A stretch of 54,685 nucleotides of DNA from Thermoanaerobacterales bacterium (lineage in GTDB: Bacteria; Bacillota; Desulfotomaculia; Desulfotomaculales; JASEER01). The stretch lies in contig JASEER010000013.1 in assembly GCA_030019475.1 (NCBI GenBank), forward strand, positions 1 through 54,685, written 5' to 3'. Made by a program: the position numbers and the translations under genes. The notes below the pieces were generated by a model. The model made no database searches, was not told the origin of the DNA, and was given only the letters and a program-made list of their open reading frames with translations. Numbering within the stretch: position 1 is the stretch's first letter; each line of letters opens with the position of its first letter. Positions 1 through 54,685 of this stretch are shown here, piece after piece.

Positions 1-458
1 ACCAGACCAACCTCCTGGCCTTAAACGCCGCGATCGAGGCCGCCCGCGCCGGGGAACAGGGCCGGGGCTTCGCCGTCGTCGCCGAGGAGGTGCGCAAGCT
101 GGCCGAGCAGTCGGCCAACGCCGCCAAGGAGATTTACGAGTTGATCACCACGGTCCAGAGCGAATCCAAGAAGGCCGTGGAGGTCATGGCCGCCGGGGCG
201 GCGGAGGTCACCGCCGGAGGCAAGGTGATCAACGAGGTCGGGGCCAATATCAAGGCCATTACCGCCGCCATCGAAGATCTTGCCCGCCAGGTGCAGGAGG
301 TGGCGGCAGCCGCCGAGCAGATGTCGGCCGGCGTCCAGAATGTCGCCGGGACGACCGAGGAGCAGACGGCGGCCATGGAGGAGGTCTCGGCCGCCACCGA
401 AGGGTTGACTACCCTGGCGGGTGAGCTGGACAAATTAGCCAAGATGTTCCGGATTTAG
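1..458 (+). CDS. Methyl-accepting chemotaxis protein, C-terminal part (5' end outside window)
   Basis: This is the cytoplasmic signalling end of a chemoreceptor, which controls the CheA kinase through CheW. The reading frame enters at base 3 and gives [18 protein letters not shown] followed by [18 protein letters not shown], the near-invariant hairpin tip of the MCP signalling domain. The rest is a long Ala/Glu-rich coiled coil ([25 protein letters not shown]), as expected for the descending helix bundle, and it ends in the natural stop after KMFRI. The sensor and membrane parts lie outside the window, so the ligand cannot be inferred. The family is certain; only the gene's identity among paralogues is open. 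Confidence 0.95.
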
Positions 459-472
459 CGTCGTACGGAAAC

Positions 473-525
473 AAAAAGGCGCCGCCGTCCGGCACACCAA
501 CCGGTGCGCCCGATCCGGCGGCGCC
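473..525 (-). terminator. Rho-independent terminator of prs (minus strand)
   Basis: GGCGCCGCCG (478-487) pairs perfectly with CGGCGGCGCC (516-525). On the minus strand the stem is followed by CCTTTTTGTTT, so it terminates glmU-prs transcription. On the plus strand no T tract follows, so it is at best a weak end for the chemoreceptor gene. Confidence 0.8.
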
Positions 526-540
526 TCGCTTATATGCGGT

Positions 541-1488
541 TCAGTCGAACAGCTTGGACACCGAGAGGTCCTCGTGCACCCTGATGACGGCCTCGCCCAG
601 GAGGGGGGCCACGGAGAGGATCTTCAGCTTGCCGATCATCTTCTCCGGCGGGACGGCGATGGTGTTGGTGGCGATGATCTCCTTGATCACCGACTCCTGC
701 AGGCGCTGGCAGGCCGGGCCGGAAAGGACCGGGTGGGTGCAGGCCACATAGACCTCCGTCGCGCCGATCTCGAGCAGGGCGGCGGCGCCCTTGGTGATCG
801 TCCCCGCCGTGTCGATGATGTCGTCGATCAGGACGGCGGTCTTGCCCTCCACCGGACCTATGACGTTGGTCACCTCGGCCACGTTCGGCTCGGGGCGGCG
901 CTTGTCGATGATGGCCAGGGGGGCGGAGATACGCTCGGCGATGTCACGCGCCCGCGTCACCCCGCCCACGTCGGGCGAGACGACGACGATGTTCTCCAGG
1001 TGGCCGCGCTTGATATACTCGGCCAGGATGGGGCCGGCGGGCAGGTGGTCGACGGGGATGTCGAAGAAGCCCTGGATCTGCCCGGCGTGCAGGTCCATGG
1101 TGATCACCCGGCGGGCGCCGGCGGCGGTGAGGAGGTTGGCCACCAGCTTGGCCGTGATCGGCTCCCGCGCCCGGGTCTTGCGGTCCTGGCGGGCGTAACC
1201 GTAGTACGGCATCACCGCCGTGATCCGCCGCGCCGAGGCGCGGCGCAGGGCGTCGATCATAATCAGGAGTTCCATCAGGTGCTCGTTGCCGGGCTGGCTG
1301 GTGGGCTGGATGACGAAGACGTCCGCGCCCCGCACGTTTTCCTCGATCCGCACCTGCACCTCTCCGTCGGAGAAGTGGGTCACCGAACTGGACCCGAGGG
1401 GCACCCCCAGGTAGTCGCAGATTTCGCTGGCCAGCGCCGGGTTGGCGTTGCCGGTAAAGATCTTTAACTTCTTGTAGCGGGAAAACAT
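541..1488 (-). CDS. prs: Ribose-phosphate pyrophosphokinase
   Basis: Makes PRPP from ribose-5-phosphate and ATP for nucleotide, histidine and tryptophan synthesis in the cytoplasm. The 315-residue protein has the usual bacterial length when started at the ATG at 1488, giving [21 protein letters not shown] longer in-frame extension upstream has no family counterpart. Visible motifs are the [16 protein letters not shown] region, the YGYARQDRK catalytic flexible-loop segment, [11 protein letters not shown], and the PRPP-binding [12 protein letters not shown] loop. GGAGGGG lies about 12 bases before the start. It follows glmU by 49 bases on the same strand, the classic Firmicute glmU-prs order, and a strong terminator follows it. 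Confidence 0.97.
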
Positions 1489-1537
1489 CGCGCCGGAATC
1501 CCCTCCGTCTCCGTCCTTTTGCTGAACCTTGCCGCCG

Positions 1538-2908
1538 TTACGCATCTTTTTTCCGGGCGGCCCAGCCCTCAATGTTCTTTTGCCGCCCGCGGGCCACGCC
1601 CAGGGCACCGGGCGGGACGTCCTGGGTGATGGTCGAACCCGCCCCTATGTAGGCCCCGCGGCCCACCTTGACCGGGGCCACGAGGTTCGCATTGCTGCCG
1701 ATAAAGGCGCCGTCCTCGATGACGGTGGTCGACTTCTTCCGGCCGTCGTAGTTGCAGGTGATCGTTCCCGCCCCGACGTTCACGCCGGAACCGATCAGGG
1801 CGTCGCCGATATAGCTCAGATGAGGGATCTTCGACCCCTCGCCGACGACGGACTTCTTCATCTCCACGAAGTCCCCGATCCGCGCCCGCGCTCCGATCCT
1901 GTTCCCCGGGCGCAGGTAGGCGAAGGGGCCGACCGTCGTTCCGTCCCCGACCTCCGACTCCAGGGCGATGCTGTTCTGGAAGGTGACCCCGTCACCCAGC
2001 CGGCAGTCCACCAGGCGCGCCTGGGGGCCGATTATACAGTCGCGGCCGATGGCGGTCTCCCCCTCGATGATCGTGAAGGGGTAGATGACCGTGTCCGGGG
2101 CGATGCTGACCGCGGCGTCGACAAAGGTCGTCGCCGGGTCGATGACCGTCACCCCGTCGAGCATCAGCCTCTCAACAATCCGCCGGCGAAGGATCTGCTC
2201 GGCCCGCGCGAGCTGGACGCGGTCGTTGATGCCCATCACGGCGGTCGGATCGGCCGCCACCCAGGAGGCGACAGGCCGCTCCTCGCGCACGTAAAGGCTG
2301 ACGATATCAGTCAGGTAGTATTCCCCCTGGCGGTTCTCCCGCCCGATCCGCCGCAGGGCGTCGAAAAGGCCCTCGGCGGCGAAGCAATACACACCGGTAT
2401 TTATCTCGTCCACGGCCAGTTCCGCCGGGGAAGCGTCCTTTTGCTCCACGATGCGGCGCACCAGCCCGTCCTCGCCGCGGAGGACCCGCCCGTAACCGGT
2501 CGGGTCCTCCATCCTGGTCGTCAGGACCGTGGCCGTCACTCCCGCCTCACGGTGGTAGGCCACCAGGTCGGCCAGGGTGCGCCCGCGTAGAAGGGGCGTG
2601 TCGCCGCAGACGACGAGGACCTCGGCCTTTTCTCCCGCCAGTCTCTCCTCGGCCTGGAGAAGGGCGTGCGCCGTGCCGAGCTGCTCCTCCTGGCAGACCA
2701 CCTCCGCGCGCGTTCCCACGGCGGCACGGACGGCATCCAGACCGAACCCGGCGACGACCACCACCCTGTCGGCCCCGGCGCTTTCGACGGCGTCCAGGAC
2801 ATAGGCCAGCATCGGCCTTCCGGCCACCCGGTGCAGAACCTTGGGATAGCGGGACTTCATCCGCGTCCCCTTCCCCGCGGCCAGGACCACCGCCGCCAAA
2901 GAAGCCAT
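1538..2908 (-). CDS. glmU: Bifunctional N-acetylglucosamine-1-phosphate uridyltransferase/glucosamine-1-phosphate acetyltransferase
   Basis: Makes UDP-GlcNAc, the precursor for peptidoglycan, by acetylating GlcN-1-P and then uridylating it. The protein has 456 residues, the full family length. The N-terminal pyrophosphorylase domain opens with [18 protein letters not shown] (nucleotide-binding loop) and contains the VVCGDTPLL motif. From about residue 250 onwards hexapeptide repeats form the left-handed beta helix (for example [49 protein letters not shown]), which carries the acetyltransferase site. The ATG start at 2908 has GAGGAGGAC just upstream. It is the first gene of the glmU-prs pair. 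Confidence 0.97.
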
Positions 2909-3046
2909 CCGCCGTCCTCCTCATCGTGAAGATTTGAACGTGCCCCGTTTAGCCATTATTCCACAAACCAAGCCGATTTCCTTGTCTGAATTTCCTGTTT
3001 CCCGTCGGCAGGCGGACAACGAATTTCGGCGAAAATAACAAAAAGG

Positions 3047-3067
3047 AATGACTGTGTAAACGTCATT
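3047..3067. promoter_or_regulatory. Inverted repeat ahead of the LysR gene
   Basis: AATGAC (3047-3052) and GTCATT (3062-3067) form a perfect 6-base inverted repeat with a 9-base spacer, 18 bases before the LysR-family start. LysR regulators often bind such dyads (T-N11-A type) near their own gene. The assignment as an operator is inference only. Confidence 0.4.
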
Positions 3068-3084
3068 TGAAAGCAGGGGGTATC

Positions 3085-3972
3085 GTGAACCTTAACTACC
3101 TGGAGACCTTTGTCGCGGTAGCCAATTACCAGAGTTTCACCCTTGCCGCGCGAGCCTTGAACCTTACCCAGCCGGCGGTCTCCAAGCATATCGCCCTCCT
3201 GGAAGCCGCCTACGGGGTACGGCTTATAAACCGATCCAGCCGCCGGGTGAAGCTGACGGAGGCCGGGCAGGCGCTCCACCGCTATGCGGTCGAAATCCTG
3301 GACCTCATGGCCCGCGCCGCCCGGGACGTCTCCTCGTTCAGCGAAACGGTCAAGGGACACCTGCACATCGGGGCCAGCACCATCCCGGGGCAGTACGTAC
3401 TGCCCGAGATCCTGAAGGAATTCGGCCGCCGCTACCCCGCGGTGACCATCCACCTGGACATCACCAACACGGGTTCCGTCGTGCAGCAGCTGCTCCAGGA
3501 GACGGTCCAGGTCGGGGCGGTCGGGGCGCCGGTGGACCACCCGCGCATCGCGGCCCTGCCCTTTGCCGCCGACGAACTGGTCCTGATCCTCCCGGCCGAC
3601 CACCCCCTGGCCGCCATGGGCGAGATCCCCGCGGAGCGCCTGGCCGGCGAACGGGTGCTCTGGCGGGAGCCTCGTTCGGGCACCCGGCACGAGGTGGAAC
3701 ACCTGCTCGCCGAAGCGGGGATCGACCCCGCGTCCTTCACCCGAGGCGGAGAGTTCGGGAGCACGGAGGCCATCATCGCCGCCGTGGAGGCGGGCCTGGG
3801 GGTGTCCTTCGTTTCGCGCTGGGCGGCCGAGAAGGCCCTGCGCGGCGGCAAGGCGGTCATGACAGCCATCGCCGGCACCCCCCTGCGGCGCCGGCTGTAC
3901 CTGATCTACCTGCGGGACCGCGTCCTCTCCCCGGCGACCCAGGCCTTCCTGAACGTCGCCACCGGGAAATAA
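3085..3972 (+). CDS. LysR-family transcriptional regulator (CysL-like)
   Basis: One-component DNA-binding regulator with an N-terminal winged helix-turn-helix (residues about 1-60: LETFVAVANYQSFTLAAR, LNLTQPAVSKHIALLE) and a C-terminal periplasmic-binding-protein-like effector domain starting near GHLHIGASTIPGQYVLPEIL. The 295-residue length is typical. I chose the GTG at 3085 because AGGGGG lies 4 bases upstream and the family usually begins M-x-L-x-x-L-x-x-F. An in-frame TTG at 3067 would add six residues. The effector domain resembles the CysL/selenium-associated branch (GASTIPG), but the ligand cannot be read from sequence. It is transcribed divergently from glmU and ends at a strong hairpin. 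Confidence 0.92.
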   Translation: MNLNYLETFVAVANYQSFTLAARALNLTQPAVSKHIALLEAAYGVRLINRSSRRVKLTEAGQALHRYAVEILDLMARAARDVSSFSETVKGHLHIGASTIPGQYVLPEILKEFGRRYPAVTIHLDITNTGSVVQQLLQETVQVGAVGAPVDHPRIAALPFAADELVLILPADHPLAAMGEIPAERLAGERVLWREPRSGTRHEVEHLLAEAGIDPASFTRGGEFGSTEAIIAAVEAGLGVSFVSRWAAEKALRGGKAVMTAIAGTPLRRRLYLIYLRDRVLSPATQAFLNVATGK

Positions 3973-4005
3973 GGAGGCCCGGAACACTAAAGCGCCCGGG
4001 CCTCC
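3973..4005. terminator. Convergent bidirectional terminator
   Basis: GGAGGCCCGG (3973-3982) pairs perfectly with CCGGGCCTCC (3996-4005). It sits between the convergent LysR and HesB-like genes. The flanking T runs are modest (TTAC on the plus strand, TTATTT on the minus strand). Confidence 0.65.
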
Positions 4006-4038
4006 TTACAAACCGTTTGCCTGGCGGTTCCAGCTTCT

Positions 4039-4368
4039 CTAGCTGCAGCTTCCCTTGTCGCCGCAGCCCGAGCAGCCGCCCGTGTCGTTGGGGTTCTTGA
4101 TCGTAAAACCGGCGCCACGCCAGGACTTGACGTAGTCAACGACGCAGCCCTGCAGGTACCGGGCGGCGTCCTTGTCGATCACGAACTTGAGGTCCTTGAC
4201 CTCGACCACGGTGTCCCCTTCGTTCACTGACTCATCCAGAGCCATGCCGTAACTGGGACCCCCTCACCCCACGCCGCCGATGTAGACGCGGATCATGGAG
4301 TCGGTCTTGTTGTTGCTGGCCAGAACCTCCTTGAGCTTCTCCTGCGCCTGGTCCGTTACCGTAAGCAT
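4039..4368 (-). CDS. HesB/IscA-like protein, probable selenoprotein (in-frame TGA at codon 35)
   Basis: The reading frame runs from ATG 4368 to the stop at 4039 and is interrupted only by one TGA (4264-4266). Read through, it gives a 109-residue protein, MLTVTDQAQEKLKEVL..., then GGVG-U-GGPSYGMALDE, ending in CSGCGDKGSCS. HesB/IscA proteins are iron-sulfur scaffold or carrier proteins whose conserved cysteines sit at exactly these places, and HesB-like is a recognised prokaryotic selenoprotein family with Sec in the GxUGGPS position. A hairpin with CCAG/CUGG arms and an inner GC/GC pair begins about 8 bases after the UGA, as a bacterial SECIS would require. A start inside the frame at 4245 (MALDESVNEG) would remove the conserved first strand and has no good ribosome site, whereas GAGGTG precedes ATG 4368. 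Sec is inferred, because selA, selB, selC and selD are not in this window. Confidence 0.82.
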
Positions 4369-4397
4369 TGACTTTTTCACCTCGCTCCGCCTTATAG

Positions 4398-4441
4398 ATA
4401 TTATTAATGTTTCTGCTGTGTCTTAATACTCACAGGGGTAT
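4398..4441 (-). promoter_or_regulatory. Promoter and CsoR/CstR-type operator of the HesB-like gene
   Basis: On the minus strand TTAAGA (4421-4426) and TAATAT (4398-4403) are separated by 17 bases, a good sigma-A-type promoter about 30 bases before the gene. Abutting the -35 is ATACTCACAGGGGTAT (4426-4441), which matches the second site at 4522-4537 in 13 of 16 positions. Operator identity is inferred from this match. Confidence 0.6.
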
Positions 4442-4485
4442 TCTATTCCCGAGCGACCCGTCTGTCAACACCATTGCAGAAGCTG

Positions 4486-4537
4486 TTGACGGCCACCGGC
4501 GAACGGCTTATGCTATGGTTGATACCTACTGGGGTAT
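4486..4537 (+). promoter_or_regulatory. Promoter and operator of the CsoR/CstR-family gene
   Basis: TTGACG (4486-4491) and TATGCT (4509-4514) with a 17-base spacer form a near-consensus promoter. ATACCTACTGGGGTAT (4522-4537) contains the perfect inverted repeat ATACC-N6-GGTAT and covers the expected transcription start, an ideal place for repression. Sites of the form ATACC...GGGTAT are typical of the CsoR family. Confidence 0.7.
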
Positions 4538-4557
4538 GAAGGAGGCATTTCCACCAA

Positions 4558-4839
4558 GTGAACCCGCCCTTGAACCCCGAAGCAAGCACGCGCATCATCA
4601 ACCGCCTCAAGCGCATCGAAGGCCAGGCCCGCGGCATCCAGCGCATGATCACCGAGGGCCAGGACTGCAAGCTGGTCATTGACCAACTCAACGCCCTGCA
4701 CGCCGCAGTCCAGAACGCCACCAAGGCGCTGGTCGGGGAGTACCTCGACTGCTGCCTGGCCGCGGAACTGGAGAAGGGCGGTGACTGCCGCCAGGCCCTG
4801 AAGCGGGCGATGGAACTCTTTCTCTGCACCCGTACGTGA
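4558..4839 (+). CDS. CsoR-family repressor, CstR-like (persulfide-type) ligand pattern
   Basis: Small all-helical repressor of the CsoR/RcnR/CstR family (93 residues), with the hallmark INRLKRIEGQARGIQRMI near the N terminus. Copper-sensing CsoR uses Cys-His-Cys, with His four residues before the second Cys. Here Cys37 and Cys66 have the correct 29-residue spacing, but the His position is Tyr62 (GEYLDCCL). This matches CstR proteins, which sense persulfide through two cysteines, better than metal sensors. An extra Cys65 is adjacent. The GTG start at 4558 has GGAGG 12 bases upstream. It is divergent from the HesB-like gene and both promoters carry the same 16-bp site, so it probably represses itself and that gene. 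Confidence 0.85.
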   Translation: MNPPLNPEASTRIINRLKRIEGQARGIQRMITEGQDCKLVIDQLNALHAAVQNATKALVGEYLDCCLAAELEKGGDCRQALKRAMELFLCTRT

Positions 4840-4841
4840 TC

Positions 4842-5594
4842 TTAACGGCCGAGTATTTCCCTCGCCAGTTCCAGGTCGCCGGGCTTGTCGACGTCGACCG
4901 CGATTTCCGGGAACGGCGTAACCACCGCACAACCGCTGATGCCGACCAGGGCGGTCACCTTGCGCTCGGCGTCCTGCAGGGTCAGCCGGCCGGCCGCAAA
5001 GCGCAGAAGAAAGCCTAAACCAACGACCCCCGCCAGCTTGAGCGGCTTTTTACGGTAGGCGGCGAACTCTTCGCCCCGGGCACGGCAGCGGGCGAAGGCC
5101 GCCGGGCGGAAGAGGGCGATGTTGCCCCCTGTAAAACGCCCGTCGCGCAGCCGTACGTAGGTCCGTTTAACGTTCGGGTAGCGCGCGCTCACCACCTTCT
5201 CCTCGGCCACCGGGTAGTATATGTCGGCCGTACGGTCGCCACAGCGGGCCAGGAAGTCCTCCACCGCCTCAGGGGTCAGGAGGGGAACGTCCGCGGTCGC
5301 CACCAGGACCTGCGGGGCCCCGGGAAAGGCGGCCAGGCCCCGGGCCAGGTTTTCCATCAGGCTGTCGCCCGCCGGGATACGCATAATCCGCTCGTCGGGG
5401 GGCAGGACGGGGTGGACCTCGGGCGGCGCGACCACGGCCAGGCGCCCCACCTCGCGCACGGCGAGGAGCACGCGGGCCACTGCGGTCACCATCGGCACTC
5501 CGCCGACCGGGATCAGGGCTTCCCAGGCCGCCGCATCAACCTCCCGCAGCGGTCCGCTGTTGGGGCTGCCGGCCAGAAGGACGGCCTCTATCAC
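4842..5594 (-). CDS. NTP transferase (MobA-like nucleotidyltransferase) family protein
   Basis: A 250-residue protein with the nucleotidyltransferase fold of the MobA/GlmU-N type. It begins IEAVLLAGSPNSG, where the usual GG-x-S-x-R-x-G loop is degenerate, and has PVGGVPMVTAVARVL and the metal-binding VLVATADVPLLTPEAV segment with the conserved Asp. The acceptor is unknown. The altered glycine loop argues against a standard molybdenum cofactor guanylyltransferase. The GTG start overlaps the stop of the upstream gntR-type gene by 4 bases (GTGA), so the two are translationally coupled. It converges with the CsoR-family gene with only two bases between stops. Confidence 0.75.
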   Translation of the reverse strand: MIEAVLLAGSPNSGPLREVDAAAWEALIPVGGVPMVTAVARVLLAVREVGRLAVVAPPEVHPVLPPDERIMRIPAGDSLMENLARGLAAFPGAPQVLVATADVPLLTPEAVEDFLARCGDRTADIYYPVAEEKVVSARYPNVKRTYVRLRDGRFTGGNIALFRPAAFARCRARGEEFAAYRKKPLKLAGVVGLGFLLRFAAGRLTLQDAERKVTALVGISGCAVVTPFPEIAVDVDKPGDLELAREILGR

Positions 5595-6295
5595 CGGTCG
5601 TTGCGCCTCTTTTCTTCCTCCATTGCCAAGAGCAGGCTGTTTTCAGCGTTTTCGATATGTTGCTCCGCCAGGGATCTGGCCAATTCAATCTGCCGCTCGC
5701 TGATCGCCTCGGCGATGGCCTGGTGCTCCAGCAATGCCTCTTTGGTCCGGCCCGGGAGCGAGAGGGTGGTCATGCGAAAACGCTGGATCTGCTCGCCGAG
5801 GTTCGTTACTATCTGGGAAAGCCGCTCATTGCGGCTCGCATGGTAAATCATGTTATGGAACTCAGTGTCCCAGGCCACGACGGCGTTGATGTCCGGAGAC
5901 TGGTCGTCGAAGGGTTGTACGACGGCACGCTGCAGGGCCTCGATCTCGTCCTCGGTGATCCGCTCGGCGGCCAGCCCCGCCGCCAGGGCCTCCAGGGCCG
6001 CCCGCACCTCGAAGACGTCGGTGATGTCCTTATCGGTGATCCCGGCGACGTAGGCCCCCTTCCGGGGTACCATGACGACGAACCCCTCAAGCTCCAGCTT
6101 GCGGATGGCCTCCCTCACCGGAGTGCGGCTGACCCCCAGCTCCTCGGCCAGGGCCAGCTCCATAAGGCGCTCGCCGGGGCGCAGGCGCCCCATGATGATG
6201 GCCTCGCGCAGGGACTCGAAGACCACCTCGCGCAACGGCTTGTAACTGTCGAGCTTTACCGGAAGGAGCCTCCTGGGTTCATCCATCGGCCGCAC
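5591..6295 (-). CDS. GntR-family transcriptional regulator (FadR subfamily)
   Basis: Residues about 15-80 form the GntR winged helix (LREVVFESLREAIIMGRLRPG, then ELGVSRTPVREAIRKLELEG). The remainder is the all-helical FCD effector domain (VFEVRAALEALAAGLAAER, EFHNMIYHASRNERL, EHQAIAEAI), whose His and Asp residues usually bind a metal and a carboxylate. The start could be GTG 6295 (GGGAG very close) or ATG 6286 (GGGAG about 12 bases away); both give the same domains. It is coupled to the downstream nucleotidyltransferase gene and lies immediately downstream of ispE. It has its own promoter in between. The regulated metabolite is unknown. Confidence 0.9.
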   Translation of the reverse strand: MRPMDEPRRLLPVKLDSYKPLREVVFESLREAIIMGRLRPGERLMELALAEELGVSRTPVREAIRKLELEGFVVMVPRKGAYVAGITDKDITDVFEVRAALEALAAGLAAERITEDEIEALQRAVVQPFDDQSPDINAVVAWDTEFHNMIYHASRNERLSQIVTNLGEQIQRFRMTTLSLPGRTKEALLEHQAIAEAISERQIELARSLAEQHIENAENSLLLAMEEEKRRNDR

Positions 6296-6322
6296 TTTCT
6301 CCCTTCGACGGTTTCAAACATC

Positions 6323-6352
6323 ATTGTAAACGTTCGCCCTTATCAATGGCAA
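6323..6352 (-). promoter_or_regulatory. Promoter of the GntR-family gene
   Basis: On the minus strand TTGCCA (6347-6352) and TACAAT (6323-6328) are 18 bases apart, in the 70-base gap between ispE and the regulator gene. Confidence 0.5.
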
Positions 6353-6365
6353 TAAATTTATCCTT

Positions 6366-7229
6366 TCATATCGTTTCCGTAACCCAAACGGTCAAATCGG
6401 GGTCTGGAAAGGCCTCGGCGGCCCCTGCAGCCTGATCCCTGGATGGGAAGAGGCCGAAGAGCGTGGGCCCGCTGCCGGCCATCAGGGCCCCCGCCGCGCC
6501 CGCCGCCAGCAGCCGCTCCTTGAGGCGGCTCAAGACGGGATACATCGCCAGGGTCACCTTCTCCAGGTCATTGTACAGAAGCCCCGGAACCAGATCGGCA
6601 CGGCCGGCGCGCAGGGCCTCGACCAGCGGGCCGGCGCCCGGCCCCGGCGGGAAATCCTGCTCGTCGTAGCCGGCGTAGACCGCGGCGGTGGAAACGCCGA
6701 ACGGCGGCTTGACGAGGAGCACCCCGAGAGCACCGGGGGAGGGCAGGCTCTCCAGGACCTCGCCCCGGCCCCGGGCCAGGGCGGTACCGCCGAAGAGGGC
6801 AAAGGGCACGTCGGAGCCGATGCACGCCGCCAGTTCCATCAGCCGGGAAAGGGGCCAGCCGAGGCCCCACATCCCGTTCAGCGCCGCGAGCGCGGCGGCC
6901 GCGTCGGCAGAGCCGCCTCCCAGCCCGGCGCTGGAGGGGACCAGTTTGCGCAGGCAGATGCGCACCGCCGGCTTTATCCCGGCGGCTTCGGCGAGCGTCG
7001 CCGCCGCCCGCAAGACGAGGTTGCGCTCGTCGGCGGGCACGTCCGGGTCGCCTTCGACCGCCAGGGAGATCCCCGGCGCAGCCGGTGAAAAGGCCAGTTC
7101 GTCGTGCATGGCCAGCTGCTGCATGACGCTCTCCAGTTCGTGATAGCCGTCAGGACGCCGCCCGACGACCGACAGGAAAAGGTTGACCTTCGCGTGCGCC
7201 CGGACGGTGACTGCCCCGTCTTTCGCCAT
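6366..7229 (-). CDS. ispE: 4-diphosphocytidyl-2-C-methyl-D-erythritol kinase
   Basis: ATP-dependent kinase of the MEP pathway for isoprenoid precursors (GHMP kinase fold, 287 residues). The N terminus has AHAKVNLFLSVVGRRPDGYHELESVM, broken here by no gap, the family signature containing the catalytic Lys and the substrate-binding Tyr-His. The ATP-binding loop is PSSAGLGGGSADAAAAL, and the C terminus has LMAGSGPTLFGLF. ATG 7229 has GGGGAGGAAGG just upstream. In many Clostridia ispE lies next to a GntR-type regulator and near glmU/prs, as here. Confidence 0.96.
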   Translation of the reverse strand: MAKDGAVTVRAHAKVNLFLSVVGRRPDGYHELESVMQQLAMHDELAFSPAAPGISLAVEGDPDVPADERNLVLRAAATLAEAAGIKPAVRICLRKLVPSSAGLGGGSADAAAALAALNGMWGLGWPLSRLMELAACIGSDVPFALFGGTALARGRGEVLESLPSPGALGVLLVKPPFGVSTAAVYAGYDEQDFPPGPGAGPLVEALRAGRADLVPGLLYNDLEKVTLAMYPVLSRLKERLLAAGAAGALMAGSGPTLFGLFPSRDQAAGAAEAFPDPDLTVWVTETI

Positions 7230-7349
7230 CGGTCCTTCCTCCCCTTCGCCCCCGACATCCGAAGACTGACCACTGACAACTTATTTTAGCACCCGTCATA
7301 TGGAATCCTGCCCCGCCGTACAATTTTGGGAGGGAAGGAGAAACGGTTG

Positions 7350-8048
7350 ATGGAGCTTTACGCCAGTCTGCTAGCCGGCATCGGAACACTGGCCGGGGCG
7401 GCCCTGGGCCTCGCCGGGCCGGGGCGGCGCCTGCTCGCCGCCTTCCTGGGGCTCGCCTCGGCGGTCATGCTGGCGGTGGTTGCCGGAGAACTGATCCCGA
7501 CGGCCCTGGATTTCGGCGGGACAGCGACCGCCGCCGTCGGCCTGCTCGGGGGCGTCGCGGCCGTCGCCGCCCTTGACGTCCGCCTGTCGGCCGTCCTCGG
7601 TCCGTCCCATACCGGCTACGTCAAGATGGGGGTCCTGGCGCTCCTGGGCATCGCCCTGCACGACCTTCCCGAGGGCTTGGCCATCGCCGCCGGATTCGCC
7701 GCCACCCCCCGGGTGGGCTTTCTCACCGCCGTTATGATCGGGTTGCACAACGTCCCCGAGGGGATGGCCACCGCCGCCCCGCTGCGCGCCGGCGGGGTGC
7801 GCCCGGCGCGGATCCTCCTGGTCAACGCCCTCCTGAGCCTGGTGACCCCCCTCGGCACCTATATCGGGCTCTTCATCACCACCACCGCCCTGTCCATCTG
7901 CCTGCTCTCGGCGGCGGCGGCCGGCGCCATGCTCTATGTCGTTCTGTTCGGGCTGCTGCCCCGCTCCCTCTACGAGAACGCGCCGGCATCCCTCGCCGGG
8001 GCCCTCCTCGGCGCGGTCATTTTCGGCGGGCTCCTCTCATTTCTTTAG
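7350..8048 (+). CDS. ZIP-family divalent metal transporter
   Basis: Integral membrane transporter that probably imports zinc or another divalent metal into the cytoplasm. About seven to eight hydrophobic segments are visible in 232 residues. The two binuclear-site motifs of the family are both present: HDLPEGLAIAAG in one helix and HNVPEGMA in the next. I chose ATG 7350 because GGAAGGAG lies about 9 bases upstream. An in-frame TTG at 7326 lacks such a site. It is divergent from ispE, and its 3' end overlaps the convergent DMT transporter gene by 12 bases. No metal regulator site was recognised in the promoter. Confidence 0.92.
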   Translation: MELYASLLAGIGTLAGAALGLAGPGRRLLAAFLGLASAVMLAVVAGELIPTALDFGGTATAAVGLLGGVAAVAALDVRLSAVLGPSHTGYVKMGVLALLGIALHDLPEGLAIAAGFAATPRVGFLTAVMIGLHNVPEGMATAAPLRAGGVRPARILLVNALLSLVTPLGTYIGLFITTTALSICLLSAAAAGAMLYVVLFGLLPRSLYENAPASLAGALLGAVIFGGLLSFL

Positions 8049-8483
8049 AAGCAGGAAAGCGCCGCCGGCCATCAGCAGCGTGCCCAGGACACGGCACCAG
8101 TTGAAGGGGATCTTCGAAAGCCCGAACCACCCCAGGTGGTCGATAAGGGCCGCCGTGAACACCTGGCCGATGATGATCGCCGTCGTGGCCGGCGCGACCC
8201 CGACTTTCGGTATGCTCCGCATAACCCCGTATAGGATTATGACCCCCAGAATCCCGCCCGCATAGGGATACCAGGAGGCATCCGGCAGCCTGACCAGCGA
8301 CCCTTCGCCCAGGCGGAAGGCAAAGAGCAGGACCGCGACCGCGACCAGCCCCACCACGTGCACGACAAACGTGGCCTCTAACAGCCCGATGATCTTCGCC
8401 GCCCCGGAGTTGATGGCCCCCTGGAAGGCCATGGTCACGCCGGCCAGGCAGGCGATCACCAGTGCGAGGAGATAAGCGCTCAC
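8037..8483 (-). CDS. DMT-family transporter, DUF606/YdcZ type
   Basis: A 148-residue integral membrane protein with about five hydrophobic helices (for example YLLALVIACLAGVTMAFQG, FVVHVVGLVAVAVLLFAF, YPYAGGILGVIILYGV, VGVAPATTAIIIGQVFTAAL, VLGTLLMAGGAFLLL). The FQGAINSG motif in the first helix and the single-unit length fit the DUF606 (YdcZ) branch of the drug/metabolite transporter superfamily, which works as a dimer. The substrate is not predictable. GTG 8483 has GGGAG 9 bases upstream. It overlaps the ZIP gene tail to tail. Confidence 0.82.
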   Translation of the reverse strand: MSAYLLALVIACLAGVTMAFQGAINSGAAKIIGLLEATFVVHVVGLVAVAVLLFAFRLGEGSLVRLPDASWYPYAGGILGVIILYGVMRSIPKVGVAPATTAIIIGQVFTAALIDHLGWFGLSKIPFNWCRVLGTLLMAGGAFLLLKK

Positions 8484-8561
8484 CGGATAACTCCCTTCCC
8501 GCGACTTTACAGGATGAAAAGCCCCGGGTCTATTTTCCGCCCGGTGAGCGCAACGTATCCC

Positions 8562-9080
8562 TTACTTCCTCCCGAAATCCCAGCGGAGGGGCTCCCGCCG
8601 CGCCGCCGGCCGCGGGGCGGGCCGTTCCGCGGGCCGTTCCTTCTCCTCGCCGGTCGGCGCCTCCCCGGCGCATTCACCGGGCCGCGCCGGTTCCGGCGCC
8701 GGCTCTCCCCCCCCGCCCGAGGGCGCCCCGCCCTGCTGCTTCAACAGGCCCGCCACCGTGGAAATCAGGGCCGGCAGGTTCGCGTCGCGGCCCAGCAGCC
8801 CCGCCAGGGGCGCCGCGGCGCCGGCGCCTTCCGTTCCCTTGCCCCGCGCCGCCAGCAACTGCCCGAGGGCCGCCAGGGGTTCCGCGTTCCCGCCCGCCGC
8901 GGGCGAGGCGTGCACTTCGCCACCGGAATCCATCCGTTTCTGCAAAAGGTTCATCGCCATCGTCACGTTCAGCAGCCCCAGAAACAGCAGCAGGTCATCC
9001 CGGTTGAGGGCGTTCTTGGCCTGGAAATCCAGCAGACTTTGCAGGATGCCCCGGATCTCGCTCAAGCCTTCTCTGGCCAC
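8562..9080 (-). CDS. Hypothetical protein with Pro/Ala/Glu-rich C-terminal tail
   Basis: A 172-residue protein of unknown function. The first 55 residues are helical (EIRGILQSLLDFQAKN, LLLFLGLLNVTMAMNLLQKRM). A Gly/Ala-rich middle follows, and from about residue 115 there is a low-complexity, disordered tail (PAPEPARPGE, RPAERPAPRPAARRE). The start codon at 9080 has only a weak upstream GAAGGG. It lies 20 bases downstream of the YbaB-like gene on the same strand, so the two may form an operon. I do not recognise the family. Confidence 0.65.
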   Translation of the reverse strand: MAREGLSEIRGILQSLLDFQAKNALNRDDLLLFLGLLNVTMAMNLLQKRMDSGGEVHASPAAGGNAEPLAALGQLLAARGKGTEGAGAAAPLAGLLGRDANLPALISTVAGLLKQQGGAPSGGGGEPAPEPARPGECAGEAPTGEEKERPAERPAPRPAARREPLRWDFGRK

Positions 9081-9100
9081 CCCTTCACCCCCGGTCTCTT

Positions 9101-9379
9101 CTATGGCATCTCCGGGACTTTAAAGCCCAGAATGTGCTCCAGTTCATCCTTGGCGCGCAGCCTCGCCAGGGCCATCGCCTCGTCGAAGCAGGAAGCCAGG
9201 GCGGCCTCCAGTTGGGCGACGTTTGCCGGCTGAAAGGGACCCAGGCGCACCTTGAGGACTTTCTGCAGCCCGTTCACCGTGACCTGCGCGTACTCGTTGC
9301 CGGCCTCAACCACGATGTCGGCCAGGGCCTTCTTCACCGTCTCCAGGTTGCCGAACAGGCCGCCTAAACCACCCAGCAT
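9101..9379 (-). CDS. YbaB/EbfC-like nucleoid-associated protein (divergent)
   Basis: A 92-residue protein starting MLGGLGGLFGNLETVKKA. The layout, a Gly/Leu-rich start, a first helix, a strand pair (AQVTVNGLQKVLKVRLGP) and a long C-terminal helix (LEAALASCFDEAMALARLRA), is that of the YbaB/EbfC family of small dimeric DNA-binding proteins. Similarity is distant and it lacks the usual methionine-rich opening. ATG 9379 has GGGGGG 7 bases upstream. The longer upstream frame has no ribosome site. The gene is divergent from the protease gene and upstream of the Pro-rich hypothetical gene. Confidence 0.6.
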   Translation of the reverse strand: MLGGLGGLFGNLETVKKALADIVVEAGNEYAQVTVNGLQKVLKVRLGPFQPANVAQLEAALASCFDEAMALARLRAKDELEHILGFKVPEMP

Positions 9380-9522
9380 ATTGAACCCCCCGCAAACAAG
9401 ATACGTTAGTATATTCAGCCGCCCCGTAATGTGCCCTCCGGCCCGGGCAGTCACCAAAGGCCATCCCTCGACATACCCTGTTAGCAAAAACAGGAAGAAA
9501 GGAAAGGGAGGTGAGTGGCCCG

Positions 9523-10551
9523 GTGGAACGCTATCGCCAGGTGATCCGGGACCACCGCGCGCGCCTATTGCGCCTGCCGAACGTCGTGGGCGTCGGTCTC
9601 GGTTACAAGCGTCTCCGCGGCGAGGAAACCAGGGAGCCGGCCATCGTCGTTTTCGTTGCGGAAAAAGTACCGGAGGGCGGGCTGCCGCGGGCCTGGCGTG
9701 TTCCGCGGCGGATCAACGGGCTGCCCACGGACGTCGTCTATATCGGGCGGGTGCGCCTGCTGGCCGAGCAGGTCGCGCGCATGCGCCCGGCCCAGCCGGG
9801 AGTAAGCATCGGCCACTACCAGATCTCGGCCGGGACCTTCGGCGCCCTGGTTTATGACGCCCGCTCCGGCGCGCCCCTGATCCTTTCCAACAACCACGTC
9901 CTGGCCAATCAGTCCAACGGCAGGGACGGCCGTGCCAGGGAGGGCGACCCTATCCTGCAGCCGGGACCCTATGACGGCGGGATCGAGGGCCGGGATACCA
10001 TTGCCCGTCTCGAACGCTTCGCCCCCCTGCACTACAGCGCGGAGCAGGCCACGTGCCCGGCGGCGGCCCGTTTCGAGAGCGTTGTCAACTCGCTGATCCG
10101 TACCTACCGCCCGAGTTACTTCGTGAAGGTTTACAAGGAAATGGCGGTGCCCAATATGATCGACGCCGCCGTCGCCCGTCCGGTGGACGACGGCGCGGTC
10201 ACGGACGAAATCCTCGGCCTCGGCCGGGTGAAAGGGGTGGCAACCCCGGAGCTGGGGGCCTCGGTACGCAAGAGCGGCCGGACCAGCGGTCTGACCGGCG
10301 GCGTCATCACCTATGTCGACGCCACGGTTGCGGTACAGTTGGGCGAGAACCGGTTAGCGGTTTTCGAGGACCAGATCATGATGGGGCCGATGAGTCAGCC
10401 CGGCGACAGCGGCTCGTTGATTGTCGACGACCAGATGAGGGCCGTCGGGCTGCTCTTCGCCGGGTCCACGGAAACCACCATCGCCAACCGCATCGACAAC
10501 GTTACCAGGCTCCTCGGCATCACCTTTGGGGCCCCTAAAGAGGAGGTGTAA
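9523..10551 (+). CDS. Trypsin-like serine protease (Nal1-type/FKBP-like NNHVLA-GDSGS protein)
   Basis: A 342-residue protein with a chymotrypsin-fold catalytic pattern. The His is in LILSNNHVLAN (about residue 125), a candidate Asp is in MIDAAVARP (about 214), and the Ser is in SQPGDSGSLIV (about 296). The first 80 residues (LPNVVGVGLGYK, PAIVVFVAEKVP) form a small alpha/beta module commonly fused to this domain in bacteria. No signal peptide is visible, so it is probably intracellular. I chose GTG 9523, which has a full GGAGGTGA site 8 bases upstream. GTG 9511 lies inside that site. A small gene follows after 2 bases, suggesting a partner. Substrates are unknown. Confidence 0.82.
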   Translation: MERYRQVIRDHRARLLRLPNVVGVGLGYKRLRGEETREPAIVVFVAEKVPEGGLPRAWRVPRRINGLPTDVVYIGRVRLLAEQVARMRPAQPGVSIGHYQISAGTFGALVYDARSGAPLILSNNHVLANQSNGRDGRAREGDPILQPGPYDGGIEGRDTIARLERFAPLHYSAEQATCPAAARFESVVNSLIRTYRPSYFVKVYKEMAVPNMIDAAVARPVDDGAVTDEILGLGRVKGVATPELGASVRKSGRTSGLTGGVITYVDATVAVQLGENRLAVFEDQIMMGPMSQPGDSGSLIVDDQMRAVGLLFAGSTETTIANRIDNVTRLLGITFGAPKEEV

Positions 10552-10553
10552 CC

Positions 10554-10802
10554 TTGGCCCGGCAATGGACCCGCGAATCCCCTGAACCGGCGGGCAGCAG
10601 CCAGATGCCGCAGGTCACGTGGATGATTCTCCTGTTCCTGGCCGTCGCCGCCGCCCGCAGTGAAGCCGACCTCGAAGCCAGACTTGAGTACCTCTCCAAG
10701 TTCGCCCTCACTACCAAGGAAGCCGTAGCCGCGGTCCGCAACAGCGCAATGAGCATCCAGTCGCTGGCCACGGCCTCGCAGAAGATACGGGACGTTTTTT
10801 AG
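10554..10802 (+). CDS. Small hypothetical protein next to the protease
   Basis: An 82-residue protein with a TTG start preceded by GGAGGTG at 7 bases, which overlaps the end of the protease gene. It has one moderately hydrophobic segment (VTWMILLFLAVAAA) and a Glu/Lys/Arg-rich helical C-terminal half. The spacing of 2 bases and the shared terminator make it the second gene of a protease operon. It could be a membrane anchor, a substrate or an inhibitor. No family was recognised. Confidence 0.65.
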   Translation: MARQWTRESPEPAGSSQMPQVTWMILLFLAVAAARSEADLEARLEYLSKFALTTKEAVAAVRNSAMSIQSLATASQKIRDVF

Positions 10803-10822
10803 CGGCACTCCTTTAAAACCGC

Positions 10823-10882
10823 GGCCGCCGGGGCGCATCGACCCGGCGGCCATAAAAAAAGCTGCCGAAGCAGCTTTTTTTT
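10823..10882. terminator. Tandem hairpins, convergent terminator
   Basis: GGCCGCCGGG (10823-10832) pairs with CCCGGCGGCC (10842-10851). This is followed by AAAAAAAGCTGC-CGAA-GCAGCTTTTTTT (10854-10881), a bidirectional terminator with A/T tracts on both sides. It separates the protease operon from the convergent DUF3794 gene. Confidence 0.92.
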
Positions 10883-10899
10883 ATTGGCATCCACAAACA

Positions 10900-12522
10900 T
10901 TAACCGAGCCCGCCCTGGCAGATCCTGAGGACGGTACCGACCTGCAGGTTGGTCGGGACGATGCCCGGGTTCAGCTCCTGGATCGAGGCCACGGTGGTCC
11001 TGAAGCGGGCGGCGATGCTGCCCAGAGTGTCGCCGGGCTGGACCGTGTACGTCACCAGGGTGGTCCCGGGCGGACATACGGTGGGCACCGGAGCCACTTC
11101 CTCGGGGCAGAGGAAGAGCGTCGGCTGCACGATGCGGGTGACCTTGACCGTGACCTTCAGCACCACGTCGACCTTGATGTCATGGTCGGAGAGGCTGCAC
11201 TCCGCGAACTCGACGCTGACATTGACGGTTACGGTGTCGTTTTCCCTGATGTCGTTCTCAAACTGGACGAAGGTCGTGAAGGGGATGGTGGCCTCCACCG
11301 CGTGCACCGGCTGGCTCGGCTTGTCGGCGACGTAAATGGCTTTGACATCAATCTCACCGCGGACGATTACCTTGTCGGCCGCCGGCAGGAGTTCGGTCTC
11401 CGTGACGCGGGTCTCGATGACTTCGCATTCCAGGGCCTTCTGGGCCGGCGGCTTCTGCGGCGGGATCTCGATGATGTCGCTGATCACGACCTGCGTCATC
11501 CGCTGGCCGACCACCAGGTCGCTGCGGATCCTGACCTCCTGGCCGTCCGGGAACTCGGTAACGACCATGACCTCGATGTTCCGGGTGACCGAAGCCCGGA
11601 TCTGCAGGACGGCGCTGATGGAGATGGAGCACTTGCCCTTCTCGCGCGCGGTGACGTCCTCGATCCTCACCATCACGTCAACGATGTCATCAGGTTGGAC
11701 GGGCTCGTCGAGTTCCACGAACTGCGTGAACGGGATCTCGACGCGCACATGGTGCACCGGCTGGTCGCCTTCCCAGGTCTTGGCGACATAGATTACCTGA
11801 ACCGTCAGGACTCCTTCGACGACGACCTTACGGTCGCTGATGATCTCGGTCTGCGTGACCTCCACCTCGGCGATAACGTCAATCACCTGCTCCGGACACG
11901 GCTTGACGCCCGCAGTGATTTCCTTGACGTCCACCTGGTCGCTGATGACCACCTGGCGTGAGCCGAAGGCCACCACCTGTTCGAGGCTGATTTCCTCTCT
12001 CTCTGCCCCCGGCGCGTTGGTCAGGATGTTCAGCGTCTCGGTGACCGTGACCTTGACGAAGACCCGGATGATAATGGTGACGGTGATCTGCCGCTTGCCC
12101 TTCTCAACGCAGTCGTCGCAGTGGTGGCGGGTCTGGTTCATCTTCAGGTGGGCCTTGCAGTCTTCGACCTTCAGGTCCACGAAGACGTCGGCGTCCTCCC
12201 CGGCCTGCAGGCCCGGGATGTCGAAGGCCTGCGTGAAAGCCAGCTCGCCTTGGACGGCGTGCACCGGCTGGCTGCCCTCCGGCATGGCGGCCACGTAGAT
12301 CACCTTGACCTCGGCCAAGCCCTGGACGATCACCTTGTTGCGCAGGATCTCGGTACCCGTGACCCTGGCCTTGGCGTTGCACTTGATGATCTGCTCGACC
12401 GGCGGCTTTTGGGCCGGCACCGTGATCGTGCCCCGCACCGCGGCCTGCTGGGTACCCTCGCCGAGCACCCGCCGGACGCGGAACTCCTGGCATTCGACCT
12501 GCTGCCTTGTATACCGGCTCAA
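10900..12522 (-). CDS. DUF3794 (three repeats) plus LysM protein, SipL/spore-coat type
   Basis: About 540 residues, with three DUF3794 repeats at roughly 15-175, 185-345 and 350-480. Each starts with a conserved strand run (for example VVISDQVDVKEI, VVISDIIEIPPQKP) and contains a QPVH(A/H)V segment. A C-terminal LysM domain follows (YTVQPGDTLGSIAARF, LNPGI). SipL of Clostridioides has DUF3794-type and LysM parts and links SpoIVA to the engulfing membrane during spore coat assembly, so a spore-envelope role is likely. I chose TTG 12522, which has GGGGG 8 bases upstream. ATG 12543 lacks a site. A sigma-E/K-like -10 lies 30 bases upstream. Confidence 0.85.
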   Translation of the reverse strand: MSRYTRQQVECQEFRVRRVLGEGTQQAAVRGTITVPAQKPPVEQIIKCNAKARVTGTEILRNKVIVQGLAEVKVIYVAAMPEGSQPVHAVQGELAFTQAFDIPGLQAGEDADVFVDLKVEDCKAHLKMNQTRHHCDDCVEKGKRQITVTIIIRVFVKVTVTETLNILTNAPGAEREEISLEQVVAFGSRQVVISDQVDVKEITAGVKPCPEQVIDVIAEVEVTQTEIISDRKVVVEGVLTVQVIYVAKTWEGDQPVHHVRVEIPFTQFVELDEPVQPDDIVDVMVRIEDVTAREKGKCSISISAVLQIRASVTRNIEVMVVTEFPDGQEVRIRSDLVVGQRMTQVVISDIIEIPPQKPPAQKALECEVIETRVTETELLPAADKVIVRGEIDVKAIYVADKPSQPVHAVEATIPFTTFVQFENDIRENDTVTVNVSVEFAECSLSDHDIKVDVVLKVTVKVTRIVQPTLFLCPEEVAPVPTVCPPGTTLVTYTVQPGDTLGSIAARFRTTVASIQELNPGIVPTNLQVGTVLRICQGGLG

Positions 12523-12552
12523 AAAAATTCCCCCTTTCGGCATAGGTTGCTA

Positions 12553-12561
12553 TACTATATG
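12553..12561 (-). promoter_or_regulatory. Sporulation-type -10 element (sigma-E/K-like)
   Basis: The minus strand reads CATATAGTA, an exact match to the CATANNNTA -10 pattern of mother-cell sigma factors, about 31 bases before the DUF3794/LysM start. An AC doublet lies 18 bases upstream, slightly far for a sigma-K -35. A short match of this kind can arise by chance. Confidence 0.4.
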
Positions 12562-12652
12562 CCGCGAAGGAGGGAAAATGTGAGGGAGAAGGGGGGCCGC
12601 GAGCTTGATCCCGGTTTACCGGCGACCCCCGGCCCCGCTTCGGTTACTCGGC

Positions 12653-13597
12653 TCAGCCGGTGAACATCTGGACCCAGATTTTCCCGTACGGGCTCCCCTG
12701 AACGACCCCGATCCCGACCCGGGTGAAATTGGGACTCAGGATGTTCGCCCGGTGGCCCGGGGAATTCATCAAGTTCATGTGCGCCGAGTCCACCGTTGAC
12801 GCCCCGGCCAGGTTCTCGCCGGCATAGCGGTAGCTCACGCCGTAGCGGCGCATCATGTCAAAGGGCGAGCCATAGGTGGGCGAGTTGTGGTCGAAGTAGC
12901 CCAGGCGGACCATATCCGCGGCCTTCATGCGCGCCAGCTTCACCAGTTCCGGATCGGCGACCAGCGGTTTCAGACCGCGGGCCGTCCTCTCCTTGTTGAC
13001 CAGCGCGAGCATTTTCGCCTCGTCCGCCGAGAGGCTCGCGTTCCCGGCCGGCGGCTCGGGCTGGGGCTGCGGCTTCGGTTGCGGTTGCGGTTGCGGTTGC
13101 GGTTGCGGCTGGGGCTGCGGTTGAACCTGCGGCGGCGGCGTGGTGCCGCTCAGCCGACCGTTGATCAGGATGGCGACGTAGATATCGCCCCGGATGTCGA
13201 CCCCGACCTGGTTGAAGTAGCTCTTCATCGCCAGGGCCGATGGACTTGTCCACGCCCGGACCACGGCATCCCGGCTCGACAGCCTGGCGATGCTTTCACC
13301 GCCGCGGCTGTAGGAGATACGGCACCGGTCGGCCAGGGTGAAGACAGACCCAAAGGTCGGTGAGCGGTAGCCGAAGTAGTGCCTGTCCACCATGTCCCCG
13401 GCATGGACGGCGGCCAGGCCACAGAGGGCGGGATTGACGGCCAGCGCCTTGAGCCCGGCCGCCTGGCGCGCCTGGTTGACGGCGGCCACGAGCGCGGCTT
13501 CATCGGCGGACAGCGCGGCCTGGGCCTGAGCGGCCGGGACACACAACGCCATCAAGAGAAACGCCAGGACGACAAGAAACGTTACCCTTCTTTGCAT
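12653..13597 (-). CDS. Secreted protein with two CAP/SCP (YkwD-like) domains, the first degenerate
   Basis: A 314-residue secreted protein. The signal peptide is MQRRVTFLVVLAFLLMALC, with an A-Q-A type cleavage region. Two SCP domains follow (about 30-150 and 190-314), joined by a Pro-Gln/Lys-Pro linker. The second keeps the family's metal/active-site pattern (FDHNSPTYGSPFDMM, GENLA, SPGHRANIL). In the first the same places read FGYRSPTFGSVFTLA, GESIA and SPSALAMK, so both His ligands and the GHR motif are lost. YkwD-type SCP proteins are common in spore formers, but their activity is unclear. I chose ATG 13597, which has AAGGAGGGG upstream and starts the signal peptide. Confidence 0.9.
   Translation of the reverse strand: MQRRVTFLVVLAFLLMALCVPAAQAQAALSADEAALVAAVNQARQAAGLKALAVNPALCGLAAVHAGDMVDRHYFGYRSPTFGSVFTLADRCRISYSRGGESIARLSSRDAVVRAWTSPSALAMKSYFNQVGVDIRGDIYVAILINGRLSGTTPPPQVQPQPQPQPQPQPQPQPKPQPQPEPPAGNASLSADEAKMLALVNKERTARGLKPLVADPELVKLARMKAADMVRLGYFDHNSPTYGSPFDMMRRYGVSYRYAGENLAGASTVDSAHMNLMNSPGHRANILSPNFTRVGIGVVQGSPYGKIWVQMFTG
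13076..13110. repeat. Hexanucleotide repeat coding for the Pro-Gln linker
   Basis: About five to six tandem CGGTTG units encode the PQ repeats joining the two SCP domains. Such repeats can change length by slippage in multiples of six without shifting the frame, so linker length may vary between strains. Confidence 0.8.
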
Positions 13598-13763
13598 AGA
13601 GCCCCTCCTTTTGCCTGATTTGGACTGGTTTATCCAATCATAGAGTCCAGCAGCCAAATTAGGCAAATAGCGGGCTCTTTGCTCATCTTTTTTAACATTT
13701 AAGAAGGAGGAATATACTCCTGTATAAAGCAAATTGATGCTAATTCTGGGGTAATGGGATATT

Positions 13764-14054
13764 TTAGTCAAAATTTAATGTTTCGGCCTCTATATTCAGT
13801 TCACGCAACAGGCTCAGGGCCTCCTGGGACGCCGGGCCGCCGATAACGAGCCGGACCAGGCCGGCCCGCAGCATCCCTATCAGCCTCGGCAGGGGATCCA
13901 GCGGCTCCCCGGACGCAAAGGGTTCTTTCAGCGCGGCGGAGAGCCCGTTGTTGAACCCCAGGGAGCTTCCTTCCGCGAACCCCTTCTCGTACCCGGCCTC
14001 GAAACCGATGGCGTAACCCTGGTTGTAACCAAGATCCCATTCGCGTTTAGCCAT
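13764..14054 (-). CDS. Small protein with a GX3 repeat (Yae1-like N-terminal motif)
   Basis: A 96-residue protein. Residues 6-35 contain glycine at every fourth position eight times (LGYNQGYAIGFEAGYEKG, then FAEGSSLGFNNG), which is the deca-GX3-type helix-packing motif known from Yae1/Lto1-like proteins. The C-terminal half (LPRLIGMLRAGLVRLV, ALSLLRELNI) is helical with no recognised fold. I chose ATG 14054, which has GGGAGGG 6 bases upstream. It lies in a run of small minus-strand genes between the SCP and YabG genes. The function is unknown. Confidence 0.7.
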   Translation of the reverse strand: MAKREWDLGYNQGYAIGFEAGYEKGFAEGSSLGFNNGLSAALKEPFASGEPLDPLPRLIGMLRAGLVRLVIGGPASQEALSLLRELNIEAETLNFD

Positions 14055-14118
14055 AGCTGCCCTCCCCCGGGGAACACCTCCCTGTATCATATTAGGATAA
14101 CGGCATAGTGTGCGTGGT

Positions 14119-14511
14119 CTACGGCAACGCCAAATCCCCCGGCTTATAGATCACCACTCCCAGCCCGTCGGTGATCACCAGGTTGTGCGGTTCCGGTCCC
14201 CTGCCGTCGACGAAACAGGTCAGGATGAACATCTTCTTGGCGTAATAGGCCTTCCGGAAGCGGTGAAGCAGGAGTTCATCGAGGTTTGGCATCTCGGCCA
14301 CCAGCTCCTGCCCGTTGAAGACCTGCAGAGTATACCGGCCGTCTCCCTGGCGCTGGAAATTGACGTGCACCCGGGCCTGCCCGTCTTCGGCGTATTCCGA
14401 CACCCGCGCCACCAGCTTTTTTACCTCCTCGAGGGCCTGTTCCTTTTGCAGATAGCGGGTGCCGATCACAGGAACCTCATTGATGACCGTAAGGACAACC
14501 TCTCCGTTCAT
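14119..14511 (-). CDS. Hypothetical protein
   Basis: A 130-residue, probably globular alpha/beta protein (MNGEVVLTVINEVPVIGTRY, ARVHVNFQRQGDGRYTLQVF, LHRFRKAYYAKKMFILTCF, HNLVITDGLGVVIY). No membrane segment and no motif I recognise. ATG 14511 has AGGAGAG 5-6 bases upstream. The minus-strand sequence CATATACTA, a CATANNNTA match like that ahead of the DUF3794 gene, lies about 20 bases before the start, which hints at sporulation control. It is divergent from a 41-residue reading frame. Confidence 0.65.
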   Translation of the reverse strand: MNGEVVLTVINEVPVIGTRYLQKEQALEEVKKLVARVSEYAEDGQARVHVNFQRQGDGRYTLQVFNGQELVAEMPNLDELLLHRFRKAYYAKKMFILTCFVDGRGPEPHNLVITDGLGVVIYKPGDLALP

Positions 14512-14564
14512 AGGCACTCTCCTTTTTTTGCTAGTATATGACATAAAAAGGAAGGGTGCCCGTA

Positions 14565-14690
14565 ATGCTGCCTAAGTATACAATGTTTCCCAGTCGCTCA
14601 AGAAGATCCCCGATCTATAGACCGGAGAACTTCGACCTGGGCCCGGTGACCGACTGGATCCAGCAACACTGGTTCTGCCCCCGGTTCTAA
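14565..14690 (+). CDS. Small 41-residue reading frame, aromatic C terminus
   Basis: Starts MLPKYTMFPSRSRRSPIYRP and ends in a Trp/Phe-rich tail (TDWIQQHWFCPRF). AGGAAGGG lies 8 bases before the ATG, and a perfect 11-base hairpin starts 6 bases after the stop, so it has the layout of a complete small gene. It is divergent from the 130-residue hypothetical gene. No homologue is recalled. The basic N terminus and aromatic tail would suit a spore or membrane-surface peptide, but this is speculation. Confidence 0.5.
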   Translation: MLPKYTMFPSRSRRSPIYRPENFDLGPVTDWIQQHWFCPRF

Positions 14691-14695
14691 TGGAA

Positions 14696-14720
14696 AACCG
14701 CCAGGCGTTGCCTGGCGGTT
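14696..14720. terminator. Hairpin after the small reading frame
   Basis: AACCGCCAGGC (14696-14706) and GCCTGGCGGTT (14710-14720) form a perfect 11-base stem with a 3-base loop, followed by TAGTATT. A second stem, TTAGGGG/CCCCTAA (14725-14744), follows at once and precedes the stop of the convergent cysteine-rich gene. Either could end transcription in both directions. Confidence 0.7.
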
Positions 14721-14747
14721 AGTATTAGGGGTATGGGCCCCTAAGGT

Positions 14748-14954
14748 TCATGAATCGTCATCATCGTGGATCTTGCAGAATTCCCAATCTTCATGCGCAC
14801 AGTTGTTAATGGTCGTGCATTTCGTGAAAATGACATAAATAACCTTCTTAACGCAGCAGCATTCATCGTCCAAACAAGGTTTGCCCCTACCCGCTGCACC
14901 CGCAGCTTCTCTGACCGCCTCAAGTACGGCTTTGAGTTGATCCTCGCTAACCAT
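14748..14954 (-). CDS. Cysteine-rich small protein, tandem copy 1
   Basis: A 68-residue protein: an N-terminal helix MVSEDQLKAVLEAVREAAG, then ECCCVKKVIYVIFTKC and TINNCAHEDWEFCK, with an Asp-rich tail. The six-Cys pattern CCC-x11-C-x5-C-x7-C is shared exactly with the next two genes. ATG 14954 has GGGGAGG 7 bases upstream. It is the last and most diverged of three paralogues in a row. The short predicted helix followed by a dense Cys block resembles a leader-core layout, but no modifying enzyme is adjacent. The function is unknown; spore surface is a guess from the neighbourhood. Confidence 0.75.
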   Translation of the reverse strand: MVSEDQLKAVLEAVREAAGAAGRGKPCLDDECCCVKKVIYVIFTKCTTINNCAHEDWEFCKIHDDDDS

Positions 14955-14987
14955 GGCTATACCTCCCCTTCCGTTTGCGTACATGCA

Positions 14988-15239
14988 CTAGTCCACTTTA
15001 CAGAATATCCAATCTTCATGCGCACAGTTGTTGATCGTCAGGCAATTGGTAAATACCACGTAGATAACCCACTCAACACAGCAGCATTCTTCATCCTCGG
15101 TGTCTCCGTTCGCTTCCCCGGGCGTCCGGCCGGCAGCGTTTTTGGTCAGCGTCCCGCTCTTCATCTCATCCATACGTGACCCTCCTTCTTTGCCAGTAAC
15201 CGCGTCAAGTGCGGCTTTGATTTGCTCCTTACTGACCAT
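14988..15239 (-). CDS. Cysteine-rich small protein, tandem copy 2
   Basis: An 83-residue paralogue: MVSKEQIKAALDAVTGKEGG matches the start of copy 1, then an inserted spacer MDEMKSGTLTKNAAGRTPGE, then ECCCVEWVIYVVFTNC and TINNCAHEDWIFCKVD. An internal ATG at 15173 also has an AAGGAGGG site 7 bases upstream and gives a product aligned end to end with copy 3, so two starts are possible. GGGGGG precedes the 15239 start by 7 bases. It is 33 bases upstream of copy 1. Confidence 0.75.
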   Translation of the reverse strand: MVSKEQIKAALDAVTGKEGGSRMDEMKSGTLTKNAAGRTPGEANGDTEDEECCCVEWVIYVVFTNCLTINNCAHEDWIFCKVD

Positions 15240-15271
15240 GGTCATGCCCCCCTTCTTTTAGCGTAGATGCA

Positions 15272-15457
15272 CTAGTCCACTTTACAGAATTTCCAATCTT
15301 CATGCGCACAGTTATTAATCGTCAGGCACTTGGTAAATACCACGTAGACAACCCGGTCAACGCAGCAGCATTCTTCATCCTTTGTGCCTCCGTTCGCTTC
15401 CCCGGGCGTCTGGCCGGCATCGCCTTCGATCAGCGTCCCGCTCTTCATCTCATCCAT
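15272..15457 (-). CDS. Cysteine-rich small protein, tandem copy 3
   Basis: A 61-residue paralogue, MDEMKSGTLIEGDAGQTPGE, then ECCCVDRVVYVVFTKC and TINNCAHEDWKFCKVD. It is nearly identical at the DNA level to the C-terminal part of copy 2, including the bases after the stop, so copies 2 and 3 come from a recent tandem duplication. The helical N-terminal part is missing; the upstream DNA still resembles that of copy 2 (ACTGG-x-AAA-x-AAGGAGGG) but no longer encodes it. It is the first gene of the three-gene run. Confidence 0.75.
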   Translation of the reverse strand: MDEMKSGTLIEGDAGQTPGEANGGTKDEECCCVDRVVYVVFTKCLTINNCAHEDWKFCKVD

Positions 15458-15558
15458 ACATAACCCTCCTTTTTTACCAGTGGCTTTACTGTATTACCAA
15501 GTTATGCTATCTGCATTCTATTGGTGCCGTTGTTACCAGCACCCCATAAAATTTTCAA

Positions 15559-15585
15559 AGGCAGCCTCTCCGGGGAGGGCTGCCT
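15559..15585 (-). terminator. Terminator upstream of the cysteine-rich genes
   Basis: AGGCAGCC (15559-15566) pairs with GGCTGCCT (15578-15585), with an inner CTCC/GGAG stem. On the minus strand it is followed by TTTGAAAATTTT. It would end transcription of the 136-residue gene and leave the cysteine-rich run with its own promoter in 15458-15558. Confidence 0.7.
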
Positions 15586-15637
15586 GGGGAAACTTTCACG
15601 CGGGCTCAGGGGTCCAGTAGGGAGAATTTTGGTTTTC

Positions 15638-16048
15638 TTAGGCAAGCTGGACGTTAAGCATCCGGTCCTGACACACCGTGACCGTGAACTCCACGTTCAG
15701 GACCGCGCCAATGGTCCCGTCCGTGAGGACGACGTCCGTCAAGGTCGGCGTATAGTCGACGATCGCCGGGACAGCCGGGCAGGGGTGAACACCCTCGGGC
15801 AAGGCTGCTGTTCCCGTGCCTTCGATATGGCAATAGTCATAGCCGGTGGCGAACTGGTATTCCAGCGAAAGGTGGTAGGAGAACTCAATCTGCGGATTCT
15901 CACCGAATATCGCCTCGGCACCGGTTATTACCACATGGAACTCATCCCCCAGGGCCACCGGTGCAAACTGGGGCGAACCGGTGATCGTATCGGAAAAGGT
16001 GACCGTTTGTTCAGTAACCACGTTAGCGCAAATCAATGCGCTGGCCAT
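15638..16048 (-). CDS. Hypothetical beta-rich protein
   Basis: A 136-residue protein of unknown function starting MASALICANVVTEQTVTF. Alternating hydrophobic strands (DEFHVVITGAEAIFG, IEFSYHLSLEYQFA, AVLNVEFTVTVCQDRMLNV) suggest a beta sandwich reminiscent of single DUF3794-like repeats, although I cannot confirm the family. ATG 16048 has AGGAGGT 8 bases upstream. The longer in-frame extension to 16114 lacks a site. Four cysteines are present. It lies between a zinc-ribbon gene and the cysteine-rich run. Confidence 0.65.
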   Translation of the reverse strand: MASALICANVVTEQTVTFSDTITGSPQFAPVALGDEFHVVITGAEAIFGENPQIEFSYHLSLEYQFATGYDYCHIEGTGTAALPEGVHPCPAVPAIVDYTPTLTDVVLTDGTIGAVLNVEFTVTVCQDRMLNVQLA

Positions 16049-16152
16049 ACCTTCCTGACCTCCTTTTAGTCTATTTTCCGATCCATGGTATGCCGGGGTA
16101 TCTTTGTTGGTCACTGTCGATCCATCCCTGGCGAACTGCCGACCATATCGCC

Positions 16153-16392
16153 CTATGCCTGTTTGTTCCTGATAACGTGCCCTTTTCGGACCAGGCCGGT
16201 CACATCCAATTGTATCCGCCGGGGCTCGGGCCGGCCCAACCCTTTTCGCGTAACCTTCAACAGCAGGTGGTCACCCTGGGGCAACACATTAAAGACCAGC
16301 CGGCAGCGGGGGCACATGATGGCCTCTTGCACACGCGACACCGGCCACACCGCCCCGCAGGGGCACTGCCACCTTACCTTTTGTTCAGCCAA
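16153..16392 (-). CDS. Small zinc-ribbon protein
   Basis: A 79-residue protein with CPCGAVWPVSRVQEAIMCPRC near the start (two CxC/CxxC knuckles 15 residues apart) and a basic C-terminal half. The TTG start at 16392 has GAGGTGA 6 bases upstream. The sequence pattern is that of a zinc ribbon; the partner (DNA, RNA or protein) is unknown. It sits downstream of yabG on the same strand, beyond a strong hairpin. Confidence 0.65.
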   Translation of the reverse strand: MAEQKVRWQCPCGAVWPVSRVQEAIMCPRCRLVFNVLPQGDHLLLKVTRKGLGRPEPRRIQLDVTGLVRKGHVIRNKQA

Positions 16393-16470
16393 TCGCTTTC
16401 ACCTCGCAACACAGGGTTCCAATACCTTTCCCGCCATGCTATGCACCGGCGGCCCCGGATGACCGCGAAA

Positions 16471-16508
16471 GGCCGGGCCTCCGGGTGACTTCTCCCGGGG
16501 GCCCGGCC
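16471..16508 (-). terminator. Hairpin downstream of yabG
   Basis: GGCCGGGC (16471-16478) pairs with GCCCGGCC (16501-16508), continued by CCGGG/CCCGG. On the minus strand only TTTCGCGG follows, so termination may be weak. Confidence 0.55.
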
Positions 16509-16535
16509 CGTTTCAACCTGGCGCGGGGCGTCCTC

Positions 16536-17393
16536 TCAGTAAGCCGAGCGCGGCGCCCCTATGCGGTGAAGGCCCCGCGTCTCAAGACCCCCGATTCCGG
16601 GGTAGCCGGTGATCGTCGCTTCAATGACTTCCTTTAAGCCGATGGACCGGTGCACCGGCGTGTAAGCCAGTTTTTCCACTATGAACACCGGGTCGAAGGC
16701 ATGGATCAGCACCCGCTCCGGCGAACTGGCGAAGTTCGCCCCCGCTTCCAGGATGGCCTCGTAGTAGGACTGGCAGGCACCGGCGAAGATCACCAGGTCG
16801 TCGAGGTTTTTTTCAAACCGCCGCGCCTCGCGCACCGCCTCCACGAAGTGGCGGGAGTTGCGGTAGTTATCCATGTTGCGGAAATCGGTCTTCCCCTTAG
16901 TGTAGGCGTCGTGGCCGGTCAGGACCAGGATGTTGGGACGGTGCTTCTCCAGCAGTCCGTACACTTCCTTGGGCTGTTTGTTCTCCGGGATGTGGTAGCC
17001 GTCGTGCGGAACACCCAGCTGCTTGTAGGTGGTCATGCATAGTTCCAGGTAATCAGGGTCCCCGTCCAGGTGAAGGACCTGCCCCGGAACGTCAAAGGTC
17101 GCCACGTCCTGCCGCGAAAGGCTGCGTATCTGTTCCTGCTCCCGCCTTTCAAAGCAGCGCTTGATCCTCTCACCCTGGTTGACCATGGTCTCCCGCCAGT
17201 GCGCGGCCACCACGTCCGGCGGCAGCTTTTCGAGGTCGTCGAGCGGTGCGTCGGCGATCAGGCGGACCAACAGGCCGCATAAAACGGCCATCACCCGGCC
17301 GTCGTCGTTCCGGTACAGTTCACGGACCTTAAAGTAAAGGTCCTTGTTATATGATTTACGGCCCACGATATCCCCGACCGCGATCTCGGGCAC
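16536..17393 (-). CDS. yabG: Sporulation-specific protease
   Basis: YabG is a sporulation peptidase that trims coat proteins (for example before transglutaminase cross-linking in Bacillus). The 285-residue length fits. Recognisable parts are the N-terminal IAVGDIVGRKSYNKDLYFKV, a central PNILVLTGHDAYTKGK with a candidate catalytic His, and VIFAGACQSYYEAILEAGAN with a candidate Cys. GTG 17393 has GGAGGAGGG 8 bases upstream. In Bacillus yabG lies next to rsmA/ksgA; here rsmA is 1.5 kb away with a glycosyltransferase and ykuK between, so the neighbourhood is partly kept. Confidence 0.95.
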   Translation of the reverse strand: MPEIAVGDIVGRKSYNKDLYFKVRELYRNDDGRVMAVLCGLLVRLIADAPLDDLEKLPPDVVAAHWRETMVNQGERIKRCFERREQEQIRSLSRQDVATFDVPGQVLHLDGDPDYLELCMTTYKQLGVPHDGYHIPENKQPKEVYGLLEKHRPNILVLTGHDAYTKGKTDFRNMDNYRNSRHFVEAVREARRFEKNLDDLVIFAGACQSYYEAILEAGANFASSPERVLIHAFDPVFIVEKLAYTPVHRSIGLKEVIEATITGYPGIGGLETRGLHRIGAPRSAY

Positions 17394-17489
17394 GCCTTTT
17401 CCCTCCTCCAGCCAGTGAAGTTAATTTTATCTTATGAGTGGAAGAGGGAATCGGCTCCCCGCCATATGATGAATTGGGAGGGGATGCCA

Positions 17490-18269
17490 TTGATCTGTGC
17501 CGTGATACCGGTACAAAACGAAGAGGCCGGCGTCGGGCGGGTGCTGGACCAGGTACTCGCGCAGCCCGTCGACCTGGTTATCCCGGTCCTTAACGGAAGC
17601 AGCGACCGTTCCCCTGAGATCATCCGGAATTATGCGGCGGACCCCCGGATAGCTCCCCTCGTCTTCCCTGTTCCTCTGGGCCTCGACATCCCCCGGGCCG
17701 TCGGCGCCGCCCGCGCCCGGGCCTTGAAGGCCTCGGCCGTCCTCTTCGTCGACGGCGATATGAGCGGGGATGTCGGACCGGCCCTCCGGGACCTGCTGGG
17801 GGCCGTCACCCGCGGCGGACTGGACCTCGCCCTCACCGACTGTTACCCGCCTGACGCCGCCGGACCGTCCTCGCCGCTGGCACGGACATTGCTCGACGTC
17901 CGCCGCCTTCTCAACCGCGCCCTGGGGCTCCCGGGCCTCGGCGGGGCATCCCCCTGCCATGGGCCGCACGCGGTCAGCGCCCGGTTCCTGGAGACGGTTC
18001 CCCTGGAGGCCCTCGCCGTGCCCCCGGTGGCCCTGGTCCGGTCCGCCCTCGCCGGCCTGGCGGTCGGGGTCGCCGCTTCCCTGCCCCACGCCGCCCTGGG
18101 TTCCCCCGACCGCGGCGAGGACCACGCCCTGAAGCTGGCCGAGACCATCATCGGCGACCACCTGGAGGCCTTTTGCGTCTTCTCGGGGAAAAAAAACAGA
18201 TCCCGCGTCCTCCGGGGCCTGACCTTTGACGGTTACGACTCCGAAAGGCGCAGGGATCTCCTGTTCTAG
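17490..18269 (+). CDS. Family 2 glycosyltransferase-like protein
   Basis: A 259-residue GT-A fold protein. The N terminus LICAVIPVQNEEAGVGRVL is the family-2 nucleotide-sugar binding start, and LFVDGDMSGDV contains the metal-binding DxD-like Asp residues. No membrane segment is seen, so it acts in the cytoplasm or at the inner membrane face. The second half is Ala/Leu/Pro-rich and less conserved. TTG 17490 best fits the GGGAGGGG site. ATG 17484 is only two bases from it, and upstream frames lack a site. It is divergent from yabG, so spore-envelope polysaccharide is possible, but the acceptor is unknown. Confidence 0.78.
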   Translation: MICAVIPVQNEEAGVGRVLDQVLAQPVDLVIPVLNGSSDRSPEIIRNYAADPRIAPLVFPVPLGLDIPRAVGAARARALKASAVLFVDGDMSGDVGPALRDLLGAVTRGGLDLALTDCYPPDAAGPSSPLARTLLDVRRLLNRALGLPGLGGASPCHGPHAVSARFLETVPLEALAVPPVALVRSALAGLAVGVAASLPHAALGSPDRGEDHALKLAETIIGDHLEAFCVFSGKKNRSRVLRGLTFDGYDSERRRDLLF

Positions 18270-18289
18270 GCCACCAGGGCCGAACGCAA

Positions 18290-18328
18290 AACCCCACCCC
18301 CGGACCGGCGCCTGAACAGGGTGGGGTT
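18290..18328. terminator. Convergent bidirectional terminator
   Basis: AACCCCACCC (18290-18299) pairs perfectly with GGGTGGGGTT (18319-18328). TTATTTGG follows on the plus strand and TTTTGCG on the minus strand. The right arm overlaps the ykuK stop codon. Confidence 0.8.
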
Positions 18329-18800
18329 ATTTGGTGTGGCGGTCGGCGACCGAGGAGGCGCCGTAGGCGTCAGGTTTGATCTTGGCCGCGAAACCACTGC
18401 CGGTAACCATCCCGACGACCTCGCGGATGAGTTCCTTCGTCTCTCCGTGGGACCCGACGTCGATATGGATCTCGACCTTGTGCTCGTCACCGCCGCGGCT
18501 GGCGAAGCTCCTGGCGACCATGCCCCCGATCTCGAGGCTCAAGGACGTCTCGAAGAAAATCTTCTGTCGCAGGCTCGTGATCTTGCGGTGCAGGCGCTTG
18601 CGGTAGAAGTAGCGCGCACCCTTGCCCAGGCGGTGGACAATGACGGCAGTGATGAAGTGGGTCCGGCCCTTCATCACCTGCGAGTCGGAGCCGATGATGA
18701 TCCGGTACTCCGACGTCGGCACGCCGGTGATGTAGTCCATCACCTCGTTCATCATCTCGTCGAAAGAGAGCCTGCCCTTGGTGGGACTTGTAAGGTACAT
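18327..18800 (-). CDS. RNase H-like protein, YkuK/DUF458 family
   Basis: A 157-residue protein beginning MYLTSPTKGRLSFDEMMNEV, the family hallmark, then EYRIIIGSDSQVMKG with the first strand and acidic residue of an RNase H fold, FITAVIVHRLGKGARYFYRKR, and VEIHIDVGSHGETKELI. YkuK proteins are found in spore-forming Firmicutes and are predicted nucleases, but no activity is established. ATG 18800 has GAGAGGGTG upstream. It lies between the glycosyltransferase and rsmA. Confidence 0.9.
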   Translation of the reverse strand: MYLTSPTKGRLSFDEMMNEVMDYITGVPTSEYRIIIGSDSQVMKGRTHFITAVIVHRLGKGARYFYRKRLHRKITSLRQKIFFETSLSLEIGGMVARSFASRGGDEHKVEIHIDVGSHGETKELIREVVGMVTGSGFAAKIKPDAYGASSVADRHTK

Positions 18801-18847
18801 CGCTTCAGCACCCTCTCTTTCTTATACAGGGCTGCCTGCCAATATCA

Positions 18848-19729
18848 TTATAACACCGCTTTCCCTCCTTGTAACGCAAACCACGCCCGGACCAGCCGGC
18901 CAAACTCCTCCAGGGAAAGCGTTTCGCCGCGGCGTCCGGGATCCAGGCCCTCCCGGCGCATCAGCCGCGCCCACGTTTCACGGCCGCCCAGGCCCGCCCC
19001 CTCCAGCGCCTTGGGCAGGACCTTCCGCCGTTGCCCGAAGGCCGCCCGGACCAGGCGGAAGAAAGCCGCGGGGTCGGGCACGTCCACCGCCGGGCGTGCC
19101 CGGCGGGCCAGGGCGACGACGGCCGAATCAACCGCCGGGGGCGGGAAGAAGCTCCCCGGCGACACCCGGCAGACCAGGGACGGCTCGGTGTAGAACTGCA
19201 CCAGGACGCTCAGGGCGCCGTAGGCCTTCGTCCCCGGGGAGGCGACCAGCCGTTCGGCGACCTCCTTCTGGACCATGACCACCGCGCGCCGGGGCGCCGG
19301 CGAGGCCTCCAGCAAACGGATGATGATCGGCGTGGTCACGTAATAGGGCAGGTTGGCCGCCACCTTGTACGGCCCTTCCAGGCCCCGCTCGCGCAACAGG
19401 GCACCGAAGTCGATCCGGGTGGCGTCGGCGGCGACCACTTCCACCCCCGGCCTGTCCCCCAGGGTCTCGGCCAGCACCGGCAGAAGGTCACGGTCCAGCT
19501 CCAGGGCGATGACCCGCGCGCCGGCGTCGGCCAGGCGCCGGGTAAGGGCCCCCAGCCCGGGACCGATCTCGATCACCGTCTCCCCCGGCCGCACATCCAC
19601 CGCCGCCACGACCTTGTCCAACACCCCGGCATTGACCAGGTAGTTCTGGCCGAGGGCCTTCTTCGGGCGCAGGCCGTGACGCGCCAGAAGGGCGCGTGCC
19701 CTGGTCGGCGACAGTACTTCGTCGGACAT
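18848..19729 (-). CDS. rsmA: 16S rRNA (adenine1518-N6/adenine1519-N6)-dimethyltransferase
   Basis: Dimethylates two adjacent adenines near the 3' end of 16S rRNA during 30S maturation (KsgA). The Rossmann SAM-binding motif TVIEIGPGLGALTRRL, the DATRIDFG segment and the catalytic NLPYYVTTPIIIRLL motif are all present, and the protein has 293 residues, the usual length. The substrate-binding N terminus is KKALGQNYLVNAGVLD. I chose ATG 19729, with GGGGG 8 bases upstream. A terminator-like hairpin lies 25 bases upstream in the leader, which suggests attenuation. Confidence 0.96.
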   Translation of the reverse strand: MSDEVLSPTRARALLARHGLRPKKALGQNYLVNAGVLDKVVAAVDVRPGETVIEIGPGLGALTRRLADAGARVIALELDRDLLPVLAETLGDRPGVEVVAADATRIDFGALLRERGLEGPYKVAANLPYYVTTPIIIRLLEASPAPRRAVVMVQKEVAERLVASPGTKAYGALSVLVQFYTEPSLVCRVSPGSFFPPPAVDSAVVALARRARPAVDVPDPAAFFRLVRAAFGQRRKVLPKALEGAGLGGRETWARLMRREGLDPGRRGETLSLEEFGRLVRAWFALQGGKAVL

Positions 19730-19742
19730 CAGCAAAACCCCC

Positions 19743-19770
19743 GTAAAGCAAAAACCGGGCCGCGCCCGGT
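19743..19770 (-). terminator. Intrinsic terminator in the rsmA leader (candidate attenuator)
   Basis: On the minus strand ACCGGGC-GCG-GCCCGGT (19754-19770) is followed by TTTTGCTTT and then, without a gap, the GGGGG ribosome site and ATG of rsmA. It lies about 90 bases after a predicted promoter. It might simply end yabE transcription, but its position between promoter and start favours a regulatory role. Confidence 0.65.
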
Positions 19771-19853
19771 ATCACCCCGCTTCAATCCGGTCATCCCCGT
19801 CCCCTTACAAACTCAGCAACCGAAAGCCCCGCTTGAATGATGACTTGCCGCAT

Positions 19854-19902
19854 GTCATATCCCCTTCGCTCTAGAAAAGTCAACCCGAGGATATTATATC
19901 CT
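19854..19902 (-). promoter_or_regulatory. Promoter of rsmA with adjacent palindrome
   Basis: TTGACT (19878-19883) and TATGAC (19854-19859) are 18 bases apart on the minus strand. AGGATATTATATCCT (19888-19902), a perfect 6+6 inverted repeat with a 3-base centre, lies just upstream of the -35 and may be an operator. Confidence 0.5.
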
Positions 19903-19931
19903 GTCGTGAATTCTATTGAAATGCCCCTGTT

Positions 19932-20939
19932 CTACTCCAAAACGTAGACCCGGACCTGCCTGACGCCCCACTGCAGGGCGGCATCCCGGGTGGTGAAGAA
20001 GACATCCACCGTTTGCCCCTTGACGGCCCCGCCGGTGTCCATGGCCCGGGCATAACCGTAGCCTTCGATGTATAGCCCGGTTCCCAGGGGGATCACTTGC
20101 GGGTCCACGGCCACGATGCCCGGCGCCGGGGCGACGCCGGTAGCGCAGTTGTTGCCGGTGTAGGTGTAGGCCGTGGCGCGCATGTCGCGGGCCTCCCGGA
20201 AGTGGATGATCCGGCCGCCGCGGGAGACCGTGCCGGCCACGCCCATCGCCACCACCTGATGCCGCGGAGCGCTCAGCGTACGCCGGTCAACCAGCCGCTC
20301 GTGGACGGGTTCCCCGTCGTGGCACACGATCTCCCACCGCTGCAGTTCCTCTCCGGTGCGTCCCGGGCGGATCACCTGGTAGAGCCCCCGCGCCAGGTGC
20401 CCGTCCGGGCGCCGGACGACGCGGTAGGGGACCGGCACCCGCCGTTCCTCAACCCTTAAGTCCACCCTGGTGACCTTGATCGTCATCCCCGCCCGCACCG
20501 GCGAGACCGAATCCGGTTCGACGAAGTCATACCGCCCCAGGGTAATGCCGCAGCCCCGGAGCACCTCGCCGACGCTCCCGGCCGCCGTCAGGAGGCGCCG
20601 CGTTTGCCCGTCAACCCGCACCGCGACCGGGACGGCGCGCAGAACCCTGATCCGGGCACCGTCCCGCAGTTTTTCCTCCGGCGCGGGGGAGACGGTGTCG
20701 TGGGGGCCCAGGCGCAGTCCGCACTCGGCCAACACTCCGGCCACGGTGTCCCGGTAGGTGACCACGCGCCACGAGCGGTCCCCGTCGGTGACCGTGACGT
20801 TCTTTTTCGCCCAAGCCCAGCCCGCCAGGCCCACCAACATTACGAGCAGCGCCGCCAGGGCCAAGGCCCGCGGCAGGAGGGTGCGCCGTTCGGGGTACCG
20901 CCGGCGGCCGGATACGCCCCTCGGGCGGACGCGCTTCAC
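19932..20939 (-). CDS. yabE: YabE-like cell wall protein: DUF348 x2, G5 and 3D domains
   Basis: A membrane-anchored cell wall hydrolase-type protein. After a basic start comes one membrane anchor (LALAALLVMLVGLAGWAWA), then two DUF348 repeats (VTVTDGDRSWRVVTYRDTV; VAVRVDGQTRRLL), a G5 domain (EERRVPVPYRVV ... GRTGEELQRWEIV) and a C-terminal 3D domain with its three Asp residues (MRATAYTYTGNNC, VAVDPQVIPLGT, ARAMDTGGAVKG). This is the layout of Bacillus YabE and Rpf-like lytic transglycosylases. The GTG at 20939 has AGGTG upstream; an in-frame GTG at 20990 or ATG at 20981 would add 14-17 residues but overlaps a possible promoter (TTGGAA-N17-CATATA). It lies upstream of rsmA. Confidence 0.93.
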   Translation of the reverse strand: MKRVRPRGVSGRRRYPERRTLLPRALALAALLVMLVGLAGWAWAKKNVTVTDGDRSWRVVTYRDTVAGVLAECGLRLGPHDTVSPAPEEKLRDGARIRVLRAVPVAVRVDGQTRRLLTAAGSVGEVLRGCGITLGRYDFVEPDSVSPVRAGMTIKVTRVDLRVEERRVPVPYRVVRRPDGHLARGLYQVIRPGRTGEELQRWEIVCHDGEPVHERLVDRRTLSAPRHQVVAMGVAGTVSRGGRIIHFREARDMRATAYTYTGNNCATGVAPAPGIVAVDPQVIPLGTGLYIEGYGYARAMDTGGAVKGQTVDVFFTTRDAALQWGVRQVRVYVLE

Positions 20940-21106
20940 CTTGCACCTGCTTGCCTGTATATGGCATACATACCATCCCATTCCAACCACCGGGAAGTGG
21001 ATTCCCCTTGGAAGGGCCGGTTTCCTGCCACAAAGGCGGGGTAATATGCTCGAACGGGCTCAATCGGACGCGACCGTCTGCAGCCCTTCGCGGGCGATGT
21101 CGAGCC

Positions 21107-24100
21107 TTAGGCTACCGTGAATCCGGCTGTGCTCCCCCTTTGCGTGGGCCGGACTTCGAGCCGGGCGCCGATGCGCTCCTTGAGTTCGGGCACGTGGGAG
21201 ATGATGCCGACCAGGCGCCCCCCGGCCTGCAGTTCCACGAGCGCCCGCATCGCCAGGTCCAGAGTCTCCGGGTCGAGGGTACCGAAACCTTCGTCGACAA
21301 AAATGGTGTCGAGGTGGATGCCCCCGCTGTACGCCTGAACCACGTCCGCCAAACCGAGGGCCAGGGAGAGCGAGGCCAGGAAGGTCTCCCCGCCCGACAG
21401 GGTGGTCACGTCGCGTTCCGTGCCGGTATAGGCGTCGTAGACCCTGAGGTCGAGGCCCCCGGCGCTCCGGCCGTCGCGGCGATCCACGGTCCGCAGCAGG
21501 TGGTAGCGCCCGCGGCTCATCAGCTTCAACCGCTGGGTGGCGGCCAGGGTCACGTCGTCGAGGAGGGCGCCGAGCACGAAGCGCTGGAAGGTCAGGCCGT
21601 AGGCGTTCTTGCCGTTGGCGACCTCGGCCAGGCGCCCGGCCACCGCATAACGCCGTTGAAGCAGATCCAACGTCTCTTCGAGGTCCCGTACCGCCGCCAG
21701 CCATCCGCTTTCGTTCTTGACCTGCGTCTCCAGGTTGGCCTGCTTCTTCACGAGCCCGTCCCGCGCCGCGTCCGCGGTGTCAAGGGCCGCCCGCAGCGCC
21801 CCCAGGTCCGGCTCCGCCAGCCCCGCCGCCGCGCGCTCCGCCTTCTCCAGCGCCCCCTGCGCCTTCTGGGTTTCCGTTTCAAAGGCCCTGATCTCCCGCT
21901 CCAGGGCCGCGACGTCTTCGGGGGCCTTCCGGGCCGCCGCGTAGGCGGCGAAGTCTGCAAACCCTTCGGCCTTCAGGCGCCTGGCGAAAGCGTCTTCTTC
22001 CTCCTGCACCCGGCGGGCGGCGTCTTCCCAAAACCTCTTGGCGCTCGCCAGGGCCGCCCGGGCGGCCGCCGTATCCCGCCCCGCATCCTCCGCCTCCCGG
22101 CGGGCCTCCTCCAGCGCCTCGGCCAGCCGCCGGCAAAGGTCCTCGGCCTCCGCCTGCGCCCGCTGTAAGGCCTCCGGGAGGCGCAGGTCGGCCGGCACGG
22201 CCTTCTCCCTCTCGCCCACCAAAGCACGGGCCGCCTGCCAGGCGTCGCGGGCCTCCCGGAGGCGGGCCTCGGTCTCCTGCAGTCCCTCTTCGGCCTCCGC
22301 CACCCGGCGCTTGAGCCCTGCGACTTCCTGCTCCAAGCCGGCCGCGGCCGCCGACGCCTGCCGGGCTCCCGCCAGCCGCCGGCGGAGGTCCTTCACCCGT
22401 TCATCCGGTTCCCCGGCCGCGGGGAGGCCGGCCTCGGCCAGCTCCTGCTCCAGGAGCCGGACCTGCCCCTCCAGGGACTCCTTCCGCCGCCCTATCTCGG
22501 CCAGCACCTCCCGGGCCCGGTCCCGTGCTTCTTCCGCCGCCGTCGCCCTTTGTTCCGCGGCCCGCACTTCATCCTCCGCCGGGACTTCGCCCGTCCGTTC
22601 GGCCGGCGCCGGGTGCTCCAGCGCGCCGCAAACCGGGCAGGGCCGCCCGGGTGTCAGCCGGGCGGCGAGGACCGCCGCCCGGCCGCGTATCCACGCCTCC
22701 TGTAAACGGGACAGCAGAGCCCTGGCCTGCCCGTAGGCCGTTTCCAGCGCCTCAAGCTTTCTGCGGGCGGCAACATCCCCGGCCCGGATTTCCTCAAGGG
22801 CGACCCGGTGCCGGTCCAGTTCGTTCCGGGCCTTCTGCACCTTCTCGGCGGCCTGTAGTTTGAGGGCCAGGACGTCGACCTGGTATGCCGCCTCCCGTGC
22901 CCTATCCCGTTCCTCCGTCTTCGTTTCCAGCAGGCGCCGGGCGGCATCAAGCTCGCGCGCGGCACCTTCCCGCGCGGCCGCCAGGGCCCGTCCGGCCTTT
23001 TCCCTGACCGTCAGGTCCCGGCGGGCCTCGTCCAGGGCCGCCACCCTGCCCTCCAGCTCCTTCAGGCGGGCCGCTTCCCGCTCGGCCGCCCGGCGGTCAT
23101 CCTTTCGCCCCTCTTCCCGCGCGAGGCGGGCGCGGGCCCGCTCCAGCCGTCCCTCCGCCTGGTCCAGGGCCGTCCCCGCCCGGATGAGGGCGGCGTGCGC
23201 CTCTTGCGCGTCCTCCCGCCGCGCCTGGAGGGTTTCCTCCAGCGGCGCCAGGAACTGCGCCCGGCGGGCCCGCTCCAGTTCCCGCCGCAGGCCTTCTACC
23301 GCCTCCCGGCGCGCCTCCAGCCGCCGGAGGGCCTCTTCAGCTTCCCGCTTCTCCCGCAGCCTGGTCGCCGCCTGTTCGCCGGCCTCCAGGGCCCTTTGCG
23401 CCGCCCCGGCCCTGTCCGCAGCCTCAAGGACCTCGCGCGCCAGTGCATCCAGCTCTTCAAGGTGCGCCGCCAACCTGGCCTCCAGCCCGGCCCGGTCCTC
23501 GGCTTTCGCCTCCTGGAGCAGCCATTCCCGCCGCTCCCGCACGCTCTTCAGTTCCAGCCCCAGCTTGTTGGCCTCCGCCTTGAGGGCCTCTTCCAGGCGC
23601 CGGTACAGCTGGGTGCGGAACAGGACCTCCAGGATCTTCTGCCGCTCCCGGGAGTCGGCCGCCAACAGGCGGCGGAACCGGCCCTGGGGGAGCACGACCA
23701 CCTGCCGGAACTGGTCGCTCTTAAAACCCAACAGCTTCTCCACCGCCTCCGTCACCCGGCTCCAGCCGGCGGCCAGGACGGTCCCCTCTTCCCCGTCCCC
23801 CGCGGAACCGGTCCGCGCCCACAGGACGGCGTCGGCGGGCGTCGTGGTCATCCCCTCGCCGCGGACCTTGGGGCGCTCCTGCTGCGGGCGGCGCCAGACG
23901 CGATAGGTGGCGCCCCCCAGGATGAAGTCGAAAGTGACCTCGGTGGTCACGGCGCGGTCGGCGTGGTGGCTGCGCATGTCCCGCCCGTCCCGCTCCGCCC
24001 CGCTGGTGTCGCCGTAGAGGGCGAAACAAATGGCGTCCAGGATGCTCGTTTTCCCGGCCCCCGTGGGGCCGTGGATGAGAAAGAGGGAATGGCCGCCGAG

Positions 24101-24172
24101 CGCGGTAAAGTCCAGCTCCTGCGTCCCGGCGTAGGGCCCGAAGGCCGTCATCGCCAACCTGACCGGTCTCAC
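21107..24172 (-). CDS. sbcC: Exonuclease complex ATPase subunit SbcC (Rad50-like)
   Basis: A 1021-residue SMC-like ATPase that works with SbcD to open DNA hairpins and process double-strand breaks. The N-terminal Walker A is GPTGAGKTSILDAI. Two long coiled coils rich in Glu, Arg and Ala run from about 180 to 850 and are interrupted near residue 515 by the zinc hook CPVCGALEHP. The C-terminal ABC signature is TLSGGETFLASLSLALG and the Walker B is TIFVDEGFGTLDPET. Its ATG overlaps the stop of sbcD by 4 bases (ATGA), so they are translationally coupled. The coding strand has a strong bias to GC-rich third positions, like its neighbours. Confidence 0.97.
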   Translation of the reverse strand: MRPVRLAMTAFGPYAGTQELDFTALGGHSLFLIHGPTGAGKTSILDAICFALYGDTSGAERDGRDMRSHHADRAVTTEVTFDFILGGATYRVWRRPQQERPKVRGEGMTTTPADAVLWARTGSAGDGEEGTVLAAGWSRVTEAVEKLLGFKSDQFRQVVVLPQGRFRRLLAADSRERQKILEVLFRTQLYRRLEEALKAEANKLGLELKSVRERREWLLQEAKAEDRAGLEARLAAHLEELDALAREVLEAADRAGAAQRALEAGEQAATRLREKREAEEALRRLEARREAVEGLRRELERARRAQFLAPLEETLQARREDAQEAHAALIRAGTALDQAEGRLERARARLAREEGRKDDRRAAEREAARLKELEGRVAALDEARRDLTVREKAGRALAAAREGAARELDAARRLLETKTEERDRAREAAYQVDVLALKLQAAEKVQKARNELDRHRVALEEIRAGDVAARRKLEALETAYGQARALLSRLQEAWIRGRAAVLAARLTPGRPCPVCGALEHPAPAERTGEVPAEDEVRAAEQRATAAEEARDRAREVLAEIGRRKESLEGQVRLLEQELAEAGLPAAGEPDERVKDLRRRLAGARQASAAAAGLEQEVAGLKRRVAEAEEGLQETEARLREARDAWQAARALVGEREKAVPADLRLPEALQRAQAEAEDLCRRLAEALEEARREAEDAGRDTAAARAALASAKRFWEDAARRVQEEEDAFARRLKAEGFADFAAYAAARKAPEDVAALEREIRAFETETQKAQGALEKAERAAAGLAEPDLGALRAALDTADAARDGLVKKQANLETQVKNESGWLAAVRDLEETLDLLQRRYAVAGRLAEVANGKNAYGLTFQRFVLGALLDDVTLAATQRLKLMSRGRYHLLRTVDRRDGRSAGGLDLRVYDAYTGTERDVTTLSGGETFLASLSLALGLADVVQAYSGGIHLDTIFVDEGFGTLDPETLDLAMRALVELQAGGRLVGIISHVPELKERIGARLEVRPTQRGSTAGFTVA

Positions 24173-25323
24173 GCTTCCGCCTCCCGTTCATGCCGGTTAA
24201 CGGCCTCCGTGACCGTTTTGAAGGCTTCCCTCTCCGCCCCGGACAGGGGGTTGCCGGTAACCTGCTCGAAGAAGGCGGCGAAGAGGTCGCTCTCGCTCTG
24301 GCGGCGGTGGTCGCCCGACGGCCCGCGCAGCTCCCCGCCCAACGTCAGGTGGGGCCGTTCGATGTGCAGGACGTTGGGGTAGACGGCGCGGAGTTGCCCC
24401 ATGGCGTCCAGGATGGCGCCGGTGTCCTGCAGGGTGACCATCAGGTAGTCGTCCCGGTTTTCCCCGTTCTTCGGTCCCTTCAGGATGTCCCGCAGGCAAC
24501 CCGCGAGGCAGCGGACCTCGCGCCGCGGAGTAAGACGGACGGCATCCCAGGTGACTCTCCCGGCGGCGTCGATTTCGACCACCGTCACCGACTTCCGGTG
24601 GTCGGCCTCGGAGAAAGAGTATTTCAAGAGCGAGCCGGCATAGCGTTGATGGGGGGCGCCGGCCTCCTGCGGCCGGTGCAGGTGGCCCAGGGCGGCGTAA
24701 TGAAAGGCGGCGAACCTCTCCGGCGCCACCTGGCCGGCGCCGCCCACGGCCAGCTCCCGTTCCGACTCGCTGGCGCTCCCGCCGGCCACGAAGCAATGGC
24801 CCACGGCCACACGCCGCGCGCCGTCCGGCACCCGGGCGAGGGCATGGCGGATCAGGACATCGAGGGCCGCATCGTGGTCCTGGGCCCTCTCCCCCGGGAA
24901 CCTCTCGCGGACCAGGGCGGGCTCCAAGTAGGGCAGGGGGACGAAATGAACCGGCCCCCACCGGTCCGGAATTGCTACCAGCGGCAGGTCGCCGTCGGGC
25001 TCGCCGACGATGTGCAGTTTCAGCCGTCCGAGCAGGCGCCGGCCGAAGGCCAGGCGCTTGGGCCCGTCGTGGTTGCCGGCGATCACAATCACGTGCGCGC
25101 CCACGTCGAGCACCAGGCGGGACAGCGTCTCGTCCAGAAGGGCCACGGCCTCCGGCGGCGGCACGGCGCGGTCATAGACGTCCCCGGCGATAAGAATCAC
25201 CTCGGGCCGCACCTCCTTGGCCAGCCGGATAAAGTCGTCCAGGACGTGGGCCTGATCGTCGGTCAGGTGCACACCGTAAAAGATGCGCCCCAGGTGCCAG
25301 TCGGCCGTGTGCAGGATGCGCAA
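24169..25323 (-). CDS. sbcD: Exonuclease complex nuclease subunit SbcD (Mre11-like)
   Basis: A manganese-dependent nuclease of the calcineurin-like phosphoesterase fold (384 residues). The metal motifs DWHLGR, GDVYDRAVPP, GNHDGPKRLAFG, the VGHCFVAGG segment and GHLHRPQE are in order, and the C-terminal capping domain lies beyond residue 260. I chose TTG 25323, giving LRILHTADWHLGR, with AAGGAG 8 bases upstream. The longer frame runs back through the ferredoxin terminator and cannot be coding. It is the first gene of sbcD-sbcC. Confidence 0.97.
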   Translation of the reverse strand: MRILHTADWHLGRIFYGVHLTDDQAHVLDDFIRLAKEVRPEVILIAGDVYDRAVPPPEAVALLDETLSRLVLDVGAHVIVIAGNHDGPKRLAFGRRLLGRLKLHIVGEPDGDLPLVAIPDRWGPVHFVPLPYLEPALVRERFPGERAQDHDAALDVLIRHALARVPDGARRVAVGHCFVAGGSASESERELAVGGAGQVAPERFAAFHYAALGHLHRPQEAGAPHQRYAGSLLKYSFSEADHRKSVTVVEIDAAGRVTWDAVRLTPRREVRCLAGCLRDILKGPKNGENRDDYLMVTLQDTGAILDAMGQLRAVYPNVLHIERPHLTLGGELRGPSGDHRRQSESDLFAAFFEQVTGNPLSGAEREAFKTVTEAVNRHEREAEA

Positions 25324-25344
25324 GAGTGCTTCTCCTTTCCAATC

Positions 25345-25395
25345 CTGAAAAAAATAACCCCCTACCGTGTAGTTACTCCCACGGTAGGGGGTTAT
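25345..25395 (-). terminator. Strong terminator between ferredoxin and sbcD
   Basis: ATAACCCCCTACCGTG (25354-25369) pairs perfectly over 16 bases with CACGGTAGGGGGTTAT (25380-25395), with a 10-base loop. On the minus strand it is followed by TTTTTTTCAG. It ends the ferredoxin transcript 22 bases before the sbcD start. Confidence 0.95.
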
Positions 25396-25412
25396 CCTTC
25401 TATACGCCGCTG

Positions 25413-25610
25413 TCAGCCCTCTTCCCAGCGGATGCACTGCGCCGGGCAGGAGTCGACGGCTTCCTGGATTTCGTCATCCGAAGCCCCCGCCGGGTCGATG
25501 ACCTCCGCCTTGCCCGTCGCCTCGTTCATCTTGAACACTCCCGGGCACAGGGCCTCGCAGGTACCGCATTCCTGGCACTCGTCGCTGTCCAGCACCACTA
25601 TCCTGGCCAT
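25413..25610 (-). CDS. Ferredoxin, single [4Fe-4S] cluster
   Basis: A 65-residue electron carrier. The cluster ligands lie in DECQECGTCEALCPGVF and in the C-terminal CPAQCI, the pattern of monocluster 4Fe-4S ferredoxins with an extra Cys pair that can form a disulfide. It is very acidic, as usual for such carriers. ATG 25610 (MARIVVLDSDEC) has GGAGAGG about 6 bases upstream. A separate terminator follows, so it is a monocistronic gene. Redox partners are unknown. Confidence 0.94.
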   Translation of the reverse strand: MARIVVLDSDECQECGTCEALCPGVFKMNEATGKAEVIDPAGASDDEIQEAVDSCPAQCIRWEEG

Positions 25611-25710
25611 CCTTCCCTCTCCTTTCAAATTTCAAAGCCGTTAATGATCATCTGACAATTAATTATGCAGCAACATCTCGCTCCTGGCAAGTCCCGTTCC
25701 TCGGTTTAAG

Positions 25711-25740
25711 TTAAGGGTCAGTCACCTTACTTAAAAAAGT
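25711..25740 (-). repeat. Dispersed repeat, copy resembling the IS110 left flank
   Basis: The minus strand contains TTTAAGTAAGGTGACTGACC, which matches TTTAAGTAAAGTGCCTGACC at 30889-30908 at all but two positions. A weaker, related sequence lies near 36713 (CTTAAAGTTGCCGCTGACCC). It sits in the 180-base gap between the beta-lactamase-like gene and the ferredoxin gene. Confidence 0.6.
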
Positions 25741-25794
25741 TTCACTGCTCGATGACAGGTTCGGATGCTTCTTCCGGCAAGGCGCCGGTGCGCC

Positions 25795-27039
25795 TCATTT
25801 CGAGTTCGGCTCCTTTTGCTCCAAACGGACGACGACGGCCCGCCCGCCGGGCTCCCAGTCCACTTCCGCCCCCAGCACCTGAGCCACAAAGCGCAGGGGT
25901 ACGAAGGTGCACCCGTTGTGGGCGACGGGCGCCGTGTCCATAACGTATTCGACACCATCAACAAGACAGGTGTTCCGCCCAAGGGCCAGCCTGACGGCCT
26001 TGTTTCCCGCAACCGTAATCTCCCCGGTGTCCGCGTCCCACTCCACCCTGGCGCCGAGCGCCTCGGCAACGAGGCGCAGGGGGACCTGTGTCCGGTTATT
26101 CTCATCCACGAAAGCGGGGATAACGGCCTCACCCGCGGGCTCACCGTCGACGGACAGGACCTTGACATCGACCAGCCTGCCCTGATAGTCGTAGACCAGC
26201 CGGGAAATCCTTTGGATGACGCGGTAGGCCTGCGCCACGCCGGGGGTCTGCTTGCTGAAGACGGCGAGGATGTACGGGTTCCGGGGGTGTTCGACGTATC
26301 CCACGTCGTTGTAAGTGCCGGTGGGAGGCCAGTTGCCGATCTTGTGCGCCACCCTGGTTCCGGGCGGGAGCAGTTTGGGGATGCGGTCGTTGAAGACCGT
26401 GTTCCGGAGGTGGTTGAGCAGGATCTCTCCTTCGGCGGGGTGGGCATCGGCAAATTCGAGAAGGCGGTACATATATAGCGCCATATCCTGCGGGCAGGTG
26501 ATGTTCTGTCTGTCGTCGACCACCAGGCCCCCCCAGCCCCGCATGGCATCCTTGACCTTTGCCTTTCCCAGGCGCCGGAGCAGCATGTTGGTGGCCACGT
26601 TATCGCTGTAGACGATGGAATACCGGGACAATGTGGCGATATCGTATTGAGACCCCACCGGTTTATGCTGCAGGACGCCCGTCCCGCCCTCGTAGTCCCG
26701 TTCCAGGTAGGTGAGTTTTTCCAGGGGGTCAACGAGGCCCGCCGCTACTTGTTCATAAAGGTAGAGGTTCATCGGGAGTTTAAAGGTGCTCGCCGCGTGA
26801 AAGACCTCGAGGTGGTTGATGCCGAGGCCGGCCCCCGTTTTGAGGTCGACCAGGCAGATGCCGTAGGTGCCCTGCTCGCCAGCCAGTAAGCTGGTCAGTT
26901 GGTCAACAAGCGGGGCGTACCGGCCGTTGTTCTCCAAAGCGTCGATCCCGGCCGCCCGCGCCTGCGGGGTAAACGCAAGCATACAGCAAAGTGTCACCAC
27001 CAGGATGCTCGCCTTCCAAACCGCTTTCTTTCCGCTCAT
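25795..27039 (-). CDS. Secreted serine hydrolase of the class A beta-lactamase fold with copper amine oxidase-like domain
   Basis: A 414-residue exported protein: signal peptide (ASILVVTLCCMLAFTPQARA), a beta-lactamase-like domain from about 40 to 275, and a C-terminal CuAO N-terminal-type domain from about 300 (VPLRLVAEALGARVEWD, FVPLRFVAQVLGAEVDWE), common in Clostridial cell-surface proteins. The catalytic motifs are SxxK (ASTFK, Ser84/Lys87), SDN (YSDN, 145-147) and KxG (HKIG, 233-235). The Glu of the omega loop typical of true class A beta-lactamases is not obvious, so a DD-peptidase or wall-acting role is as likely as antibiotic resistance. GGGAG precedes the ATG by about 7 bases. It follows cobO by 10 bases. 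Confidence 0.88.
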   Translation of the reverse strand: MSGKKAVWKASILVVTLCCMLAFTPQARAAGIDALENNGRYAPLVDQLTSLLAGEQGTYGICLVDLKTGAGLGINHLEVFHAASTFKLPMNLYLYEQVAAGLVDPLEKLTYLERDYEGGTGVLQHKPVGSQYDIATLSRYSIVYSDNVATNMLLRRLGKAKVKDAMRGWGGLVVDDRQNITCPQDMALYMYRLLEFADAHPAEGEILLNHLRNTVFNDRIPKLLPPGTRVAHKIGNWPPTGTYNDVGYVEHPRNPYILAVFSKQTPGVAQAYRVIQRISRLVYDYQGRLVDVKVLSVDGEPAGEAVIPAFVDENNRTQVPLRLVAEALGARVEWDADTGEITVAGNKAVRLALGRNTCLVDGVEYVMDTAPVAHNGCTFVPLRFVAQVLGAEVDWEPGGRAVVVRLEQKEPNSK

Positions 27040-27049
27040 AGCGTTCTCC

Positions 27050-27598
27050 CTAGTATTCTATTCCCTTCTGGGCTTTGATGCCATGCGTGTAGTGGTGCTT
27101 GACCTCCCGCATCTCGGTCACCAGGTCGGCGCGGGTGACGACCGTTTCCGGGGCGCCGCGCCCGGTGAGAGCCAGGTGTAAGGATGGGGAACGGGCGTCC
27201 AGGATGGCGTGCAGGTCTTCCTCGGCCAGGAGACCCAGGCTGAGGGCGACGAAGATTTCATCCAGCACTACGAGGTCCCATTCCCCGCCCGCCACGGCCT
27301 CACGTGCGACGGTGAGGGCCTGGCGTGCGGCCTCCCGGTGGGGGCGCAGCTCATCCTCCCCTCGGCCGCGGACGAACCCGAGGCCCAGCGGCCGGATCTC
27401 GAAGCCTTCCAGGCGCCGGACCGCCTCGCGCTCCCCGGCCGGCCAGGACGGGCTCTTCAGGAACTGCAGGACCAGCACGCGCATTCCCTGCCCCCAGGCG
27501 CGCAGGCCCAGGCCCAGGGCGGCCGTCGTCTTGCCCTTCCCGTCCCCGGTGAAGACCATCACCAGGCCGCGGCGAACCGAGTCTTTAGGCTTGCTCAT
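27050..27598 (-). CDS. cobO: Cob(I)yrinic acid a,c-diamide adenosyltransferase
   Basis: Transfers adenosyl from ATP to the cobalt of corrinoids, making coenzyme B12 forms (CobO/BtuR/CobA type). The 182-residue protein begins near the P-loop VMVFTGDGKGKTTAALGLGLRA and contains WDLVVLDEIFVALSLGLL (the Walker B-like Asp) and LTGRGAPETVV, all family hallmarks. I chose ATG 27598 with GGGGG 7 bases upstream. It is the first gene of a pair with the beta-lactamase-fold gene and is preceded by a 420-base structured gap. No other cobalamin gene is present in the window. Confidence 0.95.
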   Translation of the reverse strand: MSKPKDSVRRGLVMVFTGDGKGKTTAALGLGLRAWGQGMRVLVLQFLKSPSWPAGEREAVRRLEGFEIRPLGLGFVRGRGEDELRPHREAARQALTVAREAVAGGEWDLVVLDEIFVALSLGLLAEEDLHAILDARSPSLHLALTGRGAPETVVTRADLVTEMREVKHHYTHGIKAQKGIEY

Positions 27599-27604
27599 GT
27601 CCAA

Positions 27605-28026
27605 CCCCCGCTATCGTGGGGGTGGGGGGTCTTCACCTGAGCGACTTGCGGAGCTTCGGTAACCGTTCTTAGCGAAGGTGAGTTAAGCGTGGCCCCGACG
27701 AGGACCGTGAGCGGGCGCTTCCGCTGTTCATTTCCGCAGAGGTACGGTTTTCTTCCAAACCTGCTTCTCAGGAACCCGGGCGGGCGCGGAGGCCCGCCCC
27801 TAATGAAAAACTGCGCCCGCGAATCAATCCGCAGGAGGGTCAGCCACGCTCCGATCCAGCACTCAACCTACACCCTTTGTTACGGAACCGTGCCTAAGGG
27901 TTGGGTCTTGCACGAGATCAGGTTGAGTGCTGGACGCAGCGAAGCACCGGAGCGCAAGGGGAAGCCCCCCACCCCAGATTACTTTTCTCGAAACGCGAAC
28001 AGCGCCGGCCGTCAGCCGAGCCCGCC
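27605..28026. other. 420-base non-coding, strongly structured region upstream of cobO
   Basis: No convincing gene is present in either direction. The region is dense in inverted repeats. The largest is TCCAGCACTCAACCT (27855-27869) with AGGTTGAGTGCTGGA (27920-27934), a perfect 15-base stem extended outward by GCTCCG (27848-27853) and CGGAGC (27948-27953). Another is GGGCGGGC/GCCCGCCC (27778-27799). CCCCC/GGGGG near 27605 overlaps the cobO ribosome site on the minus strand. It separates tatD from cobO. It may be a structured RNA, a leader of cobO or a degenerate mobile element. I found no B12-box (GCCACTG) to support a cobalamin riboswitch. Confidence 0.5.
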
Positions 28027-28788
28027 TCAACTAAACCCGAACAACGCCCGCGCGTTGGCCGTGGTCCGCGCGGCCAGCTCGTCGAGCGTCATTCCCCGCA
28101 GCTCCGCCACCGCCCGCGCCGTGTAAACGACGAAAGCCGGCTCATTGCGCCGCCCGCGCTTCGGCACCGGGGCCAGGTACGGGCAGTCGGTCTCCACCAG
28201 CAGGCGGTCGAGCGGCACCGAGGCCGCCACCTGCCGCAGGGCCTCGCTCCGGGGGAAGGTGATAACCCCGGCGAAGGAGATGTGGTAACCGAGATCCAGG
28301 CATTCCCCGGCCATCGCCCGGTCACCCGAGAAACAGTGCATCACGCCGCGGCCATGCCCGGCCTCCCGGAGGATAGCCAGGGTGTCTTCCCCGGCCTCCC
28401 GGGAATGCACGATTACGGGCCGGCCGAGTTCGTGCGCCAGTTCCATCTGGGCCTGGAAAACCTCGCGCTGCACGGGGCGCGGGGAGAAGTCGTAGTGGTA
28501 GTCCAGGCCGATCTCGCCGACGGCCACCACCTTCGGGTGCCGCGCCAGGTCGGCCACCCGGGACAGGTAGTCCTTGGGCGCGGCGGCCGCCTCGTGGGGG
28601 TGGACGCCGACGGCGGCCCAGATGAAGGGAAAGCGTTCGGCGAGGGCGACGGAGGCGGACGCGGAAGACAGGCCGGAGGCCACGGTGAGGATCGTGGTCA
28701 CCCCCGCCTCTTGGGCGCGGCGAACCACCTCGTGGAGGTCCGGCGCGAACTTCTTGTCGTCCAGGTGGGCGTGGGTGTCGGTAAGCAT
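28027..28788 (-). CDS. tatD: TatD-family metal-dependent hydrolase/DNase
   Basis: A 253-residue TIM-barrel metallohydrolase of the TatD family, which has 3'-5' exonuclease activity in characterised members. Metal ligands and motifs are DTHAHLDD, AVGEIGLDYHYD (with the conserved Glu), PVIVHSREAGEDT, MHCFSGD and LVETDCPYLAPVPKRG. The ATG overlaps the metG stop by one base (TAATG), and AAGGAG lies 6 bases upstream inside metG, so metG-tatD is a coupled pair. This metG-tatD order is widespread in Firmicutes. Confidence 0.95.
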   Translation of the reverse strand: MLTDTHAHLDDKKFAPDLHEVVRRAQEAGVTTILTVASGLSSASASVALAERFPFIWAAVGVHPHEAAAAPKDYLSRVADLARHPKVVAVGEIGLDYHYDFSPRPVQREVFQAQMELAHELGRPVIVHSREAGEDTLAILREAGHGRGVMHCFSGDRAMAGECLDLGYHISFAGVITFPRSEALRQVAASVPLDRLLVETDCPYLAPVPKRGRRNEPAFVVYTARAVAELRGMTLDELAARTTANARALFGFS

Positions 28789-30332
28789 TACTCCTTCGTC
28801 TCGAGCCGCGGGAAGAGCGGCACCCCGCGGTTTTGGCGCGTCCCGGCCGGGGTCTTCCCCCAGACCAGGGAGTCCCAGGTGTGCAGGTCGGCCCGCTCGG
28901 AAAGCCCGAGCTGCGCCCAGGCGCGGGGCGCGAAGCCGGGCATGAACGGCGTCAGCAGCACCGTAATGAACCGGTAGGCCTCGGCCAGGTTGTACAGGAC
29001 GGTGACGAGCCGCTCCCGTTTCGCCGGGTCCTTCGCCAGGCTCCAGGGCGACGTTTCCTCGATGTACTTGTTGGCGCGGGAGACCAGCTTCCAGGCCGCC
29101 GTCAGGGCATTGGCGAGCTCCAGGTTGTCGACCAGCCGGGCGACCTCGCCCGGGGCCTGCAGGGCGGTGCCGATCAGGTCCTCGTCCAGCGGGTCGTCGC
29201 CCCGGACCGGGGCCTCGAGCACCCCGCCCAGGTACTTGTTGATCATGGCCGTGGTGCGGCTTAAGAGGTTGCCCAGGTCGTTGGCCAGGTCGATGTTGAT
29301 GCGGTTCCGCAGGGCCTCCTCGCTGTAGTAGGCGTCGGCACCGAAGGGCATCTCGCGCAGGAGGTAGTAGCGGATGGCGTCCACGCCGTACTTGTCGATG
29401 AGCACCAGGGGGTCGATGACGTTCCCTTTGGACTTGGACATCTTGCCGCCCTCGAGGAGCAGCCAGCCGTGGCCGACGACCCGCTTCGGGAGCGGGATGC
29501 CGGCGGCCATCAGGATGATCGGCCAAATGATGCAGTGGAAGCGGACGATGTCCTTGCCGACCAGGTGCACGTCGGCCGGCCAGAAGCGCCGGTAAAGGCT
29601 GTCGTCCTCGCTCCCGTAGTCGAGGGCCGAGATGTAGTTCGTCAGGGCGTCGACCCAGACGTAGACGACGTGCTTGGGGTCGAAGGGCACCGGGATGCCC
29701 CAGTCGAAGGTGGTGCGGGAGACACAGAGGTCCTCCAGGCCCATCCTGACGAAGCTCACGACCTCGTTGCGCCGGGTGACGGGCTGGATGAAGTCGGGGT
29801 GCTCCTCGATGTAGGCCAGCAGGCGGTCGGCGTACCTGGACATGCGGAAGAAGTAGCTCTCCTCCTGCAGGAGTTCGACCCCCCGCCCGCAGTCCGGGCA
29901 GTTCCCGTCCACAAGCTGGCGCTCCGTCCAGAAGGTCTCGCAGGGGCTGCAGTACCAGCCCTCGTAAGCGGCTTTATAGATGTCCCCCTGCTCGTGCAGG
30001 CGGGTGAAGAGGTCGGCCACCACCCGCTTGTGCCGGGGCTCGGTGGTGCGGATGAAGTCGGAGTACTCGATGCCGAGGGCCGCCCAGAGGCGCTTGAACC
30101 CGGCCACGATCTCGTCCACGTACTCCTGCGGCGACCGGCCGCGGCTCTTCGCCGCCCGTTCGATCTTCTGCCCGTGCTCGTCGGAGCCGGTCAGGAACCA
30201 CACGTCGTGCCCCGTGAGGCGCTTGAAGCGGGCCACCGCGTCGGCGGCCACCGTGGTATAGGCATGCCCGATGTGCAGGTTGTCGCTCGGGTAGTAAATG
30301 GGCGTGGTGATGTAGAAAGTCGGCCTGGACAC
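28788..30332 (-). CDS. metG: Methionyl-tRNA synthetase
   Basis: A class I aminoacyl-tRNA synthetase of 514 residues, the length of the form without the C-terminal tRNA-binding domain. The HIGH motif is NLHIGHAYTTVAADA, the zinc-binding insert is CSPCETFWTERQLV followed by CPDCGRG, and the KMSKS motif is GKMSKSKGNVIDP. I chose GTG 30332 (SRPTFYITTPIYYPSDN), preceded by AAGGGATGG. The longer frame crosses the promoter. The anticodon-binding helical domain covers the last 150 residues. No T-box or S-box element was seen in the short leader. Confidence 0.97.
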   Translation of the reverse strand: MSRPTFYITTPIYYPSDNLHIGHAYTTVAADAVARFKRLTGHDVWFLTGSDEHGQKIERAAKSRGRSPQEYVDEIVAGFKRLWAALGIEYSDFIRTTEPRHKRVVADLFTRLHEQGDIYKAAYEGWYCSPCETFWTERQLVDGNCPDCGRGVELLQEESYFFRMSRYADRLLAYIEEHPDFIQPVTRRNEVVSFVRMGLEDLCVSRTTFDWGIPVPFDPKHVVYVWVDALTNYISALDYGSEDDSLYRRFWPADVHLVGKDIVRFHCIIWPIILMAAGIPLPKRVVGHGWLLLEGGKMSKSKGNVIDPLVLIDKYGVDAIRYYLLREMPFGADAYYSEEALRNRINIDLANDLGNLLSRTTAMINKYLGGVLEAPVRGDDPLDEDLIGTALQAPGEVARLVDNLELANALTAAWKLVSRANKYIEETSPWSLAKDPAKRERLVTVLYNLAEAYRFITVLLTPFMPGFAPRAWAQLGLSERADLHTWDSLVWGKTPAGTRQNRGVPLFPRLETKE

Positions 30333-30367
30333 AGGCCATCCCTTCTTTCTTCCAAGAACTACCGACA

Positions 30368-30397
30368 ATTCTAACCGAGCAAATTCTTGCTTGTCAA
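30368..30397 (-). promoter_or_regulatory. Promoter of metG-tatD
   Basis: On the minus strand TTGACA (30392-30397) and TAGAAT (30368-30373) are 18 bases apart. The leader would be about 30 bases long, too short for a T-box. Confidence 0.7.
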
Positions 30398-30477
30398 GCC
30401 ACGCCTGGCACGCTCTCCCTTCTCCTGGCACCATCCTCCCTTGTCCAACATTGTTACCAAAAAATTGCGCAAACCTA

Positions 30478-30523
30478 TTGACTTATCATGGAATGCTTGG
30501 TACCATTTACTTGCATTATCATG
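30478..30523 (+). promoter_or_regulatory. Promoter of the AbrB-family gene with direct repeats
   Basis: TTGACT (30478-30483) and TACCAT (30501-30506) are 17 bases apart. The octamer TTATCATG occurs at 30483-30490 and again at 30516-30523, 33 bases (about three helical turns) apart, flanking the start site. Autoregulation by AbrB-type proteins is common, but the repeat role is inferred. Confidence 0.5.
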
Positions 30524-30563
30524 TAGTGTTTTGTCGAAACCAACATAGGAGGGGAGGGGAAGT

Positions 30564-30818
30564 ATGAAATCGACAGGTATTGTGCGCAAAGTGGACGAGC
30601 TCGGCCGGGTGGTTATCCCGATAGAGCTGCGGCGGACTCTGGGCATCGAAGAAAAAGACGCCCTGGAAATTTACGTCGACAACGAGAAGATTATTCTCAA
30701 GAAATATGAGCCCGCCTGCGTCTTCTGCGGCAATGCCGCGGACGTCCAGCATTACCGCGGGAAGCTGGTATGCCGGGAATGCGCTGTGGCGATGTTCGAA
30801 AAGGCCAAGGCCATCTAG
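30564..30818 (+). CDS. abrB: AbrB/SpoVT-family transition-state regulator
   Basis: An 84-residue regulator. The N-terminal swapped-hairpin DNA-binding domain is MKSTGIVRKVDELGRVVIPI followed by ELRRTLGIEEKDALEIYV, nearly identical to Bacillus AbrB. The C-terminal part contains CVFCGN and CRECA, two CxxC pairs, as in some clostridial AbrB proteins. AbrB proteins act as transition-state repressors of sporulation and stationary-phase genes. GGGAGGGGA precedes the ATG. It is divergent from metG and ends at a strong terminator. Confidence 0.92.
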   Translation: MKSTGIVRKVDELGRVVIPIELRRTLGIEEKDALEIYVDNEKIILKKYEPACVFCGNAADVQHYRGKLVCRECAVAMFEKAKAI

Positions 30819-30846
30819 CCCTGGGCCTGGACAAGCCGGTAACAAG

Positions 30847-30880
30847 AAAGGGGATGCTCGTGCAGCATCCCCTTTTTATG
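30847..30880 (+). terminator. Terminator of the AbrB-family gene
   Basis: AAAGGGGATGCT (30847-30858) pairs with AGCATCCCCTTT (30864-30875), with loop CGTGC and further T residues after the stem. Confidence 0.95.
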
Positions 30881-30885
30881 CTGCC

Positions 30886-30913
30886 GCTTTTAAGTAAAGT
30901 GCCTGACCCCTCG
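30886..30913 (+). repeat. Dispersed repeat at the left flank of the IS110 element
   Basis: TTTAAGTAAAGTGCCTGACC is the plus-strand counterpart of the repeat at 25711-25740. The sequence on the other side of the element (32607-32618) carries TTTTAAGTAAGA on the minus strand, so the element is flanked by an imperfect inverted TTTTAAGTAA. Confidence 0.6.
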
Positions 30914-30929
30914 TATAATTCAGTTGGAA

Positions 30930-31238
30930 ACTCGGTCTGAACAATTGAGTTGAGGGCGTATCTCTGAGACAATCAACATAGCGTTGGTCGGGGCCGCTCT
31001 TTGACCCCTTGAGGCCCGGAGGAACCCGGTGACTTCTTAAGTAAGAGTGAGAACCTGAGTTCGGTGTGCATTTCTCACCGTGAGCTGAGCCGGCCGCCTA
31101 CCCGGCCCCGGAGATCAGCAGCGCCGGGGGTGCACCCGTGTGGCAAGCGGTCGAGTTCTTATCGTCTGCGAGGTTGTTAACGCACCGAAACCTCAGGGAT
31201 ACGCCCCCATTCTAACCACGCGGGGAGGGTTGGGATAA
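30930..31238 (+). ncRNA. Candidate IS110 bridge RNA in the left end
   Basis: IS110-group elements carry, upstream of the transposase, a structured RNA with two loops that pair with target and donor DNA. This 310-base region has no gene and contains many GC-rich pairings (for example CCCCGG with CCGGGG around 31104-31131 and GGGTGCACCC near 31127). It also holds TTTGACCCCTTGA (31000-31012) and TTAAGTAAGA (31037-31046), which match sequences at the right edge of the element. The RNA ends and structure were not computed. Confidence 0.55.
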
Positions 31239-32471
31239 TTGAGTTCCATTTACTGTGGCATCGATGTCAGTGCTGACTCCTGCGTGGTCTGTTGTCTGGA
31301 TCATACCGGCCAGGCCCTCGGGGCCACCAGGTCGTTTAGCAATGACCTGGTGGGGGCTGAGGAACTGGTCGCCTTCTTGGTAGCGTTGGCCAAAGAACAT
31401 GAAGCTTCCGGTTTGGAGATCGGGCTTGAGGCCACCTCGGTTTACGGCATCCACCTGCGTGACTTTTTACTCGCTGCTCGAGAGCTGGCCGAATTCGCCG
31501 CTCAGGTTTACGAGATCAATCCGTACCTGGTGGCGAGCTTTAAGAAGGCCCTCCCGAAACGCCCCAAGACCGATCACCTCGATGCGGCCGCCATCGCCGA
31601 GCGGGTGCGCTTTGGGCATCTCCCGCCGTTTACACCGGTACGGGCGGTTACCAGTCCTCTTCTACAGCTGACACGTTTTCGCCTGCATATCGTGCAGACC
31701 TTAGCCCTGGAGCAGACCCGGGCGCGTAACTACATCTTTCTGAAGTTCTCGAACTACCACCGGGACAAGCCCTTCAGTTCTCTCTTCGGCAATTCCTCAC
31801 TGGCAGTACTCACGGAGTATACCCCTGAGGAACTGCTGAACCTGGAGTTGGAAGACCTGGCCGCGTTTATTCTCAGCAACGGTAACCATAGTCTGAAAGA
31901 CCCCAAGGAATACGCCCGCTCTTTGCAGGCCACGGCCCGACGGGCCTATCGCCTGCAGCCGCAGATGGGCTCGGCGGTGGAGACCGTGCTTGGCATGACG
32001 CTTGCCAACATTGACTTTTTCAAGGGCCAGATCCGTAAGCTGGACCAGCTTATCGGCCGCCATCTGAAGGCTATCCCGCAGACCCTGACCACGGTTCCCG
32101 GTATCGGTCCAGTGACCGCCGCCGGGATGATCGCGGAAATCGGGGACATCGCACGTTTCCCCAGTGAGAGGGCTTTGGCCCAGTATGCAGGCTTGACCTG
32201 GAGCCGCTACCAGTCCGGAAACTTCGATGCCGAGGATCGTTCACTATCAAAAACCGGCAACCGCTATCTTCGCTATTACCTGGTTGAGGCAGCCAACTCG
32301 TTGCGGGTGCATAACGAGGAGTACCGTGCCTACTACCAGACCAAGTATGGGGAGGTCCCCAAGCATCAACACAAACGGGCGTTGGTCTTAACGGCCCGAA
32401 AGCTGGTCCGCCTGGTCTATGCACTGCTGAGCAAAGGCCAAATCTATGGCAAGGGGCAGGTGAGCCTGTAA
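31239..32471 (+). CDS. IS110-family transposase/RNA-guided recombinase
   Basis: A 410-residue transposase. The N-terminal RuvC-like DEDD domain has YCGIDVSADSCVVC, LEIGLEATSVYG and KTDHLDAAAIAERV in order. The C-terminal Tnp_20 domain has LTTVPGIGPVTAAGMIAEI and YAGLTWSRYQSG with the candidate catalytic Ser, then LSKTGNRYLRYYLVEAAN. The frame is intact, so the protein may be active. The TTG start has GGGAGGG about 10 bases upstream. Family members cut and rejoin DNA guided by a bridge RNA. Confidence 0.95.
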   Translation: MSSIYCGIDVSADSCVVCCLDHTGQALGATRSFSNDLVGAEELVAFLVALAKEHEASGLEIGLEATSVYGIHLRDFLLAARELAEFAAQVYEINPYLVASFKKALPKRPKTDHLDAAAIAERVRFGHLPPFTPVRAVTSPLLQLTRFRLHIVQTLALEQTRARNYIFLKFSNYHRDKPFSSLFGNSSLAVLTEYTPEELLNLELEDLAAFILSNGNHSLKDPKEYARSLQATARRAYRLQPQMGSAVETVLGMTLANIDFFKGQIRKLDQLIGRHLKAIPQTLTTVPGIGPVTAAGMIAEIGDIARFPSERALAQYAGLTWSRYQSGNFDAEDRSLSKTGNRYLRYYLVEAANSLRVHNEEYRAYYQTKYGEVPKHQHKRALVLTARKLVRLVYALLSKGQIYGKGQVSL

Positions 32472-32619
32472 ACCCTTCACTCCGATCTTAGGTTTACCAT
32501 TTATTACCGGCTACCTTATCCTGTAGTTGGTCCAATCATTTGTTGCTTTCTTGAGATCGAATCTAATGATTTTCCAGTTTGACCCCCTTGACTGTTGCAC
32601 CGTGAGTCTTACTTAAAAC

Positions 32620-33357
32620 TTAGAACTGGAAGCGGGCGGCGCGCTCCATGTATTTCTCCAGGAGCGGGCTCTCCCCGGTGGCCAGGTACTCCCGGATGAC
32701 GTCCGGGCGCCGGGCGCGCAGGCCCTCGTTAAGGATGGTCACCGCCAGGTGGGTCGGCGGCGGGAGCATGGTCTGGTCCTGGAAGACGACCTGCGAGGGC
32801 AGGATGCGCGTGTCCAGCATCAGGATGCCGAACAGGAGCGCGTGCACCTCCGGGGTGCGCATTTTCCGCCCGCCCGGCTCGGCGTTCGGGCAGTAAGGCA
32901 GCCGGAATTCGACGATTTTCCTCGGGAGGGTTATCCCGTGCTCCCGCTGGTACTTCTCGGCGACCTTCTCCAGGTCGCGCGTCCGGTTCTGCTTCTCGTA
33001 GTCATCCGGGTGCAGTACGTTGTAGACGCGGCAGCTTAACGGGCGCACCGGGTGGATCAGGCAGTTCTTGTCCTCGCCCAGGAACGGGCAGCCGACCCCC
33101 GGCTCGGCCAGTTCGAGATAGAAGAACTCAACGGCCTTGCGGATCAGCTCCTGGTGGCGGTCCCCAAGGTGGTCCCGGATATAGCGGTAAATATTCAGGT
33201 ACTCGGCCAGCGCCGCCGGCGGCGGGTCTATGCAACACCGGCCGCAGCGCCGGCAGTCCCCGTCCGGCACCTGCGCATAAACTTTTTCCAGCGCCTCAAA
33301 CATCCGGCTGCTTTCGGCGAAGGCCAGGGCCGAATAAACTTGCGAGATTGGCAACAT
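32620..33357 (-). CDS. YkgJ-family cysteine cluster protein
   Basis: A 245-residue protein with the CxxCxxCC pattern DCRRCGRCCIDPPPAALAEY, then GCPFLGEDKNCLIHPVRPLSCRVYN, split here as two parts GCPFLGEDKNC and RPLSCRVY. These eight cysteines fit the zinc/iron-chelating YkgJ family. The C-terminal half (KIVEFRLPYCPNAEP) is an accessory part. ATG 33357 has GGGGAGAG 8 bases upstream; the longer frame lacks a site. It is divergent from the SDH protease gene. The function is unknown, with a metal or Fe-S role inferred from the cysteines. Confidence 0.85.
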   Translation of the reverse strand: MLPISQVYSALAFAESSRMFEALEKVYAQVPDGDCRRCGRCCIDPPPAALAEYLNIYRYIRDHLGDRHQELIRKAVEFFYLELAEPGVGCPFLGEDKNCLIHPVRPLSCRVYNVLHPDDYEKQNRTRDLEKVAEKYQREHGITLPRKIVEFRLPYCPNAEPGGRKMRTPEVHALLFGILMLDTRILPSQVVFQDQTMLPPPTHLAVTILNEGLRARRPDVIREYLATGESPLLEKYMERAARFQF

Positions 33358-33510
33358 GTCCTGCGCTCTCCCCTTTCCCACTGCACCATTCCAAAGAAAT
33401 TCGCGCCGCACAATGCGACATCCTTCCGGCGACCTTTGCATCAGCGGCGCCGGATGGGGTAAAATCTTGGTATATGACCCCGAACATCCGTCTGAAGGGG
33501 GCCTGGCGCC

Positions 33511-34362
33511 TTGGGCTTTTCCTTCTTCGATATCTTCTGGATCATCTTCCTGCTCACGGCCATCATCCCGATGCTCCGCCAGCAGGCCATTGAGCGGACC
33601 CGACTCCGGCTCATCCACCAGATCGAACAAAAAAGAGGGTCCCGCGTCATCACCCTCATCCACCGTCAGGAACTCCTGAGCCTTCTCGGCATTCCCCTGA
33701 CCCGGTTCATCAACATCGAGGACTCAGAGCAGGTCCTGCGGGCCATCCGGCTGACGCCCGACGACCTGCCGATCGACCTGGTGCTGCACACCCCGGGCGG
33801 GCTGGTCCTGGCCGCCGAACAGATCGCCCGCGCTCTCCAGAAGCACCCGGCCCGGGTAACGATCTTCGTGCCCCACTACGCGATGTCCGGCGGGACGATG
33901 ATCTCCCTGGCCGCCGACGAAATCGTCATGGACGAAAATGCCGTCCTGGGCCCGGTCGACCCGCAACTCGGCAACTACCCCGCCGCATCTATTTTAGAGG
34001 CCGTGCGCCAGAAAGGCAAGGAAAAGGTCGACGACGAGACCCTGATCATGGCCGACATCTCGGCCAAGGCCTTGAACCAGGTAGAGGACTTCGTGCGGGA
34101 GTTGCTCTCGGACAAGATGAGCGCGGAGGACGCCCGGACCGTCGCCCGGGCGCTTTCCAGCGGCCAGTGGACGCATGACTACCCGATCACCTGCGAGAAG
34201 CTCTGCGGCCTGGGCCTGCCGGTGAGGAACGAAATGCCGCCGGAGGTCTACCAGTTAATGGAGCTTTATCCCCAGCCCGCCCAGCGCCGTCCCTCGGTGC
34301 AGTTCATCCCGGTCCCCTACCGCGGCCGAGAGGAAAACGGGCGGCGGGGCGGCAACGGGTAG
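33511..34362 (+). CDS. SDH-family Clp-fold serine protease, membrane anchored
   Basis: A 283-residue protein with an N-terminal membrane helix (FFDIFWIIFLLTAIIPML) and a ClpP/crotonase-like domain (INIEDSEQVLRAI, LVLHTPGGLVLAAEQIA, then PHYAMSGGTMISLAADEIVM with the candidate catalytic Ser, and LGPVDPQLG). This is the SDH (serine dehydrogenase proteinase) family, close to SppA. It may cleave membrane-associated peptides. The TTG start has GGGGG 10 bases upstream. It overlaps nothing and is followed by a 110-base gap. Confidence 0.88.
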   Translation: MGFSFFDIFWIIFLLTAIIPMLRQQAIERTRLRLIHQIEQKRGSRVITLIHRQELLSLLGIPLTRFINIEDSEQVLRAIRLTPDDLPIDLVLHTPGGLVLAAEQIARALQKHPARVTIFVPHYAMSGGTMISLAADEIVMDENAVLGPVDPQLGNYPAASILEAVRQKGKEKVDDETLIMADISAKALNQVEDFVRELLSDKMSAEDARTVARALSSGQWTHDYPITCEKLCGLGLPVRNEMPPEVYQLMELYPQPAQRRPSVQFIPVPYRGREENGRRGGNG

Positions 34363-34473
34363 AGCGCCGGGCGCGGACGGGCAGCCCGCACCCTTTCCCC
34401 GCCGGGTCCGGCTACGCGAATCAATGAGGGTAGGGGATCTCTCCCGGAGCGGCTTGCGGATCATCAACGGCTG

Positions 34474-34803
34474 TTAACGCCCCTCCAGCTCTATCAGGCC
34501 CGCGCCGGGGCAGGACGGCGGCGTGCCGTCCGGGCTCACGCAACTCACCTGCACCTTCGCCCGGTGCGGCAGGTAGTGCCAGACAAGGGCGCTGAAGTGT
34601 TCAATCGTCCCGGGCCGGGCCGCGTGCACCTGGCGGACCCGGACTCCATCGACCCACTCACTGGCCTTATACTCAAGTTCCCGGTCGAGATACGGTTTCA
34701 CCGCATCGGCGATGTCCTCGTCGGCGTCCTCGAGGTATACCTGTTGACCGTCAAAACAGAGCTTGCCCCCCAGCCGTCCGCGGGTCAGAAAAGCGACCAG
34801 CAA
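34474..34803 (-). CDS. Hypothetical protein
   Basis: A 109-residue protein of unknown function: LVAFLTRGRLGGKLCFDGQQ, VYLEDADEDIADAVKPYL, VRQVHAARPGTIEHFSALVW and VSPDGTPPSCPGAGLIELEG, consistent with a small alpha/beta fold. I chose TTG 34803, because the longer frame would be translated from inside a promoter (TTGTCA-N17-TATATT) and GGGAGG precedes TTG 34803. It lies just downstream of cwlD's end, on the same strand as cwlD, but has its own promoter. Confidence 0.65.
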   Translation of the reverse strand: MLVAFLTRGRLGGKLCFDGQQVYLEDADEDIADAVKPYLDRELEYKASEWVDGVRVRQVHAARPGTIEHFSALVWHYLPHRAKVQVSCVSPDGTPPSCPGAGLIELEGR

Positions 34804-34843
34804 AGCGATAACGCCTCCCTGTTTGTGTTTCCGGTTTGTGTCT

Positions 34844-34872
34844 AATATAACCCGCGAACCGGAATTTGACAA
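34844..34872 (-). promoter_or_regulatory. Promoter of the 109-residue hypothetical gene
   Basis: TTGTCA (34867-34872) and TATATT (34844-34849) on the minus strand are 17 bases apart, 40 bases before the TTG start. Confidence 0.65.
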
Positions 34873-34880
34873 ATCCCCCT

Positions 34881-35669
34881 CTACGGGCTTATGGGCCGGG
34901 GCTCGGCCTGCTGAAAGGTCTCGATGACCTTTTCGTCGAGCCAGTGGGTGGACGGCATCGCCTGCTCGGCGAAATACTTGACGATGCCGGAGTGGATCGC
35001 GAAGGCCACCCGGTCCTGGTAGGAGGGGTCCTGGAGCAGGCGGCGTTCCTTTGAATTCGTCAGGAAACCGACCTCCACGATCACCGCCGGCACGCTGCTC
35101 TCCCGGCAGAGGAAATAGTCGTTTTCCTTGGGCACCCGGCGGGTGTTCGCCAGGATACGCACCAGTTCGGCCTGGATGGCGTGGCTGAGCCTTTTTGCCG
35201 GCTCGGAACCGGGGCAGGAAAAGGTCTGAGCGCCATGCTGGCCGGGGTCGCTGAAGCTGTTGGCGTGGATGCTGACCATAACGTCCGCCCTGTGCTCCCG
35301 GGCCAGGGCGACGCGCCGGGCAAGATCCTCCCTCCGCACGGAGGAAAGGCGGCCGTCCTTCTCCCGCGTCATGACCACCTGCGCCCCTCCCTGGCGCAGG
35401 TAATCGGCCAGCCGCTTGGCGATGGCCAGGTTGATGTCCTTCTCCAGCACGCCGTCGGCGCGCATTCCACTGTCCGCGCCGCCGTGTCCGGCGTCGACGA
35501 CGATCGTTTTGTTTACCAGGAGCCAGGACAGGGCGGCCACCGTCCGCCGCTGCAGGTACTGGTCCACCAGGCGGTAGCCCTGGAGGGCCAGCAGAATTCC
35601 GCCGATAAACAATGCCAGCAGGATGGCATGGCCCAGCCGCAGGCGGTATACGCCCCCGTAAAATGGCAA
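34881..35669 (-). CDS. cwlD: N-acetylmuramoyl-L-alanine amidase, germination-specific type
   Basis: CwlD removes peptide side chains from spore cortex peptidoglycan so that muramic delta-lactam can form, a step needed for germination. The 262-residue protein has an N-terminal membrane/signal helix (HAILLALFIGGILLALQGY) and an Amidase_3 catalytic domain with zinc ligands in IVVDAGHGGADSG, VSIHANSFSD, and the catalytic Glu in VIVEVGFLTNSKER. The TTG start at 35669 has AAGGGGG 7 bases upstream. The rplM-rpsI-cwlD order matches Bacillus. Confidence 0.92.
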   Translation of the reverse strand: MPFYGGVYRLRLGHAILLALFIGGILLALQGYRLVDQYLQRRTVAALSWLLVNKTIVVDAGHGGADSGMRADGVLEKDINLAIAKRLADYLRQGGAQVVMTREKDGRLSSVRREDLARRVALAREHRADVMVSIHANSFSDPGQHGAQTFSCPGSEPAKRLSHAIQAELVRILANTRRVPKENDYFLCRESSVPAVIVEVGFLTNSKERRLLQDPSYQDRVAFAIHSGIVKYFAEQAMPSTHWLDEKVIETFQQAEPRPISP

Positions 35670-35744
35670 AATAAGACCCCCTTTCCAGTTACTCGTTAAA
35701 GAGTATGCTACTGGCAGGGGGCATATGAGCTTATGGAATGCGGT

Positions 35745-36137
35745 TTAACGCTTCGAGAACTGCGGTGCGCGGCGGGCCTTCTTCAGGCCATACTTGCGGC
35801 GTTCCTTCATCCGCGGGTCGCGGGTCAGGAATCCGGCCTTCTTGAGCACCGGGCGGAAGTTGGGGTCCGCCTGGATGAGCGCCCGGGCGATACCCAGCCG
35901 GACCGCGCCGGCCTGGCCGCTGATGCCGCCGCCAAGCACCCCGGCGCGGACGTTGAACCGCCCCGTCACGCCGGCCATCTCCAGCGGCTGGCGGACGATC
36001 ATCTCCAGGGTCCGCCGGCCGAAGTATTGCCCGACGTCCCGGTTATTGACGCTGATATCGCCCTGACCCGGGGTAAGGAATACCCGGGCGATAGCGTTCT
36101 TCCTGCGACCGGTGCCGTAGAACTGTACCTGTGCCAT
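35745..36137 (-). CDS. rpsI: 30S ribosomal protein S9
   Basis: A 130-residue protein with the S9 signature [18 protein letters not shown] near the start, [19 protein letters not shown], and the basic C-terminal tail [14 protein letters not shown], which reaches the P-site tRNA in the ribosome. ATG 36137 has GAGGGAGAAAG upstream. It follows rplM by 18 bases. Confidence 0.98.
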
Positions 36138-36155
36138 TGCTTCTTTCTCCCTCCT

Positions 36156-36584
36156 CTACCGCGCCCAGACTTCCGGCCGTTGCGCCTCGTGCGGATGCTC
36201 GGCGCCCCGGTAGACCTTGAGCTTGCGCGCCATCCGGGCTCCCAGCCGGTTGTGGGGCAGCATCCCGACGACCGCCTTGCGGATGGCTTCCTCCGGCTTG
36301 CGCGCCATAAACTCGCGGTAGGTCATGGTCTTCAACCCCCCCGGATAACCCGAGTGGCGGTAATACATCTTCTTATCCAGCTTGTTGCCGGTGAGGACGC
36401 ACTTCTCGGCATTGATAATGATTACGTGGTCACCCGTGTCCACGTGGGGCGTAAAGGTGGGCTTGTGCTTGCCCCTCAGGATAGCCGCCGCCTCAGTGGC
36501 CAGCCGGCCCAACGGCTTCCCCGCCGCGTCCAGGATGTACCATTTGCGTTCGATTTCTTCAGCCTTCGCCATATACGTGCTCAA
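36156..36584 (-). CDS. rplM: 50S ribosomal protein L13
   Basis: A 142-residue protein with [40 protein letters not shown] and [21 protein letters not shown], the L13 family pattern. The TTG at 36584 has GGAGGTAA 7 bases upstream; the ATG five codons later lacks a site. A strong promoter and a short leader with a GCAG-gcat-CTGC hairpin precede it, which may take part in ribosomal-protein feedback. Confidence 0.97.
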
Positions 36585-36647
36585 GTAAGGTTACCTCCCG
36601 CAGATGCCTGCAACCAAAGTATTGCCAATTGAGAGTCATACATCCCT

Positions 36648-36676
36648 ATTTTAATGAAGCCCCCAGGCGGTGTCAA
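36648..36676 (-). promoter_or_regulatory. Promoter of rplM-rpsI
   Basis: On the minus strand TTGACA (36671-36676) and TAAAAT (36648-36653) with a 17-base spacer, near consensus, as expected for ribosomal protein genes. Confidence 0.85.
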
Positions 36677-36730
36677 GGGGAACTCCCGTACGCTGTCAGC
36701 ACCTTCATTCTTAAAGTTGCCGCTGACCCC

Positions 36731-36767
36731 TTGACTTCCCTGTCCTGGGTCATTATACTTATTATAG
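36731..36767 (+). promoter_or_regulatory. perR promoter with Per box
   Basis: TTGACT (36731-36736) and TATACT (36754-36759) are 17 bases apart. TTATACTTATTATAG (36753-36767) matches the Per box consensus TTATAATNATTATAA at 12 of 14 fixed positions and covers the -10, so the regulator should repress its own gene. Confidence 0.8.
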
Positions 36768-36785
36768 ATTTAGAAAGGTTCTAAT

Positions 36786-37226
36786 GTGATAACCATGATA
36801 GATGTCCTGCAAAAACTTGGTTTGCGGGCCACGCCCCAGAGGCTGGCCATTCTGGCTCTCCTCGAGGGAAACACGAGCCATCCCTCGGCGGAGGAGATTT
36901 ACGCCCAACTGAAGCCGCGGTTCCCGTCCCTGTCGCTGGCCACGGTCTACAACACCCTGGAGGCTCTGGCGAGAGGCGGCGTCCTGCAGGAAATCGACAT
37001 CGACCCCGAGCGGCGGCGGTTCGACCCGAACCCCGCCCCGCACTGCCACTTCCGGTGCCTCCGCTGCGGGCGAGTGTTCGACTGGCCGGGGGTTCCGCCG
37101 GAAACACCCCGGCCCGAAGATGCCGCCGGGTTCCTGATCCAAAGGGCGACCGTCCACCTGTACGGCCTGTGCCCCGACTGTGCGCCCCCGGGAAATAAGG
37201 CGCCCGGTGGAGACAAAGAAGATTGA
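36786..37226 (+). CDS. perR: Fur-family peroxide-type regulator (PerR-like)
   Basis: A 146-residue Fur-superfamily repressor. The DNA-binding N terminus has LGLRATPQRLAILALLEG and SLATVYNTLEALARGG. The structural zinc site is CLRCG and CPDC. Regulatory-metal ligands match PerR rather than Fur: HCH followed by FD in HCHFRCLRCGRVFDW gives the PerR-type Asp (Fur has Glu), and the FD in RRFDPNP fits the other Asp. PerR senses peroxide by Fe-dependent oxidation of these ligands. GTG 36786 has AAAGG 7 bases upstream. A Per box on its promoter and a downstream rubrerythrin gene fit a PerR regulon. Confidence 0.85.
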   Translation: MITMIDVLQKLGLRATPQRLAILALLEGNTSHPSAEEIYAQLKPRFPSLSLATVYNTLEALARGGVLQEIDIDPERRRFDPNPAPHCHFRCLRCGRVFDWPGVPPETPRPEDAAGFLIQRATVHLYGLCPDCAPPGNKAPGGDKED

Positions 37227-37344
37227 ACCCCTGAACTACCCCGGGAGCGTGTTCCAGTACCTGGCCCTCGTCAGGCAACACAACCCGGAACTGGCCGCAG
37301 GGCTGGCGGACGCCCTCAAGGGGCGGGAGAAGACCCCGGCTTAA
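37207..37344 (+). CDS. Small 45-residue reading frame overlapping the perR end
   Basis: VETKKIEPLNYPGSVFQYLA then LVRQHNPELAAGLADALKGR. It overlaps the last 20 bases of perR and lies between perR and the rubrerythrin-like gene. AAGG is 8 bases before the GTG. The composition looks protein-like (an amphipathic helix), and it could be translated from the perR message. No family is recognised. It may be a chance frame. Confidence 0.45.
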   Translation: METKKIEPLNYPGSVFQYLALVRQHNPELAAGLADALKGREKTPA

Positions 37345-37429
37345 AACCCCGGGACGAGACCGGACGGTGGCCATAAAAAACCATCGATACTGGGAAAAAT
37401 CAATTCAGATCTTTAAGGAGGCGTAAACG

Positions 37430-37852
37430 ATGGAACTGGTCATTGAAAACAAGCTCGGGAGCGCGAAGGGAACCGTTGTGGAGGAGGCCGTGGCCGCCAA
37501 CCGGCGCGGGGAAAGCATGGAGGTCGGGTGGTACCTGGCCGCCGCCCGCCAGGCGCAGCGGGAGGGATACCCGGAGATCGCGGAGGTCCTGAAGGCCATC
37601 GCCCTGGATGAGGCCTGGCACGCCGCCCGCTTCGCGGAACTGAACGGGGAGATCGGCGGCACACGGGAGAACCTGGAGAAGGCCCTGGCCGGCGAGCAAG
37701 CGGCCAACCGCCACAAGCGCGAGGCCGCCGTGAAGGCCAAGGAGAACAACATCGACGAAGCCCACGACGTCTTTGACGAGGCCGCCCGGGACGAGGCGCG
37801 CCACGCCCGCGCCCTGCAAGGCTTGTTACAGCGCTACTTCGGAGCACGCTGA
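37430..37852 (+). CDS. Rubrerythrin-like ferritin-fold protein without rubredoxin domain
   Basis: A 140-residue four-helix diiron protein. Two carboxylate/His motifs, [14 protein letters not shown] and [13 protein letters not shown], plus [15 protein letters not shown] supply the expected Glu and His ligands. The C-terminal rubredoxin domain of classical rubrerythrin is absent, as in sulerythrin-type proteins. Such proteins reduce peroxide in anaerobes and need a separate electron donor. GGAGG precedes the ATG. It lies downstream of perR, so peroxide induction is likely, and a strong terminator follows. Confidence 0.88.
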
Positions 37853-37872
37853 AAGCGGTACACCCTGAGTTG

Positions 37873-37910
37873 AACGGGGGGCGGCACCGGGCCGCCCCCC
37901 GTTCCTTTTT
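37873..37910 (+). terminator. Terminator of the perR-rubrerythrin run
   Basis: AACGGGGGGCGGC (37873-37885) pairs over 13 bases with GCCGCCCCCCGTT (37891-37903), loop ACCGG, followed by CCTTTTTC. Confidence 0.95.
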
Positions 37911-38007
37911 CAAAACTGCAGAAGCCGCCATCGCACTCCAGTCGGAATTAGCACCCCCGGCTTAACCATTAGGACGGCTTACTCCTTTTTATGCCTTCTC
38001 CCGCCTG

Positions 38008-38063
38008 TTGCATCCATTAGAGGAAGTCCCTACACTACAATCAGCTATGTGAATGTGATCACT
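38008..38063 (+). promoter_or_regulatory. Promoter and CRP/FNR-like site of the universal stress gene
   Basis: TTGCAT (38008-38013) and TACACT (38031-38036) are 17 bases apart. TGTGAATGTGATCACT (38048-38063) matches TGTGA-N6-TCACA in nine of ten arm positions. It lies downstream of the predicted start, a position that suits repression. A Rex-type reading (TTGTGAA...TTCACAA) is less complete. Confidence 0.55.
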
Positions 38064-38087
38064 TGCACCTATAAGGAGGGGTTAAGA

Positions 38088-38513
38088 GTGTTTAAAGTCC
38101 TGTTCGCCACCGACGGCTCGGAGAACTCGATCCGCGCGGCCCGCCACCTCTGCCGCCTGGCCAAGGAGCATCCCGCAATGGCCGTCACGGTCGTCCACGT
38201 CGTGGACCCCACCCATACCCTGGCGGTCCCGGCCTGGACCAATCCCAAGGAGGTTGAGCAACAGGTCGAGGAGTGGGCCCGCGGCGCGATGCAGCGCACA
38301 CTGAAGGTCTTCAAGGAGGCGGGAGTCGATGTCGAGTCAAGCATCGTCCACGGGAAAGCCGGTGAAACGATTGTCGAAATGGCCAAACGGCACGGATTTG
38401 ATCAGATTGTCCTCGGCACGCGCGGTCAGACCAGGCCTCACGGGCTGGTATTGGGGACGGTCAGCCAGCAGGTTATGCACCTTACGGAAACACCGCTGAC
38501 CCTGGTCAAATAG
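38088..38513 (+). CDS. Universal stress protein family protein
   Basis: A 141-residue UspA-fold protein starting VFKVLFATDGSENSIRAARH. The ATP-binding G-2x-G-9x-G(S/T) pattern is visible in GTRGQTRPHGLVLGTVSQQV. Such proteins are made under starvation or redox stress, and ATP-binding members can act as switches. GTG 38088 has AAGGAGGGG 7 bases upstream. The longer frame from 38049 is not needed. Its 3' end overlaps the convergent rnr gene by 8 bases. Confidence 0.92.
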   Translation: MFKVLFATDGSENSIRAARHLCRLAKEHPAMAVTVVHVVDPTHTLAVPAWTNPKEVEQQVEEWARGAMQRTLKVFKEAGVDVESSIVHGKAGETIVEMAKRHGFDQIVLGTRGQTRPHGLVLGTVSQQVMHLTETPLTLVK

Positions 38514-40623
38514 AGGCGTCTGGGAGCCCGAAGTCGATCTGCCGGGACTCAACGCTCGCCCGCAGGACGCGGACCGCAACCTCGTCCCCCAGGCGATAGA
38601 CCTTGCCCGTGCGCTGGCCGACCAGGCGGTAGCCCTTTTCCTCGTAAGTGTAGTAGTCGTCGGTCAGGTTGGTCATGCTGACCAGGCCCTCGACTGTGTT
38701 CTCGAGTTCGACGAACATGCCGAAGGGGGTCACGCCGCTGATGATCCCCGGGAAGACCTGCCCGATCTTGTCCTGCATGTAGGCCGCTTTCTTCAGGTCC
38801 ATGGCCTCGCGCTCGGCCTCGACGGCCAGGCGCTCCTGATCCGAGGAATGCCGGGCGAGTTCCGGCAGGCGCGTCTTGAGGGCCTTCGCACGCTTCGCGG
38901 ACAGGCCTCCCTCGAGCACCTCGCGGATAATACGGTGGATCAGGAGGTCCGGGTACCGCCTGATCGGCGAGGTGAAGTGGGTGTAGTCCGGGGAGGCCAG
39001 GCCGAAGTGCCCGAGCTGCTCGGTAGCGTACCGCGCCTGCTTCATTGACCGCAGGGTGACGGCGTTGACCAGCCGCTCCTCCTTTTTGCCCGCCACCTGG
39101 TCCAGGACACGCTGCAGCGCGCCGGGCTTGACCTCCGGGAAGCCCCGGACGGCATAGCCCAGGGTGTGCAGGAGGTCCTGCAGGCTCTGTAACTTTGCGG
39201 GGTCAGGGCGCTCATGGACGCGGTAGACAAAGGGCACCCCGAGCACGCGGAAGTGGCGGGCCACCACCTCGTTCGTGATGAGCATGAACTCCTCGATGAT
39301 CTGCTCGGCGATGCTGCGCTCCACCCGGTAGAGTTCCACAGGGCGGCCCAGCTCGTCGAGCTTCACTTTGGCCTCGGGAAGGTTGAAGTCGATGGCGCCC
39401 TTGCGGAAGCGCCGCTCGCGCAGGGTGAGGGCCAGCCGCTCCATCTGGCGGAAGTGTTCCACCAGCGGCGCATAGCGCTCGGTGACGGCCGGGTCTTCGT
39501 CGCGCAGGATCTTCCGCACGCTGGTGTAGGTCATGCGCTCGGTCGTGCGGATCACCGACGGGAAGATCTCGTAGTCGACGACCTCCCCGCGCCCGTCGAC
39601 CTCCATCACCACCGACATCGTCAGGCGGTCCACCCGGGGATTCAGGCTGCAGATCCCGTTAGAGAGGCGTGGCGGCAGCATCGGGATGACCATGCCGGGC
39701 AGGTAGAAGCTCGTGCCCCGCTTCGCCGCCTCCCGGTCCAGGGCGCCGCCCTCGCGCACATAGTAGCCGACGTCGGCGATGTGTACGCCGAGCCGCCAGC
39801 GGTCCGGCCTGAGAACCTCCAGGCTGACGGCGTCGTCCAGGTCCCTGGCGTCCTCCCCGTCGATGGTCACGATGGTCCAGGAACGCAGGTCGCGCCGCCC
39901 GTCCAGGTCGGCCTCGCTGATGGTCTCCGGCACGCTTTCGGCCTCGGCCACGACCTTGCGGGGGAACTCCTCCGGCAGCCCGAAGCGGCGGCAGAGGGCC
40001 AGGATGTCCATCCCCGGCGCGTCGGCGGGGCCGAGGACCTCCATCACCTTCCCCTCCGGGCCGCGTTTCGGCGCCGGCCAGGCGGTGATGGCCGCCACCA
40101 CCTTGTCCCCGGACCTGGCGCCGTTATGCCGCCCCGGAGGGATGAGGACGTCGTAGGGCAGGCGGACCTCGTCGCAGACGACGAAGGCGTGCTTGCCGCG
40201 GCGCTGGAAGGTGCCGACCACCCGCTCGTTCGCCCGTGCGAGGACCTTGACGATCTCACCCTCGCGCTTCCCGTTCCGGCCCGGCATCACGCGCACGACG
40301 ACGCGGTCGTTATGCATGGCCCCGTTGAGGTTGGCCGCGCCGACGAAGACGTCCGGCTCCCCCGGCCTCTTCGGGATCACGAAGCCGTAGCCCTTCGGGT
40401 GGCCCTGCAGACGCCCGGCGACCAGGTTCATCCGCTCCGGCAGGCCGTAGCGCGCGGCGCGCGTGACGTAGATGTCGCCCTCGTTCTCCAGCTCCTTCAA
40501 CAGGCGCCGGAAGCGCCGCACCTCCGCCGGCGGGATACCGAAGGCCACGACCAGTTCGCCTTCGGTCATCGGGCGGTAGGCGCTCTCGTTCATGTAGGCC
40601 AGGACTTTTTCCTTCGTTACCAT
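38506..40623 (-). CDS. rnr: Ribonuclease R
   Basis: A 705-residue 3'-5' exoribonuclease that degrades structured RNA and tmRNA-tagged messages. Domains in order: winged helix (1-60), two cold-shock/OB domains (65-220; HPKGYGFVIPKRPGEPDVFV), RNB catalytic domain (about 245-570; TIDGEDARDLDDAVSLEVL with the metal-binding Asp cluster, HFTSPIRRYPDLLIHRII) and a C-terminal S1 domain (625-700; GIISGVTPFGMFVELENTVE). ATG 40623 follows the HD-domain gene by 4 bases, so the two are co-transcribed. It does not lie beside smpB, unlike in many Firmicutes. Confidence 0.97.
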   Translation of the reverse strand: MVTKEKVLAYMNESAYRPMTEGELVVAFGIPPAEVRRFRRLLKELENEGDIYVTRAARYGLPERMNLVAGRLQGHPKGYGFVIPKRPGEPDVFVGAANLNGAMHNDRVVVRVMPGRNGKREGEIVKVLARANERVVGTFQRRGKHAFVVCDEVRLPYDVLIPPGRHNGARSGDKVVAAITAWPAPKRGPEGKVMEVLGPADAPGMDILALCRRFGLPEEFPRKVVAEAESVPETISEADLDGRRDLRSWTIVTIDGEDARDLDDAVSLEVLRPDRWRLGVHIADVGYYVREGGALDREAAKRGTSFYLPGMVIPMLPPRLSNGICSLNPRVDRLTMSVVMEVDGRGEVVDYEIFPSVIRTTERMTYTSVRKILRDEDPAVTERYAPLVEHFRQMERLALTLRERRFRKGAIDFNLPEAKVKLDELGRPVELYRVERSIAEQIIEEFMLITNEVVARHFRVLGVPFVYRVHERPDPAKLQSLQDLLHTLGYAVRGFPEVKPGALQRVLDQVAGKKEERLVNAVTLRSMKQARYATEQLGHFGLASPDYTHFTSPIRRYPDLLIHRIIREVLEGGLSAKRAKALKTRLPELARHSSDQERLAVEAEREAMDLKKAAYMQDKIGQVFPGIISGVTPFGMFVELENTVEGLVSMTNLTDDYYTYEEKGYRLVGQRTGKVYRLGDEVAVRVLRASVESRQIDFGLPDASI

Positions 40624-40627
40624 ACGC

Positions 40628-41179
40628 TTAAAGCCCGATCTCCCCGGCTATCCCCTTCATGGCCTCCAGGCCCAGGGCAATGAAATCCTCCAGCGACAGG
40701 CCGATGTCGGCGCAGGCCTTCATCGTTTCCCGGTTCGCCCCGCGGGCGAAGGACTTTTCTTTGAAGCGGTGCGTTAAGAAGGGCACGTCCACCGGGGCAA
40801 GCTTCTTCTCCGGGCGGATCAGCGCGCCGGCGACGATGAAACCCGTCAGCGGGTCGGTCGCGAAGAGAGCCTTGTCCATCAGGCTGCGCCGCGGCAGCCC
40901 GTGGCGGTCGTTGTGGACCTTCACCGCATACACGATGTCGTCGGGCAGGCCCGCCTCCTCGAGCATCACCGCTCCTTCGATGCTGTGCCGGTCGGGGTCG
41001 TCCTTTGTCCGCTCGTAATCGATATCGTGCAGCAGGCCCGCAAGGCCCCAGCGCTCGGGATCCTCGCCGAAATGCTCGGCCAGGCGGCGCATCACGGCCT
41101 CGACAGCCAGGCTGTGGTTGAACAGGTTCTTGTTCTTCAGGTTCTCGCGCAGCAACTTCAAGGCTTCCTCTCTCTGCAA
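40628..41179 (-). CDS. HD-domain hydrolase-like protein
   Basis: A 183-residue protein with an HD-domain metal site: FNHSLAVEAVMRRLAEHFG, then LAGLLHDIDYERTKDDPDRHS. This subtype is often annotated as a hydrolase and sits near RNA or nucleotide genes, but its substrate is unknown. The Asp of ATDPLTGFIVAGALI is a further family mark. TTG 41179 has GGGAGG about 8 bases upstream. An upstream extension is not family-like. It is the first gene of the pair with rnr. Confidence 0.85.
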   Translation of the reverse strand: MQREEALKLLRENLKNKNLFNHSLAVEAVMRRLAEHFGEDPERWGLAGLLHDIDYERTKDDPDRHSIEGAVMLEEAGLPDDIVYAVKVHNDRHGLPRRSLMDKALFATDPLTGFIVAGALIRPEKKLAPVDVPFLTHRFKEKSFARGANRETMKACADIGLSLEDFIALGLEAMKGIAGEIGL

Positions 41180-41417
41180 TCCAAAGACCTCCCAATAACT
41201 AGCTGAGAAATTCCTGCGGCGAATCCATGGCTTTTTTCCGAGGTCTGCCAAACACACCGCAGTCTGACAAGATTTTATCATATTTTTCCCTTTAAGGAGC
41301 CGTAACAGACAAAGCAAGACACCGGCTCAAGATAAGCGTAAAAGACCCGACAACTAAACCACCAATGTATTCTCTTCGATACGTCCCGCTCACCAATCCG
41401 CGGAGGGGGTGTTGACG

Positions 41418-42506
41418 ATGAAGATTGCCGAATCCTGCATCCTGATGACCAGCAGATACGACTATCGTGAAAAGTACACGCGGGAAGAATCCCTGCGGGC
41501 TTGGATCGGCGACCGGACGCTTGCCGCGGCGCGCGCCGCAGATCAATCCCGGATCGCGGCGGCCGCTGAAGATCAACCGGTGTTATCCGCAGAGGGCCGG
41601 AAGGCTTCGGCCGAAGGTTTGGGCATCTCCGGCGGCGCACTCGATGACGATGACACCGTTGTGATTACCGTCCCCGAAAAAGAAAAGCAGAAGATGCTGA
41701 TCATTAAGAAACTGCTGAAGGTCCTGACGGGCAAGGACATTAATTTCGTCCTGCCAAGGATTGAGATCGACAAGGAAGGGCCGACCTCGGCGGAAGCGGC
41801 CGGGACCCGGGCGCAGGCCCCGGCGGAACCGCAGCGTCGGGGCTGGGGAGTGGAGTACAGTTACCACGAATCGTACCACGAGAAGGAAACACTCTCCGTG
41901 GCGGCGCGGGGAATAATCAAGACGGCCGACGGCCGAGAGATTGATTTTGAAGTGCAGCTGAACATGTCCCGGGAGTTTATGCGGAGCAAACATATCGAGT
42001 TCCGGGCCGGCGACGCCCTGCGGGATCCCCTGGTCATCAACTATAACGGAACGGCCGCCGAGCTGACGGGCACCAGGTTCCGCTTTGACCTTGATTTCGA
42101 CGGCAGCGACGATGAGATCCCCTTCCTGCGGCCCGGCAGCGGCTTTTTGGCCCTGGACGTGAACGGCGACGGGGTTATCAACGACGGGCGCGAGCTTTTC
42201 GGGGCGGCCTCGGGCGACGGGTTCGCCGAGTTGGCGGCGTATGATGAGGACCAAAACGGCTGGGTCGACGAGAACGACCCCGTCTTCGAGCGGCTGCGCA
42301 TCTGGACCAAGGACGAAGCCGGCAACGATGTCCTTTTCGCCCTCGGCGCGAAGGGGATCGGGGCGGTATACCTGGGGAGCATCGACGCGTTTTTCGGGTT
42401 CAAGGACCGGGATAACGCGCTCCTGGGACAGGCCCGTAAAGCGGGGGTGTTTGTGAGAGAGGACGGTACCGCGGGCACCGTCCAGCAGATCGACCTGGTG
42501 GTTTAG
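41418..42506 (+). CDS. EF-hand-like calcium-binding protein
   Basis: A 362-residue protein without a signal peptide. The N-terminal half is charged and partly disordered (AAARAADQSRIAAAAEDQ). The C-terminal half has two EF-hand-type calcium loops, LDVNGDGVINDGRELFG and YDEDQNGWVDENDPVF, followed by LRIWTKDEAGNDVL and ALGAKGIGAVYLG, a layout found in many large bacterial calcium-binding proteins. GGAGGGGG precedes ATG 41418 by 9 bases. It overlaps the thioesterase gene by 4 bases tail to tail. The process is unknown. Confidence 0.78.
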   Translation: MKIAESCILMTSRYDYREKYTREESLRAWIGDRTLAAARAADQSRIAAAAEDQPVLSAEGRKASAEGLGISGGALDDDDTVVITVPEKEKQKMLIIKKLLKVLTGKDINFVLPRIEIDKEGPTSAEAAGTRAQAPAEPQRRGWGVEYSYHESYHEKETLSVAARGIIKTADGREIDFEVQLNMSREFMRSKHIEFRAGDALRDPLVINYNGTAAELTGTRFRFDLDFDGSDDEIPFLRPGSGFLALDVNGDGVINDGRELFGAASGDGFAELAAYDEDQNGWVDENDPVFERLRIWTKDEAGNDVLFALGAKGIGAVYLGSIDAFFGFKDRDNALLGQARKAGVFVREDGTAGTVQQIDLVV

Positions 42507-42910
42507 CGCGCGGCACCGCCCGGCCCGCCGTTCAGCGCGGCGGAGGTGCGGATGAACTTGGCCGTCGCCTGGGCCGCCGGCGTGCCGTCGTCCAGCCGGG
42601 CCTCGGCTTTCAGCTCCACGAGGCGCCCCTTCTGCCGCAGCGGCCGCGCCGTGACGTGGATCGTCCGCCCGGTGGGCACTCCGTGGCGGAAGCGGACCGT
42701 CATCTCGGCGGTCATGGCCGGCAGGCCGTGCCGCCAGCACCACTGCGCCATAACCTCGTCGAGCACCGTCAGCACCAGGCCCCCGTGCGTCCAGCCCGGC
42801 CAGCCCTGGTGCTCCGGTCGCGGCGTGAAGGTGGTCGCCAGGGTTTCCCCGTCCTCGACGAAGGAGAGCCTGAGGCCGATAGGGTTGTCCCGCCCGCAGG
42901 CGAAGCACAT
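42503..42910 (-). CDS. PaaI-type hotdog-fold thioesterase
   Basis: A 135-residue acyl-CoA thioesterase-like protein. The core GWPGWTHGGLVLTVLDEVMA is the family pattern with the catalytic Gly-Gly-helix region, and strands AEMTVRFRHGVPTG and RLVELKAEARLDDG complete the hotdog fold. The start could be ATG 42910 (AGGA 7 bases upstream) or GTG 42931. A CFACGRDNPIGL stretch at the N terminus adds two cysteines typical of one PaaI subgroup. The GNAT gene is immediately upstream on the same strand, a likely operon. Confidence 0.88.
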   Translation of the reverse strand: MCFACGRDNPIGLRLSFVEDGETLATTFTPRPEHQGWPGWTHGGLVLTVLDEVMAQWCWRHGLPAMTAEMTVRFRHGVPTGRTIHVTARPLRQKGRLVELKAEARLDDGTPAAQATAKFIRTSAALNGGPGGAAR

Positions 42911-42956
42911 GCGTGGATCCTGCCCGCCCACGACATCACCCGCCTTCGCCGGAATC

Positions 42957-43460
42957 TCACCACTCCAGCTTATAATAGTGCTCGGTGACCGCCGTTCCGC
43001 CCATGGGGACGTTGTGCTCCTCACGGTAGACGGCAAATCCGAAACTGCGATACACGGCGGCCGCCGCGGGCAGGATGGAGAGCGTCCTGAGCCACATTCC
43101 CCGGTATCCAGCCCGCCGGGCGAAGCCGATCGCCTCACCGACCAAGCGTTTCCCCAGGCCCCGCCCCCGGTGGCCCGCCGCCACGGCAAACCACTGCAGG
43201 CGCGCGTAGCCGGGAGCACAGCCCGCCGCGCCGTCGACCACGATGATCGAGCCGACGAGCTCCCCTTGCGCTTCGGCGACCAGGAAGAGATGGCGCGCGG
43301 CGTCGAATTCCCGGGCGATACGGGGTACGTCTTCGCGGGCGTAGTTCAGGAAGTCCTCGTTGAACCCGTACTCGTCCCGGTAGATGCCGTAATTAAGGTT
43401 GATAACGCCGTCCACGTCTGCGAACCCAAAAGGCCGTATGACGACCTCGTCCGAGGTCAT
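42957..43460 (-). CDS. GNAT-family N-acetyltransferase
   Basis: A 167-residue acetyltransferase. The acetyl-CoA-binding motif is AVAAGHRGRGLGKRLVGEAI, then RRAGYRGMWLRTL, and the C-terminal VYRSFGFAVYREEHN is the usual GNAT end. The acceptor substrate is unknown. The start is ATG 43460 or ATG 43469 (GGGGG upstream). It lies 46 bases upstream of the thioesterase gene. Confidence 0.9.
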   Translation of the reverse strand: MTSDEVVIRPFGFADVDGVINLNYGIYRDEYGFNEDFLNYAREDVPRIAREFDAARHLFLVAEAQGELVGSIIVVDGAAGCAPGYARLQWFAVAAGHRGRGLGKRLVGEAIGFARRAGYRGMWLRTLSILPAAAAVYRSFGFAVYREEHNVPMGGTAVTEHYYKLEW

Positions 43461-43630
43461 GCCTACCATACCCCCTGTTCGCGCCGGGCAAATCCGGCGT
43501 TCAAGCCTTGGCACCATAATATGTCACCAGGGGCCGCATATCAAGGGTAACGTTCGACAACAGCCGGCCTCATAACGTTTAAAGGGGCATTGCCGCATGC
43601 CCCTTTCAAAGACGGGTTCGCGTGCCTTTC

Positions 43631-44008
43631 CTAGCAACCGTGCCCGTGGCCGCCGCAGTGATGGTCGGCCTCCCCGTGGTGGCACTGCGAAGGACCGGTG
43701 GCCAAGGAACCGGACAGAAAGGCCTGCAGGACGCCGTCCACCGAGCCCTGGGCCCCGATGATCACGGTAACCCCGTGCTGTTCGAAAAGGTTCCGGGCCG
43801 CCGGCCCCATACCGCCGGCGATGATGTGGGTTACGCCCAACCCGGACAGGAAGCGGGGGAGGAACCCGGGCTGGTGTCCGGGGTTGGCGATGACCTCGCG
43901 GCTCTCTTCCCGGCCGTCTTCGACCTCGACAATCGTGAAAGCCGGGCAGTGTCCGAAGTGAGCCGCCACCTCATTGCCTTCCGTCGCCAGGGCGATTTTT
44001 GCGTTCAT
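43631..44008 (-). CDS. NifX/NifB-family (COG1433) cofactor-binding protein with His/Cys tail
   Basis: A 125-residue protein of the dinitrogenase iron-molybdenum cofactor family (KIALATEGNEVAAHFGHCPA, VTHIIAGGMGPAARNLF, GVTVIIGAQGSVDGVLQAFL). The last 20 residues are metal-ligand-rich (CHHGEADHHCGGHGHGC). This family includes the Desulfovibrio orange protein, which binds a Mo-Cu-S cluster. Here it sits with a second family member and two ferredoxin-bearing MinD ATPases, so a metal-cluster carrier role is likely. AAGGAGG precedes the ATG. Confidence 0.9.
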   Translation of the reverse strand: MNAKIALATEGNEVAAHFGHCPAFTIVEVEDGREESREVIANPGHQPGFLPRFLSGLGVTHIIAGGMGPAARNLFEQHGVTVIIGAQGSVDGVLQAFLSGSLATGPSQCHHGEADHHCGGHGHGC

Positions 44009-44033
44009 AGGGTTTGCCTCCTTAAAAAGATAC

Positions 44034-44402
44034 CTAACGGCGGATCCCGTGATGCGCGCCGACACTGGCCCCGCCGGCGGGTTCCAGTTCCCCGTTGGTG
44101 AATTTTTTGATCGCCTCTTCCACCGTGCCCGCGCAGCCGGTATAGCATTTGATCCCGGCCGTCTCAAACACGCGGTAGGCGTTAGGTCCAAGGTTGCCCG
44201 TGAGGACTACGTCGACTTTCGCGCCGGCAACGGCCTGGCTCGCCTGCACCCCGGCTCCGCCGCCGCTCGCCGCGGCGCTGTTGTCCAGGGTTTCCACCTT
44301 GCCGCTTTCAGTGTCGTAAATGACGAAACAGGAGCAACGGCCGAAACGTGGATCGACCCGGTCCGTCAACCGTGAGCCGGTGGCCGATACTGCAACACGC
44401 AT
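44034..44402 (-). CDS. NifX/NifB-family (COG1433) cofactor-binding protein
   Basis: A 122-residue family member, MRVAVSATGSRLTDRVDPRF, GRCSCFVIYDTESGKVETLD, VDVVLTGNLGPNAYRVFETA and CYTGCAGTVEEAIKKF. The GxxSxxxDxRFGRCSxF pattern is typical. Only a short His motif (GAHHGIRR) closes it. It lies 25 bases upstream of the His/Cys-tailed paralogue. GGGAGG precedes the ATG. Confidence 0.92.
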   Translation of the reverse strand: MRVAVSATGSRLTDRVDPRFGRCSCFVIYDTESGKVETLDNSAAASGGGAGVQASQAVAGAKVDVVLTGNLGPNAYRVFETAGIKCYTGCAGTVEEAIKKFTNGELEPAGGASVGAHHGIRR

Positions 44403-44434
44403 TCATCCTGCCTCCCTGAAAGGATATAACATGT

Positions 44435-45388
44435 TCAGTTTAAGGTACTGAGCACCCGCTCCCAGACGTTCTTCAGATCATCCGCCGGACCGCCGACGGC
44501 GCTTTCGGCCACCGTGCTGCGGTTTACCTGCGCTCTGGTAAAGGCTTTGTCATAGCGGATGCGGCCCGCCACCTGCAGTCCCCGTTTGCGGGCCCATTCG
44601 GCGATACGGTCACTCATTTCGACGTTAAGGTCGGCTTTATTGATGCACACAAGGGCCGGTACGCCGAAATGGTCGGCCAGTTCGGCCACCCTTGCCAGGT
44701 CGTGTTCGCCCGAAACGGTGGGTTCGGTCACCAGTACCAGCAGGTCGGCGCCGCCGATGGAAGCGATGACCGGGCAGCCGATGCCGGGCGGCCCGTCGAC
44801 CAGGATCAGGCAGCGACCTTCCTTTTCGGCCGTTTCCCGAGCCTTCTTGCGCAGGAAGCTGACCAGCTTGCCCGAGTTTTCTTCGGCGATGCCCAATTGG
44901 GCGTGGATCATCGGGCCGAAGCGGGTCACCGAGCTATACCAACGGCCGTTTACCGCGTCCTCGAAGGCGATCGCCTTCTCGGGACAGAAGTAGGCGCACA
45001 CCCCGCATCCTTCGCACATCAGAGGGTCGACGGCGTACCTCACAGGCGTCCCGTCCTGCGGCACGATGGCCTCAAACCGGCAAAGTTCGTAGCATTTGCT
45101 ACAGCCGTTGCAGTGTTCCTCCCGGACACGGGCGGTCTTCCCGCCGCTGAACCCGCCGGACTCCTGGACCACGGGATTCAGGACGAGGTGCAGGTCGGCG
45201 GCGTCCACGTCACAGTCGACCAGGAGCGGGGTCTCGGCCATAGCCGCAAAGGAGGCGACAATACTGGTCTTGCCCGTTCCCCCTTTGCCGCTGACGACCA
45301 CTACCTCCCTGACCGGCCCGCGGCCGGCGGACAACTCCTCCTGCATCCTGCGTGCTTGATCCGCGTTAACAACAGTCAGTCGTTTCAC
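44435..45388 (-). CDS. MinD-superfamily P-loop ATPase with inserted ferredoxin domain (1)
   Basis: A 317-residue ATPase of the COG1149 type. The deviant Walker A is VVVSGKGGTGKTSIVASFA, the switch I region LLVDCDVDAADLHLVL, and the second Walker part LVDGPPGIGCPVIASIGGAD. Two 4Fe-4S motifs are inserted after about residue 85: CNGCSKCYELCRF and CEGCGVCAYFCPEKA. Similar paired ATPases occur with the orange protein in Desulfovibrio. GTG 45388 overlaps the end of the next gene by 4 bases, so the two are coupled. They probably assemble or move a metal cluster. Confidence 0.92.
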   Translation of the reverse strand: MKRLTVVNADQARRMQEELSAGRGPVREVVVVSGKGGTGKTSIVASFAAMAETPLLVDCDVDAADLHLVLNPVVQESGGFSGGKTARVREEHCNGCSKCYELCRFEAIVPQDGTPVRYAVDPLMCEGCGVCAYFCPEKAIAFEDAVNGRWYSSVTRFGPMIHAQLGIAEENSGKLVSFLRKKARETAEKEGRCLILVDGPPGIGCPVIASIGGADLLVLVTEPTVSGEHDLARVAELADHFGVPALVCINKADLNVEMSDRIAEWARKRGLQVAGRIRYDKAFTRAQVNRSTVAESAVGGPADDLKNVWERVLSTLN

Positions 45389-46248
45389 CGGGCCACCATC
45401 CTCTCCACGGCCCCGAACAGCATCTCAAAACGGCCCGCGTAACCGGGAATGGCAGCCGCCATTTTCCCGCGGGAGTAGGCCTCGGCCACCCGCCGGTCGT
45501 CCGGGATTTCGGCCAGGATTTTGACCCGCCTCTGCCGGCAGAACTCCCGGGCGCTGTCGTTGTCTTCCTCGGCCCGGTTCACGACAATCGCATGGGGGAG
45601 GCCTAACTCCCGCACCATGTCGAGAGCCAGGCCCAGGTCATGCAACCCGAAAGGCGTCGGCTCGGTCACCAGGACCACGAAGTCCGCCCCTCTGATCGCG
45701 GCGATCACCGGACAGGAAGTTCCGGGAGGGACATCGATAACCTGCACGGCGCCCTCGCCCGCCGCCCTCCGGACCGCCTTGATCAAAGGAGGGCTCATCG
45801 CCTCCCCCACACGCAGCCGACCATGGATAAAGATCACCGGCCCGGCCTGTCCCTTTTCCACAACGCCCACCAGGCGCTCGGTCTCGGCAATGGCCTCCGC
45901 CGGGCAGACCAGGAAACATCCCCCGCAGCTGTGACACATCGCGGGAAAAGTCAGGATCTTGTCGCCCACCGACGCGATCGCCCCGAACCGGCAGACCTCG
46001 GCGCAAAGACCGCAATTGACGCACCGACCCGGGTCCACCTCGGGCACGGGGACGTTCACCACCTTCTCATCCTCTATCTTCGGACGGAGGAAAAGGTGAC
46101 CGTTGGGCTCCTCGACGTCACAGTCCAGGTAGCAGACGGGGCGCCCCTGTTTCCCCAAAACCAGGGCCAGGTTGGTGGCCACGGTGGTCTTGCCCGTGCC
46201 GCCCTTGCCGCTGGCGACAGCAATGCGCAGCGGCCTAGATGGCTTCAT
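45385..46248 (-). CDS. MinD-superfamily P-loop ATPase with inserted ferredoxin domain (2)
   Basis: A 287-residue paralogue of the preceding ATPase: Walker A IAVASGKGGTGKTTVATNLA, CYLDCDVEEPNGHLFL, two 4Fe-4S motifs CVNCGLCAEVCRF and CHSCGGCFLVCPAEA, and VIDVPPGTSCPVIAAIRGAD. The two proteins are probably heterodimer partners. ATG 46248 lies inside the end of the DUF5320 gene, a 14-base overlap. Confidence 0.92.
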   Translation of the reverse strand: MKPSRPLRIAVASGKGGTGKTTVATNLALVLGKQGRPVCYLDCDVEEPNGHLFLRPKIEDEKVVNVPVPEVDPGRCVNCGLCAEVCRFGAIASVGDKILTFPAMCHSCGGCFLVCPAEAIAETERLVGVVEKGQAGPVIFIHGRLRVGEAMSPPLIKAVRRAAGEGAVQVIDVPPGTSCPVIAAIRGADFVVLVTEPTPFGLHDLGLALDMVRELGLPHAIVVNRAEEDNDSAREFCRQRRVKILAEIPDDRRVAEAYSRGKMAAAIPGYAGRFEMLFGAVERMVAR

Positions 46249-46621
46249 CCTGGTTCTTTTCCCGTCGCACAGCATCCAGGCGTCCCTTGACTTCCTTCAA
46301 GGCCCTCTCCAAATCAGCGGCCTGGGCGGAAAGCATTTCGATCTCTTCCTCACGGGTCGCCGGGCCGTAGCCCCAGGCAGGGCCCCAGGTATATGCTCGG
46401 CCCCACCCCGGGGCCCCCCACCAGCCGCACCACCCGCGGCCGCCCCAGCGGCCGAAACCACGACCGAAGCCGCGCCCGAAGCCACGGCCAAAACCCCGGC
46501 CGGAACCGAAACCGGCCGCAGGATCGGCGTATCCCTGCGCGCCGAAGCCACTGCAAAACCCCAGGCCGCGTCCCGTGCGCGGGCCCGCTCCAAGCGGACC
46601 TGTCCGATCTCCAGCAGGCAT
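46235..46621 (-). CDS. DUF5320 protein, Gly/Arg/aromatic repeats and C-terminal coiled coil
   Basis: A 128-residue protein. It opens MPAGDRTGPLGAGPRTGRGL, the DUF5320 signature, has a repeat of FGRG units (GFGRGFGRGFGRGFGR) with Trp-rich WGGRGWCGWWGAPGW, and ends in a helix (ATREEEIEMLSAQAADLER, ALKEVKGRLDAVRRE). These proteins accompany COG1433/COG1149 clusters in anaerobes; their role is unknown. ATG 46621 has AGGAGGG 10 bases upstream. It overlaps the downstream ATPase by 14 bases. Confidence 0.85.
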   Translation of the reverse strand: MPAGDRTGPLGAGPRTGRGLGFCSGFGAQGYADPAAGFGSGRGFGRGFGRGFGRGFGRWGGRGWCGWWGAPGWGRAYTWGPAWGYGPATREEEIEMLSAQAADLERALKEVKGRLDAVRREKNQDEAI

Positions 46622-46674
46622 ACCTATGATCCCTCCTAAGGTTTTATTAAAATTTGTGAATCCGGGCTTCCGTT

Positions 46675-46902
46675 TTACGTCCGGCTTCCGCCTCTCCCGC
46701 CCTGTCCACGACCCTGGCCGCCGCCCTGGCCGCGACCTGCACCACCGCCGATGCCACCACCCTGGCCGCGACCCGTACCGCGGCCCTGGCCACAACCCCG
46801 ACCACGACCGCCACCCTGGCCGGCACCACCACCGCAAGACCCTGCTCCGCGGCCCGTTCCGGGCCCCCGGCCCTGCGGGCCTGTTCCGTCTCCTCTCGGC
46901 AT
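46675..46902 (-). CDS. DUF5320-like Gly-rich protein
   Basis: A 75-residue protein, MPRGDGTGPQGRGPGTGRGA, followed almost entirely by GRGQGG-type repeats with two Cys (GSCGGGA and RGCGQGR). It shares the start signature with the downstream DUF5320 gene but lacks the coiled coil. GGGGGTGAG lies 5 bases upstream. It is the first gene of the cluster. Low complexity makes function prediction impossible. Confidence 0.75.
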   Translation of the reverse strand: MPRGDGTGPQGRGPGTGRGAGSCGGGAGQGGGRGRGCGQGRGTGRGQGGGIGGGAGRGQGGGQGRGQGGRGGSRT

Positions 46903-47003
46903 TAAACTCACCCCCGCCTTCATGGTAATGATCTTATGTTCAATACTACTATAGCCCTCATTATGGACGAATGTCAACAATGATTTCGGGGAGAAAATAG
47001 AAA

Positions 47004-47030
47004 GGCCCCACCCGGGTTTGGGTGGGAGCC
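47004..47030 (-). terminator. Terminator of pstS
   Basis: CCCACCC (47007-47013) pairs with GGGTGGG (47020-47026), extended by GGC/GCC. On the minus strand it is followed by TTTCTATTTTC. It isolates pstS from the ORP-like cluster. Confidence 0.85.
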
Positions 47031-47072
47031 GTGACTGCCTTATCGGGACAGGCGGCTTCTCTGTCTTAAAGC

Positions 47073-47957
47073 TTAGGGCTGACGCTCGACCTGCATAGCC
47101 GTGATCGGAATATAGCCGAGCTTCTCCACCAGGGTCTTCTGCACCTCGTCGCTGACCATGTAGTCCAGGAAGGCCTTGACCGCGCCGGTCGGCTCTCCCT
47201 TGGTATACATGTGCTCGTAGGACCAGAACGGGTACTTGCCGGTGCCGATATTGTCGGTCGAGGGCTCAGCGCCGTCGATCTTCATGGCCTTTACGCTGCC
47301 GTCAACGTAAGAGAGGGCCAGGTAGCTGATCGCGCCCGGGGTCTCGGAGACGATCTTGCGCACGGTGCCGGACGACTCCTGCTCGGCGTCACCCTTGGCC
47401 TCTTCGGTGCCATCCATGACATACTTCTTGAAGGTCGCACGGGTACCGGAACCCTTGGCCCGGTTGACGAGGACGATCTTCTGGTCGTCGCCGCCGACTT
47501 CCTTCCAGTTCTTGATCTTGCCGGTAAAGATGTCCTTGATCTGCTGCTTGGTCAGGTTGTCCACCTTGTTGCTCGGGTGGGTGACGAGGGCGAAGCCCAC
47601 AACGCACACCTTATGGTCCTTCAACTGCGAGGCGTCGATGCCGTCCTTCTCTTCGGCGAAAACGTCGGAGTTCCCGATGTCCGCGCCGCCGCTGGAGACC
47701 TGGCTCAGGCCGGTGCCGCTGCCGCCGCCCTGGACGGAGATCTTGACGCCGGAGTTCTCGGCCATAAAGGCGTTCGCCGCCTCTTCGACCAGCGGCTGCA
47801 GCGCCGTGGAGCCGACGGCCGTAATGTTGCCGGAAAGCTCCTGTTCCTGCTGCTGGGGCTTCTCGGAGCCATCCTGCTGCCCGCAGCCGCTCACTACCAG
47901 GGCCACGGCAAGCACCGCCACGGCCAGTACGGCAAACCACTTGGTTTTAAGGATCAC
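47073..47957 (-). CDS. pstS: Phosphate ABC transporter substrate-binding lipoprotein
   Basis: A 294-residue lipoprotein that binds phosphate outside the membrane. Signal peptide with lipobox LVVSGCG (Cys25). The phosphate-binding pattern includes AVGSTALQPLVEEAA, SVQGGGSGTGLSQV, GGADIGNSDV and RAKGSGTRATFKKY. GTG 47957 has GGGAGG upstream. Unlike usual pst operons, no pstC/A/B genes follow: a terminator and an unrelated cluster do. It is therefore an orphan binding protein, perhaps serving a transporter encoded elsewhere. Confidence 0.95.
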   Translation of the reverse strand: MILKTKWFAVLAVAVLAVALVVSGCGQQDGSEKPQQQEQELSGNITAVGSTALQPLVEEAANAFMAENSGVKISVQGGGSGTGLSQVSSGGADIGNSDVFAEEKDGIDASQLKDHKVCVVGFALVTHPSNKVDNLTKQQIKDIFTGKIKNWKEVGGDDQKIVLVNRAKGSGTRATFKKYVMDGTEEAKGDAEQESSGTVRKIVSETPGAISYLALSYVDGSVKAMKIDGAEPSTDNIGTGKYPFWSYEHMYTKGEPTGAVKAFLDYMVSDEVQKTLVEKLGYIPITAMQVERQP

Positions 47958-48092
47958 CGTTATTCCTCCCTTTGCGGTTTCGTCTTAATAAGCTGAGTCT
48001 GGCTTGACTTCCGGGAGAACTGCCGCCTTCATTATCCCCTCCCCGCGCCGGAGTTGTTGCCTCCGTACTACTAGCCAAGCATACTGCGCCTT

Positions 48093-48120
48093 TGTTAACT
48101 GTCCGTTATCATCCGGTTAA
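48093..48120 (-). promoter_or_regulatory. PhoP-box-like repeats upstream of pstS
   Basis: On the minus strand the hexamers TTAACC (48115-48120), ATAACG (48104-48109) and TTAACA (48093-48098) are separated by exactly 5 bases each, the 11-base period of Bacillus PhoP boxes (TTAACA-like direct repeats). A TATGCT -10 candidate follows. This fits phosphate-starvation control of pstS. Confidence 0.7.
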
Positions 48121-48127
48121 AAGCTAA

Positions 48128-48310
48128 TTAATTCCAGGTTAAATTTTGCCCCCGCCGGTCGCGGACGTACTTGCTGCCGGGGACGGTCTTGGCGTAGCGC
48201 TTCACCTCGGCCGCCCGCTCCGCGACGGCACGGGCGTCACAGGCCCCGGCGCAGTCGATGATGCCTGTGGAAATATACGTTAAAATATAGACATTAGGAT
48301 AATTGCGCTA
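48128..48310 (-). pseudogene. Unidentified gene remnant (3' part only)
   Basis: An open stretch of about 58 codons without a usable start: NYPNVYILTYISTGIIDCAG, then ACDARAVAERAAEVKRYAKT, then VPGSKYVRDRRGQ. It has codon use and composition like real proteins (high third-position GC, no stops) and a Cys-x3-Cys motif. It precedes pstS on the same strand. I could not name the family. A real gene with an unusual start is possible. Confidence 0.4.
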
Positions 48311-48348
48311 AACCGGACTCTTGACATGGATGGGAGGTTTTGTGAGGA

Positions 48349-49068
48349 GTGAGGATCGCCGTCATTGCCGATGTCCACGGCAACCTGTACGCGTTGCAGG
48401 CTGTTTTGGCCGATGTAAGGCGGCACGGGGTGGAAAGGGTTTTCTGCGCGGGCGACCTGGTGGGTTACGGGCCACAGCCCGGTGAGGCTATTGCCCTGCT
48501 TAAAGAGGAACGGATTCCGACGGTTATGGGCAACTACGACGACGCCATAGGCCACGGGCGCCTCATTTGCGGGTGCGACTACAAGGACCCGGCCGACCTC
48601 AGGCTGGCGGAAAAGTCCATCGAGTTTACCCTGTGGGCTACGACGGACGGGGACAGGGCCTACCTCCGTTCCCTACCCGCCGATCTCCGGCTTGATTACG
48701 GAGGCAAGAGCCTCGTGGTGGTCCACGGGAGCCCCTTGCGCCTGAACGAGTACCTGCACGCCGACACCCCCGCCGAAACCCTTGAAATGATGCTTGACCG
48801 GGCCGGGGCGGACGTTCTTGTTTGCGGGCACACCCACGTTCCCTATCACCGACAGGTGGGCGCCAGGCATGTCATCAACGCCGGCAGCGTCGGCAAACCA
48901 AAGCACGGAAACCCGAACGCGCTCTACTGTGTCCTCGACCTGGCCGGGCCGAACGTCGCCGCCACATTTGTCGAAGTCTCCTACGACGTTGAAAAAACCG
49001 CGCGCCTGATCGAACAGGATCCCGTTCTGCCGGCGGAGTTCGCGGCCGGGCTGCGCCAGGGATGGTGA
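48349..49068 (+). CDS. Metallophosphoesterase of the YfcE/MJ0936 type
   Basis: A 239-residue calcineurin-like phosphodiesterase. Metal motifs are IAVIADVHGNLYAL, FCAGDLVGYGP, VMGNYDDAIG, LVVVHGSPL and VLVCGHTHVPYHR, with VINAGSVGKPKHG completing the set. Members hydrolyse phosphodiesters or nucleotides; the substrate here is unknown. GTG 48349 is the likely start. It is divergent from pstS with a 391-base gap holding the PhoP-like box and a gene remnant. Confidence 0.92.
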   Translation: MRIAVIADVHGNLYALQAVLADVRRHGVERVFCAGDLVGYGPQPGEAIALLKEERIPTVMGNYDDAIGHGRLICGCDYKDPADLRLAEKSIEFTLWATTDGDRAYLRSLPADLRLDYGGKSLVVVHGSPLRLNEYLHADTPAETLEMMLDRAGADVLVCGHTHVPYHRQVGARHVINAGSVGKPKHGNPNALYCVLDLAGPNVAATFVEVSYDVEKTARLIEQDPVLPAEFAAGLRQGW

Positions 49069-49073
49069 ACCCT

Positions 49074-49146
49074 AAAGTGACGTCGACGGCCAGGTGCCCC
49101 ATCGACCTGAACGAGCTGTCCGCCAAGCTGAGGGCCAAGTTCGGGA
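49074..49146 (+). pseudogene. Remnant of the CGGC-protein gene 3' end
   Basis: AAGTGACGTCGACGGCCAGG continues for about 73 bases and translates as VTSTARCPIDLNEL then SAKLRAKFG. It matches the 3' part of the intact CGGC gene (49617-49690) at nearly every base, then diverges. It is a copy of the gene end with no start, directly after the phosphoesterase stop. Confidence 0.85.
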
Positions 49147-49148
49147 AT

Positions 49149-49207
49149 CAAACTACAATGCTGTCCTGACGGACAAAGGCGGATGGTGTATGGATGGCGG
49201 GGTAGAG
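49149..49207 (-). pseudogene. Remnant of an oligopeptide ABC-ATPase 3' end
   Basis: The sequence matches 50950-51003, the end of the intact ABC ATPase gene, with about five changes. On the minus strand it encodes RHPYTIRL, then loses frame (one base less than the intact copy's LLSARIAL). It directly abuts the CGGC remnant, tail to tail. Confidence 0.8.
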
Positions 49208-49363
49208 GATTATGATTATATGCCAAATACCACCGAAGCTTCTTATGATCTTACGTCAATAAAAATGGTAAGAGAAAAGTTACCGTTCGGCAGGTCACGC
49301 GTTGCTTGCCAAAATTAATGGCATATGCTACCTTGAAGTCACGAAAGGAAGAGGAGGATTCAA

Positions 49364-49723
49364 ATGGCCCGGATCATCATCATTTCCTGCAAGAAAATCA
49401 AGGACGTCACCTGCGTGTCCTGCATGAAATGCTTTAAGGCGATACGGGAGCGACAGGGCGAGTTCGCCCGCTACCGGGACGAGGAACTGGATGTTGTGGC
49501 CATGGGTGACTGCGGAGACTGCCCGGGTCTGGTTCTGCCCAAGGTGGCCCTCATCTCCGACCTGGCGAAGGTTTACAACCGGGACTTTGATGTTATCCAC
49601 CTGGGGGCCTGCATGGTCAAAGCGACGTCGACGGCCAGGTGCCCCATCGACCTGAACGAGCTGGCCGCGAAGCTCGGGGCCAAGTTCGGGAAAGAGGTGG
49701 TCATCGGGACGCACCCCTGGTAA
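49364..49723 (+). CDS. CGGC-domain protein (cysteine-rich, putative metal binding)
   Basis: A 119-residue protein with many cysteines: IIIISCKKIKDVTCVSCMKC, GDCGDCPGLVL (the CGGC-type motif, here CGDC), IHLGACMVK and ARCPIDLNEL. CGGC proteins are predicted metal-binding proteins of anaerobes with unknown function. AGGAGG lies 9 bases before the ATG. A remnant copy of its 3' end lies 270 bases upstream. It converges with the radical SAM gene, 3 bases apart. Confidence 0.85.
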   Translation: MARIIIISCKKIKDVTCVSCMKCFKAIRERQGEFARYRDEELDVVAMGDCGDCPGLVLPKVALISDLAKVYNRDFDVIHLGACMVKATSTARCPIDLNELAAKLGAKFGKEVVIGTHPW

Positions 49724-49726
49724 GGG

Positions 49727-50851
49727 CTAAAGGCCATAGAGTTTATAACAAAAGACGCATTGGGCGGGCGGAGACGGGATCCTCGGCCCGCTAACTCTTT
49801 CTGCGTCTACCGGCACCAGAGAGTCCAGCCGTGTCGCCAGCCGGCGGCGGAAGGCCTCCCGGAAATCCTCCGCCGCCTCGGAGCGCAGGGCCTGGGTTAA
49901 CCCCTCCGCCACATTCCCAAAGGTTACGGCGGTGGCCGGTTTCCTTTCGCCGCAGAAAAGCCGGGGGATGGCCGTCCCCCTTAAGGGGAAGCCGAGATAG
50001 ACGCAGGGGGCCACCTCCCCGCGGTGGTTGATAAAGACGTTTTGCGTCGGGTAGGCGTCGCACATCAGGGCCTGTTCGCCCAGGCTCAAGGGATAAGCGC
50101 GGAAGGGCATGCCGATACGGGACGCCTCGGCCCGCGCCCGGTCGACCGCGGCCGCGGCTTCCGGGTCCGGCGGGCCGCAGGTGAAGGCCTGCCTGGCCTC
50201 CACCACCGCATCGGGAGCGAAATCGATGTTTGTCGCCACCACCTCGTCGATACCCGCCGCGGCCGCCAGCGGCAGGATTTCCACCATTTCGCCCAGGTTA
50301 TCGCAGGTCATGGAGTAGAACAGGACCATCCGGGGCGCGGACCCGCCCGCCTCCCGGCGGTGCGCCGCCAGGTCGGCGGCATGGGCCAGCACCCGCATGA
50401 GGCTCGACCCCGGACGCAGCGCCCCGTTGCTCTCCTCCCGGGCACCCGCCAGCGAGAAGCAGACCAGGTCGATTCCCATCTTCACCAGTTGGTTCATGGC
50501 TGCCGGTTCCAACAACATCCCGTTGGTGGTGAACCCGGTTTCACACCCGGCTTCCTTGGCGGCCGCCAGCATGTCTAAAAGCCGCGGGTGGAGCAACGGC
50601 TCGCCCCAGCCCTGCAGGTGCAGCAGCTCCACATCCGGCAGCACCGGTCGCAGCTCCCGCTCAAAGACCTCCCACGAAAGGTCGCCGTTATCCCACAGAT
50701 CCTGCAACACGGTGCGCGGACAGTACACGCAGCCTAACTGGCAGCGGCTGGTGACCTCCACCTGCAGGACCGGAATGGCTCTTCTCCTTTCCCCGATGGC
50801 ACGCCACCGGAACCGTTCCGCCAGCCGTTTCAGCCAGCCCACCGGGACCAT
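49727..50851 (-). CDS. Radical SAM protein with C-terminal SPASM-like cysteines
   Basis: A 374-residue radical SAM enzyme. The cluster motif is TSRCQLGCVYCPRTVLQ (CxxxCxxC), then LHLQGWGEPLLHP for SAM binding. Near the C terminus additional Cys occur in ALMCDAYPTQNVFINHRGEV, APCVYLG and CVFCYKLYGL, which suggest a second iron-sulfur cluster, as in SPASM/twitch proteins that modify peptides or cofactors. No peptide precursor is adjacent. The start at 50851 is a GTG or ATG-like codon. The substrate is unknown. Confidence 0.88.
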   Translation of the reverse strand: MVPVGWLKRLAERFRWRAIGERRRAIPVLQVEVTSRCQLGCVYCPRTVLQDLWDNGDLSWEVFERELRPVLPDVELLHLQGWGEPLLHPRLLDMLAAAKEAGCETGFTTNGMLLEPAAMNQLVKMGIDLVCFSLAGAREESNGALRPGSSLMRVLAHAADLAAHRREAGGSAPRMVLFYSMTCDNLGEMVEILPLAAAAGIDEVVATNIDFAPDAVVEARQAFTCGPPDPEAAAAVDRARAEASRIGMPFRAYPLSLGEQALMCDAYPTQNVFINHRGEVAPCVYLGFPLRGTAIPRLFCGERKPATAVTFGNVAEGLTQALRSEAAEDFREAFRRRLATRLDSLVPVDAERVSGPRIPSPPAQCVFCYKLYGL

Positions 50852-50949
50852 CCCCCTCCCATGGTATCTACCATATGCCCATTACCAGCTTACTACAAGG
50901 AACAGAAGGTTAGGAAGGGGGAAGTTTCATTTATGACTTTCACTCATAA

Positions 50950-51722
50950 CTACAATGCTATCCTGGCGGACAAAAGGCGGATGGTATATGGATGACGGGG
51001 ACTGGTCGCCACTGCCGAGGCGGACCCCTGTTCCAGAATGCGACCCCGGTGCATCACCGCTACCTCGTCGGCCACCCGGAAAACCACATCCAGGTCGTGG
51101 GAAATAAGCAGATACGCCAGTCTCATTTCTTGTTGGGTTTTCTTCAGGAGTTGGAAGACCTGTGCCTGCACGGACACATCCAGGGCCGAGGTGGGCTCAT
51201 CCAGTACGAGAAGGGACGGTTCAAGGCTTAGCGCCCGGGCGATGGCCACCCGCTGGTTCTGGCCACCGCTCATTTCCCAGGGGTAACGGTGATAGAACTC
51301 CGGCCCGAGGCCGACCATCTCCAGCAGACCGGCCACGCGCTCTCTCACGTACCGTCCCCGCACCAAACGATGCACCAACAGCGGCTCGGTCAGGATCTCG
51401 CCGATCCGCATCCGGGGATTGAGCGCTCCCTGGGGGTTCTGAAAAATGATCTGCATCTTCCGTCGCAGATAAAGGGCTTCCTTCCCGCCGGCTCTAAAAA
51501 CATCCCGGTCCTCGTAGAAAACGCTGCCGCCGGTGGGGCGCAGGAGGCCCACCACCAGGCGCCCACGGTGCTCTTCCCCGCGCCGCTCTCGCCCACCAGC
51601 CCAAGCGTGCACCCGGGGTTGACGGTGAAAGAGACGCCGTCAACCGCTTTTGCCGGCCGCCGTCCCAGCAAGCCGCCGCGGAAGTGTTTTTTCAAGTCTC
51701 TCACTTCTAACAACAATAACAC
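50950..51722 (-). pseudogene. Oligopeptide/nickel-type ABC transporter ATPase (OppF-like), frameshifted
   Basis: The gene for the second ATPase is split between two frames. The N-terminal part (51722 to about 51563) has [15 protein letters not shown] and Walker [15 protein letters not shown]. The rest continues in another frame with [20 protein letters not shown], signature YPWEMSGGQNQRVAIARAL and Walker B SLLVLDEPTSALD. Adding one C after GTGGGC near 51561 restores the family sequence ([13 protein letters not shown]). It is a real frameshift or a sequencing error. The intact flanks and co-directional operon favour a recent event or error. Confidence 0.8.
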
Positions 51723-52636
51723 CTCACCCTATACCCCGGGGTCACCTCGGCCAGCGGCGGCACCGCCCGGGCGCAAATCGCCCCGGCCCGGCCGCACCGT
51801 GGCTGAAAGCGACAACCCGGAGGAAGCGAGGTAAGGGCGGGCGCTGCTCCCGGAATCGGTTTCAGCCCCCGGGCCGGGTGGGAGTCCAGAAGGCCGCGGG
51901 TATAAGGATGACGTGGCGCGGAAAAAACGGCCTCCGCCGGACCGCATTCCACCACCTGGCCGGCGTACAGCACGGCGACCCTGTCAGCCAGCGCCCGCGC
52001 GGCGGGCAGATCGTGAGTGATCAGAATAAACGCGCGCCGTCCGAACGTCATCTCCCGGAGAAGCTCCACTACCCGCGCCCTCAGGGGCCAATCGAGCCCC
52101 TTGGTTGGTTCGTCGGCGATCAAAAGACGGGGCTCCAGCGCCAGGCCGAGAGCCAGCAGCAGTCGCTGCTGCATGCCCCCGCTGAGCTGGTGGGGATAGC
52201 AGGAAGTTGCCCGCTCGGGGAGCCCCACCCCCGCCAAAAGATCAGCCGCCTTACGGCGGACCGGGCGCCCGGTCAGGCCCCACCGGCGGGCAATCGCCTC
52301 CCTCACCTGGTATCCCCCGGTGAGAACAGGGTTCATCGCCGCGGCGGGGTTTTGCAGGACCATGGCAATCTCTTTCCCCCTGAACTCCCGCATCCGGGCG
52401 GATGGAAGAGATAAAAGGTTGCAACCGTCATACCTGATCACGCCCCGCACTTGTGTCCCGGGCGGCAGAAGGCGTAGAATGGCGTGCCCCAGCACGGTTT
52501 TTCCCGAACCGGTCTCCCCGATGAGCGCCAGCCTTTCCTTCTCCCCCAGTTCCAGACTGACACCGTCGAGAACGTATACCGTTCCTTCCGGAAGCGGAAA
52601 ATCAACCGCCAGGTTTTCGATCGCTAACAAGGGCAA
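51707..52636 (-). CDS. Oligopeptide/nickel-type ABC transporter ATP-binding protein (OppD-like)
   Basis: A 309-residue ATPase that energises uptake. Walker [18 protein letters not shown]-loop [14 protein letters not shown], signature [19 protein letters not shown] and Walker [14 protein letters not shown], with [11 protein letters not shown] and a C-terminal oligopeptide-ABC Cys motif ([18 protein letters not shown]). The TTG start at 52636 has AGGAGG 8 bases upstream. It overlaps the frameshifted ATPase gene by 16 bases. Confidence 0.93.
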
Positions 52637-52639
52637 TGG

Positions 52640-53530
52640 CTAGCCTCCTGCTCCATTCAAAATCCTGCTCCGCCGTGGGTCAAGGGCGTCGCGCAGGCCG
52701 TTTCCCACCAGGTTAAAGGCCAGCACCGTCAAGAAGATCATCAGCCCGGGGGTGATCATCAACAACGGATACGTGCGCATGTACGATCGCGCCGCATTCA
52801 GCATCGCCCCCCATTCCGGAGCCGGCGGTTGCGCGCCGAGGCCCAGGAAACTCAACCCGGCCAGCGCCAGGATGGTGTGCGGAATGTCAAACGTCGCCAG
52901 TATGACCACCGGCCCCAGCACGTTCGGCAGGATATGCCGGACCATGATCCGCAGGTTGCTGAAACCCAGGACCCGGGCCGCCAGAACGAATTCACCTTCT
53001 TTGAGCGATAAGACGCTGCCCCGGACCACGCGGGCAAAATGAAGCCATCCTAAGGCGACCATCGCCAGGACGGTATTCTCCAGCCCCGGCCCCAAGACCC
53101 CCACCATCGCCAAAACGAAGACAAGGCTTGGAAGACCCATCAACACATCGGTGAGGCGCATCAGGACCTCGTCCAGAAAGCCGCCGTAGTAACCCGCAAT
53201 CAGGCCGATGAGCGTGCCCGCGACCGCCGCCAGCCCCCCGACCAGGAGGCCCACAGCGAGGGAGATGCGGGTACCGTACAGTACCCGGCTCAGCAAACAG
53301 CGCCCCATGTCGTCCGTTCCCAGGGGATATTCCCCGCCGGGCGGGGCCAGGGCGTGGGCCAGGTTCTGCTTCACCGGGTCGTGGGGCGCCAGCCACGGCG
53401 CCGACAACGCCACCAGCACCAGCAGCACAACCAGCACCCCGCCCGCGAAAGCAGCCCGGTCCCGGGCGACACCCTGCAGCAGTCTCGCCAGGGGGAAGGC
53501 CGTGCGGAAGACGGTAACCGTCTCGTGCAT
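52640..53530 (-). CDS. Oligopeptide/nickel-type ABC transporter permease (OppC-like)
   Basis: A 296-residue inner-membrane permease. N-terminal transmembrane helix (GGVLVVLLVLVALSAPWLA), the HPLGTDDMGR-like motif YPLGTDDMGRCLLSRVLYGT, and the EAA loop region REFVLAARVLGFSNLRI-type segment are present. About six helices are predicted. The ATG overlaps the stop of the upstream permease by one base (TAATG). Confidence 0.93.
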   Translation of the reverse strand: MHETVTVFRTAFPLARLLQGVARDRAAFAGGVLVVLLVLVALSAPWLAPHDPVKQNLAHALAPPGGEYPLGTDDMGRCLLSRVLYGTRISLAVGLLVGGLAAVAGTLIGLIAGYYGGFLDEVLMRLTDVLMGLPSLVFVLAMVGVLGPGLENTVLAMVALGWLHFARVVRGSVLSLKEGEFVLAARVLGFSNLRIMVRHILPNVLGPVVILATFDIPHTILALAGLSFLGLGAQPPAPEWGAMLNAARSYMRTYPLLMITPGLMIFLTVLAFNLVGNGLRDALDPRRSRILNGAGG

Positions 53531-54477
53531 TATCCGTCGCTCCCTCCGTACCGGATACGCGGGTCCAGGAATGTGTAGGAGAGATCGATCAGCAGGTTAA
53601 CAAGCGCGAAACAGAAGGCCAGAAAAAGGACTCCTCCCTGCAGGACGGGGATGTCGCGGGACTCGATGGCCTCCACGATCAACTGTCCCACTCCGGGGCG
53701 GCCGAAAACGTTCTCCACGATTACCGTACCGCCGATCAGGTGGTTGAGTTGCAGGCCCAGGACGGTGACCACCGGGATCAGGGCGTTGCGCAGGGCGTGG
53801 CGCCGGAGCACCGTCCCCTCGCCCAGGCCCTTGATCCGCGCCATGGCAATGTACTCCTGCTCCAGCACCTCCAGGAGGCTCGCCCGCACGATGCGCGTGC
53901 TGACGGCGGCCATTCCGGCGCCGAGGGTGACGGCGGGCAGGATAAGATGGGCCGGACCGCCCCCGCCCGCCACCGGCAGCAGGTTCAGTGTCAGGGAAAA
54001 GATCAGGATCAGCAGCAGCCCCAGCCAGAAATTGGGCATGGCCACCCCGACAAGGGAACCCGTCATCACCAGATTGTCGAACCAGGAAGAAGGACGTCGG
54101 GCGCAGGCGATGCCTAGCGGCAGCGCGATCAGCACCGTGAGGAGGAACCCGGCCGTCGCCAGTTCGAGCGTGGCCGGGACGCGGGCGAGGATCTCCGCCG
54201 TCACCGACCGTTTGGTGACCAACGAATACCCCAGATCGCCCCGTACGGCGCGGCCAAGCCACCAGGCATACTGTCGGTAGAAAGGTATATCGACGCCGAT
54301 CTCCTGCCGGACCTTGTTCAATTCCCGGGAAGAAAAGTCGTCGTAACCCCAGCGATATATCGCCACCAGCCGCGCACGATCGCCGGGAATCACGTGCATC
54401 AGGGCGAAGGTGATTATCGAAACCCCGAAAAGGACAAAAACGAGTAGCACGATACGCCGCACCAGATAAGAGAGCAT
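53530..54477 (-). CDS. Oligopeptide/nickel-type ABC transporter permease (OppB-like)
   Basis: A 315-residue permease starting MLSYLVRRIVLLVFVLFGVS, then IITFALMHVIPGD, the typical DppB/NikB start. The EAA-type loop is LEQEYIAMARIKGLGEGTVL, and HALRNALIPVVTVLGLQLNH follows. About six helices. GAGGATGG precedes ATG 54477. It lies just downstream of the substrate-binding gene, separated by a strong hairpin. Confidence 0.93.
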   Translation of the reverse strand: MLSYLVRRIVLLVFVLFGVSIITFALMHVIPGDRARLVAIYRWGYDDFSSRELNKVRQEIGVDIPFYRQYAWWLGRAVRGDLGYSLVTKRSVTAEILARVPATLELATAGFLLTVLIALPLGIACARRPSSWFDNLVMTGSLVGVAMPNFWLGLLLILIFSLTLNLLPVAGGGGPAHLILPAVTLGAGMAAVSTRIVRASLLEVLEQEYIAMARIKGLGEGTVLRRHALRNALIPVVTVLGLQLNHLIGGTVIVENVFGRPGVGQLIVEAIESRDIPVLQGGVLFLAFCFALVNLLIDLSYTFLDPRIRYGGSDG

Positions 54478-54516
54478 AAACCATCCTCACCATCGCTGCC
54501 GTCTCCCGGAAACCAC

Positions 54517-54542
54517 GGCCGGAGGGGTTGACCCCTCCGGCC
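54517..54542 (-). promoter_or_regulatory. Intercistronic hairpin between the binding protein and OppB-like permease genes
   Basis: GGCCGGAGGGGT (54517-54528) and ACCCCTCCGGCC (54531-54542) form a 12-base perfect inverted repeat. No T tract follows on the minus strand. Such hairpins protect the upstream binding-protein message or reduce downstream expression. Confidence 0.6.
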
Positions 54543-54571
54543 CGGAAGCCCGTCGATGGGCGATTTGAGCA

Positions 54572-54685
54572 TTACTTCTCCACCGTCATTTCCGGGTTGG
54601 TATGCAGATCATGAGCGTTCGGGTTGAATTTGAACCCCTTGACGTAATCGCGCATGCCCACCGCCATTCTGTAGCAGGCGATGTT
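54572..54685 (-). CDS. Oligopeptide-type ABC substrate-binding protein, C-terminal end (5' end outside window)
   Basis: The frame entering from the right edge reads NIACYRMAVGMRDYVKGFKF then NPNAHDLHTNPEMTVEK and stops. This is the usual last helix and strand of family-5 extracellular solute-binding proteins (VKGFKFNP...), which bind peptides or nickel and deliver them to the OppB/C permease. Only 37 residues are present, so ligand type is unknown. It should be the first gene of the operon. Confidence 0.85.
   Translation of the reverse strand, partial: NIACYRMAVGMRDYVKGFKFNPNAHDLHTNPEMTVEK

Follow-up and report, generated by a model that had tools for sequence, protein, structure and literature searches.

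The question raised by this locus is whether a short frame broken by a single TGA encodes a selenoprotein and, if it does, under what conditions the protein is made. The frame lies on the reverse strand of the window, which is the whole 54,685-nt stretch of DNA that was analyzed. It comprises 109 codons from the ATG at 4368 to the TAG at 4041 to 4039, with the TGA at 4266 to 4264 as its sole in-frame break, and its translation is MLTVTDQAQEKLKEVLASNNKTDSMIRVYIGGVG-U-GGPSYGMALDESVNEGDTVVEVKDLKFVIDKDAARYLQGCVVDYVKSWRGAGFTIKNPNDTGGCSGCGDKGSCS. An earlier note on this DNA had described the frame as open save for one TGA at codon 35, and the translation bears this out, including the quoted GGVG-U-GGPSYGMALDE stretch and the C-terminal CSGCG. 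When the entire window was scanned for other frames broken by one TGA, no further candidate proved convincing by eye. Judged from the sequence, the gene almost certainly encodes a HesB/IscA-type selenoprotein with selenocysteine (Sec) at UGA codon 35. Gene structure, family, Sec machinery, SECIS conservation, and operator conservation are supported by computation. The features of the locus are collected in Table 1.

Table 1. Features of the hesB locus and its surroundings, in window coordinates
Feature	Position	Strand	Basis
hesB-like selenoprotein gene, 109 aa	4039..4368	-	Frame; PF01521/family profiles; conservation in relatives; AlphaFold model resembling IscA/ErpA/SufA
UGA selenocysteine codon, codon 35	4264..4266	-	First cluster-ligand Cys position of IscA-type carriers; column conserved in relatives
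SECIS-like hairpin UGGCUC-UGGAU-GAGUCA, loop 25 nt after UGA, GG in loop	4228..4244	-	Covariation, conservation, codon usage
Ribosome-binding site GGAGCGAGGTG, 9 nt before hesB ATG	4378..4388	-	Sequence
Putative sigma70-type promoter of hesB, TTGACA-17-TAGAAT	4440..4468	-	Consensus only
Operator-like palindrome 2, AATACCCCTGTGAGTATT, over hesB -10, one base off ATACC..GGTAT core	4425..4442	-	Sequence; equivalent sites upstream of relatives
Terminator-like hairpin after hesB	3973..4005	-	Sequence
Operator-like palindrome 1, ATACCCCAGTAGGTAT, just past -10 of csoR/cstR promoter	4522..4537	-	Sequence; upstream-site comparison
Putative sigma70-type promoter of divergent csoR/cstR gene, TTGACG-17-TATGCT	4486..4514	+	Consensus only
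CsoR-family repressor, CstR-like, divergent from hesB	4558..4839	+	PF02583; Tyr for Cu-ligand His, both sensor Cys kept
Selenium-metabolism-associated LysR regulator, convergent neighbor directly downstream of hesB	3067..3972	+	NF040786, 286.8 bits (cut-off, 250)

As the earlier note had anticipated, a mechanical ORF caller reports just the 68-aa ORF at 4245 to 4039, C-terminal to the TGA. Translation restricted to this ORF, from the ATG at 4245 past the TGA, would agree with such standard output, but the promoter, the ribosome-binding site, and the conserved start all precede the TGA, and the short product would have neither the first ligand nor the N-terminal portion of the fold; we consider this reading highly improbable. 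The terminator-like hairpin 3′ of the gene suggests a single-gene hesB transcript.

The profile PF01521 (Pfam) matches residues 2 to 99, on both sides of the TGA, with 54 bits (cut-off, 26.3), and the A-type carrier domain TIGR00049 (NCBIfam) scores 95.5 (cut-off, 58.8). The AlphaFold model of the 109-aa protein (mean pLDDT of 79, with the last 14 residues of low confidence) is IscA/ErpA-like, and HI1723, IscA, and SufA were among the top matches of a fold search. These profile and fold matches agree with the HesB/IscA-like family named in the earlier note. By its sequence, the gene is a member of the A-type carrier (IscA/ErpA/HesB) family with its TGA at the cluster-ligand Cys. The equivalog cut-offs of ErpA (95.1 versus 117), SufA (65 versus 136.2), and IscA (57.7 versus 150.6) were missed. 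The Sec-containing HesB models, with C scored for U, were also just missed (NF038090, 79.8 versus 85; TIGR01911, 64.8 versus 66.35), and because of these narrow misses we placed the gene with the HesB-like family on the UGA/Cys position and the Sec-decoding trait.

With the known HesB-like selenoproteins (TIGR01911, HesB_rel_seleno; NF038090, IscA_HesB_Se; Zhang et al. 2006, PMC1794560) the window protein has in common the A-type carrier domain, Sec at the conserved IscA-family Cys, and the Sec-decoding trait, although it falls slightly below the cut-offs of both models and retains a CSGCG tail like that of ErpA/IscA. The A-type carriers ErpA, IscA, and SufA share its fold and Cys-ligand positions, while possessing Cys in place of Sec and usually C-S-G-F instead of U-G-G-P after the first ligand. 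MMJJ_08070 of Methanococcus maripaludis, identified by mutagenesis and 75Se labelling, is a HesB-like selenoprotein too, but an archaeal one, and in archaea the SECIS is mostly located in the 3′ untranslated region (PMC11097638). Nitrogen fixation was unimpaired in the M. maripaludis HesB-like disruption mutant (PMC11097638).

TGA-bearing relatives were gathered by protein search of genomes; 55 loci (window included) were chosen from TGA-bearing hits and 22 from hits without TGA. The alignment with homologues that the earlier note had proposed shows TGA in the column of codon 35 in 55/55 TGA-bearing relatives and TGC or TGT in 22/22 others, that is, Cys in place of U in every relative of the second set. 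The motif after the first ligand is U-G-G-P in most Sec forms and C-S-G-F in most ordinary forms. A chance origin of the TGA-broken frame can be excluded, because both sides of the TGA match one family and all 55 TGA-bearing relatives share the TGA column. Three pairs of relatives were compared for substitutions on either side of the TGA: two show mainly synonymous change, and the third, more distant pair gives a mixed picture. In a single genome, a normal Cys-encoding IscA gene whose TGC or TGT had mutated to TGA would look alike, but a pseudogene or sequencing error is extremely improbable given the TGA in the same column across 55 relatives from many families, the protein-level conservation on both of its sides, and the conserved SECIS and genomic Sec genes described below.

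Matches to PF01521 were found in 8 of the 113 genomes of the order, all of them TGA-interrupted, and protein search adds three strong TGA-interrupted copies in the order (G016, G027, and G064) as well as two weak matches in G066. A contig search with the single protein retrieved Cys homologues from Vibrio and from other, chiefly gammaproteobacterial, sources. In one relative, G055 (91% complete), no selA match was found although the TGA gene is present. In a tree of 104 columns with many weak forks, Sec and Cys forms cluster far above shuffled labels, and a small Cys clade (L094, L182, and L189) is nested among Sec forms. This nesting is consistent with a Sec-to-Cys reversal, an event that has been reported for Desulfitobacterium hafniense (PMC1794560). 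Genome G115 possesses both a Sec (L093) and a Cys (L094) HesB copy, the latter retaining a decayed SECIS-like TGGCTCTGGATGATTCG.

The UGA is followed by a hairpin with a 6-bp stem and a 5-nt loop, a SECIS-compatible fold of the kind that the earlier note had proposed to look for, but other than the hairpin it put forward. The CCAG/CUGG hairpin of that note, 7 to 8 nt after the UGA, is present in the letters but is not the conserved structure (63% of cells paired and no compensatory changes in the alignment), and it was rejected. For the hairpin at 4244 to 4228, 328 of 330 stem cells are paired over the 55 TGA-bearing sequences, with compensatory changes from G-C to A-U in 4 sequences and from C-G to U-A in 9. 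Cys homologues pair at these stem positions in only 50/132 cases and lack the hairpin. When the partners were slid against each other (15 sequences), pairing fell from 98.9% to 21 to 51%. The second loop base is G, followed by another G, in most relatives, while three have a UUGUA loop, and relatives share TGRCTYTGGANRAGTCA after the UGA beyond what the protein requires. Two codons seldom used in the window, GCT (5% of Ala codons) and TCA (3% of Ser codons), occupy exactly the positions that the stem dictates.

A model of the bacterial SECIS (PMC13188914) specifies a loop of 3 to 9 nt with G in its first two places, a stem of 4 to 16 bp, a distance of 16 to 37 nt from the UGA, and a minimum free energy of ≤ −7.5. 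The window hairpin agrees with the loop, stem, and spacing rules quoted there, and with the energy rule only when flanking bases are included: the core hairpin alone folds with −6.5 kcal/mol (model, −7.5), while the 48 nt from the UGA reach −11.5, no better than shuffles. Conservation was used to judge the SECIS because single-sequence thermodynamic z-scores gave no signal either way. An Rfam scan of the window returned nothing at gathering thresholds.

The source genome (2.28 Mb; 96% complete) harbors the complete set selA, selB, selC, and selD for which the earlier note had suggested a search. The selC gene encodes a tRNA-Sec with a UCA anticodon, selA and selB are adjacent on contig 20, and there are two selD genes, both with a TGA in frame within the motif SG-U-A(A/C)K. 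The two selD genes (L049 and L050, on contigs 32 and 2) appear to specify two Sec-containing selenophosphate synthetases in one genome. A Pfam search of this genome detected no A-type carrier other than the TGA-interrupted hesB. Any read-through, such as Trp suppression or another code, would likewise yield a full-length protein, but homologues without the TGA have Cys, never Trp, in the column, and a dedicated Sec machinery and a SECIS are present; decoding of the UGA as another residue is therefore barely conceivable. With Sec machinery, a SECIS fold, and Cys homologues all found, the selenoprotein reading of the earlier note is supported. In the proposed mechanism, the hairpin at 4244 to 4228 would direct SelB and Sec-tRNA(UCA) to insert Sec at UGA codon 35, so that Sec would take the place of the first cluster-ligand Cys. 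Together with the Cys-rich tail (CSGCG..SC), Sec would probably bind an Fe−S cluster, iron, or a reactive sulfur or selenium group, as the IscA fold suggests.

The earlier note was silent on the regulatory context, which comprises a divergent CstR-like repressor, operator-like palindromes, and a selenium LysR. The product of the divergent gene matches PF02583 with 74.1 bits and is under the NCBIfam cut-offs of RicR, FrmR, and RcnR. Aligned to the CsoR structure 4m1p and to 7mq1, it shows Tyr at the Cu-ligand His position and both Cys retained. Because Tyr replaces the Cu ligand while both Cys remain, the regulator appears to fit a CstR-like rather than a copper-sensor pattern. The divergent pair of hesB and a CsoR-family gene, ~185 to 199 nt apart, is found in five relatives (6 loci with the window), whose CsoR-family proteins also read Cys-Tyr-Cys by eye. 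The flanks examined around Sec-hesB in genomes outside the order revealed no CsoR-family gene.

Upon reaction, the protomers of Staphylococcus aureus CstR become linked by a C31-C60′ disulfide (PMC5480029), and the Cys residues of this protein are modified by sulfite, selenite, and tellurite (PMC5016687). The window regulator shares with S. aureus CstR (PMC5480029) the CsoR family and the two sensor Cys and is itself without the Cu-ligand His. As in CstR systems (PMC5480029), a palindrome with C/G runs lies at the target promoter, but the S. aureus target is the cst sulfide-oxidation operon, whereas the putative target here is a selenoprotein gene. A divergent CstR-like repressor with operators also sets the window gene apart from other HesB-like selenoproteins, for which none was found described in the literature searched; the same literature yielded no link of CsoR or CstR to HesB or to selenoproteins.

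Directly downstream, the convergent LysR gene belongs to a described selenium-metabolism subfamily (PMC5322559) and possibly encodes another selenium-responsive regulator. In the closest relative (G001/L085), a LysR gene, a putative selenium transporter (YedE), and a TusA-domain protein, whose best NCBIfam match is YedF at a score below its cut-off, adjoin Sec-hesB. These selenium-linked neighbors, in the window and in the relative, also speak for the selenoprotein reading. Past the csoR gene, the window contains a MobA-like nucleotidyltransferase and a GntR/FCD regulator at 4842 to 6295 (reverse strand), and a MobA-like/GntR-like pair of similar look is located directly upstream of hesB in L085.

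Operator-like sites were counted as the best ATACC-N5-7-GGTAT match within 250 nt upstream of each copy. A perfect core was found in 23 of the 55 Sec copies, across the phylum (0.2% in shuffled sequence), and a one-mismatch core in 9 further ones (2.7% in shuffled sequence), while a clear site is missing in 23 of the 55 (≥2 mismatches). None of the 22 Cys copies has a perfect or one-mismatch core in this interval. The perfect match counted for the window is palindrome 1, the one nearer the csoR gene, whereas the palindrome over hesB has a core mismatch.

A genome-wide scan covered 22 genomes chosen because their Sec-hesB carries a site or as the window's own, and in this biased sample strict sites numbered 1 to 15 per genome versus 0 to 2 for a reversed control pattern. 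Among the sites examined in other genomes (L214 to L232), ATACCC..GGGTAT precedes genes for rhodanese, thioredoxin, glutaredoxin, DUF302, DGC, DUF1638, and CsoR-family proteins, and some other examined palindromes have no obvious sulfur gene behind them. The gene set thus appears partly sulfur- or thiol-flavored and represents a candidate CsoR/CstR-type regulon. In the window's own genome, the only strict ATACCC..GGGTAT site (C4:57512), 1.3 kb from selC, lies between convergent gene ends and was rejected as an operator. The CsoR-family gene behind the palindrome at L219 has, by eye, a copper-type His, so that the palindrome alone fixes neither a sulfur sensor nor an inducer.

We infer that hesB is probably under CstR-type control by the divergently encoded repressor. 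This CstR-like protein would most likely hold hesB expression off by binding both palindromes of the ATACCCC..GGTAT type that overlie the divergent promoters, and would release the DNA upon reaction of its Cys pair with persulfide or with oxyanion species of selenium. Copper is known to harm Fe−S clusters. The PF02583 family consists mostly of metal sensors, and with the same palindrome at L219 in front of a CsoR with His at the ligand place, the regulator might instead be a copper sensor, with hesB serving Fe−S repair in a copper response rather than one to persulfide or selenium. We regard this as unlikely: Tyr stands in for the Cu-ligand His in the window regulator and, judging from their sequences, in those of the five linked relatives; rhodanese, thioredoxin, and glutaredoxin are among the other genes behind such sites; and no copper exporter was seen beside the regulator among the ORFs examined. 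Under CstR-type control, HesB would be an inducible Fe−S or sulfur/selenium-stress factor, and fold, ligand chemistry, and regulation together point to an inducible role in Fe−S or sulfur/selenium handling. The evidence is evenly balanced on the wider proposal that across the phylum Sec-HesB widely belongs to a CstR/CsoR-type regulon, in which an S/Se-reactive repressor, often encoded elsewhere, is released under reactive sulfur or selenium stress.

The selenoprotein call mends an annotation that standard ORF calling cuts down to 68 aa, and the tight SECIS consensus can aid the search for further members. The HesB-like selenoprotein family is already known, while CstR-type control of it was not found described in the literature searched. 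The conserved operator and the divergent CstR-like repressor provide a testable hypothesis on when and why HesB is made and, if true, a phylum-wide CstR/CsoR-type regulon would lend HesB-like selenoproteins a physiological context.

Follow-up and report, generated by a model that had tools for sequence, protein, structure and literature searches.

The window analysed here is a stretch of 54,685 nt from a Thermoanaerobacterales bacterium (contig JASEER010000013.1), and its minus strand carries three small cysteine-rich genes in tandem, as the first-pass annotation of this DNA had claimed. The genes lie head-to-tail and are read in the order copy 3, copy 2, copy 1, with the following features.

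15498 to 15527, minus strand: sigma-K-type promoter-like site, GCACC-N15-GCATAACTTG, agreeing with 11/12 consensus positions, 50 nt 5' of the copy 3 start
15464 to 15469, minus strand: ribosome-binding site of copy 3, GGAGGG, read from the sequence
15457 to 15272, minus strand: copy 3, first gene of the run, 61 residues with six cysteines, linker and core without the helix
15239 to 14988, minus strand: copy 2, 83 residues with six cysteines, helix, 35-residue linker and core
15180 to 15187, minus strand: Shine-Dalgarno-like AAGGAGGG within copy 2, 6 nt 5' of an internal in-frame ATG (15173-15171)
14954 to 14748, minus strand: copy 1, 68 residues with seven cysteines, N-terminal helix (MVSEDQLKAVLEAV), short linker and core
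14696 to 14720, minus strand: strong hairpin with a short U tract 3' of copy 1, from folding of a 66-nt stretch

The gaps between the genes were measured as 32 and 33 nt, the 32-33 bases given before, and each holds a good ribosome-binding site. Copy 2 has an alternative in-frame ATG at 15245, two codons upstream of the 15239 start. The whole 66-nt stretch at the copy 1 hairpin folds with -29.8 kcal/mol (z -4.1), and the hairpin, which was not flagged by a consensus terminator scan, is likely to mark the 3' end of the run. The reported cysteine arrangement CCC-x11-C-x5-C-x7-C and the stretch TINNCAHEDW were found exactly in all three copies, whereas the count of six cysteines each held for copies 2 and 3 but not for copy 1, which has a seventh (C27).

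Copies 2 and 3 had been described as recent DNA duplicates in which the spacer that follows the stop is also shared, and the alignment agreed, with 212 of 238 positions (89%) identical over the genes and their trailing spacers. The homology begins 24 nt 5' of the copy 3 ATG, and the ribosome-binding site of copy 3, AAGGAGGG, therefore corresponds to the in-frame codons KEGGSR of copy 2. Thus the helical start ascribed to copies 1 and 2 is present, but copy 3 is not a copy simply lacking it. The internal Shine-Dalgarno and ATG region of copy 2 (15171-15191) matches the true start region of copy 3, suggesting either that copy 2 is a helix start fused on to a copy 3-like gene or that copy 3 has lost its start. 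The internal signals of copy 2 are possibly a relic of such a fusion, or they could give a second, shorter product; copy 2 may be translated from both starts into two products.

In line with the earlier failure to recognise the family, no Pfam, NCBIfam or PHROG model matched the window copies or their relatives, and no solved structure in the PDB matched a single copy or the family profile. A snake-venom phospholipase A2 was the best PDB match of a single copy (E 0.08, via a CCC-like motif); it was below threshold, disappeared with the family profile and was discarded as chance. Our literature searches gave no description of the family, and it appears to be undescribed, although proteins of its kind, cysteine-rich, lineage-specific and on the spore surface, have been described before and are predicted to occur widely (PMC7333573).

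Profile searches, the iterative approach proposed in the first-pass annotation, recovered a family of patchy distribution in the Bacillota, where it occurs in several lineages (Desulforudis/Desulfopertinax among them). Among 150 relatives searched, five genomes of family f6 had a pair each, and f7 and f14 had single genes. Within the class, the profile built from the first members detected the family in 18 of 113 genomes, one of them (G031) with a short fragment containing a stop only, and in the phylum sample in 7 of 398 genomes; further sets came from around G489 (5/63) and G338 (12/154). Weak matches in G001, G029, G048, G056, G058, G059, G069, G074 and G087 were partial, had stops or lay in other frames, and were rejected as chance. 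A single-sequence scan of genome contigs gave zero loci, and an alignment-based pattern scan of an 84,980-species collection, the reach of which is close relatives only, gave eight, all in Bacillota MAGs (Ca. Fermentithermobacillaceae, Desulforudis sp., Ca. Desulfopertinax cowenii and two further MAGs). Zero relatives were found in a plasmid collection or in viral contigs, which gives no indication that the gene is mobile or phage-borne. The genome of the window itself has exactly three family genes, all in the run. Since these three are the only ones there, homologues occur in many genomes and orthologue dN/dS is mostly 0.07-0.5, the trio is not a chance set of reading frames; the dN/dS range indicates maintained proteins under purifying selection. 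The value for copies 2 and 3 (0.82) reflects a recent duplication and is uninformative. In phylogenetic trees the window trio (98/94), the G489 trio (100/100) and the G109 pair (100/100) were separate, lineage-specific duplications.

Alignment of 46 members (48-90 residues, 4-10 cysteines, mean cysteine content 8.6%) showed that Cys32 is invariant, followed by Pro35 and Cys54 (43/46 each), Trp57 (39/46) and Cys46 (38/46), and that the second and third cysteines of CCC are absent from about half of the members. His54 together with Cys52, in place of the usual Cys54 and Gly52, occurs in the three window copies only, and TINNCAHEDW is thus a genome-private version of a family-wide INNGAC-x-DW. 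Exchange of cysteine for histidine is typical of metal sites, and among the rival explanations the most serious is for this reason that the genes encode no cross-linked brick but a small Zn- or Fe-binding protein, located in the spore or in the mother cell. It is nevertheless an improbable one, because just one cysteine, Cys32, is invariant and just one more, Cys54, comes close to it, loss of two CCC cysteines in about half of the family would not be compatible with a four-ligand site, and neither Pfam nor NCBIfam gave a match to a metal-protein family. A modified peptide or a germination partner, discussed below, is less likely still.

The run had been placed near spore-envelope genes, and the annotated surroundings bear this out, as it lies between yabG and a SPOCS/LysM gene.

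16536 to 17393, minus strand: yabG, sporulation signature protease and syntenic upstream gene (Pfam PF05582, E 2.9e-117; TIGR02855)
15638 to 16048, minus strand: neighbour of an uncharacterised family, sigma-K-like promoter at 16084-16112
14119 to 14511, minus strand: conserved neighbour of an uncharacterised family, sigma-K-like promoter at 14532-14558, also adjoining the f6 pair
10900 to 12543, minus strand: SPOCS and LysM protein, SipL-like, syntenic downstream gene (Pfam PF12673, E 3.7e-53)

Cysteine-rich genes occupy this same yabG-to-SPOCS/LysM position in f1 and f6, with two copies being placed there in Desulforudis/Desulfopertinax. In f6 the order is yabG, a 14119-like gene, the two cysteine-rich genes, a 13764-like gene in three of five genomes, SCP and SPOCS. 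The published order in Clostridioides difficile, yabG-veg-sipL (PMC10681294), is matched by that of the window; unlike it, the window and f6 have the cysteine-rich run, uncharacterised genes and an SCP/CAP protein in between. In G583 a tandem cysteine-rich pair is followed directly by three YheC/D-type ATP-grasp genes (L122:2526-6446), and at approximately nine further lineage loci the surroundings are neutral. Which neighbours count as spore-related was decided after the neighbourhoods had been looked at, and the context is therefore supporting rather than decisive.

Members also adjoin GerA germination operons in two separate genera, at 0.8-3.2 kb, a proximity expected by chance at roughly 1% per lineage (a rough estimate from GerA counts). 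This raised a small germinant-receptor partner or other germination factor as an explanation. We regard it as very unlikely, as coat morphogenesis genes, not GerA, surround the members in the window and in f6, and neither a signal peptide nor a membrane segment is evident. Germinant receptors, moreover, are forespore (sigma-G) products, and sigma-G gave a null result here (see below).

Members with a known role in non-spore formers, which the first-pass annotation had named as evidence that would count against its reading, were not encountered in the data available: of 25 member genomes, 23 had Spo0A and the remaining two are incomplete assemblies (73% and 89% complete), and GerA was present in all 25. 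Many bacteria of these groups form spores, and so presence in spore formers is in itself weak evidence. YabG was found in all Desulfotomaculales-like members except G110 (with a fragment only in G112) and was absent from the other member groups. The CotY/CotZ family PF10612 was detected in 0 of 28 member genomes, with a positive B. subtilis control.

Coat and exosporium proteins are made in the late mother cell, and we scored for sigma-factor motifs in the 110 nt that precede the first gene, taking 17 lineages or loci. With the published B. subtilis consensuses (PMC3416734), sigma-K reached z=8.8 over dinucleotide shuffles, a value attained by 0 of 300 shuffles. The scores for sigma-E (z=2.8) and sigma-A (z=3.5) were lower, that of sigma-A probably reflecting composition, and sigma-F (z=0.5) and sigma-G (z=0.0) were null, so that control by either of the latter was rejected. 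In a simpler model CATANNNTA ranked first of 60 letter permutations. The KCACM and GCATANNNTA elements by which sigma-K regulon promoters are recognised were found at the copy 3 site, whose 11/12 score was equalled in 2 of 300 shuffles, and score above shuffles for the 17 loci taken together. In the 54.7 kb of the window a stringent sigma-K pattern was matched at five sites, compared with 2.1 in shuffles, and four of the five lie directly 5' of a start: that of the run, those of its two neighbours (14511 and 16048) and that of a peptidase-like gene (9511). No site for the run came out of a generic sigma-70 scan. Of all the evidence, the sigma-K signature is the strongest single line pointing to expression in the late mother cell.

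Near-perfect sigma-K-type promoters, CAC-N15-CATATACTA and GAC-N17-CATACCATG, precede the flanking uncharacterised genes 14119-14511 and 15638-16048, which are candidates for further spore-envelope families. At 9452-10551 the window encodes a 346-residue protein, read as trypsin-like from its GDSGSL motif alone, with a sigma-K-like site 30 nt before the GTG start.

The promoter type, which is specific to sporulation, also bears on the 'peptide-type product' offered earlier as an alternative, a sporulation-associated RiPP or bacteriocin-type peptide in which the helix would be the leader and the cysteine-rich tail the modified core. A helical start before a cysteine-rich tail, small size and tandem paralogues would fit such a peptide. 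Sigma-K, however, is not its typical driver, copy 3 has no leader, and the C-terminal core is the most strongly conserved part across lineages. Furthermore, when the neighbourhoods were read (partly with profiles), no genes for modification, protease-transporters, immunity or export were recognised next to a member. We consider this the least probable of the explanations.

The existence of the genes and of the family, its conservation, its synteny and its promoter signature are established. A cysteine content of 8.6%, the sigma-K signature, tandem duplication and restriction to spore formers together match published spore-surface proteins, and on this basis we think it quite probable that the trio encodes small, sigma-K-dependent coat or exosporium proteins made in the mother cell and cross-linked as bricks by disulfide bonds. 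The spore-surface reading of the first-pass annotation has therefore gained support, from the confinement to spore-former genomes, the sigma-K-type promoters and spore-envelope or germination neighbours in four separate settings; its 'disulfide-linked' part we infer from cysteine content and analogy. Size was counted against this reading, as 61-83 residues is far below CotY (161 residues) or CdeC (405 residues).

Transcription, location and chemistry of the trio products are deduced from the genes, and we propose the following course. The mother cell would transcribe the run late in sporulation from the motif-supported sigma-K promoter 5' of copy 3. The N-terminal helix of copies 1 and 2 probably serves recruitment or oligomerisation, and the C-terminal core, Cys-Cys-Cys, a hydrophobic strand, Cys, INN-GAC-x-DW and Cys, may form a small sheet-like brick, for which the two AlphaFold models obtained (AF2; pLDDT 61 and 59, both poor) are weak guides. 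Such bricks would pack on to the forespore surface, where neighbouring cysteines could oxidise to intermolecular disulfides that lock the coat or exosporium layer, by analogy with what is proposed for CotY/ExsY and CsxA. Repeated lineage-specific tandem duplication would supply dosage and brick variants. A bolder and rather doubtful extension is that an unrelated, minimal disulfide brick of ~60-80 residues forms the principal lattice of the coat or exosporium in several Bacillota lineages without CotY/CotZ, by which we mean Desulfotomaculales-like lineages and Fermentithermobacillaceae; tandem paralogues would build a hetero-lattice, and copy 2 would yield two nested-start products.

The closest parallels are by kind. 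CotY/CotZ/ExsY of the Bacillus crust and exosporium (PF10612) are likewise cysteine-rich mother-cell spore-surface proteins with conserved cysteines, and CotY forms disulfide-locked lattices (PMC4950064). However, PF10612 matched neither the window copies at E<=1 nor the relatives at E<=10, and CotY has 15 cysteines in its 161 residues compared with the 4-10 in 48-90 residues here. The C. difficile exosporium proteins CdeC (9% cysteine) and CdeM (8.7%) are both controlled by sigma-K (PMC6101409), and a cysteine content of ~9% together with a sigma-K motif is found here too, a likeness not of descent. CdeC (405 residues) and CdeM (161 residues) differ in having NPC, CHK or CNCC repeats, none of which occurs in the members, in being monocistronic rather than in tandem runs, and in their distribution, CdeC being limited to Peptostreptococcaceae and relatives and CdeM to C. 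difficile. CsxA, which forms the exosporium lattice of Clostridium sporogenes/botulinum, is cysteine-rich and often near BclA-like genes (PMC7333573), and the member in G041 similarly has a BclA_C gene ~1 kb away; CsxA has 25 cysteines, and the members showed neither a library match nor any resemblance to it.

The sigma-K regulon has almost no genes common across spore formers, and spore-surface proteins diverge fast (PMC10681294), with unrelated cysteine-rich proteins thought to fill the same role in different lineages (PMC7333573). For deep-branching and mostly uncultured Bacillota, the deep-subsurface Desulforudis lineage among them, the present family is a candidate for that role which can be searched for, and its promoter and conserved cysteine core are directly testable.

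Other arrangements were seen among the relatives. In Pelotomaculum-like f7 genomes a longer paralogue rich in helix (113-139 residues) comes after the cysteine-rich gene, and then a protein of ~420-490 residues with weak BNR/beta-propeller lectin matches (L086:7359-8627, L036:4935-6329, L037:140-1621 and L038:9796-11235), possibly a three-gene spore-surface module. A divergent branch in f145 (CCCPRKVKFFIFGNTWINNYN) has runs of three small genes with a larger uncharacterised protein upstream (L091:5793-7061, L126:6093-7352 and L127:5840-7144). In genus g31 the cysteine-rich gene has in its vicinity a regulator of the AbrB/MazE fold that carries a zinc-ribbon-like tail (L037:2528-2782, L036:7274-7552 and L038:6603-6887); in L037 and L038 the regulator lies between the cysteine-rich gene and GerA, and a close homologue of this regulator is present in the window at 30564-30818.
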